A stretch of DNA of 64,000 nt from Planctomycetota bacterium (GTDB lineage Bacteria; Planctomycetota; UBA8742; UBA2392), in the NCBI GenBank assembly GCA_027493625.1, contig JAOSKM010000002.1, positions 1 to 64,000 on the forward strand, in the 5' to 3' direction. The notes below the pieces were generated by a model, which did not search any database, had not been told where the DNA came from, and saw only the letters and a list, made by a program, of their open reading frames with translations. The number at the start of each line of letters is the position of its first letter. Position 1 is the stretch's first letter. Made by a program: the position numbers and the translations under genes. This document shows positions 1-64,000 of the stretch, in pieces.

Positions 1-9
1 GTCTACGCG

Positions 10-192
10 ATGAGAGAAGATGAACTGGTCGTGCTGCCGCAAAGGGCGTTCTTCTGTCTGTTGTGCGGCCAGCGTAAGCGCCACCTGGGAGGCTACTTCT
101 GCGTGCGCTGTCTGCGCGAGGCGCGCCGCGAGATCCACACCGCAATCGCTGCTGCCAAGGCCGGCCTTACGGCTTCCTTTTCGGAGCCGTAA
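10..192 (+). CDS. small zinc-ribbon-like hypothetical protein
   Basis: A 60-residue reading frame begins at ATG 10. It has two CxxC pairs about 14 residues apart (CLLC near residue 16 and CVRC near residue 31), which is a plausible zinc-ribbon knuckle. The rest is Arg/Ala-rich and probably helical. No function is recognised. Its short size, Cys pairs and position at the edge of plasmid-like genes resemble the accessory zinc-ribbon proteins of mobile elements. There is no clear ribosome-binding site, and neighbouring genes carry frameshifts, so the true extent is uncertain. Confidence 0.35.
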   Translation: MREDELVVLPQRAFFCLLCGQRKRHLGGYFCVRCLREARREIHTAIAAAKAGLTASFSEP

Positions 193-343
193 GTCGCCCT
201 CGACAAAAATGAGGTGCTCTTGGGGTGGCTTGCGGTTCCATCCTTCTTCTTCACCCTCTTCCGAGCATGTGTTGTCCCGGCATGACCACTTTGCTGCGAG
301 TGGTCACGCGGGCCTTTGAGCCGGCGTGTTCCGAGGTGACACG

Positions 344-860
344 ATGGGATACACGCATTACTGGAGCCGCCCGAAGAGGGCGCTGGACGCGAGGCGGTTC
401 ATGCGGTTTGTGGAGGACGTTCGCAAGCTGCTGGCCGTCTTGCCCGAGCGTTCAAGTTCTGCGGGCGGGCATTATGCCGATGGAACCGTTGCGAATCGCC
501 GGTTGGGACGGCGAAGGCGAGCCGGATCAGATAGGGCTGCGTGGCGCCCAATCAGTGCGATGATATTCACGAGACGTTTCGTGTTGACTGGGCGTCCTCG
601 GAGATGTGATGCCGTTCAAAAAACGGCAGGTACGCCGGAGTGCTGCAAGACCAACCGTAAACCGTATGACTTGTTGGTTTGCGCGGCGTTGATGGCGCTG
701 AAGCGTCATTTCTCCTGAAGTCAGGGTGCTCAGTGACGAAACGAGTGAGGATTGGGCGGAGCCAGGATGTTCTACGAGCGCAAGCTGGGACAGGCACCTG
801 GAGTGCGGCCCTGGAAGACAGCCGATGATCAAGCTGGCGCGGATGGTCACTTAGCGGCTT
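344..860 (+). pseudogene. phage/plasmid hypothetical protein (MGYTHYW family), frameshifted
   Basis: ATG 344 follows a GAGGTGA ribosome-binding site and opens with MGYTHYW, the N-terminal signature of a small hypothetical family that I recall from phages and plasmids. Further family-like pieces appear in the other two forward frames: IAGWDGEGEP near 510, CKTNRKPYDLLVCAALMALKRHF near 640-715 (seen as pieces of one stretch), and VLSDETSEDWAE near 725-765. Joining them needs several single-base shifts, so this is either a decayed gene or a heavily miscalled intact one. The function of the family is unknown and the 3-prime end is approximate. Confidence 0.45.
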
Positions 861-1454
861 GGAGGTGTGCAATGAAGCACGAGCGAGAGACGGAGGTTCT
901 TGGGCGGCTGCGTTATGGACGGACGAGCTTAGAAGTACTGGCTCTTCACACTTGGATGGGCAACAAGCGGGCGCGCTCGGTGGCGCAAGGAGACTGAGCG
1001 GCGTGTGGCGCGGCTTGTGCGCCGGGGGAGGAACGTCCGGTCTGCGCTTGAACGAGGACGAAGACGGTAACGGGTTCCATACACCTGAGCTATGCGGTCG
1101 CGTCCACGACCGTAAGAAGTGCGCTTTGGGGGCAGGGGCTCGCACACGACGCTACGCTTTTCTCATATGGTTCGTGTTCTTCATTCCAGCCCGGGGATTC
1201 GGTCCATTGTGTCCCGTCGCAACATCATGGGATACGTGCCAGAACTTCCAAGTCTTTGAGTTGGAACCATTTGAGTACGATCCGAGGAGCGCGCTTGAAG
1301 GTGCTGATTGCCTAAGTTTTTCCCCTGTACGATATGACGTAGTCTCTGCGGTTTTCTGCGGACATGATGTCGCCAGATTGTATCCTGCCTGTCCTTTCTT
1401 CAAGCTTGGGCAAATTGGGTGGGAGGGGGTGAATGTCGTCTTGGGGACTTACTG
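861..1454. other. no recognisable gene
   Basis: About 600 bp separate the MGYTHYW-family remnant from the HD phosphohydrolase. All six frames contain only short or compositionally odd reading frames. No RNA gene or repeat was recognised. Confidence 0.4.
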
Positions 1455-3192
1455 ATGAGCAGCGACAGTGCCGACCTTGGGGCATTGAGCCACAACTCCT
1501 TGCGCCGCAAAAAGACCATCACTGATCCTATCCATGGCGAGGTGTTTGTTACTGAGCTTGAACGGCGCATAATCGACACGAGGAGTTTCCAGCGCCTACG
1601 ACGGATTCGCCAGTTGGGTACTGCGCATCTTGTATATCCTGCTGCAACGAACTCTCGTTTTCCCATGCGCTGGTGCGCTACGCGCAGCTCAAGACATTCT
1701 CAATGTGGTGCTGGACCAGCGAAACACCAAGGGACACGTTCCTGACATTTTTGACCAGTGGAATCATGAGGCCCGTGGGGACAAGAATGTTTACAACGAG
1801 CGGGTTGGACGCGCAGTTGTGCTCTGCAGGCTCGGCGCGTTGTTGCACGACATCGGCCACGTTCCGTTTGGGCACACTCTTGAAGATGACTTGCGCCTGT
1901 TAGTGCCTCGCATGACGAAAACGAGGAACGGTTCACGTACTACTGGAACGAGATTCTAAAGACGGCAAAGATCGAGTTGGATGAGGAACTCGTTAAGTAC
2001 TTGAAGGTTCTCGTACTATCCGGCACCGGCTCGGCGGACGCCCTTCCAAGAGACCTGCGTTTCGTGAAAGATCCGATCGGAAACACCATCTGCGCGGACT
2101 TGTTGGACTACTTGCCTCGTGACCATTATTTCAGTGGACTCCCGGCCCAACTGGGGAAGCGCTTCCTTGACGGCGCGTACGTGCGAAAAAACCGACGAGC
2201 GCTTCCATTGGTCGCGCTTCACGGTGCGCTTGTTCAGGAACAACCGCCATCGCGTCGACGTTGTCACTGAGCTTTACAAGTATCTCCAATACCGCTACGA
2301 GCTCAACGAGCGGTTACTCTATCACCATGCAAAGGTTGCCGCCGACGTCATGCTGGGCAAACTGGTATCCGCATGGCACAGTGCATTGGCAGACGCGGTG
2401 AGACAGAGAGGCCCCAACGACTTGCCTTTGTCAGACGCGCAGGCCAACCAGCAGGCCATTGCCAAAGTTGAGGAGATCGTTCGCGATGCGGGCGACGACT
2501 CGCTGCTTGAGATGTTGTACGCAGAGGCCCGAAAGAAGGAACACGAGCACTCTGCTTGGAGAACGGTCGCGCGCATTTGCGATGCGCTGCTTAGTCGTAG
2601 GTTGTACAAGCTTGTGGGTCGGTGTACGTCCGCCGGCGACAAGGCTGACGACATTTACCGAGAGTTTGGTTCGCGGACTGCTCAACTTGAGCTTGAGAGT
2701 CGTGTGGCTGAACTGGTTGGCGCTGACCCTTCCCAGATCGCACTCTGGATCCCTTCGCCAAAGATGCGCGAAAAAGTGCCGGAGGTCGTGGTGCAGTCGA
2801 AGTCGGGTCCCAGGATATTGGCGCATGAGTCTAGCAGTAAGGGGAGAGAGATCATCAAGGCTCACCACCAGCTCTGGTCGATTTCGCTGTACGTTGAACC
2901 TGGACTTGATTTGGACCGGGAAGTACTGCTTGCGGCAATCGCTGACGAGCTAGAGATCGACTGGGACGCTGCAAAGCAGAGTTCTACGAGGTTGATAGAC
3001 GTACTGGTGTCAAGGGTTTGCAAGGAAGTTGACTTGACGCCAGAGGGCGCTCGTGAGCTTAAGAGGGACTTTGTAAGTTCTGAGCCGTTCGCCAACTATC
3101 GTGGAGGGAGCGGTGGTTCGTTCAAGAAATTGTTGTCGCATGCGAAGGTGATGGCGAGGAAGATAGCGCGCAGGCATGCCGGCGGTAAGTAG
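1455..3192 (+). pseudogene. HD-domain dNTPase-like phosphohydrolase, frameshifted
   Basis: The reading starts at ATG 1455 and ends at 3192. The N-terminus has the motif ITDPIHGEVFVTELERRII, then FQRLRRIRQLGTAHLVYP, typical of SAMHD1/dGTPase-like HD phosphohydrolases. The metal-binding HD pair is visible in LLHDIGHVPFGHTLEDD near 1840-1890. A long C-terminal region from about 2190 to 3192 is uninterrupted and helical. The pieces lie in different frames and need about four single-base shifts, near 1660, 1672, 1908 and 2187. Family members hydrolyse dNTPs or other nucleotides, and some act in phage defence by depleting dNTPs; that role is only an inference here. It converges on the metalloprotease-like gene at 3208, with 15 bp between the stops. 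Confidence 0.6.
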
Positions 3193-3207
3193 GGCTCGCG
3201 ATCCCGT

Positions 3208-3579
3208 CTATTGTGGTGGGGGTGAGATGCTTCGTGATGCGGCATACTGTCGATGCTGCTGTGAGGCCATTTCGTGGGCTGTTTGCAGCGGCCGAATGCC
3301 AATGGCGTAGTACAGGTACAGTTCGATGAGTTCGTGAAGTAGCACGACTCGGCGCTCAGGGTCGCTTAGAGATTGGTCAACGAATACCTGGTAGCAGTTT
3401 GGGCCTAGTCGCGGGCACTTGTAGCTGAATCCGCAGTCCTCGAAGGTTTCGAAGTCTACGACGTAGCGAAGGTTCCGAAACTCGACCTCGAATGAATCCT
3501 CTACGTGAAGGCTGTCGATGAGTTCGGCTAAGTTGTCGAACGCGGAGGAGAGTTCTTGGGTGGTCGTGAGGGGGGCCAT
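3208..3579 (-). CDS. predicted small metallopeptidase-like protein (HELIE motif)
   Basis: A 123-residue protein reads leftwards from ATG 3579. Its centre carries VVLLHELIELYLYY, an HExxE-type metal-binding helix, followed about 20 residues later by AHEMASQQHRQ. This resembles small zincin-like or ImmA/IrrE-like proteins, but the second histidine of a classical HExxH is replaced by Glu. The N-terminal half (ELIDSLHVEDSFEVEFRNL) looks globular. The gene is intact although its neighbours are frameshifted. It is convergent with the HD phosphohydrolase. The function is unknown; an upstream in-frame extension to 3825 exists but lacks good coding character. Confidence 0.5.
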   Translation of the reverse strand: MAPLTTTQELSSAFDNLAELIDSLHVEDSFEVEFRNLRYVVDFETFEDCGFSYKCPRLGPNCYQVFVDQSLSDPERRVVLLHELIELYLYYAIGIRPLQTAHEMASQQHRQYAASRSISPPPQ

Positions 3580-6500
3580 TGCACCCTGATGGGTGCGCCA
3601 GGCACATAAAGGCTCGCTTTTTGGTCTGCTCACGCGGGGAAGTATAGAGACGGGCGCGACAGCCAATTCGGCTCTTGGCAATGAAGACGGAACGACGTCA
3701 GCGACGTGTGGGGAAAAATCATCCCTGCCGTGAGCCCCTTTGTAATCAAGGGCGGGAAGCCTGTTGAAAAGATGTTGTTTGACGGTTTCTTGTGGGGCTT
3801 GGTGGATTGCCGTTGTGGCGAGCACGGAAGGGTGAATGCCAAGGCTTGATTTTCCGACTATTCAGCGGGCGGTGTTCGGCTGATGATGTTGATCTCCCAT
3901 GAGCGGTCGCACACGGGGCATTGGTAGCGCGAAGATTGACCCGCTGGCTGGTTCACGGAGGGGACAGCCACCAAGTCGCTTTTGCAGACCGGACGGTATC
4001 TCGTGTGGATGGGCTACGCCGCGGTTGGTTAGCGGGTGCGTTGCCTCCAGCCATAACGACCTCTGGGGTTTGAAAGATCAAGTTCGCATCGACGGTGGCT
4101 CCCGTACTTTAGCCACGCCGGGCCAGCCGGCTGCGTACGGAATTCTGTTGGTGGTCATGGTGCCTTTGCTTCGAGGTTGGCAGTCCGGAACATGCCAGGC
4201 TCGGGTTTGTATATTGTTCCGATATAATTCAGTGCGTGGATTCAGAAGCGATGGTCAATATGGCCACGCTCGACGGGTACGCCACAATACCACGCACTGG
4301 TAGGCGTCACTTATTCACGCACTTGCTGCTTCTTCGCTCGAGCGCCCAGCTCAGTGTTGGGCCTTCTGCGTTTCCGTTTGGGTTCTGCGTCGCTAGGCAA
4401 TTCAGACACAAGAGCTGCAGCTCCGCCGATAGCTTCAAGACCACCAAAGCGCCGACGGCAGGGCGATGAGCAGGTCTTCCTGGCGGCGATGAAAGAAGGA
4501 TTGAGGACGTAACGGCCGGCGGTCGCAAACCTGGTGAGCTGGCCATGATTTTCCGTCGGTGCACAATATCTGGTCGTCCGCGCAGCGCCCGTTCTTTGCG
4601 ATTTCCCAGAAGCGAACGTCCTCAACGTCGTAGCGCTGTCTTCTCGGATCCTGCCACCGCCCGGTGCGCTTTCTGAACGGCGGCTGTCGGAAAGTGAATG
4701 CTGCCTCTCCTGGCTTACATGAGGGCTGCGACCATGGCTTCGGCTTAGGCGCGTTGCATGATTGGCGCACAGTGGGTTGTTGCGCGCTCGGTGGTGGTTG
4801 CTGACGCGTCTGCGTTGCGGGCGGAGGTTTGGACATGACAGGCGGGTGAGGACTTGCAGGAGTGTGCGGCGATTCTTGAGAACGCGGTGCGCGAGTTGGT
4901 GAAGGAGGCGGTGCCGGGCGGTTACTGTTTAGAGCAGTGGTTGCGTGCGGTGCAGCGGAGCTTGCGCTTTGGAGGAGCATGTTTGGATTGATGAGGTGGA
5001 CGAGTGGTTCCCGGAGCCTGCTGAGAAGCGCACGCCGTGACGGGCAGGCGGCTCGTTTGGCTGCTTCACGCGCGCGTTGTCGCGTTTCGTTTTCTTGCCT
5101 CCGCGTTGTGCAGTTGCCCTTTGGCGCTCCATCGGGTAGGCGGCGGTTGGCTCGCAGGCCTTCGTAAAGCTGTCGGCCGGATTCTGGTCGGCAAGGCTTT
5201 GCCGATGCTTGATGGTTGCCGGCCGAAAGCTTTAGCGATCCCTTTGCTCGCTTTGTTCGCGCCGCACCCTTTCAAAGAGTGCCTAAAAGGGCGTTCGGGG
5301 GTGCGGAGGCATCTATGGAAAACGAAAACTGTGTTGGCGCGCGTGTGCGCGAAGTTGTGACGAGCCGCTCGGTGAAGGGCGGCGTGCGCGTGCAAGGTTG
5401 ATGACTGGGGTTTTGTCGAAGGCTTGGACGAGGATGAGTTGGCGGACCCGTTTGAGCTTGAGCGTTGCGCGATTCGGGGTTACTGGCCGTGGTGGATGTT
5501 CAAGTTGAAGGGTGGCGTGAAGAGTCCTGGGGAGCCGTGGTTCCCCGATTGAGGGGCCAGGTTTGGCTGCTGGGTTGGCGATGGATGGCGAGCAAAGGCA
5601 GGTATAGGGTTGGCGGTGTTTCTGGCGGCGGGGTTTGTTGTCAGGGAGGAGAGGGTAGGTCAGGGTAAGTCAGGGTCGGGCGAGGTGTACGAGTTGTTGA
5701 GTTAGTAGTGTTGAGGTGGGTTGGGCTGTTGTGTTGTGCTGGGGCGGGTTGTCGGTTTGAGCGGAGTGAGGGTTTTGGTCTGGTTTGGGGGTTGGGGGTT
5801 GTTGTGAGGAGGGTTGTTTAGGCCCTTGGCAGAACTGCTGCATAGTTGGCGCCCTGGCTGGGTGCGCGCAGCTGCGCGCCATGCTGGGTGGTATCGGGTG
5901 TGTGGTTGGGGGATGAGCGCAGGAATCACGTCGGAAATCGTGCTGGAAACCTTGCTGGGGCGATCTTCACGCGCTCGACGCCGCCGAAGTGGCAGTGTTC
6001 AAGTAAGCCGGGTTACTTGCGGCTTCGCTTGGTTGAACGTGCGGTCTTGCGGCGGGAGGTCGCCCCGGCCTGCTGAAGAAAACGGATGTCCTGAAGAAGT
6101 AGTTTGTCTTGCGCCGCATGACGTTCGGCCAAGTGGCGTCGCTCGGCCAGTAGTGAGCGCAAGCGGTTGGTCGGGCTGTTGGCGCGGATGAAGCTCGTCC
6201 CATGGATGGTGATGCGGGCCACCAAGCCGGTGAAGCCAAACGCGACAAAGCGCCCTGCACGGTACTTTGGCCAGCTTCGTTTCGCGGGCGAGTTCAAGCA
6301 CGCGTGCCTTCTTCAAGCGGGCGCGCGGCCGCGTAGACATTGAAATCGTTGTCGGTGAACGTCGGTCGGTTGGTTGTCATGCCGATTGGAAAGACGCTTG
6401 CCTATAAAAGCCCTTCGATTGTGGGCGTTAACGCAAGTTAATCGCGCAATATGCGAAGGGTTCGGAAGGCATCGCGTGTGGTTGGCGATAGGCCCAGATG

Positions 6501-6640
6501 TTCGCCGTCTTCGCGCACAAGTTTGGCGTCAACCGCGTTGGTAAGGGCGTCTTGGGAGCGCGCAACAGGCACGCCCGCTTGCGCCAAGCGTTGCTCCCTT
6601 CCAGGCCACGCTGAGTGCGGGAAGTCGAGCATGTCGGGAG
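3580..6640. other. decayed or non-coding stretch with hypothetical fragments
   Basis: About 3 kb hold no gene I can support. Minus-strand fragments at 4311-4700 (a basic tail with PKRKRRRPNTELGARAKK) and 6013-6300 (SPTNRLRSLLAERRHLAER) look protein-like. They switch frame repeatedly and match no family I recognise. The sequence around 5640-5830 is strongly G/T-skewed on the plus strand and looks non-coding. The general impression is of eroded mobile-element DNA. Confidence 0.4.
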
Positions 6641-6669
6641 GACGAGCAGCTCGGGCCCGGGAGTTCAAT

Positions 6670-6790
6670 GAGTTAACCGGCACTGAAGGCGCGTCGTCCG
6701 CAGGGTTCGTTCCCGATAAACTTGAGTTAATCGGTTGGGAGCAGCGGTGTTCGGCGGCATCTTTACCCGTGTAACTTGAGTTAATCGGTT
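6670..6790 (+). repeat. three copies of a GAGTTAAYCGG motif at 54-bp spacing
   Basis: The motif GAGTTAACCGG occurs at 6670 and GAGTTAATCGG at 6724 and 6778, exactly 54 bp apart. The last two are extended by a preceding AACTT and a following TT. The 54-bp period equals 18 codons, so this could be an eroded protein repeat on the minus strand. It could equally be a set of protein-binding iterons in the plasmid-like region. The bases between motifs are poorly conserved. Confidence 0.5.
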
Positions 6791-6799
6791 CGGAAGCGG

Positions 6800-7690
6800 C
6801 CCGTAGGGCAAGCTCTGTGGCTTCGGCTGTGGAGCTGTTTGTGGCGAGGCTGACGACCTTGTCAAAGCCAGCGTTGAGTGCTTTCTCGATGTTGCCGAGG
6901 GGGTCGGACTTGCCCGTTTGAACTTCGATGGCGATAACTCATCCGGCAGATTTGCGGCTACATCGACAGCGCCGCCAAAGGGAGGCCTGCTCCCTTGGCG
7001 ACGGCATGGCCGCGGGCGTAGTGGCGCGCCGCCTGCTCCTTCCAACTCTCGTGCTCCGGGCGGCTTGTGGTATAGCCAGCGAGCGTCATGGCCAGCGCGT
7101 TGGCAGTTCGGCACAACTATGAGTGATCTCAAGGATCGCCACTTTGCCGCCGCCGGGGATTTACCGGTGGATTTCGCTGGCTGCCTGCCGGGCCGCGTTG
7201 TTCAAGTTTGTCCTTTGCGGCCTGGCCTTTGCGAGGTGTGCTCATGGCGCAGCCTTTGAAGTGCTTGCTGACCCGCGAACAGGATGTACGAGGATGTGAG
7301 CAGGCAGTTTCACTCGGCGTCTTCGGCAGTTCTTGCTTTACAAGCGTTGGAGGTTGATTCGTGCTCCGGTTCGGCGTTTTGGCAGTTTTCCACGCTGGAA
7401 GACATCATCCGCTGGCGTTTTCAGGCATTCTTCGTCATGCGGCGAGCGCGTGTTTGAGGTGGTCAACAGGTCGGAAGTGACGGCGAAGGCGCGGTGCGTG
7501 CCGAAGCGGCGCAAGGCCGTATGATCGGCGAGCGCGACAGCACGTCCGATGTCTTCGATGAGCGAATCGCCTACCAGCCTGCCGTGCGCAAGTCTCGTAT
7601 TTGTCAGTGTGAAGAGAAAGAACTTAGTGACAAGGTGTTTGCGATGGCGCTGTCTTCAGAAGCTGGCTGGAGTACCTGGTCGGCGATGAT
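6800..7690. other. no recognisable gene
   Basis: Nothing coding is convincing here. The six frames hold short overlapping reading frames of biased composition, with no motif or RNA element that I recognise. Confidence 0.35.
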
Positions 7691-9069
7691 GTAGCCGGTG
7701 CCAGGAGCCTCTGTGCTCGCGCAGGGCGATGCTGGGCTTGGCTTTCGATCTTCTCTTCAGTCTTCTTCAAAAGATTATTGCGCCTCGTCGGGAATCATCA
7801 CGTTGCGCGGCTTGCCCTTGCCGGTCGCTTTGACGGCTTACGGGGTGTGCTGGCGCGTACAGAGGCATCATGCACTCCACGGCGAAGCGTTTTAGACTTT
7901 CCGGCAGGTTGATTCGGAGCTGGCGCACTCGTCCTTGGGCGAGGCGATTGAAACGTGCTTGTGCGCGCGTGACGGCAAGGCTGGAGCCGAAGCTGCCTGT
8001 GCATAGCGCTTCCAGGGCACGAACTGTGCTGACTTTCCATTCCTTGAAGCGCGAAGGCCTTTCTTGTCCTTTGGTTCGTGCTCTCGGAGCCAGGCCAGCA
8101 ACGTGCGAAACGAGGGCGTGTGTACAGGGCTGAAGTTCTGTTGCGCCCAGGTTCGCGCGCCGTGAGCAAGAGCCGCGCACAGGATGCTTTTGACTCCGTG
8201 ACCTACGTAGAAGGTCTTGCAGACTACATCGGCAAGCTGGAACAGTGGATTCAGGTCGTGAAAGGCGGCTCTTGGCCTGGCGGAGCTGGATGAGTTCGGC
8301 CAGCAGGTTGAAATTGAGCGGGGCCGAATTTTCTTCTCCGATATTTGTAAAGACCCGAACCTTGTCCGACAGATGCTGTACTGAGGCCTGCTAGTCGGGG
8401 TTGAAGTCGTAGAGGAAGAACGGAACGCCGGCTTCAAGCAGAGCGTTGGACGAAGTGGTAGATGAGCGTCGTCTTGCCAGAGCCAAACGCCCGCCGATGA
8501 GCACGTACCTGTTGAGTTGGGTGAAGCGGAATCTTGAGGAGGAAACAGGCGCTTATCCGCTTGCGGCGTGAGCGTGACCAACAGCGATGCCGTCGCTCGG
8601 CATATCTGCCTGCTTTGACGAGCGAGCGCCGTGGGCGTGTCGCCGAAGTGGCGCATGGCCTCAAGCTCGAGCCATTGTTCGATTTCTCGGCGGCCGTCGT
8701 TGTCTTCGGCGACCCAAGTGACGAGTAGTCCCTTGATGTGTTCGCCCAGTACGGTGCAGAAGCCGGTTTACAATCCCTCCACCGCGCGTGAGTGTCTTCT
8801 CATGGCAGGCGCACTCACGGGCCGCATGAAGTTTCCTCGGGCGTGGAGATGACGACGATTTCGCCTCCTATCGATTCCAGGAGGCAGAAATCGAGGAGGT
8901 CGTCCAGATGCGGAACGTGAACTTCGGCTTCAGCGGGCAACAGGCGGACAGCAGAACAGAAGGCGTTGTAATAGGCCTCGAGCAGCCCTTCACGAAAGCG
9001 GGCAAGTTCTTGACATGCTGCATTCGCACCGTGCCAGTTCGTGCAGCAATTACTTTGTCGCTCCATCAA
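7690..9069 (-). pseudogene. HerA/TraG-like DNA-translocase ATPase, many frameshifts
   Basis: Reading leftwards from about 9069, pieces in alternating frames assemble into one ATPase. They include an N-terminal EGLLEAYYNAF segment, KGLLVTWVAEDNDGRREIEQW (seen in parts near 8640-8740), a Walker A in VLIGG-FGSGKTTLIYHFVQ near 8450-8500, GVPFFLYDFNPD near 8400-8430, then APLNFNLLAELI. Near 8190-8220 comes FYVGHGVKSIL and near 7850-7930 LPESLKRFAVECMM. This order of Walker A, a DF motif, an N-L-L motif and a late helix before the DEA box is typical of HerA/DUF87 or conjugative coupling ATPases, which pump DNA. At least six indels interrupt it. A conjugative or plasmid origin is inferred from context. 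Confidence 0.5.
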
Positions 9070-10559
9070 GAATATACTGATGAACTTTATCGATAACGAA
9101 GCCAGCGGCCACGGGCGGACTTTCCGGCAACTCGCTGTATCGAAGTCGGCGCGGAGCAGCTGAACCTCGACGCTGCGCTCCTGGATTCGAACGAATGCAG
9201 TTGCTCAAGCAGGTCGTTGTTTGACCACGACAGTCTCGGTTTTTGTCGTCAGGCGCGATGCAGAAACTCGTTCGACGGCAACCGGACTGTCATCGAACGT
9301 AAGGACTTCCTCGGGCGAAGCGCAGCCAGCGCGTCTCAGGCGGCTGGTTTGCGGCGGCCGAACACCGCGCCTTGTCTCGCACGATCGTATTTTCCCATGC
9401 GCGACATCACATTCGATTGCCAAAAGCGGCGCGGTTGATAAACCGCATCACAGGGCGTCGGGTTGATCGCTGGCCGGGCGCAGCACTGGATTGGGGATTA
9501 GAGAATTGAGTCGCGCGAGCATCACTATCCTGGCAGGCTAGCTGTATTGTATCGCGTAATAAATATCTGTTCGTCCTAAGCGTTACTTATGAAGCCAGAG
9601 GCCCACGCAATGGAACACTTCTGACCCAGCTGCCAGACACCACGGCTTCGTTCGCGTATTCAGGAGATTCCTGGACATAGGCTACCCGCATCCGGACGCT
9701 ACACTTCTAGACGATAGGGGAATGCTATCTGGTTCCCTCCTAGCTCACGCCCGCTCAGATGAGATCTAGGAGAGTAGTGTGCCGCGTCCAAGCAATGAAG
9801 AGCAGCCCCATCTGGGGCCGCTCCTTCGTGTACTTCTGCTTAAGTCCGCCACTGGCTCCGTCGAGAAGCTTCGGAGACCAAAGTCTAGAGCGGTGTATCT
9901 GACCGAGGAGGGGGCGATGTGTTCTATGAGATGCACCGCTAACCAAACTGTTGTCCGGAAGGGCAAGATGGCTTATTGTTGGGGAACATCTTGGTGCAGC
10001 ATGTTCTGGGTGTCCGAGGTGAGCGGGGGAAACTGGTCAACAAAGGGGGTCTGAACGTCCATCTGTTTTCTCCTTCCTGTCTTGTGACGTGCTTTCTGCC
10101 GTTGCCCTCTCTTTTTTCCGGGTGGGCATACAAGTACCACTGATATTGCAGCGGTTCGAGGAAAACCTATATCCCGGACCAAGAGGCAGCGGTGCGCGAC
10201 CGTGCGCAAGTGCCTTCACACAATGGGTAAGAATTGACTCTGGCCTACGATTTGTTTGGTGGCTTGTTCCGCGCGAGCCGATCGGCACATCCACTTTCAG
10301 GACGGCCGGCAATCGTATGCGGGGTTAGTGGTGGCCCTGTTTACGCGCAGGCAATGCAGGCGCAAGGCATAAATACAAGGCACGGGCCAACCAGTTCATT
10401 GTTCATCACGATCAGAAGGGCTTCACAACGTTCGACTGCGCCTTCGTCGCCCGGCCCCGGCGTTAGACTCTAGGTTCAACGCCTCGCTTCATTTTTTGGC
10501 TTGGGGAAAAGCCGGAGCTGTTTGGCACCACGTGGTGACAACGTTTTGGAGTGCGAGGC
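9070..10559. other. no supported gene; one possible small reading frame at 9779-10054
   Basis: A 91-codon GTG-initiated frame at 9779-10054 on the plus strand (start MPRPSNEEQ) has protein-like composition near its start and a Cys-rich middle, but it matches nothing I recognise. The rest of the interval shows only short fragments. No RNA gene or repeat was recognised. Confidence 0.3.
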
Positions 10560-11660
10560 CTTCGTTGGAGGACTTCATGAAACAGGATTGGCACGACTAA
10601 GTGGGCAAGCTGGAAGCCATGAACGCAAGCTGGAGTTTCAGCATCTGTGCTCGCATAAGTGGCAGCTCATTCGATTTCTGCTGATAGCATCTCTGCTGGA
10701 TGGGGATCAGCAAGGCGCGCATCCTGTCTACGCCTCGAACTACCCATTATCGCCGAGATTGTCGGCAAGGAGTTTGACCAGGCGCGACAGAAGACTTGAT
10801 GGGTTTTTGTCGAGTGCGTTGAAAGGGGCAAGCCCTCAGCGAGTGGACCACAGTCCTGCTGCCGTTGGCCTGAAGGAAGCCGATCGTTGGCCGAAGAACA
10901 CCGGCCGCGAGTACCCTGAAGAGGCCAGGGGGATCAGAACCAACATCCGTCAGGCTGCCCGCTGAAACTTCCGGGCGAGGGAGACTGGACCACGCAGGAG
11001 GAGGTTGAGCGGCTGACAAACCCGCCGATCACCCCCGCGACAAGGCGCTTGTCGCGGCCATCTACGAGAGCGGCTGCAGTGATCGGCGAGATCGGCACGC
11101 TGCCGATCAAGGACGTCAGCTTCGGCAAACTCGGTGCACACCTGGAACGTCATCGGCAAGACGGGGTCAAGGCAGGTCTTTCTCATCAACGCCGCTCACT
11201 ATCTCGCGTTGTGGCTCAGCATCCACCCGGATCGCAAACAACCGCGAAGCGCAGTTATAAGCGAACATCGGCAACACCCAACCGTGGCAAGCAGATGAAC
11301 CACCCCGGCATCCGCAAACTGCTCTACAACCTGTTTCGAAAGGCCGGAGTGAACAAGAAAAGCAAACTGCACAACTTCCGGCACGCGGGGCAACCCACTT
11401 GGCCTCGGGTTTGAACGAGTTCCAGATGTGCCAGCACTTCGGCTGGAAGCTCGGAAGCAAGATGCCCGGCACATACATTCACATGAGCGGAAAGAACACC
11501 GACGACGCACTGCTCAGGATGCACGGGATAGTCGCTCCCGCGCAGAATGACAGCGTGTCGAAGGCAACACCATGCCTTCGCTGTGAGCACGTCAACCCTG
11601 CCAGCTTCCAGTTCTGCGGTAGTGTGGCTGCGCGCTGGATGTCAAAGCGGGCTATGGAAG
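10560..11660 (+). pseudogene. tyrosine recombinase with C-terminal zinc ribbon, decayed
   Basis: Plus-strand fragments in shifting frames assemble a site-specific integrase. Near 11060-11110 is AAIYESGC followed by RIGEIGTL, the box I arginine region. Near 11360-11480 come THLASGLNEFQMCQHFGWKLGS and TYIHMSG, the box II segment with the nucleophile Tyr. After 11560 is a zinc-ribbon tail CLRCEHVNPASFQFCG. That domain order is typical of XerA-like or plasmid integrases that end in a zinc ribbon. Several single-base shifts interrupt it, so it is either dead or miscalled. It would have served the surrounding mobile element. Confidence 0.55.
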
Positions 11661-12890
11661 CCGGTAGCGCACGAAGGCAGTCACCGGAAAACGTTCAACC
11701 CTCGGACGCCGTGCTGAACGAGCTACTGTGGATGAAGAAGTGCGCGAGGCTCAGGCGCAAACCTTGTGGCGATGGGGCTAACGCTTTCCGCCATTGCAGA
11801 CGCGCTTCTGGCTTCGGCGTCTTCAATCAGGTCTTCGAGCTGTTTGATCCAGTCGGGCAACCTGGTTCGTAGGCTGGGTTTGAAGTCATGCCTTGCTGAG
11901 AGTGCGGCGAGTTGATATCGCCTTTCACGCAGGTGTCACGAACAGAAGAAGATGCTGGAGCGCTGCGCGGCGTTCAAGAACGTCCAGCTGGGCTTGAAGG
12001 TGCGCGCGTTCCTGGGCATCCCAGGCTGGTCGGCTTAGAGTTCTGGATGCGTCCTTGCGCGTTCTCGACGGCACGCAGTTCGGTTTCGTAGGTGTTCTCG
12101 CGTGTCTTCATGCGCCCGGTGCCTTGGAGTAGTTCCGCGCGAATGGCCGTACCATCTTTGTCGAGCGCGTTTTCGACTGCCCCATTTCTTTGAGTGTCTT
12201 ATCAGTTTATGTTCGCGCGCGATTGCCCCTGCCAGCACGCCCTGGCGCCTTCGACAAAGTCCTTGGTGGATGAGCGTGGCCGCGGTTTACATGTCGGCTT
12301 CCAGTTCTGCTCGATGCGACGGATTCTTCCAGGTTTTGGTAGGCGGTCATGAAACTTGTTCTTACCGATCTCTCTGGCGATGATGTCTCTTGACCGCGAC
12401 CGCTGCTCCTCGCGTCATCCGGCCGATCGTTTTTTGATTCCGATAAAGCGTCTCTGTGGTTCGAGACGCCTTTGCTGGCCTGTTCGTGCAACTCTCGGAG
12501 CCGGGCGCGGAGGGCGTGAACCTTGGGCGGGTCACTTCCCTTTAGCTTGCGCTATCAGTTGTTGTGCGGTTGGGTGTCGGTACGGGTCGAGCAGTTTGAG
12601 CAGGTAGTGTCGAGTTCGCTCGCGATCTGGCTTGGTCCTTCGTGCGGTCGCGGTGACACCTGGAGCTTAGTCCTTCGTTGTCAGCTTCTCCGCCCGACGG
12701 GAGTGGGAGGCAGGGTTGGTGGGTGGCTGGTGGCAGGTGAAAGTGGGCGGGTGTCATTGAGTCCTTTGATTCGGCCGCAACTGCACACCCTGGATAGGAT
12801 CAGAAAGAGCAAAGAGATCAGTCAGGGCGATGGCCAGCCAGGGCTGTATGAGTCGCTCAAGCCCGGCGCGTGGGTAACAAGCAGGCCTAA
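11661..12890. other. no recognisable gene
   Basis: Minus-strand fragments such as FMTAYQNLEESVASSRTG (near 12300) and IAREHKLIRHSKKWG (near 12200) look protein-derived but change frame and match no family I recognise. The plus strand holds only shadow frames. I support no feature here. Confidence 0.35.
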
Positions 12891-12899
12891 GCAAAGTCA

Positions 12900-13470
12900 G
12901 CAGGATGCTTAGAGAAAGCGGCTGGTATGTTTGAAGCCCAAAGGCCAGTAGATTGCCTTGGTATAACGCGGCTACCGGTCAACAGCAACAGCACAAGCAC
13001 GGCGAGCGTTCCTCTGAAGCTGCACGAAGCTGAATACCGGCTCGGCGGCCGTGATGGCAACCGCCAGGATGACGCCGCTGACGGCGATGCCGGAGGGCCA
13101 ACTCGACGCCGATAAGTCACGTAAGCCGCGCTGGACAGGAACAGGGCTGAGAAAAGCAGGAAGTCGGCAAGGATGTGGTAGCGTTCCCCCAGCAGGGTCA
13201 CGGTTGAAGCCGCGCGGAGGCTCAACCACAAATCCCATTGTCGCAGGCTGGATGAGCGACCAGCCGACGATGGATGCGCGCGCGACGGCCGCCACAACTC
13301 CGACCGGCAGGTGCAGCGCGGGCTTCGACTGAGTTCCGGAAGCGGCTCCACAGGGTGGATGCCCAGCCTCGATGTACTTCTCGACTTTTTCGCGGATGGC
13401 TTGGGTTTGGAACTCGGCCCGCTGACGAATCCAGCGTGTTCTGCTCAACGAGTAAGTTGATCCATTCGTC
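12900..13470 (-). pseudogene. membrane-protein remnant
   Basis: Reading leftwards, two frames alternate through hydrophobic segments: LLGERYHILADFLLFSALFLSSAAYVTYRR, read in pieces near 13090-13200, then GIAVSGVILAVAITAAEPVF near 13020-13090 and LAVLVLLLLTGSRVI near 12960-13000. Three or four transmembrane helices are likely. An amphipathic N-terminus (EFQTQAIREKVEKYIEAG) lies near 13350-13420. The function is unknown. The frame changes indicate decay or base-call errors. Confidence 0.35.
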
Positions 13471-13544
13471 GAGGTTCTCCTCTAACGAGAAGCTCTTCCA
13501 GTGTGGCTCTGCTGCGCGGCATGTGTTTTCATCCCCGCACGTTC

Positions 13545-13800
13545 ATGTCATGCAGGCGGTCGTGAACCTCCTTTCCAAGTTTCCGTAATGCGATAAATCT
13601 TCGCCCTGGGACGCCCTGGCGTAAGGCACTCGACCAATCGAGCCTGTGCACAGCTCGGCAAGCGCCCGCTGGGTGTTAGCCCGTTCAAGCCTCGCCAGTC
13701 TGCCGATCGAGCGCTGGTCAAGCTCGCCCGGATTCACGCGCGCGCAGAACCCGCATCTTGCGCGGGCTCGCGGCCACCGCGCTGGCAATGTCCCAGAACA
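13545..13800 (-). pseudogene. winged-helix transcriptional regulator, frameshifted
   Basis: Across minus-strand frames one can read PRKMRVLRAR, then NPGELDQRSIGRLA, GLTPSGR, ALAELC and VECLTPGRPRAKIYRITETWK. This is the order of a small ArsR/MarR-like winged-helix protein: recognition helix with GLTPS, then a wing ending in KIYRIT. Two or more indels separate the pieces. It may have regulated the adjacent membrane-protein remnant or the NACHT gene; that is an inference from position only. Confidence 0.4.
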
Positions 13801-14016
13801 TAAGCATTAAACCGCGCGTGCATTCAAATCTGTTGCCGTCAATCAGTTGTCGCTTGAGAGCTGAAAGCGTGTCAGGCTACGCCTTTTCAGTAGTCCATTT
13901 GGTAGCATTTCCCATTCGTCACCCCTGCCTCCACCGTGGTTTCCTGATGTGAGCGCGGATTAAGGCTTTTGCGACGCTGGGCGTATCGCAGCGAGAAGGA
14001 CCGGCGTCCAGTGGTG

Positions 14017-14056
14017 TTAGCCGAGAGACTTGGCGCGCTGCAGAAGTTCGTCGTTT
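14017..14056 (-). pseudogene. detached last codons of the NACHT gene
   Basis: On the minus strand this stretch reads NDELLQRAKSLG-stop (TAA at 14017-14019). If the IS3 element and one copy of its 4-bp target duplication are removed, it joins in frame to the NPFASN end of the NACHT gene at 15273. The insertion therefore removed 11 codons and gave the gene a new TGA stop from the element's own terminus. Confidence 0.75.
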
Positions 14057-14128
14057 TGGTCTGCTCCCCGAAAACTGAGCCAGGTGTTATGAGAGTTCTG
14101 AGCGGCCGTGAGGCCGGAAAGGACTGTC

Positions 14129-14408
14129 ATGAAACGCAAACGTCGAACGCCCGAGCAGGTCATCGCCCTGCTGCGTGACGCCGAGGCTGACCTGGCCGCG
14201 GGCCTGTCGGTCGAGCAGGTCTGCAAGAAGATCGGGGTCAGCCAGCAGACGTACTTCCGCTGGAAGAGCCAGTACGGCGGGGCCAAGGGCAACACCATGA
14301 AGCGCCTCAAACAACTGGAGGCCGAGAACAAGCAGCCTGCAAGATGCGGTGGCCGACCTGACGCTGGAAAAGCAGGCCTTGAAGGACATCGCCGAGGGAA
14401 ACTTCTAA
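14129..14408 (+). pseudogene. IS3-family transposase OrfA (frameshifted near 14335)
   Basis: The frame opens MKRKRRTPEQVIALLRDAE and carries the helix-turn-helix VEQVCKKIGVSQQTYFRWK, followed by a leucine-zipper-like KRLKQLEAENK. One indel near 14335 shifts the rest, which continues as LQDAVADLTLEKQALKDIAEG and stops at TAA 14406-14408. OrfA binds the IS ends, and IS3 elements normally fuse it to OrfB by programmed frameshifting. The 14335 shift is inside OrfA and is not that programmed site. Confidence 0.75.
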
Positions 14409-15257
14409 CCCCGGCGCGCCGCAGACAGGCCGTGAAACACGTACAGCGCGCGCTGGGGGCATCGGAACGCAAGGCCTGCAAGACGGTCGGTCAGGCACGC
14501 AGCACGCAGCGCTACAAACCGCAAAGGCGGTCACAAGAAGAAGCGCTTGTGAAGCGGATGCTGGAGCTGGCGGGCAAGCACCCGCGCTATGGCTACCGCC
14601 GCGTCTGGAGCCTGCTGCGACGGGAGGGCTTCAGGGTGAACCGCAAGCGGGTCCACCGGCTGTGGAGAAAACACGGCCTGAAGGTGCCGCAGAGACGGCG
14701 CAAGAAGCGGGCCACCGGCCAAGGCAGCAACGGCTGCGCGGCAAGGCGTGTGGAGCACCGGAATCATGTGTGGGCGTGGGATTTCACCCATGATCGCACG
14801 ACAGACGGCCGGGCCTTGAAGTGGCTGAGTGTGGTCGATGAGTGGACGCGGGAGTGTCTGGTGCTTGAGGTGGGACGCAGCTTCAAAAGCCGTGGACGTG
14901 ATCGAGGCGATCGCGGAGGCCATGAAGCGGCACGGAGCACCGATGCACATAAGAAGCGACAACGGCCCGGAGTTCATCGCCATAGCTTTGAAAAGCTGGC
15001 TGAAGAGGGCGAAGGTGGAGACGCTGTATGTGGAGCCTGGAAGCCCGTGGCAGAACGGCTATGCGGAGAGCTTCCACGCCCGGCTGAGCGACGAGCTGCT
15101 GGAGCAGGAGTTGTGGACAAGCGTTGAGGAAGCGAAACTGCTGTCGAGAAGGTGGCAATGGGAGTACAACCATGAGCGGCCGCACTCATCGCTGGGGTAC
15201 CGTACCCCGGCGGAGTACGCGGCCGAGCAACCGACTCTCATAACAACCGGTACATAA
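14405..15257 (+). pseudogene. IS3-family transposase OrfB, DDE integrase (frameshifted near 14880)
   Basis: The HTH_21-like N-terminal part contains HPRYGYRRVWSLLRREGFRV. The rve integrase core follows, with the first catalytic Asp in VWAWDFTHD, the second in HIRSDNGPEF and the Glu in FHARLSDELLEQE. The C-terminus has NHERPHSSLGYRTPAEYA, typical of IS3 enzymes. A single indel near 14875-14885 separates CLVLEVGR from KAVDVIEAIAEAM. All three catalytic residues are present, so repair of that one indel would give a plausible full-length enzyme. Confidence 0.8.
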
Positions 15258-15269
15258 AACGGGGGCAGG

Positions 15270-17548
15270 TCAGTTTGACGCGAAGGGGTTATCGAGGAGT
15301 TGGTGGACTCGGCGTGAGTGCTTGCGAACCGGGTGGTACACGTCCCTGAGCTTCCATGCAATGCCCTGGTTGATCAGCATTTTCAGCACGGGCTCGACAT
15401 AGACCTCGATAGATTGAGGCAGTCCCCGGTGAAATGCACCAACAACGCGGCCCGAGCCCCGCTGCCTGAACAGCTTTTTCAAGGACACCAATAACGCTTT
15501 AACAGAATCCTCGACATTGAACTGTACGATGGCGTCTGTCGTGTCAAGCGTGTCGAATGACGTTTCTCCGGTTGCTCCCGTGATTTCAATGCCTTCAGGC
15601 AACTTCGATTGCGATATTGCTCCCGCCACTTTATTTATGTGGCAATTGGCGAAAGACACGCTTGATTGGGAAACGAATGCGCCAAGCACGACTCGATCAA
15701 CTAGCGAGTCTCGAATTCTCAGGCCGCTTACGCCGGCGTCATCAAGGTTCACCTCGGAAACATGTACGCCGGACAGGGTCACTCCGCGAAGATCAAGAAC
15801 GGCCGCGTCCTCAGCGGCCCAGGTCATCGCTACCTGGAACAGGTCGCCACCAAGTTGGCAGTCCGAGTTTTGCCTGATGAACTCTTGCAGTGTGTCGTAC
15901 GTCCACTTGGCTTGTCTCAGTTCATAAACAGCTACGCTGGCTGCCAGTTCATCAAGCGATCCCATCCATCGCCGGTGGTCCACTGGATTGCCGCGACTTC
16001 TTGCCTCCGGTCCTGTCCTGGCACCCTGAAAGAGCAGCCTCGCAATTCCCAACCCTTGTAGAGTTTCCAGAAACTCCTGTTCGATGAACGAGCGCGTGCC
16101 TGGTTCCGCGTCTCGCGCGGTCAGACCAGGGAGTCGTTGAAGCTGCATTGTGACGGCATCACCAGCCGCCTGGCCAGTTGCAGTCGTATACGCCTGTACT
16201 AACATCGACGCGCTAATCGGACCAGCGCCAGTCGGCGTTGCTCGAACTTCAAGCGACAGTGTCTCGAGGACCCTGACGCACGGTGTCCGCGTCCATCGCA
16301 GCTCTTTCGTGCTCAGCTTCTCTCTTGCAGATTAGATTGACCAGGTCCACCCATGCACGTGCACGACCCTGCGAGAAGTCAATTGAAAGGACATCCTGCA
16401 GGAGTTGGCGTCTTGCCAAGTAACCCAACAGCAACGGTCGTCTAGGAAGCCAGTCTGGAAGCGGAGAGGAAAAGCCCTTTCGCTTCAGGTACTGAGCGGC
16501 ACGGTCTTCATCGAACTCTTCAATCCGAACACGAACCAACTTGTGGGATCGAAGCCCCAAGGCGTGGAGCATCTCGGCATCATTGTCAAAGTAGTGGTCA
16601 CGCCCGCGAGTACGATACCAGTAGCATCCGGCGACTTTAAAACCATCTCCTTGACGCCTGCAAGGGCGGTGCGGCGTATCTCCCTGAGCACTTCGCTTTT
16701 TTCTATCTGGACGACGCCTTGAGAGGCCACCTCGTCAAAGCCATCGATGAGCAATGCGAGACTTCCCGTCCTCCACGCCACGGTCAGATCACCCTCACGA
16801 TGCAGACTTAAAGAACGACCATGCCGGGAGAAAAATCTCGTCCGCATATTGGAAGGCCCCAATGCTCTCGCAAGTTGATCGCCACGGGGACGCAGTCGAT
16901 CTCCGCGCTGAGGTAACTTGTCGCGCAGAGCGAACCAGAGTTGTCTGACTGTGAGACTCTTCCCTGAACCGAATGGCGCTAGGAGAACCAGCGTAAACCC
17001 CTGCGCTACTTTCTGGAGGAGGTCATCAAACGCAATCGGAAGCCGAGTCTCTAGGTTTGTCATTGGGGGGCTCGATGAACTCGTCGCGGCGACAGTTATA
17101 GACTCTGTGTCAAGGTCTCTCGCAGAGCCAAACACAGCGTGCTCGCGCTTCATGACGTAGTCTCTGCCATCAAAGAACCGCTCGCGAAACTGGCGCATGG
17201 AAAGCAACTCGACGTCGTGCTCGCGCGCATGCGTTGTATGCGGTGCCTCCGGGGTCTTCTCTACGATCATCCATGACTCGACCGCAACGCCGCGCTGGCG
17301 TTCCTTCGATACGGCAAACACGAGCTTTTCCACGTCCTCCTTTAACCTTCTGGAATTTAGTGCTGGTTTTTGCCATGAGTAGGGTGTGTGACTGTACCGA
17401 CTCCTCAGCAACACTCGTCGATTTCGATTTGGCTCTTCCCTTTCTTGAACAAACGGGACTTGCAACCGCCTGCTGGGATTTCAAACACAGCGTCTGCGGT
17501 GCGGCGAACATCGTCCTCGAACTGCCTGTCGTTCTGGTACTTGCTCAT
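15270..17548 (-). pseudogene. NACHT-type STAND NTPase defence protein with N-terminal nuclease-like domain, truncated by IS3
   Basis: The gene starts at ATG 17548 after an AGGAAACC ribosome-binding site. The N-terminus (NDRQFEDDVRRTADAVFE, then SHTLLMAKTSTKF and ELLSMRQFRERFFDGRDY) matches the Mrr-like nuclease found ahead of NACHT domains, although MAK stands where an acidic-x-K active site is expected. The NTPase follows: Walker A in LLAPFGSGKSLTVRQ near 16960 and Walker B LALLIDGFDEVA near 16740. The C-terminal part (LDLRGVTLSGVHVSEVNL) resembles pentapeptide repeats. At least four indels change the frame. The stop is supplied by the IS3 end. Family members sense phage products and trigger nuclease or NAD toxicity; that role is inferred. 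Confidence 0.65.
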
Positions 17549-17759
17549 ACGGTTTCCTATGCCCTTGCTTGAGCAACGCGGTGCCACTTGATGAGGTCTG
17601 CGTCCGTGACCTAACCAGCGTGCATTGTTCTTTTTCCATAGAAAAACAAATCGTAAGTGTGGCGTCCTTTCGGTCCCTTCTGCTTCCCGCTTGAGTGCTC
17701 TCTTGCCCGATACCGCGGATGTTCGATGCAGTCCGACGACGGTCGTTCCCGTGCGCGGA

Positions 17760-18935
17760 CTACTTGGTGAGCGCGAGAACGCGCTTCTGGGCGACGACCT
17801 GCTCGTAGACTTTGCTGACGGTCTTGCCGGCGGCGTAGAGCACCTCATCCGCCTTCTCGTCGGTCAGGACCAAAACCTGGGCGAAGCGTGACAGCTTGCC
17901 GTTGTCTTCCAGCAGGGCCTCGTACTTCTTGAAGGCCTTGCGTGTGCGCTCGACCACGACCAGGAACTCCGCGCGCTGCTTCTTTTCCGCCGGGCTGGGG
18001 TTCCTGGGCTTCTGGGGCTTGGGAGGCTCCACCTGGGCGGCCTGCACCTTGCCGCTCGACTTCGCGGCCTTGGCCGGCTTGGGCTGGACGCGCTTCTCCT
18101 CGACAGCCGCCACCTCCTGCTTGGCGATCACCTGGACGTCCTTGGCCGTGAGTTTTACGCCTTCCTTCTTGTGCTCCTTGACGCGCCCGGCGATGCGATT
18201 CATGGCCTCCTGCTTGTGCTCCTCCTTGTTGGGCCCCTCGATGCGGTTCACTTCCTGGCTGACAAAGCGCGCGTCCGTGGGGCGCAGCTCGCCCTTGTGC
18301 ACGGCCTTCTGCAGCTCGGGAGTGAGGCCCAGCAGGCCGAGTTTGTAGGTGAGGCTCGCGCTGCTGATGCCCAGCTTGGCGGCGAGCTGTTTGGCGCTGT
18401 AGCCCTTGCGCTCCATCAGGTTCTTGTACGCGTGGGCTTCATCGACGGCCGAGAGGCCTTTGCGGTGCAGGTTCTCGATGATCTGCATTTCGAACACGTC
18501 GTCGTCGGTCAGCTTCGTGCGGACCTTGCACTTGGCGTTCTGGATCCCGGCGATCTTGCCCGCGCGCCAGCGGCGTTCACCGAAGGCGATCTTGTACTTG
18601 CCGTCGCCGTTGGGGCGGACGGTGATGTCTTCGAGGATGCCGTGGGTGCGCACGGTCATGGCGAGGCGTTCCAGCTCGGTCTTATCCTCGTCGTCGGCGC
18701 TTTCGATCCAGTCGCGGCGCGGCTGGTTGGGATCCGGGATGAGCAGGTCGAGGGGCAGCTCGACCGTCTCGCCGTCCTGGTAGGGGCAGGGCACGCCCTT
18801 GGTCACGTCGAGAACCTGCACTTTCTCGTCGTGCTTGCCGTTGCCGGACGCGCCGTTGGTTCCCGGTGCATCGAGCGCTTCCTTGGCCTCGGCAGTCTTG
18901 GCCGCCTTAGCTTCCTTCTTCGTCGCTGCATTCAT
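17760..18935 (-). CDS. parB: ParB/Spo0J-like partition protein
   Basis: This 391-residue protein starts at ATG 18935, after AGGAGACAAGAC, and is intact. Residues about 55-150 form the ParB N-terminal CTPase/nuclease-like domain, with LPLDLLIPDPNQPRRDW, GILEDITVRP and IAFGERRWRAGK (box II, GERRxRA). IENLHRKGLSAVDEAHAYKNL follows, then a KorB/Spo0J HTH, SAKQLAAKLGISSASLTYKLGLL. The C-terminal third is Lys/Pro-rich and less conserved. ParB proteins bind parS centromeres and segregate plasmids or chromosomes. No ParA is visible nearby, so it may be an orphan or a ParB-like regulator of a mobile element. An upstream frame extension to 19103 was rejected because it runs through a terminator-like hairpin. 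Confidence 0.85.
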   Translation of the reverse strand: MNAATKKEAKAAKTAEAKEALDAPGTNGASGNGKHDEKVQVLDVTKGVPCPYQDGETVELPLDLLIPDPNQPRRDWIESADDEDKTELERLAMTVRTHGILEDITVRPNGDGKYKIAFGERRWRAGKIAGIQNAKCKVRTKLTDDDVFEMQIIENLHRKGLSAVDEAHAYKNLMERKGYSAKQLAAKLGISSASLTYKLGLLGLTPELQKAVHKGELRPTDARFVSQEVNRIEGPNKEEHKQEAMNRIAGRVKEHKKEGVKLTAKDVQVIAKQEVAAVEEKRVQPKPAKAAKSSGKVQAAQVEPPKPQKPRNPSPAEKKQRAEFLVVVERTRKAFKKYEALLEDNGKLSRFAQVLVLTDEKADEVLYAAGKTVSKVYEQVVAQKRVLALTK

Positions 18936-18948
18936 GTCTTGTCTCCTG

Positions 18949-18979
18949 AAAAAGTAAGAAGGCCCGCACCATGCGGGCC
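18949..18979 (-). terminator. terminator-like hairpin just upstream of the parB ribosome-binding site
   Basis: On the minus strand GGCCCGCA and TGCGGGCC form an 8-bp perfect stem around a 3-nt loop at 18961-18979. A T-rich run (TTCTTACTTTTT) follows at 18949-18960, then the parB ribosome-binding site begins almost at once. It could end transcripts from the clamp-like gene or attenuate parB. The same layout recurs upstream of the gene at 22264. Confidence 0.65.
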
Positions 18980-19042
18980 GTAAATGTGAATCCGTCTGTC
19001 CCGGTGCTGTCTTTGTCCGCGTCCCCTTTGTGAGGCCCGATT

Positions 19043-19708
19043 TCAGGGCGTCAGCAGCTGCGGCGCGTGTGCTTCGCGGAGTCTGGCGAAGGCGTCCTTG
19101 CAATGGCTTTCTTCGTCGCCGTAGGGCATCTGGAGCAGGGCAACTCCTTCGGGTGTGCTGAAGCCGATGGCGGTTTCCTGGTCGAGTATGCGCAGGGTGG
19201 CGTACTCGTGCATCGTGGCTGCCTGGAGCTGCTTGGCCACGCGCAGCAGCAGGTTGACTTCGACGGTGAACGCGCGGGCCTCTGTGTAGTCGGGAATCAC
19301 GCGGTGCACGTCAGGGAACTGGCCGGGCTTGCGTTGAAGCGTGACCCTGCGCGCGCTTTGCAGGTCCGTGCTCACGAGAATCAGCTCGTCGCCGCGAATC
19401 TCGGCCTGGATGGCGCTCGTCCACTCGCTGCGCTGCCAGTCCTTGAGCTTGTAGTCTAGCAGTTTGGCCGCGTCGGCCGCCTCCTTGGGGTCGAGCAGGA
19501 ACGGCTCAACGGGCGGCGGGCAGGCAACATCCACGCCCTCGATAAGGGGCGCGCCGTTGGGGTCGAGGTCCGGGTATGGGATGAACAAGAGGATGTGGCC
19601 GTCGCTGCTGATGGCTCCCTTGTCCGTGAGGGCGATGGAGTGGAGCGCGTATCGCGCATCCATCGTCGCCCCCGCGAAGCATTTCAGGTGTTGCGGGTAG
19701 AGCAACAT
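19043..19708 (-). CDS. sliding-clamp-like (DnaN-like) protein of a mobile element
   Basis: This intact 221-residue protein starts at ATG 19708 behind a strong AAAGGAGGACCC site. It opens MLLYPQHLKCFAGATMDARYALHSIALTDKGAISSDGH (read in parts), where a short body is followed by a TDG/SDGH turn reminiscent of beta-clamp proteins. Later segments include WTSAIQAEIRGDELILVSTD, RRVTLQRKPGQFPDVHRVIP and EVNLLLRVAKQLQAA. These resemble one and a half DnaN-type domains, as seen in phage or plasmid clamp-like proteins, but it is about half the length of a true beta clamp. Replication or regulatory roles are inferences. It lies between ParB and zinc-ribbon genes on the same strand. Confidence 0.5.
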   Translation of the reverse strand: MLLYPQHLKCFAGATMDARYALHSIALTDKGAISSDGHILLFIPYPDLDPNGAPLIEGVDVACPPPVEPFLLDPKEAADAAKLLDYKLKDWQRSEWTSAIQAEIRGDELILVSTDLQSARRVTLQRKPGQFPDVHRVIPDYTEARAFTVEVNLLLRVAKQLQAATMHEYATLRILDQETAIGFSTPEGVALLQMPYGDEESHCKDAFARLREAHAPQLLTP

Positions 19709-19739
19709 GGGTCCTCCTTTCGTTGAGGTGGTGTGGGTT

Positions 19740-20330
19740 TCAGGTTTGCGGGTGGCACTGGCGGCACAGGGGCAGGACGATGACCACCTGCACCCCCTGG
19801 TCGTAGAGCCGCACAGGCTCGCCTTGCACGAGCACGTTGGCTTCGACATTTCGGATGGTGCTTTCGCTCATGTCGAGGCCGCATTGCGGGCAGAGCTTGA
19901 GCTTGCGTTTGTTGCGCGGGTGCACGCCCTTGGTCTGTTCTCGCGGCATTACATTGATGAGCGTCGCCCAGGGCTTGCGTTGCACTTGGTACTTTGCCGC
20001 GCGGGGTGCCTGGGTTTTGAGGATGGGCTCAAGCTGTTGGATGAGATCGTCATCCAGGTAGTCCTCAAGGTCTGACTCGGGCTCATCAGGGTAGAACTCC
20101 GGTTGTTTGTATTCGTACCCGCATTCCATGCACTCGCGTGTGTCCTCCATGTCGCCGCTTTCGCTGTCACTGGAGTGCCTGTCGCCGTAGTCATCTGTTT
20201 CGTAATCTTCGTCGTCCTCGATGTCGCCGGTGTAATGGCAGTACAGCTTTTCGCTGCCCCATTCCGTGTAGCCCTGCCAAGCGCTGAATTTGCCTGAGCC
20301 GCAGGCGGGGCAGCCCCAGTGGCCTGTCAT
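19740..20330 (-). CDS. zinc-ribbon hypothetical protein with acidic middle
   Basis: A 196-residue intact protein with three Cys-pair groups: GCPACGSGKF at residues 6-15, ECMECGYEY near 66-74, and CPQCGLDM with a late CRQCHP near 145-195. The middle is extremely acidic (DDEDYETDDYGD). The C-terminal part with GVHPRNKRKLKLCPQCG and PLCRQCHPQT resembles HNH-like or zinc-ribbon folds, but no complete nuclease motif is visible. Its start overlaps the end of the upstream gene by 4 bp (ATGA), so it is translated from the same mRNA. The function is unknown. Confidence 0.6.
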   Translation of the reverse strand: MTGHWGCPACGSGKFSAWQGYTEWGSEKLYCHYTGDIEDDEDYETDDYGDRHSSDSESGDMEDTRECMECGYEYKQPEFYPDEPESDLEDYLDDDLIQQLEPILKTQAPRAAKYQVQRKPWATLINVMPREQTKGVHPRNKRKLKLCPQCGLDMSESTIRNVEANVLVQGEPVRLYDQGVQVVIVLPLCRQCHPQT

Positions 20331-20542
20331 GGCTTTCCTCCTTTCTCGCCGATGGCGGTCAGTGTGTAGTGGTCAAACCACTCTTCCCGGCAGTCGAGGC
20401 AGGTCACGTGGCACCAGGCGTGGGCGCTGTCAACCTCCAGGTTGCCGGGGTCGAGCAGCAGGCCGCCGCAGTAGGGGTACCTGATGCCGCCTTCCTCGAT
20501 GTAGCGCCGTTTCTGCCGCACGTTGAGCTGCGTGTGCTGCAT
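20327..20542 (-). CDS. small zinc-finger hypothetical protein
   Basis: This 71-residue intact protein starts at ATG 20542. It carries RYPYCGGLLLDPGNLEVDS and WCHVTCLDCREEWFDHYTL, a Cys-containing beta-ribbon that fits a degenerate zinc ribbon. It overlaps the next gene by 4 bp and so belongs to the parB-side operon. I recognise similar short proteins from phages and plasmids but cannot assign a function. The longer in-frame extension to 20671 has no ribosome-binding site and overlaps the preceding gene. Confidence 0.6.
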   Translation of the reverse strand: MQHTQLNVRQKRRYIEEGGIRYPYCGGLLLDPGNLEVDSAHAWCHVTCLDCREEWFDHYTLTAIGEKGGKP

Positions 20543-20552
20543 GGTTCTCCTC

Positions 20553-20987
20553 TCACTTGCGGGGTGGAATGACGATGGTGATGCCGTTTGTGCCGGCCGA
20601 GCGCTCGACGCCGCCGTGTTTGCGCAGCAGCAATTCATCCAGGCCCGTGAGGCCGAGCAGGTCGAACACACGGTAGAGCTCCGTGGGTGTGTCGCCCCAG
20701 CTCATGCCGCCCGTGAGGAAGATGGTCTCACCCTCGCGGTACAGCCAGCCCACGTCGCGGCGATGGATGAAGCCGCGCATGGCGTCCACGGCCTCGTGAA
20801 GTTTGGCGCGCGCGAGCTCGTTGGCCTGCTCGGCGCTTTTGGCGTGGTGGTCGAGCAGGTCAAGCAAGTCGCGGTCGCTCCAGTCGTTGGCGTCGATGAA
20901 GGCGTGGGCGGCGTCGAAGTCGAGTTGCAGATCTTCAACGCGCTCGACGGGCGCGATGAAGTGGGCGAACAGAAAATCCGCTCCCAT
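20553..20987 (-). CDS. hypothetical protein of phage/plasmid type (MGxDFLFAxFIAP family)
   Basis: A 144-residue intact protein begins at ATG 20987, behind AAGGAGCAATCCC. It opens MGADFLFAHFIAPVERVED, has a helical acidic middle (DRDLLDLLDHHAKSAEQANELA, in parts) and ends with FLTGGMSWGDTPTELYRVFDLL. The TGGMSWGDxPTE motif recurs in hypothetical proteins of phages and actinobacterial plasmids. No catalytic residues are evident. It sits in the same minus-strand cluster as DUF932 and the clamp-like gene, which supports a mobile-element accessory role. Confidence 0.6.
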   Translation of the reverse strand: MGADFLFAHFIAPVERVEDLQLDFDAAHAFIDANDWSDRDLLDLLDHHAKSAEQANELARAKLHEAVDAMRGFIHRRDVGWLYREGETIFLTGGMSWGDTPTELYRVFDLLGLTGLDELLLRKHGGVERSAGTNGITIVIPPRK

Positions 20988-21071
20988 GGGATTGCTCCTT
21001 AAATGAAAGTTGCCGCGCGAGGGCGGCATGGGTTTGTTGCACCCGCAATGATTTGTGACGTGTAACTTACA

Positions 21072-22042
21072 TCAATCGAGCCAGCGCCTGCCTTCGCCTG
21101 CGAGTGTGAGCATCCTGCCGCCGACTTCCTGCAACTGCCTGCGGGGTTCGAGGGCCAGTTCAGGGTGGTTGCCGGCGCGGGTGACGGCGTTGATGATGTG
21201 GTAGAGGCTCACGCCCGGCTCTTCCTCGTAGGCCTGGGTGATGGCGTTGTGCTGCTGCTTGGTGAGCTGGTAGCGTTCCACGATGCGTTCGAAGGCTTTC
21301 TCGTGGTCTTTGACCACGACGCCGGTGGTGCCCTTGAAGGAGGTTCTGGCTTCGGCGCTGGCTTCGATCAGGTAGGGCACTTGCTCGTTGAAGGCGTGTT
21401 GCAGGTCTGTTGCTCCGATGTGGCGCTTGCTCCAGGTGTAGCTGCCGTGGCCCATGATCAGCCCGTTCAGGCAGATGCCGCGGTAGATCAGGGCTGAGAG
21501 GCTGACGCTGGCCGCGCCTACTTCGCTGTTGGTGAGATGGAGGCCGTCGCGCAGGCTGCCGTCGCCCTGGTTGCCGATGAGCTGCACTTCCATGCGCGTG
21601 GCCGTGAGCTCAAAGCGCAGGCGCGAGTTCTCGGGTAGGACGCCGAGCATAGCGTTGACCACTTCGTGGTTGTCCAGGGGGCGGTAGCGTGTGGAGAGTA
21701 TGGCGCGCACTTCCAAGCGGTCGAAGCGGAGGAACACGTCGCCGCCTTCTTGCTCGAGCCAGCGGTTGACGTTCTGGGCGCGAAGCTCGGGCTCGCAACG
21801 CTGCAGGTAGCCGGCGGGGATGCCCAGTTTCGAGCCGAGCTGGGTCAATGCATGCGCTTGCAAGGGGTAGCGAGCCGAGCCAACGGCGAGGCTGCCGTCT
21901 TCCTGGTCCATGCGCACATCGCGCACATCCACCACCTCATCGGTGTAATCGGCGGCGCGGCGCTGAAGCAGGCTCGCCATGTCGCCCAAGGCAAATGCAG
22001 GGGGGCGCTGCGCAGGCCATCCTGCGCGGTCACAGTCATCAT
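21072..22042 (-). pseudogene. DUF932 protein, one frameshift in a C-run at its N-terminus
   Basis: The start is ATG 22042 behind GGAGAATCGTC, giving MMTVTAQDGLRSA. One missing base in the C6 run (22000-22005 on the plus strand) then moves the frame into GDMASLLQRRAADYTDEVV. The rest reads through to WLD-stop at 21072 and includes YPLQAHALTQLGSKLGIPAGYL, VRAILSTRYRPLDNHEVV, GICLNGLIMG and SYTWSKRHIG, all typical of DUF932 (YfjQ/YafZ-like). Such proteins are widespread on phages, plasmids and ICEs, and their biochemical role is unknown. With one inserted C the protein is full-length, so a sequencing error is the simplest explanation. Confidence 0.75.
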
Positions 22043-22120
22043 GACGATTCTCCGGAAAAGGGTTTGAAGAGAAAAAGCAGCAGCGCGAAGCGCAAGCGAG
22101 CGCGTTCGCACGATGCGGGT

Positions 22121-22264
22121 TCACCCAAGGTCCGCAAACCCGCACTCATCGCAGGAGCGGAAGTGCTTCGACGAGATCGAACACTCACGCCCGCAGTTCG
22201 GACAAACATCCGGCTCAACATCAAGCTCGGACAAGTCCACAAGCACCACAGTGTCGTCTTCCAT
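22121..22264 (-). CDS. 47-residue zinc-ribbon protein
   Basis: ATG 22264 follows GGGAGGTATTGCC. The product has an acidic hydrophobic N-terminus (MEDDTVVLVDLSELDVEPD) and a CPNCGRE...CDECGFADLG ribbon with two CxxC pairs 17 residues apart. It is the first gene of the minus-strand operon that continues through DUF932 to parB. A terminator-like hairpin lies immediately upstream. The function is unknown; it could be a small nucleic-acid- or protein-binding adaptor. Confidence 0.6.
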   Translation of the reverse strand: MEDDTVVLVDLSELDVEPDVCPNCGRECSISSKHFRSCDECGFADLG

Positions 22265-22279
22265 GGCAATACCTCCCAA

Positions 22280-22306
22280 AACGAAAACAGCCCGCCAAAG
22301 GCGGGC
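22280..22306 (-). terminator. terminator/attenuator-like hairpin upstream of the zinc-ribbon operon
   Basis: On the minus strand GCCCGCC, TTT and GGCGGGC make a 7-bp perfect stem at 22290-22306. TGTTTTCGTTTT and then the GGGAGG ribosome-binding site follow. This repeats the hairpin, T-tract, ribosome-binding-site order seen before parB. It may block incoming transcription from the flank or act as an attenuator. Confidence 0.6.
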
Positions 22307-22625
22307 AAGGAACGACGCGCTCACAGCGAACGCGTCAACAGTCGAAAATGAATGGATTCAGAAAACGAACTACCAACTACAGCAAAGCCGGCCCCTCGTC
22401 AGTCACCGACGAGAGCCAATGAAGACGCCGAACGAACGACGCCAGTTTGGTTCAGTCGTGTTGGTGCCATCCAATGAAGGAATGCGCGAAACCGACGTGA
22501 ACCGAAGTTCTGGAACAATGACCCCACTTCTTCCTTATAAACCGCATCACGGAAGCTCGGCGGATGGAACGTGGCGAGGGAAAACCGTGTCGAACGCCGT
22601 TCGGTAATCCGTAGAATCTCCGCTC
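22307..22625. other. intergenic stretch between divergent genes
   Basis: About 320 bp lie between the minus-strand operon and the Sel1-repeat gene. No gene, repeat or clear sigma-70 promoter was recognised, although promoters for both directions are expected here. Confidence 0.4.
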
Positions 22626-23675
22626 ATGGACCCGGACGAACTGTTCCAGAAGTTCCGCAAGGCGCTGCGCGGCAACGAGGTCGAGGGCATCTCACAGATG
22701 CGGCTGATGCAGATGCACCGCGCCATGAAGGCCAGAGCCGAGGCCGGTGACGCCGACGCGCAACTGACCTACGGGCTCAACCTGCGCTACGGCTGGGGCC
22801 AGGAGAAGGACGAAAGAGAATCCTTCAAGTGGTGCATGAAGGCCGCCGAACAGGGGCTCCTTGACGCCATGCCTCGCCGTCGCCGCCTGCTATCAGAAGG
22901 GCCGGGGCGTACTGAGCGACAACCCGGAGGCCATCCGCTGGCTTCGCAAGGCCGCGATCTGGGCCACGCCGACTCCGCCCACTACCTTGGCGCGCTCTAT
23001 GCCCACGGCGTTGGAGTTGAGGCTTCCAACGAGGAAGCTTTTTTCTGAACCTCAAGGCGGCGGAAGCGGCCATCCCGACGCCCAGAAGGACATCGGGCAC
23101 GCATACCGGGGCGGGCTTGGAGTAAAGCGGAATGAGAAAGAGGCTGTCAGATGGTTCCGCAAGGCGGCAAGCCACGGCGGGCCGGAAGCGCAGTTCAGCC
23201 TCGGCACCTGCTACCACGAAGGGCGCGGTGTGCCGCGCAACGACCGCACAGCCATCAAGTGGTTCCGCAAGGCTGCTCTGCAGAAGCATGCCTGGCGCAG
23301 TTCAACCCTCGGCAACCTGTTGTCGGCTGGCGAGGGGTCGAACACGACGAAGTTGAAGCCGCCAAGTGGATTCGTATGGCGGCTGAACAAGGTCACGGCC
23401 GCGCCCAAATGAACATGGCGGTACGCTGTCAGACAGGCCAAGGTGTTCCCAAAGACGAGGTCGAATGCCTGCTGGACGCGCCTGTCGGCGGAAGGCGGCG
23501 ATTCCGACGGGCAGGTTACGCTCCGGACGCTGTTACGAAGTCGGCCAATACGCGGAGAAGGACGAACATGAAGCGCTTCAGGTGGTACCGCAGAGCCGCC
23601 GCCCAGAACGACCAGCCCCACGCGGCCAAGCTGCTGGCAGACCTGGAAGCCCGCCTTCGCGCGAAGGAGGAATAG
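22626..23675 (+). pseudogene. Sel1-like tetratricopeptide repeat protein, multiply frameshifted
   Basis: The reading starts at ATG 22626 (MDPDELFQKFRKALRG) and ends at TAG 23673. Sel1-type units with the A-x-x-x-L-G-x-x-Y-x-x-G-x-G-V pattern recur: LTYGLNLRYGWGQEKDERES, YQKGRGVLSDNPEAIRWLRK, SAHYLGALYAHGVGVEASNE, GHAYRGGLGVKRNEKEAVRW, SLGTCYHEGRGVPRNDRTAI and CQTGQGVPKDEVE. They alternate between two frames plus a short third, so six or so indels are present. Sel1 proteins are helical scaffolds for protein-protein contacts. The repeat register is well kept despite the indels, which suggests miscalls or very recent decay. Confidence 0.7.
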
Positions 23676-24124
23676 CCCTGGCGCACCTCGTCATCATCAG
23701 CAGCGTGAGTTGCGATGAGCCACTGGCGTCACGAGCGCCACTCGGCCAACGTCCGAGCGCGTGGATGGGTATCTGAAAGCGAACCAGGCGAGGCGGTCGC
23801 GTTCGCGAAGCAAGAGCGCGGAAGGCTCTACCACGACGAGCGCTACCGGGCTTGATCCAGATTCGCGGCCCGGAGAGGCGGAGTTCTACTGCGTAGACCT
23901 CACCGCTTCTTTGTCGAAACTCTTCATTCGGATTCCATATCGTAACGGTCGGGACGCCATGGGTCCATTTCGCGCGCCCACTGCAGCCGGTATCGCGCAT
24001 CTTCATCGAGCTTGTTCTCGGGCGTTTGGAAGCTTACGCAACTTGCGCTCTTCCGCGGCAACCTGGAATAACTCCGCAGTCTTCCAGAAACGCGCGGCGT
24101 GCGCCAACAGGCGGCGTTTGAACT
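23676..24124. other. no recognisable gene
   Basis: The interval between the Sel1 gene and the minus-strand hypothetical gene contains only frames of biased composition (Arg/Ser-rich) on both strands. No RNA gene or repeat is apparent. Confidence 0.35.
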
Positions 24125-24751
24125 TCACCTCGTAAGGCGCTCAATTGTGGCCGCGACGAGACCGTGCGAGTCATCGCTGAGACCGAGACTGACAGTCAGT
24201 TGTTCGATGACTGCTTCATGCACTGCGCTTGAAGGTTCGCCTTCAGTGACTGGCGCTTCTTCCAGGATCACTGTCATCCGCAGTTCAAGTTCGCTGGACT
24301 CGGAAATGAAGTTCGCCACAAATTCGTCCAGTGCCCGTGCCGCGGCGTCCTGCGGGGGCGCAAGGAACTTGTTGACCAGGAAGTCCTTTGCACGGCGGAC
24401 CTTTTCATCAGAGTTCGTCTTGGCTGCGAGCTCAAGCATGCGTCGAAGCTCCAAGAGGAACTCATCGCTGAATAGGTAGCGTAGGTCCACCTGAGACGCT
24501 TCTACCGTCGCCAGTCGGTTCTTGATTTCGCCAAATGTTGTTTCTAAGGCCTGCTGGGCGCGGCGCGTGCCGCCGGCATCGATGAGTTCGACAACGCCGC
24601 CGAACAACGCAGCTGCAACCGTTCCAGCTCCGGGCAAAAGAATGTCAACACCAACTTGCAGCCCCGTGGGTGCCGAACCCTTCAGGAACGCAAGCAACTT
24701 CTCTCGAACGTCTTGCCTGTCGAGATCTCGTGGTTCTGATAGGTCTGACAT
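24125..24751 (-). CDS. hypothetical protein with glycine-rich hydrophobic segment
   Basis: ATG 24751 follows a GGAGGCTTCC site. The 208-residue intact product begins MSDLSEPRDLDRQDVREKLL, then has a hydrophobic Gly/Ala stretch VDILLPGAGTVAAALFGGVVELI at about residues 37-60 (quoted in parts), which could insert in a membrane. A long helical part follows (EIKNRLATVEASQVDLRYL, ELRRMLELAAKTNSDEKVRR). The order of a hydrophobic hairpin and then amphipathic helices resembles small defence-associated membrane effectors and other hypothetical proteins, but I cannot assign it to a family. Confidence 0.55.
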   Translation of the reverse strand: MSDLSEPRDLDRQDVREKLLAFLKGSAPTGLQVGVDILLPGAGTVAAALFGGVVELIDAGGTRRAQQALETTFGEIKNRLATVEASQVDLRYLFSDEFLLELRRMLELAAKTNSDEKVRRAKDFLVNKFLAPPQDAAARALDEFVANFISESSELELRMTVILEEAPVTEGEPSSAVHEAVIEQLTVSLGLSDDSHGLVAATIERLTR

Positions 24752-24863
24752 GGAAGCCTCCATTCCCTATACCAACGATAGCATGCACCAGACGACTCTT
24801 CTGCCGCCCGCGCTGTAATCCGGGCGCGAGCGCCTCACAGAAGGCGTCGCGGGAGGTTTGAGC

Positions 24864-25115
24864 ATGTACGACGAACATCCAGTATCGGAGGAAGTGGAGT
24901 GGTTGGGAAGCCTGCAAAATCAAGTGAGTGCGTTGCGACGCCAAGTTGACGCATTGCTCGCTGCCCACGCGGGCTGTCCGCTCTGCGAAGAGGACGGCTG
25001 TCCCGCCAGGCGCGAATTGGAGCGATGGACCGGGAAGGCCGAAGCGCTACTGAAGCGTGGCGGGGACGCCGTCCCTTCCGTTTCTATGGCAGGTCGCGCA
25101 GGTGAGTGCCCTTGA
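24864..25115 (+). CDS. small Cys-rich hypothetical protein
   Basis: An 83-residue protein from ATG 24864 begins MYDEHPVSEEVEWLGSLQNQ. A coiled-coil heptad stretch (LQNQVSALRRQVDALLAAH) is followed by CPLCEEDGCPARRELERW. The CxxC-x4-C set could bind a metal. Its 3-prime end overlaps the convergent lipoprotein gene by about 30 bp. The function is unknown. Confidence 0.45.
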   Translation: MYDEHPVSEEVEWLGSLQNQVSALRRQVDALLAAHAGCPLCEEDGCPARRELERWTGKAEALLKRGGDAVPSVSMAGRAGECP

Positions 25116-25794
25116 GGTCCCACCAGCAGTACTGCACGGGACCGGTTGTATCCACTGCCGGAACGAAGTAGCCCCACATTGCGCCGACGTTAACGCCCAC
25201 GCCAAGCAGCTTGCCCTCTCCTTTGAGCTGGTCGAGCGTTTCCGCCCAGTTCGAGCTTGCGAAATTGATGGACCGTCGCTGCTTGACCCACGCCGTGTCG
25301 TCAGATACGAACAACTCGACCCTGTCTTTGGTGGGGGTACCGTCGAGGAACTTCACGGATTGGGTCTTGAGCAGGATGATGGCTGCCCCGTACTCGGTGA
25401 GCGCTTTTGCGGTTGGCTCCGCGAACTCCTCTCGCTCCGCGTCCGTCAACCCGCAGTTTACCAAGCCGGGGATATTGCTCTCCGCGCGAAACAGTCGTTG
25501 TACGAACGCCGCACTGATCGGCGTGGGCGAAGGTGTGTACTCGGTGTACCACTCGTCAACGCCGCCGATGTAGATGGTCGGCGCGTATACGCTGCCGTGC
25601 TCGCCTTGGTAGACGAGCTTGGAGCGGTTGAAAACGGTTTCCGAGTTTTCGTTGTGGATTCTGTCGGTGCGGCCTCGAGGTTCGGTCCAGTACTCGCTTT
25701 CTCCCGGCTGACGTTCCGCCATGGCCTGTTGCGGGACGATTCCACACGCGCTGGAGAGCAAGCAGAGCAGTATCAATGGCGCAAGTTTCATCAT
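25084..25794 (-). CDS. predicted lipoprotein
   Basis: The start at ATG 25794 gives MMKLAPLILLCLLSSACGI, a signal peptide with a lipobox ending at Cys 17. The mature 220-residue domain includes SEYWTEPRGRTDRIHNENSE, APTIYIGGVDEWYTEYTPSP and SVKFLDGTPTKDRVELFVSDDTAWV, and it ends with GYFVPAVDTTGPVQYCWWDLK. No known domain was recognised. It is the last gene of the minus-strand run that begins with the tyrosine recombinase and lies 14 bp beyond the small membrane-protein gene. The longer reading upstream of 25794 is a shadow of that gene. Confidence 0.65.
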   Translation of the reverse strand: MMKLAPLILLCLLSSACGIVPQQAMAERQPGESEYWTEPRGRTDRIHNENSETVFNRSKLVYQGEHGSVYAPTIYIGGVDEWYTEYTPSPTPISAAFVQRLFRAESNIPGLVNCGLTDAEREEFAEPTAKALTEYGAAIILLKTQSVKFLDGTPTKDRVELFVSDDTAWVKQRRSINFASSNWAETLDQLKGEGKLLGVGVNVGAMWGYFVPAVDTTGPVQYCWWDLKGTHLRDLP

Positions 25795-25808
25795 GGCTGT
25801 CCTCGCGT

Positions 25809-26171
25809 TTAGATGGTGAAGATCAGGATCAACGTGATCAGGATGACGACGCCGGCCGCGATACCCACGCCGATGAGAACCCAGTAGACCGTGCTGAGGC
25901 CTGTTTCCACGTCGCCCGCGCGAAGCTCTTCCAGATTGTGGACGATGCGTGTTTCCGTGCACACAAGCCGAAGTTGGCTCAGTTCTTCCTTGCTCAGTGA
26001 GGTGACAGGCTGGATTGGCGAGCCGCCGCGGGTTTGGGGCAACTTCGGTGTTTGCCTTTTCTGGAGTGCTTCCAGTTCGTGCTGTTGGAGTCGTTGCGCC
26101 TCCTGGGCGAAAGCCGGCGCGGAAGCAAGGATTACGGCCAGCACTATGGCCAGAGAACGGATGATCCACAT
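25809..26171 (-). CDS. small exported protein with C-terminal membrane anchor
   Basis: A 120-residue protein from ATG 26171 begins MWIIRSLAIVLAVILASAPAFAQ, a classical signal peptide with an AxA-type cleavage site. A short Gln/Glu-rich helical linker follows (EAQRLQQHELEALQKRQT), and the protein ends in one transmembrane helix, TVYWVLIGVGIAAGVVILIT. It sits directly after the C39-like lipoprotein. That pairing recalls the PA2778/PA2779 pair of a cysteine peptidase and a small membrane partner, but the similarity is in arrangement, not demonstrated sequence. Confidence 0.65.
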   Translation of the reverse strand: MWIIRSLAIVLAVILASAPAFAQEAQRLQQHELEALQKRQTPKLPQTRGGSPIQPVTSLSKEELSQLRLVCTETRIVHNLEELRAGDVETGLSTVYWVLIGVGIAAGVVILITLILIFTI

Positions 26172-26187
26172 GTTGATGCCCCTTTCG

Positions 26188-26747
26188 TTAGTTGCCGGCC
26201 GCCCGCCTTGGCACGGCCAGAAGGCAGAAGCGGTCGCAGCGTTTCCAGAAGACGTCAAACTCCCAGCCCGAGAAGCGCAGCGCTCCCGGACGGGGTCCTG
26301 TACGTAGATGAGTTCAAGTTCGGGGTCGTAGCCGGTGACGAGGACAAAGTGTCTGGCTTCACCATCATTGGAAAGGCATACCAACAGCGGCCGACGCCTG
26401 TCCAAGTGGTAGTAGGCGCCTTCAACTTCGTGGCTGAGGTCTCCACTGAACAAAACGGCTTCGAAGCCCTCCGCATCAAGGAAGTCCAGCATTTCCTGGC
26501 CGGACAGCCCTTGCTCGGTGAACGCTTTGCTCTTGAGTTCCGTTACGCGGCCGGCGTCCGGAGTGTGGGCGTAGTAGGCCAGCAACATGGAGAGGCTCGC
26601 GTTGCCACACTCGAACTTTCCGTCCTGTTCTAAGACGGGCACGGCGAGCACCACCGCGCTTTCCGAAACGCTGTCCGGCGCTTTGGGAGTCATGAACAGA
26701 CAGCCCGATAGAAGGACTGCCAGCAACGTGCAGGCTGCCATGCGCAT
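26188..26747 (-). pseudogene. C39-like papain-fold peptidase lipoprotein, one frameshift near the C-terminus
   Basis: ATG 26747 gives MRMAACTLLAVLLSGCLF, a lipoprotein signal with the lipobox LSGC. The peptidase shows Cys in KFECGNASLSMLLAYY, His in ARHFVLVTGYD and Asp in IYVQDPVRE, the Cys-His-Asp order of C39-like bacteriocin-processing peptidases. After VRE the frame shifts near 26280. The other frame supplies a convincing end, RFSGWEFDVFWKRCDRFCLL, and stops at TAA 26188. One missing base would explain it. The start overlaps the stop of the upstream secreted-protein gene by a few bases. The substrate is unknown; lipoprotein forms act at the periplasmic face. Confidence 0.65.
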
Positions 26748-27652
26748 CAGATACCTCCACGTCGCTGGCGAAGCTGCCTGAACGAAAGAACGACTGCGGC
26801 GAACAAACATGGCAGGAGACGCCAGGGCGAACTCGAACCCTCACCAGTGCTGCAAGACTCGTCGTCTCCTCCACCAACGCCTCCGCTGCTACTTGGTGTT
26901 GAAACTTGGACGCTGACTGTAGTTCCCGCTGAATCAACGCCGTTTGCGTATTCGCTGAAGACGGCTACGCACCAGTAACCTGGTTGGGAGAAATTGATCG
27001 ATTGGTTTACGTCGTTTGTAGACGATAGGCTGTATTCGCCATACGTTCGCTCCATGCGCGAAACCCATGCAGTGTTTGTGCCCGGCGCAAAGACCGACCA
27101 GTTCCAAGTCAGCAGGTTGCCGGACTTGGTGACTTTGATGTTTCGAACGCCCTCTTCACCCGGATTGACGTAGACCTCCCAGAGGTGGATGAACTGGCCG
27201 GACACGTTAACTGAAGGTGTTCCGGGGAATGTTGTTCGCGTCAGGTTTACTGTGGACGGGCCGGCGTCAAAGACGACGCTGGAGACTTGAGCATGGTAGA
27301 GAGATGCCTGGCTGAACGGATTGGAGTAGGACCCGCTGGCGGTTGCCGATCCAGCAGTTGAAGCAATCGTGCCCCAGTTGCCGTTTGAAAGCAGGAAGTT
27401 GTTGTTGTAGTTGCCGTAGCTTGGTGAAGGACTTGATGACTTACCACCGATGTCTATGGCGACTGCTGATGCGTTGGTAGTTCCAGAGCCAACCGCAACT
27501 CCGTTCCACCAGCCTTGCTGAGGCGAGAATGTGAAAGACTCCGGGGACGCCACGCCGTGCAGATTCGCCGGTGCGCCCTGCGTCAGAACAGTTTGCGCGC
27601 TCATTGAGGGGCCCACCAAGACAAACAACAGGGTCAACAGATGGCGCGTCAT
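26747..27652 (-). CDS. secreted protein with C-terminal sorting-type anchor
   Basis: The start at ATG 27652 overlaps the recombinase stop in an ATGA, so the two genes are translationally coupled. The product begins MTRHLLTLLFVLVGPSMSAQ, a signal peptide. The 270-residue body is rich in Ser/Thr/Gly/Asn, with beta-sandwich-like segments (FIHLWEVYVNPGEEGVRNI, TWNWSVFAPGTNTAWVSRM, GYWCVAVFSEYANGVDSAG). The end has a Gly/Ser linker, then SPWRLLPCLFAAVVLSFRQL and RQRR, the tripartite layout of GlyGly-CTERM/PEP-CTERM-like sorting signals. It is probably a surface-anchored adhesin-like or fibronectin-III-like protein; the function is unknown. Confidence 0.65.
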   Translation of the reverse strand: MTRHLLTLLFVLVGPSMSAQTVLTQGAPANLHGVASPESFTFSPQQGWWNGVAVGSGTTNASAVAIDIGGKSSSPSPSYGNYNNNFLLSNGNWGTIASTAGSATASGSYSNPFSQASLYHAQVSSVVFDAGPSTVNLTRTTFPGTPSVNVSGQFIHLWEVYVNPGEEGVRNIKVTKSGNLLTWNWSVFAPGTNTAWVSRMERTYGEYSLSSTNDVNQSINFSQPGYWCVAVFSEYANGVDSAGTTVSVQVSTPSSSGGVGGGDDESCSTGEGSSSPWRLLPCLFAAVVLSFRQLRQRRGGI

Positions 27653-28269
27653 GGCGTCTCCTTCATTCGGGCATAGAGCATTTCCACAGCGCGCGTGGCG
27701 TCCTCGTCGAACACGTCCGCATAAACCTGGGTTGTCGTGATGCGCGCGTGGCCCAGTTGTTTTTGGACAAGGCGCAGGTTGCCGCCACTGGCGCGATAAA
27801 GTTCTGAGGCGTAGGTGTGGCGGGCGTCGTGGATGCTGTGGTCTTTGACATTCGCGACAGAACATGCCCGGTTGAATGCGTCCTGCAATGCGCGTTTCGT
27901 CATCGGCTTGCCTGTCGCCGAAGAGAGGAACACCGGCGCATCCGCAAGCATGGACTCGCCAAGAGTTTCCTTCCATGCGATGAACTCTCGCACGGTTTCC
28001 ACGAACTCCTTGCGGATGAGCACTGGGCGTGGTTTGCCGCCCTTGCCGTTCCTGACGTACACGAACGGCCGTTTCAGCTCGACGTGAAGGTCCTCGTGAA
28101 CCAGTGCAGCCATCTCGCTAACCCTCAAGCCAGTCTCAAAAGCCAGCTCAACCAGGAACCACTCAAGCCATCGAACGCGCTCACCACGCCGCTTCCTAGC
28201 CGTTCGACGAACCGCGTTTTGCTGCTTGCGCGTGAAGAACCTGCGTTCATCCAAGAACCAGCCCTTCAT
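27649..28269 (-). CDS. tyrosine recombinase/integrase
   Basis: This 206-residue protein starts at ATG 28269 (MKGWFLDERRFFTRKQQN). It has the catalytic set: Arg in ELAFETGLRVSEMAAL, Lys in NGKGGKPRPV, His-x-x-Arg in SIHDARHTYASELY, and the nucleophile Tyr in LGHARITTTQVYADVFD. The usual N-terminal SAM-like DNA-binding domain is missing or very short, so this is a catalytic-core-only recombinase. The reading upstream to 28437 lacks a good start and character. It leads a minus-strand operon of exported proteins and lies back-to-back with cas3. It may drive mobility of this cargo or phase variation. Confidence 0.8.
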   Translation of the reverse strand: MKGWFLDERRFFTRKQQNAVRRTARKRRGERVRWLEWFLVELAFETGLRVSEMAALVHEDLHVELKRPFVYVRNGKGGKPRPVLIRKEFVETVREFIAWKETLGESMLADAPVFLSSATGKPMTKRALQDAFNRACSVANVKDHSIHDARHTYASELYRASGGNLRLVQKQLGHARITTTQVYADVFDEDATRAVEMLYARMKETP

Positions 28270-28554
28270 GGGCGCGGAGCCTGCACCACGCTCTTCATCG
28301 AAGAAGCGGAAAATGAAACGCGCTATGCTCGCTGCCCACGACATCATGACTGGCGTGAATGCGCCGCGCGTACAAAAGGCTTTCGAATGACAACCGGGAA
28401 CACCGACGATGGCGGCGAAGGCTGGAAACAAAGGCAAACGCGGACGACTTCACCAAACGCTTCAAGTGTGAACTGACACCCATCCACAAACTGTCGTTTC
28501 TTCACGGCAGTGTCGCAGGTCGTCGTATGCTACCCGACAAAGTTGGAGCGACTC

Positions 28555-30837
28555 ATGAACTATGCCCGCACGGCCACGGACGCGAGTGGCGTATATCGCG
28601 ACAAGATCGACTGGCAGCCGCTGGAGGATCATTTGCGCGCCGTATCGGCCAAGGCCGCGGAGTTCGCCCTCGCCTTCGGCGCGGAAAACTGGGCGCGGCT
28701 TGCGGGTTTGTGGCACGACTTGGGCAAGTACCACCCTGACTTTCAGCAGATGCTGGAGGACGTTGCCGCCGGCAAGGACAAACGCCGTGTCGATCACTCA
28801 ACGGCCGGCGCCGCACTCGTTTGGCAGAAACTGGCCCGCAAGCTGCCACAGGACTGCCACTGGCTGTTGACCGCAACAGTCGCCGGCCACCACAGCGGCT
28901 TGGCGGATGGACTGGCCGCGTTGAGAAACCGGACCGAGGACCCACTGCACCTGCAGCGTTTGAAACAGATTGATGCCATCTCGCTGCCTCAAGACATTGC
29001 CAGACCACAGTTGGAATCACTTCATGTTGACGGCGCGTCTAAAGAGCGAATCGAGTTCCTGACACGTTTCGTGTTTTCGGTTTTGGTTGACGCGGATCGT
29101 CTTGATGCCGAACTCTTTCAGGACAAATTCCTTCCACCCGATCGGCAGCGTTCACCGTTGCGACGATATCAGCCGCTGGCCGCAATACTGCCGGAGGTTG
29201 ACGAGTACATTGACGGCTTGACCAGAGATGCTTCGTCCAGCCCTGTTCAGACTTACCGCGAAGCCGTATTGAAAGCGTGTCGCGCTGCCGCCGATCAGCC
29301 GCCTGGGGCATTTCGCCTGAACGTCGAAACCGGCGGCGGCAAGACTCTCAGCTCATTGTCGTTTGCCTTGCGCCATGCCGTGAAACACGACAAACGCCGC
29401 GTCATCGTCGTCATTCCCTTCACCAGCATCATCGAGCAGACGGCCGAGGTGTTTCGGAACGCCTTGGGGACCGATCTCAAAGACAACGTGATTGAACACC
29501 ACAGCGCTGTTGAAGAAGGCGGCGAGGGCGAAAAAGAGGAAGGCCAGTTCGACCCCGCATTCGAGCGCCGGCGACTCGCTACTGAAAACTGGGACGCGCC
29601 CATAATCGTCACCACGGCGGTGCAGTTTTTCGAAAGCCTCTACTCCGCCTCGGCGTCGCGCTGCCGCAAGCTGCACAACATCGCTGACAGCGTTGTGATT
29701 CTGGATGAGGCGCAAAACCTGCCGGTCACACTGCTGAAACCAACCGTGGACGCCATCAACCAGCTCACCCGCTGGTACAGCGCCAGTGTCGTCCTCTCTA
29801 CCGCTACACAGCCCGCATTGGAGGAGCCGTTCCCCGCGGTTCAGGGTGTTCGCGAGATTGTTCCCGCCTCAGTTCAGAAGCCGCCGCGCCGCGTTCAGGT
29901 ACGTTTGCCATCTGAACAAATGATCGAGTGGCCGGCACTGGCCGACGAACTCAAAGAATGCGAGCAAGTCCTCTGCATTACCCACAAGCGCGCGGACGCC
30001 CGTGACCTCACTGGTGCGCTGGACGGTGCCCTTGGCGACAAATCTACTGGCAACAAATCTACCATCCACCTGTCCGCCAACATGTGCGCGGAACACCGAA
30101 GCCAGGTCATTCAGCGCATACGCGACGACCTGGCGAACGACCGCTCTTGCCGTGTTGTCTCCACACAGCTTGTTGAAGCCGGTGTCGATCTCGACTTCCC
30201 GGTGGTCTATCGCGCGTTGGGTGGCTTGGATGCGATGGTCCAGGCCGCGGGGCGCTGCAACCGGGAGGGCAAACTGGAAGGAAGAGGCAGGCTGCACATT
30301 TTCAGGCCGCGAACGAATCCCCCGCCCGGGCTCGCAACGGCCGCCAAGGAAACGGGCGACTACCTGTTCAAGTCGGCCGCATTGGACGGTGGCGAGTTTG
30401 ACCTGTTCGACGAGCAAGCGACACGGCGGTACTTCAATCATTTCTACGCGAAGATGCAGGGCCGCATGGACGGCGCGGGCATCACAAACGACCGCCGCGA
30501 GTTCAGGTTCCGCACTGTCCAGGAAAAGTATCGGCTGATCGAGGACCAGGGGACACACAGCATCATCGTGCCCTATGGACGCGGGAAGCAGCTCGCTGAA
30601 CTGGCACACAGGGAGCCCAGCCCAAGGAACCTGCGCGCATTGCAACGCTATACTGTCAACGTCTATCAACGGGACTTCGACGAACTAGACCGAAGCAAGG
30701 CCATCGAGCCGCTGTTCCGCAACGCCGACAACCCTTCAACTTGGGTGCTGACAAACGACGGCATGTACGACAGGCGGTTTGGCTTGCTTGTCGCAGGCAC
30801 CAGTACAGTTACGGGTAATCTGGTGATTTCGGACTGA
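28555..30837 (+). CDS. cas3: Cas3 helicase-nuclease (type I-C)
   Basis: ATG 28555 has a GGAG site six bases upstream and was chosen over GTG 28510. The 760-residue protein carries the N-terminal HD nuclease (LWHDLGKYHPDFQ near residue 54, DHSTAGA, VAGHHSGLAD) and an SF2 helicase: NVETGGGKTLSSLSF near 257-270, VVIPFTSIIEQT, the DEAQ box in VVILDEAQNLP near 384, VVLSTATQPAL, then STQLVEAGVDLDFPVVYRAL and QAAGRCNREGK (motif VI). In type I interference Cascade recruits Cas3 to unwind and shred target DNA. All motifs look intact. It is separated from cas5 by 221 bp that hold the pseudo-array described below. Confidence 0.95.
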   Translation: MNYARTATDASGVYRDKIDWQPLEDHLRAVSAKAAEFALAFGAENWARLAGLWHDLGKYHPDFQQMLEDVAAGKDKRRVDHSTAGAALVWQKLARKLPQDCHWLLTATVAGHHSGLADGLAALRNRTEDPLHLQRLKQIDAISLPQDIARPQLESLHVDGASKERIEFLTRFVFSVLVDADRLDAELFQDKFLPPDRQRSPLRRYQPLAAILPEVDEYIDGLTRDASSSPVQTYREAVLKACRAAADQPPGAFRLNVETGGGKTLSSLSFALRHAVKHDKRRVIVVIPFTSIIEQTAEVFRNALGTDLKDNVIEHHSAVEEGGEGEKEEGQFDPAFERRRLATENWDAPIIVTTAVQFFESLYSASASRCRKLHNIADSVVILDEAQNLPVTLLKPTVDAINQLTRWYSASVVLSTATQPALEEPFPAVQGVREIVPASVQKPPRRVQVRLPSEQMIEWPALADELKECEQVLCITHKRADARDLTGALDGALGDKSTGNKSTIHLSANMCAEHRSQVIQRIRDDLANDRSCRVVSTQLVEAGVDLDFPVVYRALGGLDAMVQAAGRCNREGKLEGRGRLHIFRPRTNPPPGLATAAKETGDYLFKSAALDGGEFDLFDEQATRRYFNHFYAKMQGRMDGAGITNDRREFRFRTVQEKYRLIEDQGTHSIIVPYGRGKQLAELAHREPSPRNLRALQRYTVNVYQRDFDELDRSKAIEPLFRNADNPSTWVLTNDGMYDRRFGLLVAGTSTVTGNLVISD

Positions 30838-30862
30838 ACGGGAGAAAAGTCAAAATCTTTCC

Positions 30863-30890
30863 TTGTTTTTAACTGCTAGCTAAATAGAAT
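30863..30890 (+). promoter_or_regulatory. predicted sigma-70-type promoter of the cas5-cas2 operon
   Basis: TTGTTT at 30863-30868 and TAGAAT at 30885-30890 are separated by 16 bp and match -35 and -10 elements reasonably (the -10 differs from TATAAT at one position). Transcription would start near 30897, run through the pseudo-repeat and continue into cas5. The region is clearly more AT-rich than its surroundings. It is the only promoter-like sequence I find in the cas3-cas5 gap. Confidence 0.6.
30872..30889 (-). promoter_or_regulatory. predicted Cascade target (protospacer with TTC PAM) inside the cas promoter
   Basis: Read on the minus strand, 30889-30872 is TTC followed by TATTTAGCTAGCAGT. 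TTC is the known type I-C PAM. The 15-nt stretch equals the start of the pseudo-spacer (TATTTGGCTAGCAGT) except at position 6, the base that is flipped out and unread in type I Cascade. Matching ends after position 15. The site fills the spacer between the -35 and -10 boxes, and the PAM complement overlaps the -10, so Cascade bound here should block RNA polymerase without supporting full cleavage. Confidence 0.75.
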
Positions 30891-30951
30891 ACGATGAATG
30901 TGTGCGCCCAAACGATTCTCGCATCGAATCCGCGACAGACCGGTTCTTGCT

Positions 30952-31023
30952 GTTTCGCCTTAGCTAGGCGCGGATTGAAACTATTTGGCTAGCAGTGTCA
31001 CAGACAGCATCGGAAGTCGCCGG
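30952..31023 (+). ncRNA. CRISPR-resembling regulatory RNA (CreR/CreA-like): degenerate repeat, 34-nt pseudo-spacer, partial second repeat
   Basis: At 30952-30981 is GTTTCGCCTTAGCTA followed by GGCGCGGATTGAAAC. The last 15 nt are identical to the 3-prime end of the array repeat. The repeat hairpin is reduced but kept as CGCCT/AGGCG around TAGCT, so Cas5c could process it. The next 34 nt (30982-31015) have spacer length, and GTCGCCGG at 31016-31023 equals the first 8 nt of the repeat. Standalone crRNA-like units among cas genes that guide Cascade to a partly matched promoter site are known as CreA (with a toxin) or CreR (cas autorepressor). No toxin gene is visible, so CreR-like autoregulation is the better inference. 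Confidence 0.8.
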
Positions 31024-31058
31024 ACTGCTGATGCCCAACAAAGAGTAGAGGAGAAACC

Positions 31059-31733
31059 ATGAATCAACGAAGTCCATCAGTCAGCCTGCATGTTTCAGGG
31101 TGCTTCGCCCTGTTCACGCGCCCTGAAATGAAGGTTGAGCGTGTCAGCTACGACGTGATCACGCCGTCGGCGGCGCGCGGCGTTCTCGAAGCCATCCTTT
31201 GGAAACCGCAAATGCGGTGGCTGATCCGCCGCATCACGGTGCTCAACCCCGTTCGATTCAGCAGCTTCAAACGCAACGAGGTGGCGAGCAAGATTCCCTC
31301 CACCTTCCGTACCTGGGCACGCGAGAACAAAGGCGGCGACGGCTTCTATGCCGATGCTGACCGCGCCCAACGCAACGCGGTGCTGCTCCGCGATGTCGCC
31401 TACGTCGTCGATGCCGAGATCGAACTGACAGACAAGGCCAGCCCTGACGACAATCTCAACAAGTACACGGAGATGTTTACCCGGCGTGTCGAAAAGGGCC
31501 AGCAATTCCACCAGCCTTACCTCGGCTGCCGCGAGTTCCCCGCCGCAGTGCGGCCCACCGACGGCAGCGAGCACCCGCACAAAGACTTGCTGGGCGAACA
31601 CGACCTCGGCTGGATGCTCAATGACATCGTTTACGACGACGGCAAACCGGTGGAGCCGCGGTTCTTTCGCGCGGTCATGCGGGACGGCGTGATCGACGTG
31701 CCAGCGCTTGAGGCCGAGGGGGTGGCGGCATGA
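31059..31733 (+). CDS. cas5c: Cas5c (Cas5d), pre-crRNA endoribonuclease of type I-C Cascade
   Basis: ATG 31059 follows GAGGAGAAACC. The 224-residue protein opens SVSLHVSGCFALFTRPEMKV and SYDVITPSAARGVLEAILWK, the conserved Cas5 beginning. It has the type I-C hallmark GQQFHQPYLGCREFPAAV, and ends LGWMLNDIVYDDGKPVEPRF. In type I-C, Cas5 replaces Cas6: it cuts pre-crRNA at the base of the repeat hairpin and holds the 5-prime handle. It is the first gene of the operon under the promoter at 30863 and overlaps cas8c by 4 bp (ATGA). Confidence 0.95.
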   Translation: MNQRSPSVSLHVSGCFALFTRPEMKVERVSYDVITPSAARGVLEAILWKPQMRWLIRRITVLNPVRFSSFKRNEVASKIPSTFRTWARENKGGDGFYADADRAQRNAVLLRDVAYVVDAEIELTDKASPDDNLNKYTEMFTRRVEKGQQFHQPYLGCREFPAAVRPTDGSEHPHKDLLGEHDLGWMLNDIVYDDGKPVEPRFFRAVMRDGVIDVPALEAEGVAA

Positions 31734-33831
31734 TTCTCCAATCCCTTGCAAAACTGGCCGAGCGCGAAGGCCTGATCGAAAACCCGGACTACCAGCCGGG
31801 TGAAGTCTCCTGGGTCATCCGCCTGAATCCCGACGGCCGCTTCATCACTTTGGAGTCCCTGCTAATGCCGCCGGAAGGCAAGAAGGGCAAGCCACGCGGT
31901 CAACGCGGCCCAATCCCGCGCCCGTTTCCTGGTGCAAAACGGCAAGGTACCAAGCCGGACGCCGAGTTCCTTGTTGACAACGCAGCCTTTGTCCTTGGTC
32001 GTGACTACTCTAAGGAACAGCGTGCAGGGTCAAGAGAAGGCGAACTTGAACGACGCTCGTCCGAGTTCAAGCGGCACGTCAATGCCGCCGCGGAGGCAAT
32101 CGGGCACCCGTCGCTTCAGTCAGTCTTGGCATTCCTTACCAGCGCGGATGCGACAGAATCGGCGCGCGGTGAGGCTGACGCAAAGGTTGAAAGCAAGGAC
32201 TTCTTGTCCAATCACCTGATCGCGTTTCACGTCGAGGGCGACGCGGGGTTTGTCCACTCACTCCCGGAGATTCAGTCCTACTGGGCGTCTGTACGTAAGG
32301 CTGTGTCAATGGATGCCGAAGGGGTGCAGTGTCTCATTACGGGTGACATCGGCGTGCCCATTGACAAGCATCCGCCGATCAAACGTGTGCCGGGCAACAC
32401 CGGCCCGGGCGTGGCCATCGTGTCCTACAACTCGTCCGCGTTTGAGTCCTACGGCTTCCAGCGCAACGAGAACGCCCCAGTTTCGCGTGCGGCCGCTGAA
32501 GCCTACGCGACCGCCCTCAACCGCCTGTTGGACCCGGCCACACTGAACCCCAAGGAGCCCGGCGTCCGCCTGCCTGAACAGCGTGTGCAGGTTGCCGATG
32601 ACACGGTTGCCGTCTTCTGGACGGATCAAATCAGCGTCGTGCCTGCCGCGATTCGCCCTGCATTGGACGAAGAGGATGATGCCCTGGCCTTTTTCGATGT
32701 TCAGTTGGCCAAGCCAACTCAAACGGGGATGCCGAAAGTTGGGAAGTACCCGCGCCTCCCGCGGATGACGCACCGTCAGCCACAGCCCTGCGCGACGAAA
32801 TCGAACGCCCATGGAAGGGACAACAGGCCGGCGCCATTGAAGACCACACCCAATTCCGCCTGCTGATTCTGTCGGGCGGTCAAGGCCGCGCCACCGTTCG
32901 AGCCTTCCACACCAGCCACACCAAGGCCATCGTCACGAACATCCAGAAGTGGTTTACAGACATCGAACTTGAGGGTTGGCACGGCAGCCGCGCGCTCTAC
33001 AACATGCTGCGTGCGCTAGCATTGCGCGGCGACCGCAAGAACCTTCCGCCCAGCCTCGCCGCCGATGTGTTTGTCGCGATCATTACGGGCAAGCCTCTGC
33101 CGGTCAGTGTGCTGGAAGCCGCCGTCCGCCGAGCCCGCAGCGAACCTGATTCTGTTTTCGATGAACGGACAGGTAAGACCTATAGCGGTCGCAAGGTTAC
33201 CAGTCAGCGTGCAGCACTTCTTAAGGCGCACTTCAACAGGCTCGCCCGTCAACGAAAGAAAGTTGGGCAGCCAATCTCTTATCAGGAGGTCAAGCCAGCC
33301 ATGAACGAGACTGAACGGAATAACGGTTACTTGCTCGGGCGCATGTTCGCCTGCGTTGAAATGGTCCAAAGAATGGCTCACGCGTCTGAAAACCCGCGCA
33401 ATCAAGGAGGCGGTATCAACGCAACAGTCGTAGATCGCTATTTCGGGTCGGCCTGCGCACGGCCTCAGGCGGTCTTTCCTCAGCTCTTGAAGAACGCAAC
33501 ACACAACTATCGCAAAGCGGAGGGTTACCACGACTGGCGGTCTGGCAAAGCGGGAAAGGCTTACCGGATCATCGGGCACATCACGTCGCTCCTCGTCGCT
33601 CAGGAGAATGGGATGCCTGACTTGGGACATGAGGCTGACCTGAAAGACCAACTCAAGTGGATGACAGCCCTGATGCGCGCTTCACAAGGAACCCCTCACG
33701 GATTTCCTGGCTATCTGAACCTTGAGCAGCAAGGCCTGTTCACACTCGGCTACCACCAGCAGCGCAACGAGTTCTTCCCTAAGCGCGACAAAACGTCCAG
33801 CGAAGAACCGGCCGAGGCTGCCGCCGACTAG
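31730..33831 (+). pseudogene. cas8c: Cas8c (Csd1) large subunit, one frameshift at a G-run
   Basis: The gene starts in the ATGA overlap with cas5 and begins MILQSLAKLAEREGLIENPD. It continues with the family segments FLVDNAAFVLGRD, HLIAFHVEGDAGFVHSLPEI, CLITGDIGVPIDKHPPIKRV and LVSYNS-like AIVSYNSSAFESYGFQRNEN. At the G4 run 32725-32728 one base appears to be missing. The next frame carries on with DAESWEVPAPPADDAP, HTQFRLLILSGGQGRATVRA and YNMLRALALRGD to stop at 33831. Together this is about 700 residues, a little long for Cas8c. It recognises the PAM and carries internal Cas11c. Given an otherwise healthy operon, a base-call error is likelier than loss. Confidence 0.85.
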
Positions 33832-33881
33832 CACCATGACCAGACTCAACCACTCAACCCTGAACTAAGGAAACCATAGCC

Positions 33882-34814
33882 ATGCCTACACAAACCCAAC
33901 TCAGCACCGACAACCGCATCGACTTCGTCTATCTGTTCGACGTTCGCGACGGCAACCCCAACGGTGACCCCGACGCCGGCAACAGCCCGCGCATCGACCC
34001 GGAAACCGCTCAGGGACTCGTTTCCGACGTCTGCCTCAAGCGCAAAGTCCGCGATTTCGTTGCCGCCAGCAAGAATGGCTCTGAACGCCACAAGATTTAC
34101 GTTAAGCTGCATTCCGCCTTGCACGAGCAGCGCGAACCAGCCTACAAGGCGCTCGAAATCAAGGATGGCGGCAAGGGTAAGGACAAGACCGAGGAGATCA
34201 CCAAGGCTCGTGCCTGGATGTGCCAGAACTACTTCGACGTTCGTGCATTCGGTGCCGTCATGTCCGTCACTGAGTTCAACTGTGGACAGGTTCGCGGTCC
34301 ACTCCAATTCACGTTCGGCCGCTCCATCGACCCTGTCGCTGACCTGGAGCAGACCATTTCGCGCAAGGCAGTCGAGAAAGGTGACGCCGAGAAGCAGCTT
34401 GCCAAGGATGGTTTCATCACCGGCACTCTCGGCCGCAAGTCCATCGTGCCGTACGCTCTGTACCGCTCACACGTTTTCTTCAACCCGCACTTCGCAGCCG
34501 ATACGGGCTTTTCCGCTGAAGACCTCGAAACCAGCATCGAAGCACTCAAGATGATGTTCGAAATCGACCGCTCGGCCGCGCGCGGCCAGATGTCCGCCCA
34601 GATGCTCGGCGCGTTCGTGCATTCGTCCCCCTTAGGGAACGCCCCGGCGGGCAAGCTGTTCGACCTGATCGAGGCCCGGCGCAAGGACGATGGACGGCCT
34701 GCTCGCAACTTCAAGGACTACTCCGTCACATTCAACAGCGGCGATCTTCCGGATGTCGGTAGTTTCGTCGAAGTCCCCGGATTCACCGGCGTGTCTTTTC
34801 TGCGCTTGTTGTAG
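33882..34814 (+). CDS. cas7c: Cas7c (Csd2), crRNA backbone subunit
   Basis: A 310-residue intact protein from ATG 33882. It opens with FVYLFDVRDGNPNGDPDAGN and SPRIDPETAQGLVSDVCLKR, the RRM core motif of Cas7/Csd2, and contains ARAWMCQNYFDVRAFGAVMS and GQVRGPLQFTFGRSIDPV. Six or seven copies coat the crRNA spacer in type I-C Cascade and displace every sixth base. The gene lies 50 bp after cas8c and 51 bp before cas4. Confidence 0.95.
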   Translation: MPTQTQLSTDNRIDFVYLFDVRDGNPNGDPDAGNSPRIDPETAQGLVSDVCLKRKVRDFVAASKNGSERHKIYVKLHSALHEQREPAYKALEIKDGGKGKDKTEEITKARAWMCQNYFDVRAFGAVMSVTEFNCGQVRGPLQFTFGRSIDPVADLEQTISRKAVEKGDAEKQLAKDGFITGTLGRKSIVPYALYRSHVFFNPHFAADTGFSAEDLETSIEALKMMFEIDRSAARGQMSAQMLGAFVHSSPLGNAPAGKLFDLIEARRKDDGRPARNFKDYSVTFNSGDLPDVGSFVEVPGFTGVSFLRLL

Positions 34815-34865
34815 CGCCCAAGGAAGGGGTGGGCGGGGTTCCCGTCCACCCTTCGAGAGTCATTC

Positions 34866-35501
34866 ATGGAAACTGACGACTACCTGCCTATTTCGGGCCT
34901 TCAGCACCAGCTCTTCTGCGAACGGCAGTGCGCGTTGATCCATGTTGAGCAGGTGTGGGCGGAGAACCACTTGACCGTCGAAGGCAAGCACCTGCATGAG
35001 AAAGTGGACAAGCCGGGCTCGCAGGAGCGCAAGGGAGTTCGCATCGCGCGTCGGTTGCCGCTGCGCTCCGACCACCTGAAACTGACGGGGTTTGCGGATG
35101 TTGTTGAGTTTCACGCCGATGCTGGCCGCGAAGTGCCATTTCCCGTCGAGTACAAGCGCGGCAAGCGCAAGAGTTGGCGGCATGACGAAGTGCAACTCTG
35201 CGCCCAGGCGATCTGTCTGGAGGAGGCATTTGGCGTGGCCGTTCCGCGCGGCGCGCTGTTCTACGGCGCGTCGCGGCGGCGGCTTGATGTCGAACTCGAT
35301 GAAAAGTTGCGTGGAGCGACAGAAGCCGCGGCGCGCAGGTTTCATCAGTTGATGCGCCAGGGCATCACGCCTCCGCCAGTTTTGTTGCCGAAATGCCAGT
35401 CTTGTTCACTGCGAACTACATGCATGCCGGAGTTGAGTCACACGCCCGACGCCTCGGCATATCTCAAGAAACTCGCGGCTGGGGAGTTCAGCGATGAGTA
35501 A
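34866..35501 (+). CDS. cas4: Cas4 exonuclease of spacer acquisition
   Basis: ATG 34866 gives METDDYLPISGLQHQLFCERQ. The N-terminal Cys and the C-terminal CQSCSLRTTC cluster supply the four cysteines of the iron-sulphur site. The RecB-like nuclease motifs are visible as GFADVVEFHADAGREVPFPVE (Asp, Glu) and YKRGKRKSWRHDEVQLCAQA (the K and Q of motif QxxxY). Cas4 trims prespacers and selects their PAM together with Cas1-Cas2. It overlaps cas1 by 8 bp, which is typical for type I-C. Confidence 0.93.
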   Translation: METDDYLPISGLQHQLFCERQCALIHVEQVWAENHLTVEGKHLHEKVDKPGSQERKGVRIARRLPLRSDHLKLTGFADVVEFHADAGREVPFPVEYKRGKRKSWRHDEVQLCAQAICLEEAFGVAVPRGALFYGASRRRLDVELDEKLRGATEAAARRFHQLMRQGITPPPVLLPKCQSCSLRTTCMPELSHTPDASAYLKKLAAGEFSDE

Positions 35502-36516
35502 CACGCTTTACGTGACGACCCAGGGCGCAAGGCTGCGCAAGCAGGGCGAGACCATCGTGGTCGAAGCCGAACGCGAGAAGCTTGCCACCGTACCGCTGCA
35601 TCATCTCGATGGTGTGCTCTGCTTCGGCAACGTTTCGGCCACGCCGTTCTTGCTTCACGCCTGCGCGGAAGCTGGAGTGTCAGTTTCCTTCATGTCGGAA
35701 TACGGCCGCTTTCTCGCGCGAGTCGAGGGGCCGGTGTCGGGTAACGTGCTGTTGCGCCGGGAGCAGTATCGCCGCGCGGACGATGCGACAGCCTGCCTTG
35801 GGCTTGCTCGCGCGTTCGTGACCGGCAAGCTCGCGAACTGCCGGGCTTGTCTGCGCCGGTTTTCCCGAGACCATCCGGAACCGGACAAGTCGGCCCGCCT
35901 GAAGGCTGCGGCGGACTCGATTCAGGCGACGCTGAACAACCTTGGCTCGGCGTCAACTGTGGATCAGAGTCGTGGACACGAAGGTGAAGGGGCTTCAGTT
36001 TGGTTTGCCGCGTTCGATGACACTCTTCACGGCGACCCCGGTGAGTTTCGCTTTGAAAGGCGCTCCCGACGGCCGCCTTTGAACCGGACGAATGCGCTTT
36101 TGTCCTTCGGGTACAGCCTGCTTACCCACGATTGCTCGTCAGCGTTGCAGGCGGTTGGTTTGGACCCGGCTGTCGGTTTTCTTCATGTGGATCGACCCGG
36201 CAGATTGTCGTTGGCTCTGGACTTGATGGAGGAGTTCCGTCCTGCGCTTGTTGATCGGTTTGTGGTGTCCCTCATCAACCAGAAGCAAGTGAAAGCGGAT
36301 GGCTTCGACGTGGACGAGGGCGGGGCTGTGATCATGACGCCGGACATGAGGAAGCAATTCTTGAGTGCCTGGCAGAAGCGCAAGCAGGAGGGCATAGTTC
36401 ACCCGTTTACGCAGGAGCGGACGACGTTGGGGCTGGTGCCGTTCATTCAAGCGCGGTTGCTTGCGCGCGTGTTGCGCGGCGATTTGGAGGTGTACCCGCC
36501 CTTCTCGGTGCGGTAG
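35494..36516 (+). CDS. cas1: Cas1 integrase of type I-C
   Basis: A 340-residue intact protein from ATG 35494, beginning MSNTLYVTTQGARLRKQGET. The N-terminal beta domain has LATVPLHHLDGVLCFGNVSA. The metal-binding catalytic residues appear as Glu in GHEGEGASVWFAAF, His in VGFLHVDRPGRL and the acidic pair in LALDLMEEFRPALVDR. Family features KFLSAW-like QFLSAWQKRK and PFIQARLLARVLRGD complete it. Cas1 with Cas2 inserts new spacers at the leader end of the array. Confidence 0.95.
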   Translation: MSNTLYVTTQGARLRKQGETIVVEAEREKLATVPLHHLDGVLCFGNVSATPFLLHACAEAGVSVSFMSEYGRFLARVEGPVSGNVLLRREQYRRADDATACLGLARAFVTGKLANCRACLRRFSRDHPEPDKSARLKAAADSIQATLNNLGSASTVDQSRGHEGEGASVWFAAFDDTLHGDPGEFRFERRSRRPPLNRTNALLSFGYSLLTHDCSSALQAVGLDPAVGFLHVDRPGRLSLALDLMEEFRPALVDRFVVSLINQKQVKADGFDVDEGGAVIMTPDMRKQFLSAWQKRKQEGIVHPFTQERTTLGLVPFIQARLLARVLRGDLEVYPPFSVR

Positions 36517-36570
36517 CAGGGGCTCTTTGACAACTTGAACAAAACTGTACGCAGCCGCAAGGAGGCCAAC

Positions 36571-36861
36571 GTGCACATACTCGTAACCTATGATGTGAAC
36601 ACAGAGGACAAAGCCGGCCGAAGGCGATTGCGGCGAATCGCGAAGTCTTGCGAGAACTACGGTCAGCGTGTGCAGTTCTCGATTTTCGAAGTAAACGTCA
36701 ACCTCACTCGCTGGACAGAGTTGAAACTGAAGCTGCTTGACCTGATGGACGACAAGAAGGACAGCCTGAGGTTCTACTTTCTGTCGTCCGACGACGCGGA
36801 GAAGACTGAACACCACGGAACGAAGAAACCGAGGGATCTGGACGAACCCCTGATTCTTTAG
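36571..36861 (+). CDS. cas2: Cas2, spacer-acquisition subunit
   Basis: GTG 36571 behind AAGGAGGCCAAC is the natural start, giving MHILVTYDVNTEDKAGRRRL, a ferredoxin-like fold with the conserved YDV. It continues with GQRVQFSIFEVNVNLTRWTE and SLRFYFLSSDDAEKTEHHG. At 96 residues it has the normal length; the longer reading from 36535 would ignore the ribosome-binding site. Cas2 bridges two Cas1 dimers. It is the last cas gene, 180 bp before the first repeat. Confidence 0.95.
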   Translation: MHILVTYDVNTEDKAGRRRLRRIAKSCENYGQRVQFSIFEVNVNLTRWTELKLKLLDLMDDKKDSLRFYFLSSDDAEKTEHHGTKKPRDLDEPLIL

Positions 36862-37041
36862 TAGCGCGAAACCCAAGCGGGCACGATTTTCCCAAAGACC
36901 TTCGCGCCCGCTGCAACCAATGAAAAACATGAAGGTTAGGTCGAACAACACGAAAGGAACAAACTTTGGCGCCAAGGAAAAACACACCTTCGCGCATCCC
37001 GCTCCACAAACGCCAGCTATCAAAAGGGCTGTGGTGGGGTG
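36862..37041 (+). promoter_or_regulatory. CRISPR leader
   Basis: The 180 bp between cas2 and the first repeat contain no gene and are A-rich in the middle (36910-37000) compared with the GC-rich surroundings. The position next to cas2 and upstream of the intact first repeats, with the degenerate repeat at the far end, marks this as the leader where transcription starts and new spacers enter. Confidence 0.8.
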
Positions 37042-40000
37042 GTCGCCGGGGCACCAACTCCCGGCGCGGATTGAAACTCGTATTGCGCGTGCCAGATGCC
37101 GTGGCCGGTCGTCGCCGGGGCACCAACTCCCGGCGCGGATTGAAACGCGAACTCGGCGCTCAGCTCCGCCATGCGCTCGAGTCGCCGGGGGCACCAACTC
37201 CCGGCGCGGATTGAAACGCGTCAAGGAAGCCGTCGATGTCAGCGAACTCGGTGGTCGCCGGGGGCACCAACTCCCGGCGCGGATTGAAACTGCTGCTCAC
37301 GTTCGCGCTCTGCGCGGCGTTCCTGTCGCCGGGGGCACCAACTCCCGGCGCGGATTGAAACACATCGGCGGGGCAGACCCGGTCGTGCAGATCCTGTCGC
37401 CGGGGGCACCAACTCCCGGCGCGGATTGAAACCTTACCGAGCGACACATCCGCACGTGTCGCGAGCGTCGCCGGGGCACCAACTCCCGGCGCGGATTGAA
37501 ACAACGAGAACCCCAGCGCGGTTCCTGAGGAAATCCGGTCGCCGGGGGCACCAACTCCCGGCGCGGATTGAAACGGCGTCAAGGCCATCGGCGACACACA
37601 GTTCGGCGGTCGCCGGGGGCACCAACTCCCGGCGCGGATTGAAACTTTTGAAGGGCAGATACGTCTGGCGAAAGGCGGGGTCGCCGGGGGCACCAACTCC
37701 CGGCGCGGATTGAAACTTCTTGCGGCCCTTGCCGATGGGGGATGCGCCGAGTCGCCGGGGGCACCAACTCCCGGCGCGGATTGAAACATCACCACGCGGC
37801 CGCTCACGCCCCTGGTGCGGTGTCGCCGGGGGCACCAACTCCCGGCGCGGATTGAAACCTCGGCGCCGGCGCCCTCGGCCGCGGCGGCGGCCGTCGCCGG
37901 GGCACCAACTCCCGGCGCGGATTGAAACTTCTTGCTCACGGTCTGTCTCCTGTGCAAAGGGTCGTCGCCGGGGGCACCAACTCCCGGCGCGGATTGAAAC
38001 GCCGTCACCTACCCGCGCATCCTGAAGGCGCTGGTCGCCGGGGGCACCAACTCCCGGCGCGGATTGAAACAACGAAGGCGCGCTGATCGAAAGCACGGCG
38101 GGAACGTCGCCGGGGGCACCAACTCCCGGCGCGGATTGAAACGGCGCAACGGCAAGCAGCTGTACCGCGTGCAGCCGATGTCGCCGGGGGCACCAACTCC
38201 CGGCGCGGATTGAAACAACAGGTAGCGTGGCAACGGCAGCGACAACGGCGTCGCCGGGGGCACCAACTCCCGGCGCGGATTGAAACATCATCGGCAACAA
38301 CAGCAACGGCCTGGCCATGGTCGCCGGGGGCACCAACTCCCGGCGCGGATTGAAACACCGCATGGCCGATTACGCCGAACGTGGACTTCACGTCGCCGGG
38401 GGCACCAACTCCCGGCGCGGATTGAAACACCTCCACGACGTACCAGCCGAAGCCCTACCCCGTCGCCGGGGGCACCAACTCCCGGCGCGGATTGAAACCC
38501 GAAACCGCAATAAGTGTCACGGCTGTGTAAATGTCGCCGGGGGCACCAACTCCCGGCGCGGATTGAAACCGCCTGAGCATCAACCCCAAGCCCCATGAGT
38601 TATGTCGCCGGGGGCACCAACTCCCGGCGCGGATTGAAACCGTGGCGCCGCGCAGAACTATGTAGGCGATTTTGTCGCCGGGGGCACCAACTCCCGGCGC
38701 GGATTGAAACCCTGACCACGGTTGCCGTTCGCCTCTGACCGAGTCGCCGGGGGCACCAACTCCCGGCGCGGATTGAAACAGCGTCTCAGTCCCTGCCGGG
38801 ACCAACATCGTCGTCGCCGGGGGCACCAACTCCCGGCGCGGATTGAAACTTCAAGTCGGGGATTTATCAGGCAGTGGCGACGGTCGTCGCCGGGGGCACC
38901 AACTCCCGGCGCGGATTGAAACTTCTGCCCGAACCGCCAGCACCTGCGGACGGCTGTCGCCGGGGCACCAACTCCCGGCGCGGATTGAAACCCCTCGGTG
39001 TTATCCAGCTCGTTCTTGCCGACGGTCGCCGGGGGCACCAACTCCCGGCGCGGATTGAAACCGCGCGCCTATGCCAAGCTCGCCATCCGCATACTGTCGC
39101 CGGGGGCACCAACTCCCGGCGCGGATTGAAACATCGACGGAGGCTGGACCGAACAGGAGCCAACCAAGTCGCCGGGGGCACCAACTCCCGGCGCGGATTG
39201 AAACCTCGAAAAGCCGAACCAGAGCACCGCGACCTATGTCGCCGGGGGCACCAACTCCCGGCGCGGATTGAAACAATTTGCCGAACTGCCATGAGTCCCA
39301 ACCGCCCGTCGCCGGGGGCACCAACTCCCGGCGCGGATTGAAACCCCAAGGGCGGCGGCACATGGCGCACGGGCTGGTGTCGCCGGGGGCACCAACTCCC
39401 GGCGCGGATTGAAACATCAGGATGTCTTTGATCTGGCCGCCGCTTGGGCGTCGCCGGGGGCACCAACTCCCGGCGCGGATTGAAACCTCACCCCCGAACA
39501 ACTTGTGCAAACCCAGCTTGTCGCCGGGGGCACCAACTCCCGGCGCGGATTGAAACGGTGTTCGCTTGGTGGACGCGGGCTAGGGTCATGTCGCCGGGGG
39601 CACCAACTCCCGGCGCGGATTGAAACGGGATCTCGCGGATTACTTCGCAAGAGTCGCCACGGTCGCCGGGGGCACCAACTCCCGGCGCGGATTGAAACCT
39701 CGACGCTACGCTGGATGAGGCGCAGATACGCGGTCGCCGGGGGCACCAACTCCCGGCGCGGATTGAAACTGTCGCGCAGCAGGGCCAGCGGCAGGCCGGT
39801 GGTGTCGCCGGGGGCACCAACTCCCGGCGCGGATTGAAACGTGGGGCGTGCGCTGCACCGAGCGCAGGGCGCGCAGGTCGCCGGGGGCACCAACTCCCGG
39901 CGCGGATTGAAACTCGCAGACGATGGTGTTGGCGTTGCCCGCGTCATGTCGCCGGGGGCACCAACTCCCGGCGCGGATTGAAACTGCCGTGTTACCCGTC

Positions 40001-41885
40001 CGGTTGGCTTGCGATAGCCCGTCGCCGGGGGCACCAACTCCCGGCGCGGATTGAAACATTTCCGACGACTCCACGATCAGCAGGTACACGCCCGTCGCCG
40101 GGGGCACCAACTCCCGGCGCGGATTGAAACGCGCTTGCACCATGCGATTGCGTCGGCGACAAGTCGCCGGGGGCACCAACTCCCGGCGCGGATTGAAACT
40201 CACTCTCTTTCTCGGGCTGTTGACCCGTCAAGGTCGCCGGGGGCACCAACTCCCGGCGCGGATTGAAACTCCACGAACAACACCGCGATCACGGCCGCTG
40301 CGGCGTCGCCGGGGGCACCAACTCCCGGCGCGGATTGAAACTTCACGTACAGGTCCATCGCCTCTTCGCTCTTGAGTCGCCGGGGGCACCAACTCCCGGC
40401 GCGGATTGAAACCGCCATCTCCATGACCTTGGGCGTGATCCGCGTGTCGCCGGGGGCACCAACTCCCGGCGCGGATTGAAACATCGAGGCGGGCAACGTC
40501 TGGATTCCCGACTCCGGTCGCCGGGGGCACCAACTCCCGGCGCGGATTGAAACCGCTGCGCCGCCACCCAATCAATAACATCAAGGGTCGCCGGGGGCAC
40601 CAACTCCCGGCGCGGATTGAAACCACGGGGCGGTCCACGATAACAACCGGCGCGACGTCGCCGGGGGCACCAACTCCCGGCGCGGATTGAAACATCCGCA
40701 TGGCGGGAAGGTATCTCACGGGCTGCGGTCGCCGGGGGCACCAACTCCCGGCGCGGATTGAAACAACCTAGCCAACCTGAACCTCACAGTCACCATGTCG
40801 CCGGGGGCACCAACTCCCGGCGCGGATTGAAACGTCCACAGCGCCAGCGTCCGACGGATCACCTGAAGTCGCCGGGGGCACCAACTCCCGGCGCGGATTG
40901 AAACATCCACCCAATCTCCATACACACACCGGCCCAGCGTCGCCGGGGGCACCAACTCCCGGCGCGGATTGAAACGTTGAGCATTGCAGCGGCTCGCTTG
41001 TCGAGGGCACGTCGCCGGGGGCACCAACTCCCGGCGCGGATTGAAACGCGTTTGCCTGTGCTGCTTGCCGATAGGCTTGGGTCGCCGGGGGCACCAACTC
41101 CCGGCGCGGATTGAAACGTTCACGACACCGTAGACCACGCGACCGAGTACGTGTCGCCGGGGGCACCAACTCCCGGCGCGGATTGAAACCTCCGGGCATG
41201 ACCAAGTCGCGCCTTGTCAGCGGGTCGCCGGGGGCACCAACTCCCGGCGCGGATTGAAACGTGATGCCCACGACGTGCGCCTTATACTGCGCGAGTCGCC
41301 GGGGGCACCAACTCCCGGCGCGGATTGAAACAGTACTTCCCCCACCGTGCGCCCCGTAGACGCCGTCGCCGGGGGCACCAACTCCCGGCGCGGATTGAAA
41401 CTTTTGCTTCGCTATTGCCATAGCGTTTGTGTTGGTCGCCGGGGCACCAACTCCCGGCGCGGATTGAAACAACGTGGTGTCGTTGGGGATCAGTACCAGC
41501 AGGTGTCGCCGGGGGCACCAACTCCCGGCGCGGATTGAAACGTTACGGTCGTTACGTCACGCACAGCGTTACGCGTCGCCGGGGGCACCAACTCCCGGCG
41601 CGGATTGAAACAAGTACCTGCTCGACCAGGTGCGTTTCCGGGGCGGGTCGCCGGGGGCACCAACTCCCGGCGCGGATTGAAACGACTGACATAGCTCGCA
41701 ACCACAACCGGGCGGGCGTCGCCGGGGGCACCAACTCCCGGCGCGGATTGAAACCCGCAAAGTCACCGTGAAGGATGTCCGCGAACGCGTCGCCGGGGGC
41801 ACCAACTCCCGGCGCGGATTGAAACATGCAGCAGCGACAGCTCCGCCGGCGGCATGGGTCGTCGCCGGGGGAACGCGCGAGAAAC
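37042..41885 (+). CRISPR. type I-C CRISPR array, about 68 repeats plus a degenerate terminal repeat
   Basis: The 37-nt repeat begins GTCGCCGGGGGCACCAAC and ends TCCCGGCGCGGATTGAAAC. Its CGCCGGG/CCCGGCG stem and GATTGAAAC tail are standard for type I-C. I count 68 complete copies (plus or minus one) between 37042 and 41825, with spacers of about 33-36 nt. Six copies (numbers 1, 2, 7, 13, 28 and 63) have four Gs instead of five and are 36 nt. The last unit at 41861-41885 keeps only GTCGCCGGGGG and GAAAC around a changed middle, marking the trailer end. The size implies long active acquisition. I found no obvious repeated spacer by eye. Confidence 0.98.
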
Positions 41886-42007
41886 AGCAGCTTTGCTTGA
41901 CCGCCCAAGAAATTTTACACATCCGGCAACCACACTCTTGACCGTCGGCAAATAATTATGTTTTGTTTTCAGCAGTTCATATTGCCGCAAAGCAATCGTG
42001 GGGGTGC

Positions 42008-42745
42008 ATGAAAAAAGCAGCCGAAACATCCTTTGCCGCCACAGTCCACAAGCTACTGAACGAGCGCGGGTGGAAGCAGGGCGACCTCGCGACACGGGCT
42101 GAACTCGATGCCGGGGTTTTGTCTCGCTTGCTGAAGGCCCGCCGCGAGCCGTCACTGGAGCATTGCCTTGCCTTAGCGCGGGCATTGGACATGCCAGCCT
42201 TGGAGTTTCTCGCTCTTGCAGGCCTCCCGCACCTTGCTAAGGAACTTGTTCCCGTCGCCCAGTTCCGTGAGTTGGAACGTGCCCACCTGGATCTGCTGAA
42301 GAACGCGAGTCAGTTTGAGGCGCACAATGCTTCACTTGAAGCCGAACTGAAAACCTCACAACGTAAAACTGGCGAAGCAATGGTCCAACTTGAGCAGTTG
42401 AGGGCAACCTACCGCGAACACTCCGAATCGGCAGAGCGGGCAAAACGCCTGGAGATGGACAACACTCAACTCATGGCTCGCGTGGACCAATTGGAAAGAG
42501 AGCTGCGCACAAAGGCAAGCCAATGCCGCCAGTTGGAAGTATCGTTGGACCAAGCCAACGCCGCCACCATGCACAACTATCGTTGCTCCGCTGAGCGTGA
42601 CCGCATCATTGAGCAGCTTCGACAGCAGCTCACGCGTATAGCTGGCGACAAGGCCGCCGCAGGCTGGGTTGGGGCCTTGCTCGGAGCGATTACAATGGCT
42701 GTCATTGCCGGGGTCGTAGCCGGACCGGCCAGCGAGCGGAGGTAG
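42008..42745 (+). CDS. membrane-anchored XRE-family HTH / coiled-coil protein
   Basis: ATG 42008 begins MKKAAETSFAATVHKLLNER. Residues about 8-65 form an XRE helix-turn-helix (GWKQGDLATRAELDAGVLSR, LLKARREPSLEHCLALARAL). Residues about 85-205 are a long coiled coil (ELERAHLDLLKNASQFEAHN, RVDQLERELRTKASQCRQLE). One transmembrane helix ends the protein (AAGWVGALLGAITMAVIAGV). A DNA-binding N-terminus and a membrane-anchored C-terminus in one 245-residue protein is unusual. It lies 3 bp ahead of the TIR gene, whose ribosome-binding site is inside its last codons, so the two form an operon. It may be a sensor or membrane-tethered repressor for the TIR effector; the role is inferred. Confidence 0.8.
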   Translation: MKKAAETSFAATVHKLLNERGWKQGDLATRAELDAGVLSRLLKARREPSLEHCLALARALDMPALEFLALAGLPHLAKELVPVAQFRELERAHLDLLKNASQFEAHNASLEAELKTSQRKTGEAMVQLEQLRATYREHSESAERAKRLEMDNTQLMARVDQLERELRTKASQCRQLEVSLDQANAATMHNYRCSAERDRIIEQLRQQLTRIAGDKAAAGWVGALLGAITMAVIAGVVAGPASERR

Positions 42746-42748
42746 TTC

Positions 42749-44433
42749 ATGCCGAACTCGACAACGGAGACAAGAAAGGCCCCTATGCGGCACACCGCAC
42801 AACCCTGCCCATACGACGTGGCGCTGTCCTTCGCAGGAGAGAATCGAGACTTGGCACGAACCCTTGCGGAAGGGCTACGCGCCGCCGGATTTCACGTATT
42901 CTTCGATGAATTCGAGCGCGTCAGGTTGTGGGGGCCAATCTTCAAGAAGAGCTGGGCAGCGTGTACCTCGAGGAGGCGCGGTACTGCATCGTATTGGTGT
43001 CGGAACACTACTTGCAGAAGGAGTGGACGAACCATGAACGTCAAGCCGCCCTGGCAAGGTCGATCAAGGCGCGTTCCAACACAGTTCTCGCCATCAAATT
43101 GGACGAATCTGAACTTCCGGGGCTGTTGCCCACCATAGGCTATGTCGATGCCAAGAACTTCACCGCTCTCCAGATCGTAGAGCTCGCAGTACAGAAGTTA
43201 CGAACATTAACACCTGACCGCCCTGCTGACGTCCTCCCTGCTGTCGAAAACAGAACAACTGCCTCGGCCGAAATTGAGCCTGCCGACAAAGACGCACCGC
43301 TCGATGAGGTCGAGGCGACGAATGCGCTCATGGCCGTGCTCAATCAACGGTACGGGACAAGCATTGGCGTGGAATGGGACCAGCGACCAACTCCGGAGCG
43401 GCGCTATCGACTCAACATCGTCTTGGCGTTAATCGTGGCTCTACAGCCTGACGAGGTATTCGGATGCCCATATCAGGGAGACTACGGTCAAAAGCTCTTT
43501 GTTCACACGTTCAAGCGCGGGAGATTCCGGGACAAGGCCAAGAACTTCAACTCCAACCTACCGTTAGCAAAACTCAAGGTCGGCAATCGAACTCTCTACC
43601 TCTACCTGAACCCGCTCATTTTAACCACCACGCGCACTGGGTCTTCACTGGTCGCCATTCTCGATCAAGACCTCAGCAATGACGGTCGGGAAATAGACTG
43701 GGAAAACGACAACTGCCTTCTGTTCGCGGACGCGTACCGGGACGATCCAAACAGTGGAGAACGCGAGAGCCTGAAGGCTTTCAAGGCCATTCCGGTACCA
43801 CACCATTTGTTTTGTCATCAAACTCTCTACTCCAAAGAGTCGCGACTTGCCGAAAGCAACGGTTTTCAAGTGTTGCCCCACATAGACACGTTAGGGCGTG
43901 CACTTGCCGCATGGCGGACCATCATAGCCGACAACCCACAACTCCGGCCTCGTCAGGAGAGTGCAGGCCTCGTACAGAGGCCACAATCCGTCCATCCTGA
44001 CATCGAGATCAAGACTGGCTTCAAACGGTGGAACAAGTTCAACCAGCAACACCACGACTATGAACTGCAAGTCGGCTTCCTCAACAATGGTCTCATCGAC
44101 ATAGATCGCTGGCGTGCCGAGGTGTACCTCCCCCGCATGGTTGTACTTCCACAACTCCAGCCAAAAACCACAACGCCGGAGGCTTCCGGCCTGTCCAAGA
44201 CGCACTGCACTTTCCTATTTGGAAGTGAGTTCCGCAAACAAGCAGGGATCGAGCACAGGCTGCTGCGCGGGCACAACCTGCGCCTCCATCCCATAAGGTA
44301 CTTCGTCAACCAGCGCATGTATTACGACCAACAGTTTGTCTTCAGTCTGCCTGTTCGAATTGTCCTCTACATCGACGGCAAACAACCGATCATCTTCGAG
44401 AAGCCTTTCGGCTCGAACTTCGAGAACTTCTGA
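42749..44433 (+). pseudogene. TIR-domain protein, one frameshift in a G-run
   Basis: ATG 42749 follows GGAGGTAGTTC. The TIR domain (residues about 24-150) begins YDVALSFAGENRDLARTLAE and HVFFDEFERVRLWG. At the G5 run 42930-42934 one base is missing; the next frame continues ANLQEELGSVYLEEARYCIV, SEHYLQKEWTNHERQAALAR and LLPTIGYVDAKNF. This is the bacterial TIR type with an LWG...EEL motif that holds the catalytic Glu. About 380 further residues show no domain I recognise; the last part (KTGFKRWNKFNQQHHDYELQ, RMYYDQQFVFSLPVRIVLYI) looks like a beta-sandwich. TIR enzymes cleave NAD or make nucleotide signals in defence. The new C-terminus may be the sensor. Confidence 0.75.
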
Positions 44434-44460
44434 CTACAGTTCCACACGTGGACATGGTTC

Positions 44461-44677
44461 GCCTTCCCCGCACACGCGGGGGTGAACCGTATTGCACCTG
44501 AGAGTTCCTGAACCGGCACCTGGCCTTCCCCGCACACGCGGGGGTGAACCGTATTGCACCTGAGAGTTCCTGAACCGGCACCTGGCCTTCCCCGCACACG
44601 CGGGGGTGAACCGGTTCTGGACCGCGGCTAAATGAAGCTGGTAGAGCCTTCCCCGCACAGGTGTGTGCACGAAACGG
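44461..44677 (+). CRISPR. orphan type I-E-like mini-array with a duplicated spacer
   Basis: Three identical 29-nt repeats, beginning GCCTTCCCCGCACACG and ending CGGGGGTGAACCG, lie at 44461-44489, 44523-44551 and 44585-44613. The palindromic CCCCGC...GCGGGG core and ACCG end are type I-E features. Spacers 1 and 2 (44490-44522 and 44552-44584) are identical 33-mers beginning TATTGCACCTGAGAG; spacer 3 is 32 nt. A fourth repeat at 44646 keeps only its first 14 nt. No type I-E cas genes are in the window. The first repeat starts 27 bp after the TIR stop, leaving no room for a usual leader. Confidence 0.9.
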
Positions 44678-44873
44678 TCAGCCTTCCGAAGCAAACCCGC
44701 CTTTCTACTTTGTCCGGCCTTCAATCAACGTTTCTTGGGCAGCTATTCGCGACACAAAGTACCGAAACGCCACGTAGGTGGCTGTAAAAACTGCCAGTCC
44801 AAGAAAAAAGGGCGACGAGGTATGGCGCGCGGTTGAGCAATTTGCGGTACATGGTCTACGGCCAAATTGAAAC

Positions 44874-47800
44874 TCACCTCAGTGATAAGCGCGTCGGCTC
44901 GCCGGACATAGTAAACACCCAAACGGCGTCAATAGTTGCAACTACCACAATCTGCGGCGTTGAAGCAACGGCCATAGAGATACACTGTTCTCCTATGTCG
45001 GCGGGAACCGGTAGCTGCGTATTTCCCTCCTGGGTCACCCGGTGTAGTTCGTAGCCCGCGTCTTTGGAGTCTGATGTCGTGTCTTCCCAACGAAGCAACA
45101 CGCCTCCTTCCGTGCCTGCAGTGTCGGTTGCTGCCGCAACTATCGTCCATCGGCGGCCCACGTTGAGGGTGACCTGATTGGCTGTGATGGGCATTGGAGC
45201 AACCAAACTGACGTTGTCGCTGGCGTTCGCGATTTTCCACCTGCGTGCCATCGAGTCTACTGAGCCACTGTCAGGGGGTATGAGCATGTTCCTGTTTCGC
45301 TCGGTCTTAAAGTCCGCCGGGTCAAGCACCCACGTATGTTCATTCGCCCAGTACACAAGTTGCTCGCCATCCCTCCATACGTGCGGTTTATCAGGCGGCA
45401 TCACAAAGTGCGACCACTGGCGCCGCGTTCCCGATATGAAGCCGATTGCGTTGTTGACATTTACAATGACCCCGTGGTCAGTGGGTATCAACTGGTGCAC
45501 ATCTGTCATAGCTCCTCGGTACTCGGTTGTGGAGGGCAGCCATCGGATTCTTTCCCAACTCGAGCCTTGGATTGTCGCGACTCCTCGTTGGTCGCCTACA
45601 AGCAGGTGATCATCAAATGCCAAAGTAACCATGGCGTCCCGGCACAACGAGCTGCCCGCTCCATCAACCAACACTTCCCATGAAGCTCCGTCGGACAAGA
45701 GAAGTTCGCAGCGCAGCAACCCTCCTGTCGTGCCGACGTAAATCCAGTTGGAATCGGCAGCGACACAATGAACCTGGTTAATCTGCAGGGGGTGTGATCG
45801 TTCCCACGGCCAATGTTCCCTACTCCAGGCCACCCACGAACACCTCCCATGTAGGGGCTCCGGTGCACGTACTCCGCCGCTCCTGCCGCCTGCAATCAGA
45901 AAGTACCCAAGCACAAGCGACAGCATGGAGACGGCCAATCCAATAAAGGCATATCGCCGCCACATTCTGTTTCTCAGCCACAGAGGTCGATAACCCTGAG
46001 GCAGTTCCTTAGAGAAATGGACACGGCCAGCCAACTCACGAAGCTTTTCAACGCGATGCTCATACAGCGGATGGTAGTAGCCCAGTAGGTCTGACGTGTG
46101 AAAACTGAACCATCTGCGCATAGCCTCTTTTGCATGCACCAGCACCTTCATCAGTGGGGTTCTGCGAGGCCGCGGCATTTTCAACGAATTGAGCTTCACA
46201 AACTTGTTGAGAGCGTTTTGCCGTTCCGCTGAACTTGTGAGGGTCTGCATTCCAAACTTGTCGGCGAGGGATTCTTCTTCGTCGTAGTTCATGAAAGGAA
46301 CGAAGTAACCTGGGCCGGAGAAACTTAGTGCGCTCAAGGCCTCTGCGGGCACTTTTGCGGGCCAGGTCAGCAGGTGATACAATTCGTGGCTCAAGGCCCA
46401 CTTCGCATATGCCTGATCTTCAGGACCCATCGCGGAAAAGGCCACGTCGTGCCGCCACACCTTCGCGCATACAAGAATAGCCGGGTGGCCATTGATCCAG
46501 GTTGAGACTGTCTCCGGCTGCCCCTGGACTACTCTTACCTGTGCTCCGTCGAGTTTCTTGCACGACGAGAAAGGGATCGGTTTCTGTTGTTGGTTCAGTC
46601 GGCGAATCATCTGCAAGCGCCGCGCGACGCATGACAGAGGAAGGAACGTGGTGCAGGCTATCACCGGCAAGATTGGGAGAAACCACAGTAATTGCGCAAC
46701 GCCGATGGGGATGCCGTGGCCGTTTGCTCCTTCAATCAGCATTAGGCGCATCATCCTAATCAGCGCAAATGCATCCCAGTGCATGCCAACACCCGCCGAA
46801 ACCCAACCAAAAGTGAAGACTGCGACTGTGGACTGAATGACCAGCATCGCCGCCCACGACACTACGGCCCAACACCATAATCCCCGTTGCTGCGCGTGAG
46901 TCAGGCTAATGCGCGCTTCAAAGTCCCTTGCAGACTTTCCAGGTTGTAGTGCATCTGCAAATTTCCCATATTCTCTGTGGGCTCGCCGCATGGCAAGTAA
47001 TGTGGGAGTGACAGAGTACCACATTAGGGCGGTCAGCATGGCAAAAGCGATCAAGTAGATTGTGCGGATGGCTTCGCCGACCTCTGGGAATCCAGCCAAG
47101 TTGAACACATGCGGTAATTGGGTTGCGATTGACTCTTCGTCAAACGGTTCAGAAACTCCAAAATACTCTGGATCTTCATGGAGCGTTGGAAGCGCTGTCG
47201 CCACGTATGCCTGCGTGTCCGTACGAGGCATGTTCAGCATGTGTAGAACAGGCGATAACTGCTTGTCCGGCCAAGGGCCGGCGTAGTTCACGTTGAGAGC
47301 GGAAGCGACGAAGGCCAGCGCGATTTGGAGGATGGCCAGCATCATCAAGAAAGATATCACCGCTGTTGCGGATGCTTCGGCAAACACAAAACGCGAACGC
47401 AAAGCCAGCGCTGCTTGCCGTTGGATACGCGTGGTCCGGCCCAGAAACTTGCTCGACAAGAGCACCAAGGCGAGAATGCCGTAAAGTACGAGAGCTTCAG
47501 TTGGAGCGCGAATCGTCCACAAAGCGAAGAAACCAACCAGCGCCAAGACGCCACGTCCAACAAGCCCCCAATCCCCAAGCGCATCGCCGCCCGTACTGCT
47601 TCCTTCCACCATGACAGACGGGCTTGCCGTACTCGCGTTCCACTGGCCCCCGACGGTTGCGCAACGTTCAATCGAATCCCAAAACGACCGCACTGCATCT
47701 AGCTTTGCATAGCGTAAGAGAAGTAACGCTCCAACACCGGCGCACAACAGACAGAGGGGTAACGCGGCGAAAGTGCCAAGATGCAACAATACCTCACCGG

Positions 47801-48179
47801 TCCGCTTCACAGCGGCAGCAGAAAAGAGCAGCGGTGCTGCCAGCGACACCGCATACACTCCCCAAAGGAAGAATGCCGCGCACAGCAGTCGCGTGGCGTG
47901 AATTACCCAGCGTGCCCAAGAAGGGTCTATCGCTTGGTAGGTAATCCGTGCCGATAGCTGATCCGCTTGCGGTTCAGCCGTCTCCTGGATGCTCGGCTCA
48001 ACCGTTACGAGTAAGCGCGGGCGTAGCCAGCCGCGAGATGTGAACTGTATTCGCTTGTCGGCCTCGATTTGCTCCGTTGGGAGGGCGGCAAAGGTGTCCA
48101 GAAAATAGCTGCGAACAGCATCGCATACGATTTCCGGCGATTGGCTGATGTCGCGAACGCTTCGAGAATTCTTGCGCAC
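44874..48179 (-). CDS. giant membrane protein with M48-like zinc peptidase and C-terminal propeller-like domain
   Basis: An intact 1101-residue protein. The first 560 residues hold many transmembrane helices (ATRLLCAAFFLWGVYAVSLA, FAALPLCLLCAGVGALLLL, SATAVISFLMMLAILQIALA, and others). Near residue 597 is KWALSHELYHLLTWP, an HExxH zinc motif, and about 30 residues on YDEEESLADKFGMQ gives the third ligand, as in M48 peptidases. A further helix (FIGLAVSMLSLVLGYFLIAG) near 770 is followed by about 320 residues of beta-rich repeats (WIYVGTTGGLLRCELLLSDG, HLLVGDQRGVATIQG, VIVNVNNAIGFISG), probably a propeller. It follows an ECF sigma and anti-sigma gene in the same direction, so regulated proteolysis at the membrane is a plausible role. 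Confidence 0.75.
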   Translation of the reverse strand: MRKNSRSVRDISQSPEIVCDAVRSYFLDTFAALPTEQIEADKRIQFTSRGWLRPRLLVTVEPSIQETAEPQADQLSARITYQAIDPSWARWVIHATRLLCAAFFLWGVYAVSLAAPLLFSAAAVKRTGEVLLHLGTFAALPLCLLCAGVGALLLLRYAKLDAVRSFWDSIERCATVGGQWNASTASPSVMVEGSSTGGDALGDWGLVGRGVLALVGFFALWTIRAPTEALVLYGILALVLLSSKFLGRTTRIQRQAALALRSRFVFAEASATAVISFLMMLAILQIALAFVASALNVNYAGPWPDKQLSPVLHMLNMPRTDTQAYVATALPTLHEDPEYFGVSEPFDEESIATQLPHVFNLAGFPEVGEAIRTIYLIAFAMLTALMWYSVTPTLLAMRRAHREYGKFADALQPGKSARDFEARISLTHAQQRGLWCWAVVSWAAMLVIQSTVAVFTFGWVSAGVGMHWDAFALIRMMRLMLIEGANGHGIPIGVAQLLWFLPILPVIACTTFLPLSCVARRLQMIRRLNQQQKPIPFSSCKKLDGAQVRVVQGQPETVSTWINGHPAILVCAKVWRHDVAFSAMGPEDQAYAKWALSHELYHLLTWPAKVPAEALSALSFSGPGYFVPFMNYDEEESLADKFGMQTLTSSAERQNALNKFVKLNSLKMPRPRRTPLMKVLVHAKEAMRRWFSFHTSDLLGYYHPLYEHRVEKLRELAGRVHFSKELPQGYRPLWLRNRMWRRYAFIGLAVSMLSLVLGYFLIAGGRSGGVRAPEPLHGRCSWVAWSREHWPWERSHPLQINQVHCVAADSNWIYVGTTGGLLRCELLLSDGASWEVLVDGAGSSLCRDAMVTLAFDDHLLVGDQRGVATIQGSSWERIRWLPSTTEYRGAMTDVHQLIPTDHGVIVNVNNAIGFISGTRRQWSHFVMPPDKPHVWRDGEQLVYWANEHTWVLDPADFKTERNRNMLIPPDSGSVDSMARRWKIANASDNVSLVAPMPITANQVTLNVGRRWTIVAAATDTAGTEGGVLLRWEDTTSDSKDAGYELHRVTQEGNTQLPVPADIGEQCISMAVASTPQIVVVATIDAVWVFTMSGEPTRLSLR

Positions 48180-48188
48180 GCAACACCC

Positions 48189-48827
48189 CTATGGCTGTCG
48201 GCCTGCCAGGATGTCTAGCAGGAAGTTTAGGACTCGTCTTGCCCGCTCTTCGTGGGGGCTGATGTTTCCAACCAGCTTCAGGTGGCGCTTGATCGCCTTT
48301 TCTCGCTTCTCGCCGAGCAGTTTCTCCCCGCGTTTCCGAAAGTCCCATACCACGTTCGCGGCCAACGTGATGAGCAGAGTTTCAAAACCGGGAGGCCGAT
48401 CGCCGCCACCGAGTGCCTGTCCCTCGGTTGGGAGGGAGCCAGCAAATTCAAGGGGCCGTCCTTCCTGTAGCATGCCTGACTCTTCAAATCGAGTCCAACT
48501 GTCCGCAAAGAGCTTAGCGTCAAACTCTGTTGAGTTGCTCTCCTGCCATGCTCGGCACAACGTGAACACATCGCCTCGCGGCCGACGTTCATGCTGTTGA
48601 CGCGTAATCTTCCCGCGGAGCAGTTTCTGTGCACGGTCTGACTGTGGCGGTGGAGCAGTTGCACCCATTCGCTCGTACAGCATCAGGTCGACTTCCAGCA
48701 GTTCGTCGTACTCGCGGCGGGCATCCGGGTGCTTTGCAAGATATGCCAATAGTTCTTCGCGAACATCATCGCTCAGTTCATCAAACAGGAGGCGCCTGAT
48801 AATCTGGTTCTGTTCTTCTGTGATCAT
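48189..48827 (-). CDS. anti-sigma-factor-like cytoplasmic protein
   Basis: A 212-residue intact protein begins MITEEQNQIIRRLLFDELSD, then DVREELLAYLAKHPDARREY and DELLEVDLMLYERMG, the helical layout of anti-sigma domains in large ECF systems. The middle has AQKLLRGKI, and the C-terminal half is GPPGFETLLITLAANVVWDF-like (DRPPGFETLLITLAANVVWD) with FRKRGEKLLGEKREKAIKRH. It overlaps the sigma gene by 4 bp and stops 9 bp before the protease gene. It lacks a transmembrane helix, so any membrane link would go through the protease. Assignment rests on position and the N-terminal pattern. Confidence 0.55.
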   Translation of the reverse strand: MITEEQNQIIRRLLFDELSDDVREELLAYLAKHPDARREYDELLEVDLMLYERMGATAPPPQSDRAQKLLRGKITRQQHERRPRGDVFTLCRAWQESNSTEFDAKLFADSWTRFEESGMLQEGRPLEFAGSLPTEGQALGGGDRPPGFETLLITLAANVVWDFRKRGEKLLGEKREKAIKRHLKLVGNISPHEERARRVLNFLLDILAGRQP

Positions 48828-49417
48828 GGTTGTTCCCCTGCAAGACCTTCCCTTAGCTTTGTAATGGCCCTGAAATGCCTTTGGTGAAGGACACCAACTG
48901 GTTCTCCGGTACGCTCCTCAATCTCCACATAATCAAGCCCCGCACAGTAGCGGAGAACCAACAGATCGTGCTCCTCTGCCGTGAGCGGGGGACGTGCTCT
49001 TCTTAGCAACACCTCAAGGTCATCGAGATGCTGCAAGCCAGTGGCGTTTCGTTGTTCGCCACTGACACGCCCTTCAAGTTCATCCAAGCAACGTCGCCGC
49101 GACCTGTTCCTGCGGTATCTATCGAGGGCTTTTCGCTTGGCAATCTGTTTCATCCAGGCATTGCCAGACCCTGTTCCCACGTTCGGGCGGTACTTCTGTG
49201 CGTTCTCGACGGCATGGTCGAATGCCGTCACTGCTACATCCTCGGCCTCAACTTGATCGCGAAGGACGCCGTAGCTCACTCTGTACATGGCCTCGTAGTT
49301 CAGTGCGAACAGTTCGGCGTAAAGTTCAAGCGAAAACCGCGCATCAACGGCGAGCATAGCCATGTCAATGAGTATCTTGCCAGTCCGGTCCATTATCGCC
49401 CCCGCCTGTGTTGGCAT
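48824..49417 (-). CDS. ECF-family RNA polymerase sigma factor
   Basis: This 197-residue protein has region 2 in YEAMYRVSYGVLRDQVEAED, VAVTAFDHAVENAQKY and GSGNAWMKQIAKRKALDRYR, and region 4 in LTAEEHDLLVLRYCAGLDYV, EIEERTGEPVGVLHQRHFRA and ITKLREGL. ECF factors redirect RNA polymerase to a small regulon when released by an anti-sigma factor. The gene overlaps the anti-sigma-like gene by 4 bp. An in-frame Met at residue 9 (MDRTGKILIDMAML) is an alternative start. Confidence 0.85.
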   Translation of the reverse strand: MPTQAGAIMDRTGKILIDMAMLAVDARFSLELYAELFALNYEAMYRVSYGVLRDQVEAEDVAVTAFDHAVENAQKYRPNVGTGSGNAWMKQIAKRKALDRYRRNRSRRRCLDELEGRVSGEQRNATGLQHLDDLEVLLRRARPPLTAEEHDLLVLRYCAGLDYVEIEERTGEPVGVLHQRHFRAITKLREGLAGEQP

Positions 49418-49484
49418 TCGGTTCAGGCATGTGTTCAGCTAACGGATCTGCTGCGCGTTATTTTGTAGAAAATCTTGCCTCTAG

Positions 49485-49892
49485 TCAGTACAGCTTTCCG
49501 CGCAGGCGTTTTTCGACGCGCTCGTGGTCAGGTGGCGGTATAGGAATGCTCTCCCACCACGGCTCCACTATGTGCTCCTCACCTTTGCTCGTCGAGATAC
49601 ACCTTTCTTCTACGCCCTCTAGCTGGCGTATCGATTGGTTGTAGTGCTTGGTGCAGCTACTACACGCGCCAAGATGATGCTGCAGTTTTTTCATTAGGTT
49701 TGGCCCGTAGAGCTCTTCTATCGAAGCTTCATTTTCGGTTGCGTACATCCAGTCGTATAACGCCTGATGGTGTTGGGACTTGCATACTTGTGTACACAGG
49801 TGGTCCCGATCTGCGAGCCGCAAATCTTCTATGTTGGCGAGGTATTCCAGGTCAGCGAAGGCATCTTCCGGTGTTGGACTTATGTAGGTCAT
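49485..49892 (-). CDS. zinc-binding anti-sigma-like protein
   Basis: A 135-residue intact protein starts at ATG 49892 (MTYISPTPEDAFADLEYLAN). It carries LQHHLGACSSCTKHYNQSIR near residue 70, the HxxxCxxC zinc motif of ZAS anti-sigma factors. The C-terminus (PPPDHERVEKRLRGKLY) resembles the LLRGKI segment of the gene at 48189. It precedes the ECF gene by about 70 bp on the same strand. Two anti-sigma-like proteins on one sigma factor would give two inputs; that is an inference. Confidence 0.6.
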   Translation of the reverse strand: MTYISPTPEDAFADLEYLANIEDLRLADRDHLCTQVCKSQHHQALYDWMYATENEASIEELYGPNLMKKLQHHLGACSSCTKHYNQSIRQLEGVEERCISTSKGEEHIVEPWWESIPIPPPDHERVEKRLRGKLY

Positions 49893-50259
49893 GGTCGTTA
49901 CAGGGTAGTAAAAACATCAAATGTATATAAATCTTGTGTTTTATCGCATTGCGCGGGGTGGGCGCGAGGGCACAAGAGGCGAAACCGTAGCTATCCCGCC
50001 GATCAGAGTGTCGAGTGCCGTCAGAACCTGCGTCGATGAACGCGGGGAAACCTTGAGGGAAAGGAACTTGCAACACCGCCCTCCCGTCAAGGCGGCGTTT
50101 CAATGCAGAGTACCTGTCGTCCGCGGTTGCCTGAAGTAAGCTTGACGGTGAACTCGTCGCGCCAGATGGTTTGGCTGGTTCGAAGGAGTGTCGTACCCGT
50201 GTACCAACCATTAAACGCGTTCGAAACCAAACCGTACTCGAACGACCGCTTCGCTTACG
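49893..50259. other. intergenic stretch upstream of the ECF cluster
   Basis: About 370 bp without a supported gene. The AT-rich part at 49905-49945 is the likely promoter region for the minus-strand ECF cluster. No RNA gene is recognised. Confidence 0.4.
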
Positions 50260-50334
50260 AAGACCGATGTCTCGCCTGAGGGCGAAACATCGGTCTTCTG
50301 CTTCGCGTCCGAAACAGTCCACCGGACTGTTTCG
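50260..50334. repeat. two adjacent perfect palindromes
   Basis: AAGACCGATGT (50260-50270) pairs with ACATCGGTCTT (50287-50297) and encloses a second small stem, TCGCC/GGCGA. Next, CGAAACAGTCC (50310-50320) pairs with GGACTGTTTCG (50324-50334) around ACC. Both stems are 11 bp and perfect, as in mobile palindromic units rather than chance hairpins. They sit directly against the tRNA-like 3-prime end. Confidence 0.75.
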
Positions 50335-50360
50335 GGGTTCGAATCCTGCCGGGCGTACCA
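50335..50360 (+). other. tRNA 3-prime-end-like remnant, possible attachment site
   Basis: GGGTTCGAATCC followed by TGCCGGGCGTACCA has a T-loop (TTCGAAT), part of a T-stem and a CCA end. The T-stem is only three pairs, and no acceptor 5-prime strand, D-arm or anticodon arm is found upstream, so this is not a complete tRNA. Integration of islands at tRNA 3-prime ends leaves such fragments. It lies between the accessory half and the chromosome-like half of the window. Confidence 0.4.
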
Positions 50361-50494
50361 GGCCAGAACCCGGGCCATGCAAAAATTCTCGATTTCACGG
50401 CAATCCCGCCCAGCAGGCCGTTTCCCGGCCGTCGTGGCCTCCGTTTTTCGCCGATTTCCGACTCCATCCGCCGCATAGGGTAGGAGCGCAGGAC

Positions 50495-50530
50495 GTAGCG
50501 CAGGGTTCGCGTCAGCGAACCCTGCGCTAC
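50495..50530. repeat. 16-bp perfect inverted repeat
   Basis: GTAGCGCAGGGTTCGC (50495-50510) pairs perfectly with GCGAACCCTGCGCTAC (50515-50530) around GTCA. The right arm with its loop recurs at 51276-51301 inside the neighbouring coding region. The unit ends 9 bp before the predicted start codon at 50540. Confidence 0.8.
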
Positions 50531-50539
50531 GAAACGAAT

Positions 50540-51828
50540 ATGACCGAGCTGCCATCAGAACCGGAGTTGTTTGCAGGCCGTATGGAAGACGGCTCCTGCC
50601 CGCCCCTGCGCTCGCACGAACTTTACTACCACTGGGACAAGACCATCCCCGGCGGCCGGCAGGAGCTCGCGCCGCTGGAGGTCGACGCCCAGCGCCTGCA
50701 TTACCGCATCAACCTCAACCACCTGCGGCAGCTCGATAAAGCGCTGGCCTTCGGCGAAGCCCTGGTGGACGCCGGCCTGCACGCCCTGAAAACCGCCCCC
50801 GTAGCGCAGGCGCCCTCGCCTGCACAGGCCGTCGGCGCCCCGCCGACGGCAGCTGACACCAGTAAGCGACCAGACCCTCTTCTCAAACAGCGAAAAGAGA
50901 ATCAGTTCCCGGCTGAGCCTCCCGGCCGGCCTGTTGACGCCTGCAGCGACGTGCTTGTGCCGCCTGTGCCCTTTGACGACGACGCCAGGGAAGTCGGCAA
51001 GATCCTCGACGCCGCAGACAAGCTGAAGCTGGAGGCGGAGCTTGCGGCCCCGGGGTCTGACCCTCTTTTTGGAACAAAAGAGGGTCAGACCCCTTTTTGA
51101 ACGACAGCGCGAAGCATCAAAAGGGAACAAAAAGAGGGTCTGACCCCTTTTTCAACGACGGTGCGAACCCCAAACAAGGGGTCAGACCCTCTTTTCAAAA
51201 AGCGAAAAGAGGGTCAGACCCCGGCCCTGCTACGGGTGCAGGCGATCCTGAAAGTCGTACGCGACTTTCAGGCACGTTCGCTGACGCGAACCCTGCGCTA
51301 CACAAACTGCCGCTTGAGAAGCTGCTGCCTTTGGCTGAAAAGGGCGCGCGTCTGATTGTTTCGGCCTCGGCCAAGCGTGCCGAGCTGGCGCACAAGCTGG
51401 TGGAGCAGGCCTTCGGGCTGGACGTGCGCAAGTCGTTCCTGCAGGACCGCGCCGTCGCCGTTGTATACGCAACCCTGCTGCACCTGGACGAGCAGTTCCG
51501 CGACGTCGGCTTCGGCTCCTGGATGCCGTTCCGCTTCCCCGACCAGTGGCTGGCCTTCTGCGGCATCATGCGCCGCGTGCTGGCGGCCAACGGGCTGATC
51601 CACAGCAGGCACGCCGACACCTACCGCAAGCTGCTGGATGAGACGCCGCCCGTCGAGATCGAGGGCGAGATCGACGACCGCATCAAACAGGCCCGCACAC
51701 CGATCAACCCGGCCAGATGCTGGGAGAACCGCGGCGCGGAAACCATGGCCGACCTCGCCGAGCGCATCTGGCACGAAGTAGACCACCCACCCTACCCACC
51801 ACCCAGAAAACAATACGCACCTGACTAG
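50540..51828 (+). pseudogene. hypothetical protein interrupted in frame by palindromic repeats, one frameshift near 51094
   Basis: The reading begins MTELPSEPELFAGRMEDGSC at ATG 50540. The N-terminal domain has HELYYHWDKTIPGGRQELAP and LRQLDKALAFGEALVDAGLH. A linker from about 50870 to 51230 is built from repeated GGGTCAGACCC-type palindromes translated as GSDPLF, GSDPFF and QTPF. A slip in the T5 run at 51094-51098 moves the frame there. The C-terminal domain (LLPLAEKGARLIVSASAKRA, FLQDRAVAVVYATLLHLDEQ, FGSWMPFRFPDQWLAFCGIM) is intact to stop 51828. No family is recognised. The two domains are sound, so one gene with a palindrome-rich linker is likelier than two genes. Confidence 0.55.
51054..51226. 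repeat. five copies of a GGGTCWGACCC palindrome inside coding sequence
   Basis: GGGTCTGACCC or GGGTCAGACCC, flanked by A/T runs, occurs near 51055, 51084, 51135, 51180 and 51215 in alternating orientation. A degenerate relative lies near 50873-50905. A separate palindrome, CTGAAAGTCG/CGACTTTCAG, follows at 51248-51271. Such palindromes resemble REP/BIME-like units; here they contribute amino acids to a linker. Confidence 0.75.
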
Positions 51829-51913
51829 CACGCAGGGACACACGCCGCCGTGTCCCCACGGAACCCCCGGATTGGCATCCCGGGCTTTGGTTCTTTGCTG
51901 CGCTTGCGCCATG

Positions 51914-51945
51914 AAAAACCCCCGGGGCGGGTTTCCGCCCCGGGG
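51914..51945 (-). terminator. Rho-independent terminator of dnaK
   Basis: On the minus strand CCCCGGGGCGG and CCGCCCCGGGG form an 11-bp perfect GC stem around AAAC, followed by GTTTTT at 51918-51914. It lies about 22 bp beyond the dnaK stop, so it is the dnaK terminator. Confidence 0.85.
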
Positions 51946-51967
51946 TTGGGTTCAGCTTGTGGCGAAC

Positions 51968-53911
51968 TTACTTGTTGTCGTCTTTCACCGAGTAGTCGGC
52001 GTCTACAACGCGGTCGCTGCCGCCGGCGGTTTCGGTGCCTACGCCGCCTCGTGCCTGGGCCTCTTCGGCCTGCTTGCGCATGTCCTCCTGCTCCTTGGGG
52101 CTGGCGTTGGCGTAGATCTTCTCCGCCAGCTTGTGGCTGGCCTTGGTGAGCGCTTCCGTGGCGGCCTTGATCTTGGCCACGTCCTCGCCCTTCATGGCCT
52201 CTTCCAGCTCTTTCTTCTTGTCTTCGATTTCCTTCTTGCCGGCTTCATCCAGCTTGCTGCCGTGTTCTTCCAGCATCTTGGCGACGCTGAAGGCCATGCG
52301 GTCGCCCTCGTTCTTGGCGTGAATCAGCTCGACGCGCTTCTCGTCGTCGGCCGCGTGCGTTTCGGCCTCTCGGCGCATGCGCTCGATTTCGTCCTTGCTG
52401 AGGCCGCTGTCGGACTTGATCTCGATCTTCGCTTCCTTGCCGGTGCCCTTGTCGCGGGCGCTGACCTTCAGGATGCCGTTGGCGTCGATGTCGAACTTCA
52501 CCTCGATCTGCGGCATGCCGCGCGGGGCCGGCGGGATGCCGGTCAGGTCGAAGCTGCCCAGCAGGCGGTTGGCGGACGCGATCTTGCGCTCGCCCTGGTA
52601 GACCTTGATGGTGACGGCCGTCTGGTTGTCGGCGGCGGTGCTGTAGGTCTGCTCCTTGCTGGTGGGGATGGTGGTGTTCTTGGGGATCAGCACGTTCATT
52701 TCGCCGTGCAGGACTTCAACGCCCAGGCTGAGCGGCGTGGCGTCGAGCACCAGGATGTCCTTGAACTCGCCGGTGGCGACGCCGCCCTGGATGGCGGCGC
52801 CCAGGCCCACGACTTCGTCCGGGTTCAGGCCGCGGTTGGGCTCGCGCCCGAAGATTTCGCGGCAGATGGCCTGCACCTTGGGGATGCGCGTGCTGCCGCC
52901 GACCAGCAGGACTTCGTCAACTTCGCTGGCGCTGAGACCCGCCTCGGTCAGGGCCTGCTTTGTCGGGCCGACCAGGCGGTCGAACAGCTTGGCAGCCAGG
53001 CTCTCGAACTTGGCGCGGCTGATGCTCATCTGCAGGTGCTTCGGGCCGCTGGCGTCGGCGGTGATGAAGGGCAGGTTGATTTCGGTCTGCTCGGTGGTGC
53101 TGAGGTCGCACTTGGCCTTCTCGGCCGCTTCTTTCAGGCGCTGCAGGGCCATCTGGTCCTTGCGCAGGTCGATGCCCTGCTGCTTCTGGAACTCGTCGGC
53201 GATGTGGTCGATCAGCACCTGGTCGAAGTCGTCGCCGCCCAGGTGGCCGTCGCCGGTGATGCTGAGCACCTGGAACACGCTTTCGCCGCCCTCGCTGGAA
53301 ACCTCCAGGACCGAGACGTCAAAGGTACCGCCGCCCAGGTCAAACACCGCGAACCTGCCCTGCTTGCGCTTGTCGAGGCCGAAGGCCACGCAGGCGGCGG
53401 TCGGCTCGGGCAGCAGGCGCAGCACCTTCAGGCCCGCGATTTCGCCGGCCTCCTTGGTGGCCTGGCGCTGGGCGTCGTTGAAGTAGGCGGGCACGGTGAT
53501 GACGGCCTGTGTGACGGGCTCGCCCAGGTAGGCCTCGGCGGTCTTCTTGAGGTCGCTGAGGATCATGGCGCTGATTTCCTGCGGCGTGTACTCCTTGCCG
53601 CGGGCCTTGACCTTCACCATGTCGGCGGAACCGCCGGTGACTTCGTAGGGCACCAGCTTCTCTTCGCTGGCGACCTCGTTGTGGCGGCGGCCCATGAAGC
53701 GCTTGATGCTGAAGATGGTGTTGGTGGGGTTGGTGACGGCCTGGCGCTTGGCCATCTGGCCGATGTGGCGCTCGCCGTTTTCGGCGAAGCTGACGACCGA
53801 GGGGGTGATGCGCGCGCCGCTGGGGTTCGCGATCACCTTGGGTTCCTTGCCTTCCATGACGGCGACTACCGAGTTGGTGGTGCCGAGGTCGATTCCGACT
53901 GTCTTGCCCAT
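51968..53911 (-). CDS. dnaK: chaperone DnaK (Hsp70)
   Basis: An intact 647-residue protein starts at ATG 53911 behind CAGGAGAACGTC. The ATPase domain shows [20 protein letters not shown], the connect and phosphate-2 motifs in [18 protein letters not shown], the adenosine motif in [15 protein letters not shown], and the linker [13 protein letters not shown]. The peptide-binding beta domain ([20 protein letters not shown]) and helical lid follow, ending in [11 protein letters not shown], the DxxY acidic tail of bacterial DnaK. It folds nascent and stressed proteins with DnaJ and GrpE. Neither partner gene is adjacent; dnaK stands alone with its own terminator. Confidence 0.98.
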
Positions 53912-54130
53912 GACGTTCTCCTGCCGGGTTTTGAGGCCCGCGTAATAGTTGTGGAGAACATATGCAAGCCCGGTGCCAAAACCGGTGTGGAAGTCGCTAA
54001 CTGCTTGTATTGCAATGAGTTAGAAGCATTTGCCTCACCCGGCTTGCCTGCCATTCCTGCAGGAAAGGCAGTGCCGACTTCGGCGATGTTTTCCAACTGC
54101 CAAATAGGCTGGCACGCGGGCGGGGCCGCG

Positions 54131-55067
54131 TCACCTGCGGTACGGGGCGAATGCCTGCATCAGCTGTTCGCGCCACCAGGTGTGGGCGGGGTCGTTGCTG
54201 AACCTGTCGTGCCACCACAGGTACGCGTCGCCGCGGGGCAGCTTTGAGCGGAGGCGTGTGCATCTTCAGCGGCAGCAGCGTGCAGACGTACTCCACCAGA
54301 GCGCGCGGCAAGGTGCTGATGTAGTCGCTCTCCGCCACCAGCAGCGGCGCGGCGATGAAGTGCGGCACCGCGGCGGCAATGCGGCGCGACTTCTTCATGC
54401 GACGCAGGCTGACGTCGACGTGCTGGTCGCAGGCGCCGCCCTCCGCCATCACGGTTACATGGCCGAGCTTGAGGTAGGTTTCGAGATCGAGCCCGCGCCG
54501 GAGCAGCGGGTTGCCCTTGCGCGCCACGCACACCAGCTCCTCGCTCACGATGGGCCGCGAGCGCATGCCCGGCAGCGCTGCCAGCTGCGCCTCCACCTCG
54601 ACGCCGGCCAGGGCGACGTCCAACTCGCCGCTTTCCAGCTGTTCCGCCAGGCGCGGGCCGATCATCCGGCTTTCCACGCTGACGCCCGGCGCCTGCTCCT
54701 GCAGGCGGGCCAGCAGTGTGCGCAGGCCGGTCAGGTGCGGGTAGTCCACGGTGGCGATGCTGAAGCGGCGCGCGCTGCTGGCCGGATCGAAGCCCTCCTC
54801 GTGCCGCAGCACCTGCTCGAGCTGGTTCAACCCCTGGCGCAACGGCGCGGCCAGCGACTGCGCGCGCGGCGTGGGCACCAGCCCGCCGCGACCGCGCACC
54901 AGCAACGGGTCGCGCAGCAACTCACGCAGGCGCGCCAGGGCGTGGCTGACGGCCGGCTGGGTGAGCCCCAGGCGCTCGGCGGCGCGGGTGACGCTGCGGG
55001 ATTCAAGCAGTGCGTCCAGCACCACCATCAGGTTGAGGTTGGCGGATTCAATATTCACATGCTGCAT
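54131..55067 (-). pseudogene. LysR-family transcriptional regulator, one frameshift near its C-terminus
   Basis: ATG 55067 begins MQHVNIESANLNLMVVLDAL. The HTH is RSVTRAAERLGLTQPAVSHA, and the effector domain has PHLTGLRTLLARLQEQAPGV and SGELDVALAGVEVEAQLAAL. Near 54243-54245 one extra base in the run AAA shifts the frame; the other frame supplies a typical end, LPRGDAYLWWHDRFSNDPAH and WWREQLMQAF, stopping at TGA 54131. The WWHxRxxxDPAHxWWRE end is characteristic of NodD/NahR-like LysR proteins. It is divergent from the hemerythrin/YdhR gene at 55161 and probably regulates it. A base-call error is the simplest cause of the shift. Confidence 0.85.
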
Positions 55068-55074
55068 GGGATCA

Positions 55075-55093
55075 TTCCATACATGAATTGGAA
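55075..55093. promoter_or_regulatory. predicted LysR operator
   Basis: TTCCA, nine bases and TGGAA form an interrupted palindrome at 55075-55093, of the T-N11-A type bound by LysR regulators. It lies 8 bp upstream of the lysR start codon and 68 bp upstream of the divergent hemerythrin/YdhR gene, in the usual place for a shared operator. Confidence 0.5.
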
Positions 55094-55160
55094 GCATGAT
55101 AACAGACGCGCTACTTTTTCTGCACATGGGCGCGGGTAGCGCCCTGAACAGGAGACGACA

Positions 55161-56156
55161 ATGACCACCGCCATGCTGACCCCGACCCGAGTTGACATCT
55201 ACAACCTGCCCCACAAGGCCCTGCGCCGCGCCTTCGGCCGCGTGCTGGCAACCCTGGGAGCATCCCACTGGCAGCAAGCCGGGAGCGCGCGCCAAGCCCT
55301 GGCCGAGCTGGAGAACGTGCTGCAGCTGAGCGACGCCCACGCCGCCGCCGAGGAGGCCATCACCCACGCCGCACTGGCGCAGGCGCGGCCCGAAGTCCTG
55401 GGCAGCTTCGGGCAGGAGCACGCGGGCCTGGCCGCCGCCACCCGCGGGCTGCGGCAGCTGGCCGACCAGGTCGCCCGCGCCCCCGAGCGCGAGGAACTTG
55501 GCCGGCGCCTGTACGTCGAGTTCGGTTACTTCATGGCCGATCAACTCGACCACATGGCGCGCGAAGAAGAGCGATTGCTGCCCCTGTTCCACGAACATTT
55601 CAGCGACGCCGAACTGCGCGCCCTGGAAGGCCGCGTGATGGCCGGCCTGAAGCCGGACCTGCTGGTCGCCTTCGTGGCCGAGATTCTGCCCGCCGCCACG
55701 GCCGCCGAGCGCGAGGCTCTGCTGCGCGGGGCAAGCGTCAAGCTGCCGCGCCCGCTGTATGAGCAGCTGCTGCACGCCGCCTGCCGCGGCCTGCCGCCCG
55801 CCCAGTGGCTGGCGCTGGCCAAGGCCCTGGGCGTGGACCCGGACTGCTGCGCCCCCGCCCTGCTGCAGATCGACTTCGCCTACCCGGGACCCTGGGGGCG
55901 CGAGATGACCGCGACCTACCGCATGCTGGCCGACAGCCTGAACGAGCTGCCGGGCCTGCGCTGGAAGTTCTGGAGTGAGGACCGCAAGGCCGGTCGTGCT
56001 TCCGGCGTCTACCTGTTCGAGACGGCGGCCCAGGCGCGCACCTACGTGGACACCCACGTGGCCAGGCTGCCCGGTTTCGGGATCAGCGACATCCACTACC
56101 ACATCGGCACGCTCAACACCGAGTTGAGCCTGCTGAACAACGCTCCGCTCAGCTAG
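55161..56156 (+). CDS. hemerythrin-like domain fused to a YdhR-type monooxygenase domain
   Basis: ATG 55161 follows AGGAGACGACA. The 331-residue protein has a four-helix hemerythrin-like part (residues about 10-215) with iron-ligand candidates in QLSDAHAAAEEAITHAALAQ, SFGQEHAGLAAATRGL, MADQLDHMAREEERLLPLFH and EH. The C-terminal 100 residues (LLQIDFAYPGPWGREMTATY, LPGLRWKFWSEDRKAGRASG, VYLFETAAQARTYVDTHV) form a YdhR/ferredoxin-like antibiotic-monooxygenase-type domain. The fusion suggests oxygen or NO sensing coupled to small-molecule oxidation. It is divergent from lysR and convergent with the selenoprotein methyltransferase pair. Confidence 0.75.
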   Translation: MTTAMLTPTRVDIYNLPHKALRRAFGRVLATLGASHWQQAGSARQALAELENVLQLSDAHAAAEEAITHAALAQARPEVLGSFGQEHAGLAAATRGLRQLADQVARAPEREELGRRLYVEFGYFMADQLDHMAREEERLLPLFHEHFSDAELRALEGRVMAGLKPDLLVAFVAEILPAATAAEREALLRGASVKLPRPLYEQLLHAACRGLPPAQWLALAKALGVDPDCCAPALLQIDFAYPGPWGREMTATYRMLADSLNELPGLRWKFWSEDRKAGRASGVYLFETAAQARTYVDTHVARLPGFGISDIHYHIGTLNTELSLLNNAPLS

Positions 56157-56205
56157 GCGCAAGGACGGCCGCCGCCGGCAGCCGTCCTGCGCCTTGCCCG
56201 TGAGG

Positions 56206-56991
56206 CTACCTGCGCGCCGTGAAGTTGGCGGCGCGCAGCCTCATGTGCGGGGCCACCTGCAACTCGGAGCTGGTGCCCTGGAAACTCTTGAACTCGGCGG
56301 TGATGCGCGCGTCCTTCAACCCGGCCTGTTCCATCAGGCTGTGCAGCTCTGCCACCGGCAGAGCGCCGGCCACTCAGGAAGCCCACAGCGCCGGGTCGCT
56401 CAGCGTGGCAGGGCCGAAGGGGCGGTCGATGATGGCGTCCGCCAGGTAGGCGCGCCCGCCCGGCTTCAGCACGCGGGCGATTTCGCGGAACACCCGGCCC
56501 TTGTCCACGCCCAGGTTCAGCACGCCGTTGCTGATCACCACGTCGGCCACGCCGTCCGTCAGCGGGATCGACTCCACCTCGCCCTCCAGCATCCAGACCT
56601 GCTCCGCGAGGCCGGCTTCGCACGCGGCCTGCCAGGCGGTGCTCCGCATGGCGGGCGTCGGGTCGACACCGATGACGCGTCCGAGCCGGCCCACGCGTCG
56701 CGCGGCCAGCAGCAGGTCCATGCCCGCGCCGCTGCCCAGGTCCACCACGGTTTCGCCCGGGTGGATCGGCCCGATCGCCAGCGGATTGCCAAGCCCCGCA
56801 AAGCGCGAAGTGGCGATCTCCGGCAGTGACTCCAGCTCGGCGCGGTCGTAGCCCAGCAGCCGCACGGCGTACTCCAGGCCGACATGGAAATGGAACTCGG
56901 TGGCAGGGTCGTCCGCGACGGCCGTGTAAGTCTCGCGCACGATGTTCTTCAGGTAGTCGCGGTCGGGTGTGACGATGCAGACTTCGTTCAT
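56206..56991 (-). CDS. selenocysteine-containing SAM methyltransferase (ArsM-like), second of a tandem pair
   Basis: ATG 56991 follows GGAGAAAGTC. An in-frame TGA at 56374-56376 (codon 206) would end the protein early, but coding continues for 55 codons to TAG 56206: WAS-U-VAGALPVAELHSLMEQAGL and on to MRLRAANFTARR. The Rossmann motif I is DLGSGAGMDLLLAA, with RVIGVDPTPAM and VADVVISNGVLNLGVDKGRV after it. The TGA aligns with the Cys of the LWxxCxxGAL signature of arsenite methyltransferases; the other ArsM cysteine, in the SNC motif, is Gly here. A SECIS-like hairpin follows the TGA. The substrate may thus not be arsenite. Length without readthrough would lack the whole C-terminal cap. Confidence 0.8.
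56346..56376 (-). promoter_or_regulatory. bacterial SECIS-like hairpin of the second methyltransferase
   Basis: After the TGA (56376-56374), nine bases lead to GCTCTGCC (56364-56357), loop GGT (56356-56354) and GGCAGAGC (56353-56346). The 8-bp stem is perfect. The loop begins 17 nt after TGA and starts with G, matching bacterial SECIS rules for SelB binding. Confidence 0.75.
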
Positions 56992-57004
56992 GACTTTCTC
57001 CAGG

Positions 57005-57801
57005 TCAGGCGCGCCAGGCCACGATATTGGCCGCGTGCAGGTTGTACTGCGGGGAATGCGTCGGCCGGAAAGCGTGCCGAGGAACGCATCAAAGCGGCGG
57101 GCCACGCGCGCGCCGCAGAAGCCTGCAGCCTCAAGCCAGTCCGGCAGCTCCGCCTCCGGCAGAGCTCCGGCCACTCAGGAGGCCCACAGGGCCGGGTCCA
57201 CCCGTTCGTGGGCGGGGAAATGCCCGTCCACCACGGCGTCCGAGATCACCAGCCGCCCGCCCGGGCGCAGCACGCGATGCAGCTCGGCCAGCGCTTCTTC
57301 ACGGGCCGGGCAGAGGCTGAAGGTCGCGTTGGCGATCGCCACGTCCACAGACTGGTCGGGCAGGGGCAGGTACTCCAGGCTTCCTTCCAGGACGCGGCAG
57401 TGACCGAGGCCCTGGCGCGAGACGGCATCCCGCGCGATCGCGCGCATGGCGGGGTTGGGCTCAACGCCGAAGGCGCGGCCTTCCCGCCCGACGCGCCAGG
57501 CGCCCAACAGCAGGTCGGTACCCGCGCCACAGCCGGCATCGAGCAGCACTTCGCCGGTCTGCGGATCGGCGTCAGCCAGCGGGTTGCCCAGACCGGCGAA
57601 GCGCGCGGTGCACTCGACGGGTATCGCCATCAGCTCGCCCGGGTCGTAACCCAGACGCTCCACGGCGTAGCTCGCGCCGGTGTTGAAGTGGAAACCCGCG
57701 TATGGGGCGCGGGCCAGTTCCGTGTAGGTTTCGTCCACCAGCGCGGCCAGGATCTCGGCGTCGGGGCGCAGGTCAACGGGCGGTGCGAACACGTTGGACA
57801 T
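57005..57801 (-). CDS. selenocysteine-containing SAM methyltransferase (ArsM-like), first of a tandem pair
   Basis: ATG 57801 follows GGAGACAGCC. In-frame TGA 57175-57177 (codon 209) sits in DPALWAS-U-VAGALPEAEL, and coding continues with PDWLEAAGFCGARVARRFDA and FLGTLSGRRIP. One base missing in the C4 run (plus-strand G-run 57051-57054) then leads to PQYNLHAANIVAWRA and TGA 57005. Motif I is DAGCGAGTDLLLGA; ANATFSLCP stands where ArsM has its SNC cysteine. The paralogue downstream shares architecture and the TGA position. It is 52 bp from the upstream diiron gene on the same strand. Alternative readings as two truncated enzymes leave the conserved C-termini unexplained. Confidence 0.78.
57146..57177 (-). 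promoter_or_regulatory. bacterial SECIS-like hairpin of the first methyltransferase
   Basis: After TGA (57177-57175), eight bases lead to AGCTCTGCC (57166-57158), loop GGA (57157-57155) and GGCGGAGCT (57154-57146). The 9-bp stem has one U-G wobble, which is a U-A pair in the paralogue. The loop begins 17 nt after TGA, as in the second gene. Confidence 0.75.
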
Positions 57802-57853
57802 GGCTGTCTCCGGGAAAGGCGGGGCCCCGCCCCACGGCGGGGCCCCTCGGGCG

Positions 57854-58771
57854 CTAGCAGAACGCCGGCGCGACTTGTTCGAGGCGGGCGCGCTGCACGT
57901 CGCTCAGCGAGCCCACGGTTTTCAGGAACTCGGGGTGCGACATGCCGGTCCCGAGGTAGGTCCAGCGGTTGGCCTGGTGCTGCACGCGCAGGAACTCTTC
58001 GCGCTCCTCCACGTTGAGGACGCGGCCGGTGGCGCGCTCGAAGGCTTCCAGGTCGAACTGGGTCTGGGCCTTGAGGCCTTCGTCGATGAAGCCGCCGATC
58101 GCCAGGTACTCGTCCACGCCGTGCTCGATCTCGCCGGGGGTGCAGGAGTCGGCGATGGCCTCCACCATGAGGGTGTCGAGCTTCGCGTGCTGGGCCTCTT
58201 CCATCCAGTGATGGCGCAGCAGGCTCTTGAACTGCGGGTCGATCTCTAGGTCGCCGGTGATGGCCTCGATGAAGTGCCGCTGGGTCATCCACTCGATGTG
58301 CAGGATCACCAGCGCGACGCCCAGCGGGTGGTGGCTCAGCACTTCGCGGGCGATGGCCTGGGGCGGGCCGATCATCTGGCACTCGTGGCCGAAGCCCTTG
58401 CGGAACTCCTCGGCGAAGGTCTTGAACAGGTGGATGTGCTTGGCCTCCTCACCGGCGAACTGCAGCAGGGCGCGGGTGCGGTAGTCGTCGCCGGCCAGGC
58501 TGGGACGCGCGTGGTCAAGCACGAAGGGAAGGATGAACTCCTCGACCAGGCCGAAGATATTGAGGTAGGCGTGGCCGCGGATCTGGCTCAGCACCCGGCG
58601 CTCGTCGGCATCCAGGAACGCCAGCTCTTCGGTGCGCGCCAGGCCCTCGGGCAGGAACGCGCGGCTGAAGTCGAGGCGCTTGTTGCCGCCGATGATGTCT
58701 TCAATCTTCCAGTTGACCTTCTGCGAGGCGGCCAGGGCGTCTTCGAAGCTGTACTTGATGGCGGTGGTCAT
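57854..58771 (-). CDS. ferritin-like diiron protein (R2-like/AurF-like)
   Basis: ATG 58771 follows GGGAGACAAGC. The 305-residue intact protein is helical. It has carboxylate/histidine motifs in FGLVEEFILPFVLDHAR, LLQFAGEEAKHIHLFKTFAE and RHHWMEEAQHAKLDTLMVEA, giving at least two ExxH iron ligands in separate helices. This is the ferritin-like/ribonucleotide-reductase-like diiron fold, close in size to AurF-type N-oxygenases and other uncharacterised oxidases. It leads the operon with the two selenoprotein methyltransferases, so oxygen chemistry followed by methylation is a possible pathway. Confidence 0.75.
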   Translation of the reverse strand: MTTAIKYSFEDALAASQKVNWKIEDIIGGNKRLDFSRAFLPEGLARTEELAFLDADERRVLSQIRGHAYLNIFGLVEEFILPFVLDHARPSLAGDDYRTRALLQFAGEEAKHIHLFKTFAEEFRKGFGHECQMIGPPQAIAREVLSHHPLGVALVILHIEWMTQRHFIEAITGDLEIDPQFKSLLRHHWMEEAQHAKLDTLMVEAIADSCTPGEIEHGVDEYLAIGGFIDEGLKAQTQFDLEAFERATGRVLNVEEREEFLRVQHQANRWTYLGTGMSHPEFLKTVGSLSDVQRARLEQVAPAFC

Positions 58772-58928
58772 TGCTTGTCTCCCGTGTCGTGTGTTCGGGC
58801 GGCCCATCCGCCCACGGGAGAAAAAGTAGGGTGCGACCGTTTGAAGAAGCGTTTGAGCCAACGTGGTAAGACAAGAATTCCGAAAGTTTTTGGCCCTGAT
58901 TCGTGTGAAAACAGTGAAATTGGACGCG

Positions 58929-61900
58929 ATGGGCGGCGCTGGACTGCAAATCGGGCTACTTGGCGAAGTGCGCGTGCTGCGCGACGGCTTGCCCGTTGAA
59001 TTGCCGCAGTCCAAGAAGACCCGCGCGCTGCTGGCCTACCTGGCGGTCACCGCGAAGCCCCAGCGGCGCGACCGCCTGTGCGGTCTGCTCTGGGACGTGG
59101 CCGACGACCCGCGCGGGGCGCTGCGCTGGTGCCTGTCAAAGCTGCGCCCGCTGGTGAACGACGATGTGGAGCGCCTCAAAGCCACGCGCGAAGAAGTGGT
59201 GCTCCAGGCGCAGGGCGCGCTTGTCGACATGCATCGGCTGTGCGCGGCCAGGCCTGAGGAGCTTACTGACGCGGAGCTGGAAGAACTGCTGGGCCAGGTG
59301 CGCGGCGAATTCCTGGAAGGTCTGGAACTCACCGAATTTACCGACTTCCACGGCTGGGTCTCCAGCCAGCGCGAAACCGCGCGCCGCGCCCACGCGCACC
59401 TGCTGGCCGAGGGCGTGCGGCGCATGCCCGACCCGGAAAGCGCCCTGCCGCTCGCGCGCCGCCTGGCGCAGGTGGACCCGCTCAGCCAGGAAGCGCAGGC
59501 GCAGCTGGTGCGGCTGCTGGTCGCCGCCGGCCGTCAGCGCGAGGCGCAGACGCAATTGGATTCCGCCAGGCGCTTGCTGGCGGAGTTGGGCGAGCAGCCG
59601 GGGGCCGAGTTGCTGCAGGCGATGCAGGCGCCGGGAAAGCAGTCGCCACCGGCCCCCGACAGGCGCGCCGACACGGGCACGGCGCTCCGCTTGCCGCTGG
59701 TGGGGCGCGAAGCCGAGTTGCGCGAGATGGAGGCCCTCGCGCAGGTCGCGCGCGAAAAGCGCCGTGCCCACGGGCTGCTGCTGGCGGGGCCGCCGGGGAT
59801 CGGCAAGTCACGGCTGCTGGATGAACTGGGCCGCCGCCTGTCCGGTGCGGGCGCCACGGTGCTGGCGGGGCGCTCGTTCGAGCTCGAGCAGGACCGCCCC
59901 TACGGGCCCTGGATCGACGCGCTGGCGCGCATCTCAAAGCACGCCATCGGCGCCGAGCTGGGGCGCGAACTGGCCCCGCTGCTGGGCGCGGCGGCGCGAC
60001 AGGGCGGCAGCCGCGAGCAGCTGTTCGGGGCGATCAGCGAGCTGATCGCCGCGCGCGCGCATTCTGCGCCGCCGGTGGTGCTGGTGCTGGACGACGTGCA
60101 ATGGCTGGATGCCGCCAGCGCCGAGCTGCTCCATTACGCCGTGCGCACCAACCGGCACCGCCCGCTGCTGCTGCTGCTCAGCGCGCGCCCCGGCGAGCTG
60201 CCGGACAACGACCCCGCGCTGCGCCTGGTACGCCAGTTGAGCCGCGACGGGCTGCTGGCCGAGCGCGAGCTGGCGCCCTGCCCGAAGCCGACGCCGGCAG
60301 GCTTATCCGCGCGGTCGCGCCCGGGGCCGACGTGGCGGCGATCTGCCGCGACAGCGGCGGCAACCCGCTGTTCGCCCTTGAGCTGGCGCGCGGCGCCGGC
60401 GCGCGCGAGTCGCTGCCGGCCTCGATCACCGGCGCGATCCGCGAGCGCACGGAAACCCTGCCTGCCAATGCGCTCGATGTGCTGCGCTGGGGCTCGGTGG
60501 TGGGCTGCTACGCGCCCGCCGAGCTGCTGGGTGAGCTTGCGAAACTCGAACCCGAGCCGCTGGTGGAATCCCTCGAGACGCTTGAGCGCCACGCCCTGAT
60601 GCAGAGCGTGGCCGACGCGCGCACGCCGCTGGGCGCGTTCGCCTTCCCACACGAGATCACCCGCCGCGCCGTCTACGACGAGCTGTCCGGCCCGCGCCGA
60701 CGCCTGATGCACCTGAAAGTCGCGCAGCTGCTGAGCGCCCGGGAAGACCCCGACGGGCGCATCGCAGCCGACGTCGCCCACCACGCCTCGCAGGCCGGCG
60801 AGTTCAGGCTGGCCTCCGTAAGCTGCGTGGCGGCCGGTCGCCGCTGCCTGCGCCTGTTCGCGGGCAGCGAGGCCGACGGCTTCGCGCGCCGCGGCATGGC
60901 GTTCGCCGCAAAGCTCGATGACCCGCAGCGCACCCGCCTGATGCTGGAACTGCACGAGGTGCAGCTGGGCGCGCGCAAGCCCGAGAAGCTGGGCCGGACC
61001 GCCGACCAGCTGCAGCAGCTGGCCGAGCACGCGCTGGACCTCGGCTGCCTCGAGCACGCGCGGCTCGGCTTCCACATGGCCGCCTGGCTGCGCTGGGAGG
61101 GCGGCGAGTGGGGCGACGCCCAGCGCCAGATGATGCGCGCCGAGGTCGCCAGCCGCGATGCCGGCCCCGAGCAGCGCGCGCTCGCCATGGCCGAGGCCGC
61201 CCGCTGCCTCGCCATGCTCGAGCGCGACCTGAGCCAGGCCGAGGCCCTGCTGCTGGAAGCCAACGCCATGGCGCGCCGCAGCGGTGTGGAATCCGCGGGC
61301 ATGCTGCACGCGGCCGGCATGCTGCGACTGCACGAGGGTAAAGTGGATGAAGCCGCCGGCCTGTTCGAGCGCGCGCAGTCGCTGGCGCGGGCGCGCGGCG
61401 ACCGCGTCTCCGAGTTCCAGGTGCTGGATCACCGCCTGCTGCTCGAGCTCGAGCGCGGCCATGCCGACGCCGCGCTGCCGCTGGCCGAGGAGCTGCTCGA
61501 GATCGGCCAGAAGCTGCGCGGCGGCAGCGAGGCGCCCTGCGCCGCCGTGATGCTGGACGTCGCGCGCCAGGCTTCTGGGCAGGACGCGCAATCCGAGTTC
61601 GAACGCGACGTCGCGCAGCTGCGCGAGGTCGACGCCAAGCAGCACCTGCTGCACGCGCTTCTTCAAATGGCCGCGCTGGACCTGCGGCAGGCCCGCACCG
61701 GGCATGCGGCGGCACGCGCCACGGAAGCATTGCAGCTGGCCGAGCTGCTGCAGCGCCCCACAGATGCCGCGGCCGCGAGGCTGCTGCTGCTGCAGGCCGC
61801 GGAGGCAAACGGCGATACCCGGGCGGCAAAGCAGCAGGTTGCCGCGCTGGCAAAGCTCCCCGCCGAGCGTCTGGCGCGCAAGGTCAAAGAACAGGTTGAA

Positions 61901-61930
61901 GCCGTGGCCGGAGCGGGGAGGAGTCGCTGA
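58929..61930 (+). pseudogene. BTAD-domain transcriptional regulator with AAA NTPase and TPR region, one frameshift
   Basis: The probable start is ATG 58929 (MGGAGLQIGLLGEVRVLRDG); GTG 58863 is an alternative. An OmpR-like winged helix (KKTRALLAYLAVTAKPQRRD) is followed by a bacterial transcriptional activator domain, then an NTPase: Walker A in HGLLLAGPPGIGKSRLLDEL near 59780 and Walker B in VVLVLDDVQWLDAASAELLH near 60080. At the C3 run 60276-60278 one base is missing, after which ALPEADAGRLIRAVAPGADV continues to a long helical TPR-like region. The total is about 1000 residues, normal for SARP/AfsR-like or LuxR-like STAND regulators. It ends in TGATG with the DUF4242 gene and is divergent from the diiron operon. 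Confidence 0.8.
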
Positions 61931-62457
61931 TGGAGTGGGTAATCGTCGAGCGCGAAATGCCGCAGGCCGTCAACTTTGACGACATCCGGGCCCTGCGCGC
62001 GCGGCTGCAGGGATGCGCGGACATCTATCGCGTGGAGTACCTGCGCGCCTACCTGTCCCGCGACGGGCGCCGGCTGGATTGCCTGTTCCGCGCACCTGAT
62101 GCCGAATCCGTGCGCACCGCCAACCGCAACGGCAACGCGCCCTTCAGCCATGTTTACAGCGCCACGATTCACGGGCCGGAGCCCGACCTGGTTCGGCCTG
62201 AATCCGGTGAGCTGGTGCTTGTGACCCGCAGCTGGGAGCAGCCGGTTGCGTTCGACGACGTGCAGGCCCAGGAAGACGCCTTCGCCTGGTGCCTGCAGCA
62301 GCACCGCGTGAAGTTCCTGCGCAGCTACTTTTCAAAGGACCGCAGACGCATGCTGTGCCTGTACGCCGCGCCGGACGCCGAGGCGGTTCGCACGGCCAAC
62401 CGCACCGCGAACCTGCCTTTCGACGACATCCGCACCGTGGAAGTGTTCCGGCCCTGA
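61930..62457 (+). CDS. DUF4242 protein with two domain copies
   Basis: ATG 61930 overlaps the regulator stop by one base (TGATG). The 175-residue protein has two copies of one domain: EWVIVEREMPQAVNFDDIRA...VEYLRAYLSRDGRRLDCLFR-type and, from residue about 95, LVTRSWEQPVAFDDVQAQED...KFLRSYFSKDRRRMLCLYAA. Each repeats APDAE-SVRTANRN-type endings. DUF4242 includes nickel-binding-like (SCO4226) proteins of ferredoxin-like fold. Coupling to a BTAD regulator suggests a ligand-sensing or metal role; that is inference. Confidence 0.75.
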   Translation: MEWVIVEREMPQAVNFDDIRALRARLQGCADIYRVEYLRAYLSRDGRRLDCLFRAPDAESVRTANRNGNAPFSHVYSATIHGPEPDLVRPESGELVLVTRSWEQPVAFDDVQAQEDAFAWCLQQHRVKFLRSYFSKDRRRMLCLYAAPDAEAVRTANRTANLPFDDIRTVEVFRP

Positions 62458-62573
62458 ACGCAACCGCTGCGCCTCGATGGCGGCGAACTGCACGATTCCT
62501 GGGCAGCAGAAATGTGACGGAATAGGCATGCGTGCATCGGCCGTTTCTGCCTTCACTGCGAAAGGGGAAAACC

Positions 62574-63218
62574 ATGAAAGTCGGCATTCTCGGCACCGGC
62601 GACGTGGGCGTCGCCCTGGGCAACGGTTTCATTGCACTCGGCCACGAAGTGAAGATGGGCTCGCGCAAGGCGGGCGGCGACAAGGCCAGGGCCTGGGTCG
62701 CCAAGGCCGGTAAGCACGCGTCGGAAGGCACCTTCGAAGACGCCGCCAAGTTCGGCGAGATCATCGTGCTGGCCTGCCTGGGCACAGCCGCAGAGGCCGT
62801 GCTGGCGCAAAGCGGCGCGCGCAACCTGGAAGGCAAGCTGCTGCTGGACGCCACCAACCCGCTCGATTTCAGCGGCGGTATGCCGCCCAAACTGGCGATC
62901 GCGGGCTACGACAGCCTCGGCGAGCACGTGCAGAAGGCCGTGCCGGCCGCGCGCGTGGTGAAGTGTTTCAACACCGTGGGCAACGCGCTGATGTTCAAGC
63001 CCGAGCTGCCGGGCGGGCCGCCCACCATGTTCATCGCCGGCAACGACGAGGCGGCCAAGCAGCGCACCAGCGGCCTGCTGAAAGACTTCGGCTGGGAAAC
63101 CGTGGATGTCGGCGGCATCGAGAGTTCGCGCTACCTCGAGGCCATGTGCCTGACCTGGGTGCTGCACGGCCTGAAGTCCGGCACATGGACCCACGCCTTC
63201 AAGCTGCTGCACAAGTAA
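62574..63218 (+). CDS. NADP/F420-dependent oxidoreductase-like protein
   Basis: ATG 62574 behind AAAGGGGAAAACC begins MKVGILGTGDVGVALGNGFI, a Rossmann dinucleotide-binding motif (GxGxxG). Further segments are HEVKMGSRKAGGDKARAWV, IIVLACLGTAAEAVL, LLDATNPLDFSGGMPPKLAI and VVKCFNTVGNALMFKPELPG. These are typical of NADPH:F420 oxidoreductase-like/NADP-oxidoreductase proteins of about 215 residues. The GSR after the second strand favours NADP(H). The physiological substrate cannot be told from sequence. Confidence 0.85.
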   Translation: MKVGILGTGDVGVALGNGFIALGHEVKMGSRKAGGDKARAWVAKAGKHASEGTFEDAAKFGEIIVLACLGTAAEAVLAQSGARNLEGKLLLDATNPLDFSGGMPPKLAIAGYDSLGEHVQKAVPAARVVKCFNTVGNALMFKPELPGGPPTMFIAGNDEAAKQRTSGLLKDFGWETVDVGGIESSRYLEAMCLTWVLHGLKSGTWTHAFKLLHK

Positions 63219-63335
63219 GCGGGAACCGAGGGGACTGTCCCCGCATTTGGGGACTGTCCCCGTCCTCGGAAGGGCTTAGGGCTTAGGGCTATCCCTACAA
63301 CCTACTACCTACAACCTACAACCTAAAACCCGACC
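63219..63335. repeat. palindromic and simple-sequence repeats
   Basis: GGGGACTGTCCCC occurs twice, at 63230 and 63248, enclosed by CCGAGG and CCTCGG, so it can fold as a long hairpin between convergent genes. Next come GGGCTTA units (63274-63290) and repeated ACCTACA units (63299-63328). The convergent position suggests bidirectional termination; the simple repeats have no evident function. Confidence 0.6.
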
Positions 63336-64000
63336 CTACTCCTCTTCCACGTCCTCGCCGCGTTCGAACACCAGCGCCGGGGGGTCGTCCCCTTCGGTCA
63401 GCAGCAGGCACAGCACGTCGCGCGGCGGGCTGCTGAGCGCATCCCTGAAGACGTGCACGCCCCAGGCCGCGCCGTCAGGGCCGTCCACGGTGTGGCCGTC
63501 CTGGATCACCGGCCCTTGCTCAAGCAGATAGCCGGTGATGTTGCGCAGCAGGGCGGCAACCTCGTTGGGGTCTTTCTCGGACTGCTTGAACACGGCCTCC
63601 AGGTCGGGCAGGTCGAACTGCGCGTGGCCGACGGTGTCCATCAGGGTCCACTCGTCGTCGACCTGGAAGATGCGGATGTTGGCCCACACGTCCAGCGGCT
63701 GCAGCTCGTGCTCTGCGGCCCACTTGAGCGAGCGCTCAAGCATCTCGCCGGTGGTCAGCACTTCGCCGCCCGGGTTGAACATCGCGATCGCGCCGGGCAT
63801 CTGCACCAGTTTGGCGGCGATGCCGTACACGAAGTTCAGCTCATCGAGGGCGTCGCAGTCGGGCGGCATCACCGGGGCGTCGTCACCGGCGCCGAAGATG
63901 TAGCTGAGCCGGATGCGCACGAAGGCGCTGTGTTTCTTGATGTCTTTGCCCGCGTGCTCCCAGGTGAGGTTCTGCTCGGCGGCGCGCTCGAGGTTGCCGG
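63336..64000 (-). CDS. DUF4261-like protein, partial at the window edge
   Basis: The reading continues past the right edge. Visible residues include NLERAAEQNLTWEHAGKDIK, NFVYGIAAKLVQMPGAIAMF, NPGGEVLTTGEMLERSLKWA and PLDVWANIRIFQVDDEWTLM, ending SSPPRDVLCLLLTEGDDPPA and an acidic tail. This pattern, especially AKLVxMPGAIAMFNPGGEVL, matches DUF4261 proteins, whose function is unknown. It is intact as far as seen; a start at 63920 is only an internal Met. Confidence 0.6.
   Translation of the reverse strand, partial: GNLERAAEQNLTWEHAGKDIKKHSAFVRIRLSYIFGAGDDAPVMPPDCDALDELNFVYGIAAKLVQMPGAIAMFNPGGEVLTTGEMLERSLKWAAEHELQPLDVWANIRIFQVDDEWTLMDTVGHAQFDLPDLEAVFKQSEKDPNEVAALLRNITGYLLEQGPVIQDGHTVDGPDGAAWGVHVFRDALSSPPRDVLCLLLTEGDDPPALVFERGEDVEEE

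Follow-up and report, generated by a model that had tools for sequence, protein, structure and literature searches.

A crRNA-like element in the cas3-cas5c gap of a planctomycete type I-C locus: a candidate for CreR-type control of the cas operon

CreR, the cas-regulating RNA, is a crRNA-like RNA that originates from a mini-CRISPR and has a limited match to a cas promoter, and it is described for types I-B, I-E and V-A (PMC13131331; also PMC12737573). CreA is the guide of CreTA in the type I-B systems of Halobacterium hubeiense and Haloarcula hispanica (PMC8501985, PMC9458426, both as excerpted). The excerpt of PMC8501985 describes creA as having two degenerate repeats, with the 5' handle preserved in the first and the 3' handle in the second. 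Mutants of CreA showed that positions 6 and 12 are free and that positions 1-5 and 7-11 are needed, and the PAM is TTC (PMC8501985, same excerpt). In H. hubeiense, creT and creA share a transcript; creA is thus under the promoter that is repressed, and it is located upstream of the cas operon (PMC8501985, excerpt). RNA anti-CRISPRs (Racrs), which include RacrIC1, are solitary repeat-like RNAs that are encoded by phages or other mobile elements and act as inhibitors (PMC10651486, excerpt). Among the titles and first lines of abstracts listed in literature searches, none describes a CreR or CreTA of type I-C; the 2023 CreR paper and a 2023 survey of crRNA-like elements may include I-C cases. That survey, by Shmakov, is said to contain repeats that stand alone and whose spacers match cas promoters in part, most of them in type I systems.

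We analyzed a window of 64,000 nucleotides, positions 1 to 64,000 of contig JAOSKM010000002.1 from a Planctomycetota bacterium (assembly GCA_027493625.1). The window contains a type I-C locus with cas3 at 28510-30837 and, after a gap of 221 nt, cas5c at 31059-31733 on the plus strand. The cas5c product matches TIGR01876 above the cut-off and is the presumed processing enzyme; its gene is the first of the presumed target operon. The cas8c gene (31730-33831, plus strand) is split over two frames, 31730-32866 and 33004-33831, with the change at about 32.7 kb. Both pieces match TIGR01863, and the frame change may be a real break or an assembly error. The remainder of the presumed operon, cas7c, cas4, cas1c and cas2, occupies 33882-36861 (plus strand) and is followed at 37042-41826 (plus strand) by a CRISPR array in which the exact repeat end occurs 68 times and which would supply competing crRNAs. 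An Rfam scan of 28000-43000 gave no match. The same genome carries a second type I-C locus, here called L083.

The cas3-cas5c gap contains a crRNA-like unit with degenerate repeats, a feature of CreR, and its two-repeat anatomy resembles that of CreA. The first degenerate repeat (30952-30981, plus strand) folds into a hairpin with the stem CGCCT/AGGCG (30956-30970; z -1.5) and continues into the handle CGGATTGAAAC (30971-30981). Its final 15 nt (GGCGCGGATTGAAAC, 30967-30981) are the same as those of the array repeat. The pseudo-spacer TATTTGGCTAGCAGT starts at 30982 and extends to 31015 on the plus strand. Next, 34 nt after the degenerate repeat, comes GTCGCCGG (31016-31023), which corresponds to the 8 nt that open the array repeat. 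An earlier note on this DNA had claimed these parts, and reading the sequence confirms the repeat, its 15-nt identity and its stem. The claimed 34-nt spacing to GTCGCCGG also holds, but GTCGCCGG sits inside a 28-nt hairpin (31007-31034, plus strand; -15.8 kcal/mol, z -2.6) that we take as the second degenerate repeat, so that the free part of the spacer may end at 31006 and be 25 rather than 34 nt long. The 3' hairpin is also present in the fold of the whole element (z -1.5), which favors a competing pairing of the spacer with the loop of the first repeat.

Spacer positions 1-15 fit the sequence TATTTAGCTAGCAGT on the minus strand at 30886-30872, with position 6 as the sole mismatch, and the fit ends after position 15. 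The agreement is thus 14/15 nt, unbroken over positions 1-5 and 7-15. Directly 5' of the target, at 30889-30887 of the minus strand, lies TTC, the type I-C PAM, so that the target with its PAM spans 30872-30889. When TTC is required and positions 6 and 12 are ignored, the target scores 13/13. The best score among 50,000 dinucleotide shuffles of 30838-30951 was 11, reached by 3 shuffles (13 of the 50,000 had no TTC site at all). With neither a PAM nor skipped positions assumed, the observed 14/15 compares with a best of 12 in 10,000 shuffles. The pattern with at most two mismatches occurs in the 4.7-Mb genome only at the target and in the spacer itself. For the 68 array spacers, neither the window nor the second I-C locus offers anything comparable (10 contiguous positions at best); among the 69 guide-like spacers of the window, the pseudo-spacer is the one that has such a site. 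The earlier note's account of the match, its break at position 6, its end and its PAM therefore stands, with 0 of 50,000 shuffles as good. The rule it invoked, that Cascade does not read every sixth base, is supported by the mismatch at position 6 here and by a pile-up of mismatches at 6 and 12 elsewhere. A short PAM-flanked match with a free sixth base is again a feature of CreR, and this design is common to other loci. Judged by its design, the element is a Cascade guide.

Close relatives offered no comparison. In 16 genomes of the family and 20 of the class, cas5c was found only in the window's own genome, and in the four genomes of the family of L111, another locus from the same phylum, only in L111's own. 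Covariation of guide and target was therefore tested across distant loci. Type I-C loci were gathered by their cas5c from the best 80 of 586 species genomes. To these were added 29 loci from other genomes of the phylum (40 of 392 genomes match, own genome included), the second locus of the window's genome and 7 viral contigs, and later 12 plasmids and 1 more viral contig. An unbiased search covered 117 of 118 loci, L118 being left out for too little upstream DNA. In up to 900 nt upstream of cas5c, the 17 nt following every handle-like 8-mer (7 of 8) were read, and their best match elsewhere in the region was recorded at a cut-off of 13/17, with no PAM or skipped positions assumed. In these 117 regions, from a sample that includes the best 80 of 586 species genomes, 29 guide-site pairs reach the cut-off. 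The preceding trinucleotide is TTC in 13 pairs, CAG in 4, CTG in 2 and ten others once each. The 16 pairs with other trinucleotides were taken as chance, one of them being the L013 pair seen from its target side. In a swap control, in which handles of one locus were set against regions of another, 700 trials gave 82 pairs, only 1 of them with TTC. The covariation that the earlier note had expected of related I-C loci is thus present, across distant loci.

The 13 TTC pairs contain 33 mismatches, of which 17 fall at position 6 (10 pairs) or position 12 (7 pairs). Positions 1-5 have none, positions 7-11 have four, position 16 has four and position 17 has six. The free positions 6 and 12 are the ones found by mutation for CreA (PMC8501985, excerpt). 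When TTC and the skip rule are fixed, 13 of 131 loci match, compared with an average of 0.17 over the remaining 63 trinucleotides. Within the 131-locus set L092 lies wholly inside L073, the cas3 end was found for 127 loci, and the automatic gap rule misplaced L083. A gap wider than 150 nt is present in 30 of these 127 loci, and the 30 include all 13 loci of the strict count, which gives 13/30 wide-gap loci in a sample that includes the best 80 of 586 species genomes. Further cases appear at looser cut-offs or by eye in L007, L044 and L024 (Azotobacter vinelandii CA). Guide and target vary between loci yet fit each other within each locus, and the same element design thus recurs in unrelated bacteria with other sequences. 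A hairpin 3' of the spacer has a z below -1 in 15 of 17 elements (mean -3.3), and a hairpin before the handle in only 5 of 17. Among the viral-contig loci (7 + 1), only L115 has an element; the 12 plasmid loci (50 records with a match), which include those of Nitratidesulfovibrio vulgaris and Thermus, have none. Two phage records have cas5c-like matches. In L062 and L122 a handle-like sequence precedes cas5c, and no target site was found for either. A TTC hit in L028 lies within cas3 and was taken as chance.

What the target controls depends on its surroundings. The earlier note placed it between the promoter boxes TTGTTT and TAGAAT. The target stretch is indeed rich in AT, at 0.62 compared with 0.43 in the 900 nt that precede it, but the presumed promoter, TTGTTT-16-TAGAAT at 30863-30890 (plus strand), has only 8/12 consensus bases, and the scanner found no promoter above its cut-off in the gap. 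All 17 targets examined are in stretches that are AT-richer than their upstream 900 nt. Boxes of at least 9/12 are within reach of 7 of the 17, compared with 10.8% of random positions; the window's own boxes have 8/12. From the presumed promoter through the guide to cas5c, no terminator was found. Since neither a clear SD-led ORF nor a terminator intervenes, repression of cas5c-cas2 is the favored reading. The layout of L111 also favors it, because the target there lies directly upstream of cas5c, with the guide further upstream and a hairpin and T run at its end. By this layout, L111 would be a plain cas autorepressor.

We therefore favor, with a probability of about 0.6, a CreR-type autorepressor in which the guide RNA would direct I-C Cascade to repress cas5c-cas8c-cas7c-cas4-cas1-cas2 without cleavage. 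The guide RNA would likely be cut by Cas5c and loaded into type I-C Cascade, which would then be led to the TTC-flanked site upstream of cas5c and repress cas5c-cas2. Since the search turned up no terminator on the way from the presumed promoter past the guide to cas5c, guide and cas operon are probably on a shared transcript, or the guide is made by read-through from cas3. On a shared transcript, repression would limit guide and Cascade together, and the loop would be self-limiting. With fewer free Cascades, or with many competing array crRNAs, cas expression would rise. Derepression by anti-CRISPRs, which the earlier note proposed, is a further, hypothetical case. Cutting by Cas3 at the target appears unlikely because the match is short, by analogy with CreA (PMC9458426, excerpt). 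Of the earlier reading of a CreR-like autorepressor of cas5-cas2, the part that stands is a Cascade guide whose short, PAM-flanked match lies in a promoter-like stretch upstream of cas5c; the cas operon is the more probable target. Against the cas operon speak the weak boxes, the competing fold, the two-frame cas8c, possible leaderless ORFs and SD-led ORFs in five relatives.

These last ORFs point to a different circuit, a CreTA or CrePA module in which Cascade would silence a small toxin gene, or a toxic RNA, that begins immediately beyond the target; losing Cascade would then harm the cell, and any effect on cas5c would be secondary. In the proteobacterial relatives L007, L010, L035, L045 and L077, an SD-led ORF of 26-54 codons separates target from guide. 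L013 and L048 have the same layout, with ORFs of 56 and 61 codons that lack a clear SD. Several of these ORFs look hydrophobic by eye, and by layout the loci resemble CreTA or CrePA. In the window itself, ATG 30894 and 30898 open ORFs of 32 and 21 codons that could be leaderless, and one known CreT is leaderless (PMC8501985, excerpt). However, no ORF in the gap has more than 4/6 SD bases or tandem rare codons, the 32-codon ORF reads through the repeat, and neither ORF looks hydrophobic by eye. The SD-led ORFs of the five relatives make a toxin circuit the main rival to the CreR reading; we consider such a circuit possible but clearly less probable in the window.

The small gap ORFs of L007, L010, L013, L035, L045, L048, L077, L024 and L062 are candidate Cascade-repressed peptide toxins. 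A Pfam scan of eight small ORFs of relatives found no family above the cut-off, and the L010 peptide retrieved nothing but itself in a homology search. By eye, the ORFs of L010, L013, L024 and L062 share an LxLDLRxR-like pattern followed by a hydrophobic stretch that ends near LGR. L064, from an Aquabacterium MAG, has between target and guide, about 180-147 nt before cas5c, an SD-led mini-ORF ending AGG AGA TCC, which is reminiscent of a tRNA-sequestering CreT with tandem rare arginine codons. The gaps of L005, L055 and L129 are each filled by a similar small ORF, whose KIYVG-like motif is, by eye, reminiscent of GIY-YIG nucleases. Four planctomycete loci (L015, L044, L097 and the second locus of the window's genome) have the guide in reversed orientation and an ORF after the target. 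The reversed gap element of this second locus (target G000:C1:2420724-2420743) has spacer positions 4-20 that fit a TTC-flanked site except at 6, 12 and 18. Its positions 1-3 are mismatched, and 14/17 counted positions compare with a best of 12 in 10,000 shuffles. The target is unique in the genome and precedes an 86-aa ORF with no Pfam match.

The element could also be a relic, a formerly working guide that has become inactive through a broken cas8c or a dead promoter. The two-frame cas8c and the weak promoter boxes are consistent with this, as are the three mismatched positions of the second-locus element. The match in the window is intact at all but position 6, however, and the frameshift may be an assembly error. 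Moreover, the second locus has a Cas8c of 642 aa and an element with the same 11-nt handle as the window's; should the break be real, Cascade could come from this locus. We regard a relic as improbable. The likeness of target and spacer, which are inverted copies 95 nt apart, might instead reflect an inverted-repeat operator, an RNA stem or a self-acquired spacer, the repeat similarity being beside the point, but this is very unlikely: TTC and the mismatches at every sixth base are seen again in unrelated loci, L036, L064 and L111 have guide and target in direct rather than inverted orientation, and a self-acquired spacer is expected to match over about 34 nt, not 15. A Racr was likewise rejected, since the element lies between cas3 and cas5c and not outside the cas locus on a phage or mobile element.

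The second locus has further features. Its cas1 (L083 7651-8238, minus strand) is a 195-aa ORF, compared with 340 aa in the window, so each I-C locus of the genome may lack one intact gene that is present in the other. Similar tyrosine-recombinase ORFs are found upstream of cas3 in both loci, at 27649-28437 (minus strand) in the window and at L083 16029-16793 (plus strand); the former has a Phage_integrase match, and the latter was recognized by eye. About 6.8-8.0 kb downstream of the second cas5c start (G000:C1:2408000-2425000, minus strand), a regular I-C array of 15 repeats is followed by 15 units that keep only a GATTGAAAC-like handle and have a different hairpin each, at an irregular spacing of 51-141 nt. 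Twelve of the 15 hairpins score at least 6.0, compared with 14.2% of 2,000 control positions. This bank looks like a set of crRNA units with diverged repeats that would be unable to recombine. No other locus of the 131, many with short flanks only, has at least four such units. Three of the 15 spacers were searched in the whole genome, and no self-target was found. Directly after the bank, at L083 2276-4477 (minus strand), lies a long ORF with an AAA domain and no PADLOC match.

In summary, the window's element is a candidate I-C instance of CreR-type control. Compared with CreR as described for types I-B, I-E and V-A, it belongs to subtype I-C, would rely on Cas5c in place of Cas6, has a planctomycete host, and is placed between its own target and cas5c; its repression is a prediction. 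It shares with CreA the seed of 1-5 and 7-11, the TTC and a place upstream of the cas operon under the promoter it would repress, and it differs in that no toxin was recognized in the window and the match reaches position 15. It resembles a Racr as a solitary repeat-like RNA for a I-C system, and differs in its place inside the cas locus and in its PAM-flanked match upstream of cas5c. We would give even odds to the broader view that I-C systems from Pseudomonadota to Planctomycetota share a Cascade guide in the cas3-cas5c gap. In some loci (the window, L111) this guide would throttle the cas operon; elsewhere it would keep a small peptide gene repressed as an alarm for Cascade loss. The comparison supplies unrelated loci, including that of Azotobacter vinelandii CA, in which this can be tested, and points out candidate Cascade-held small peptide genes in type I-C. 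If CreR logic does operate in I-C, a common subtype without Cas6, self-regulation by guides would seem to be widespread among type I systems.
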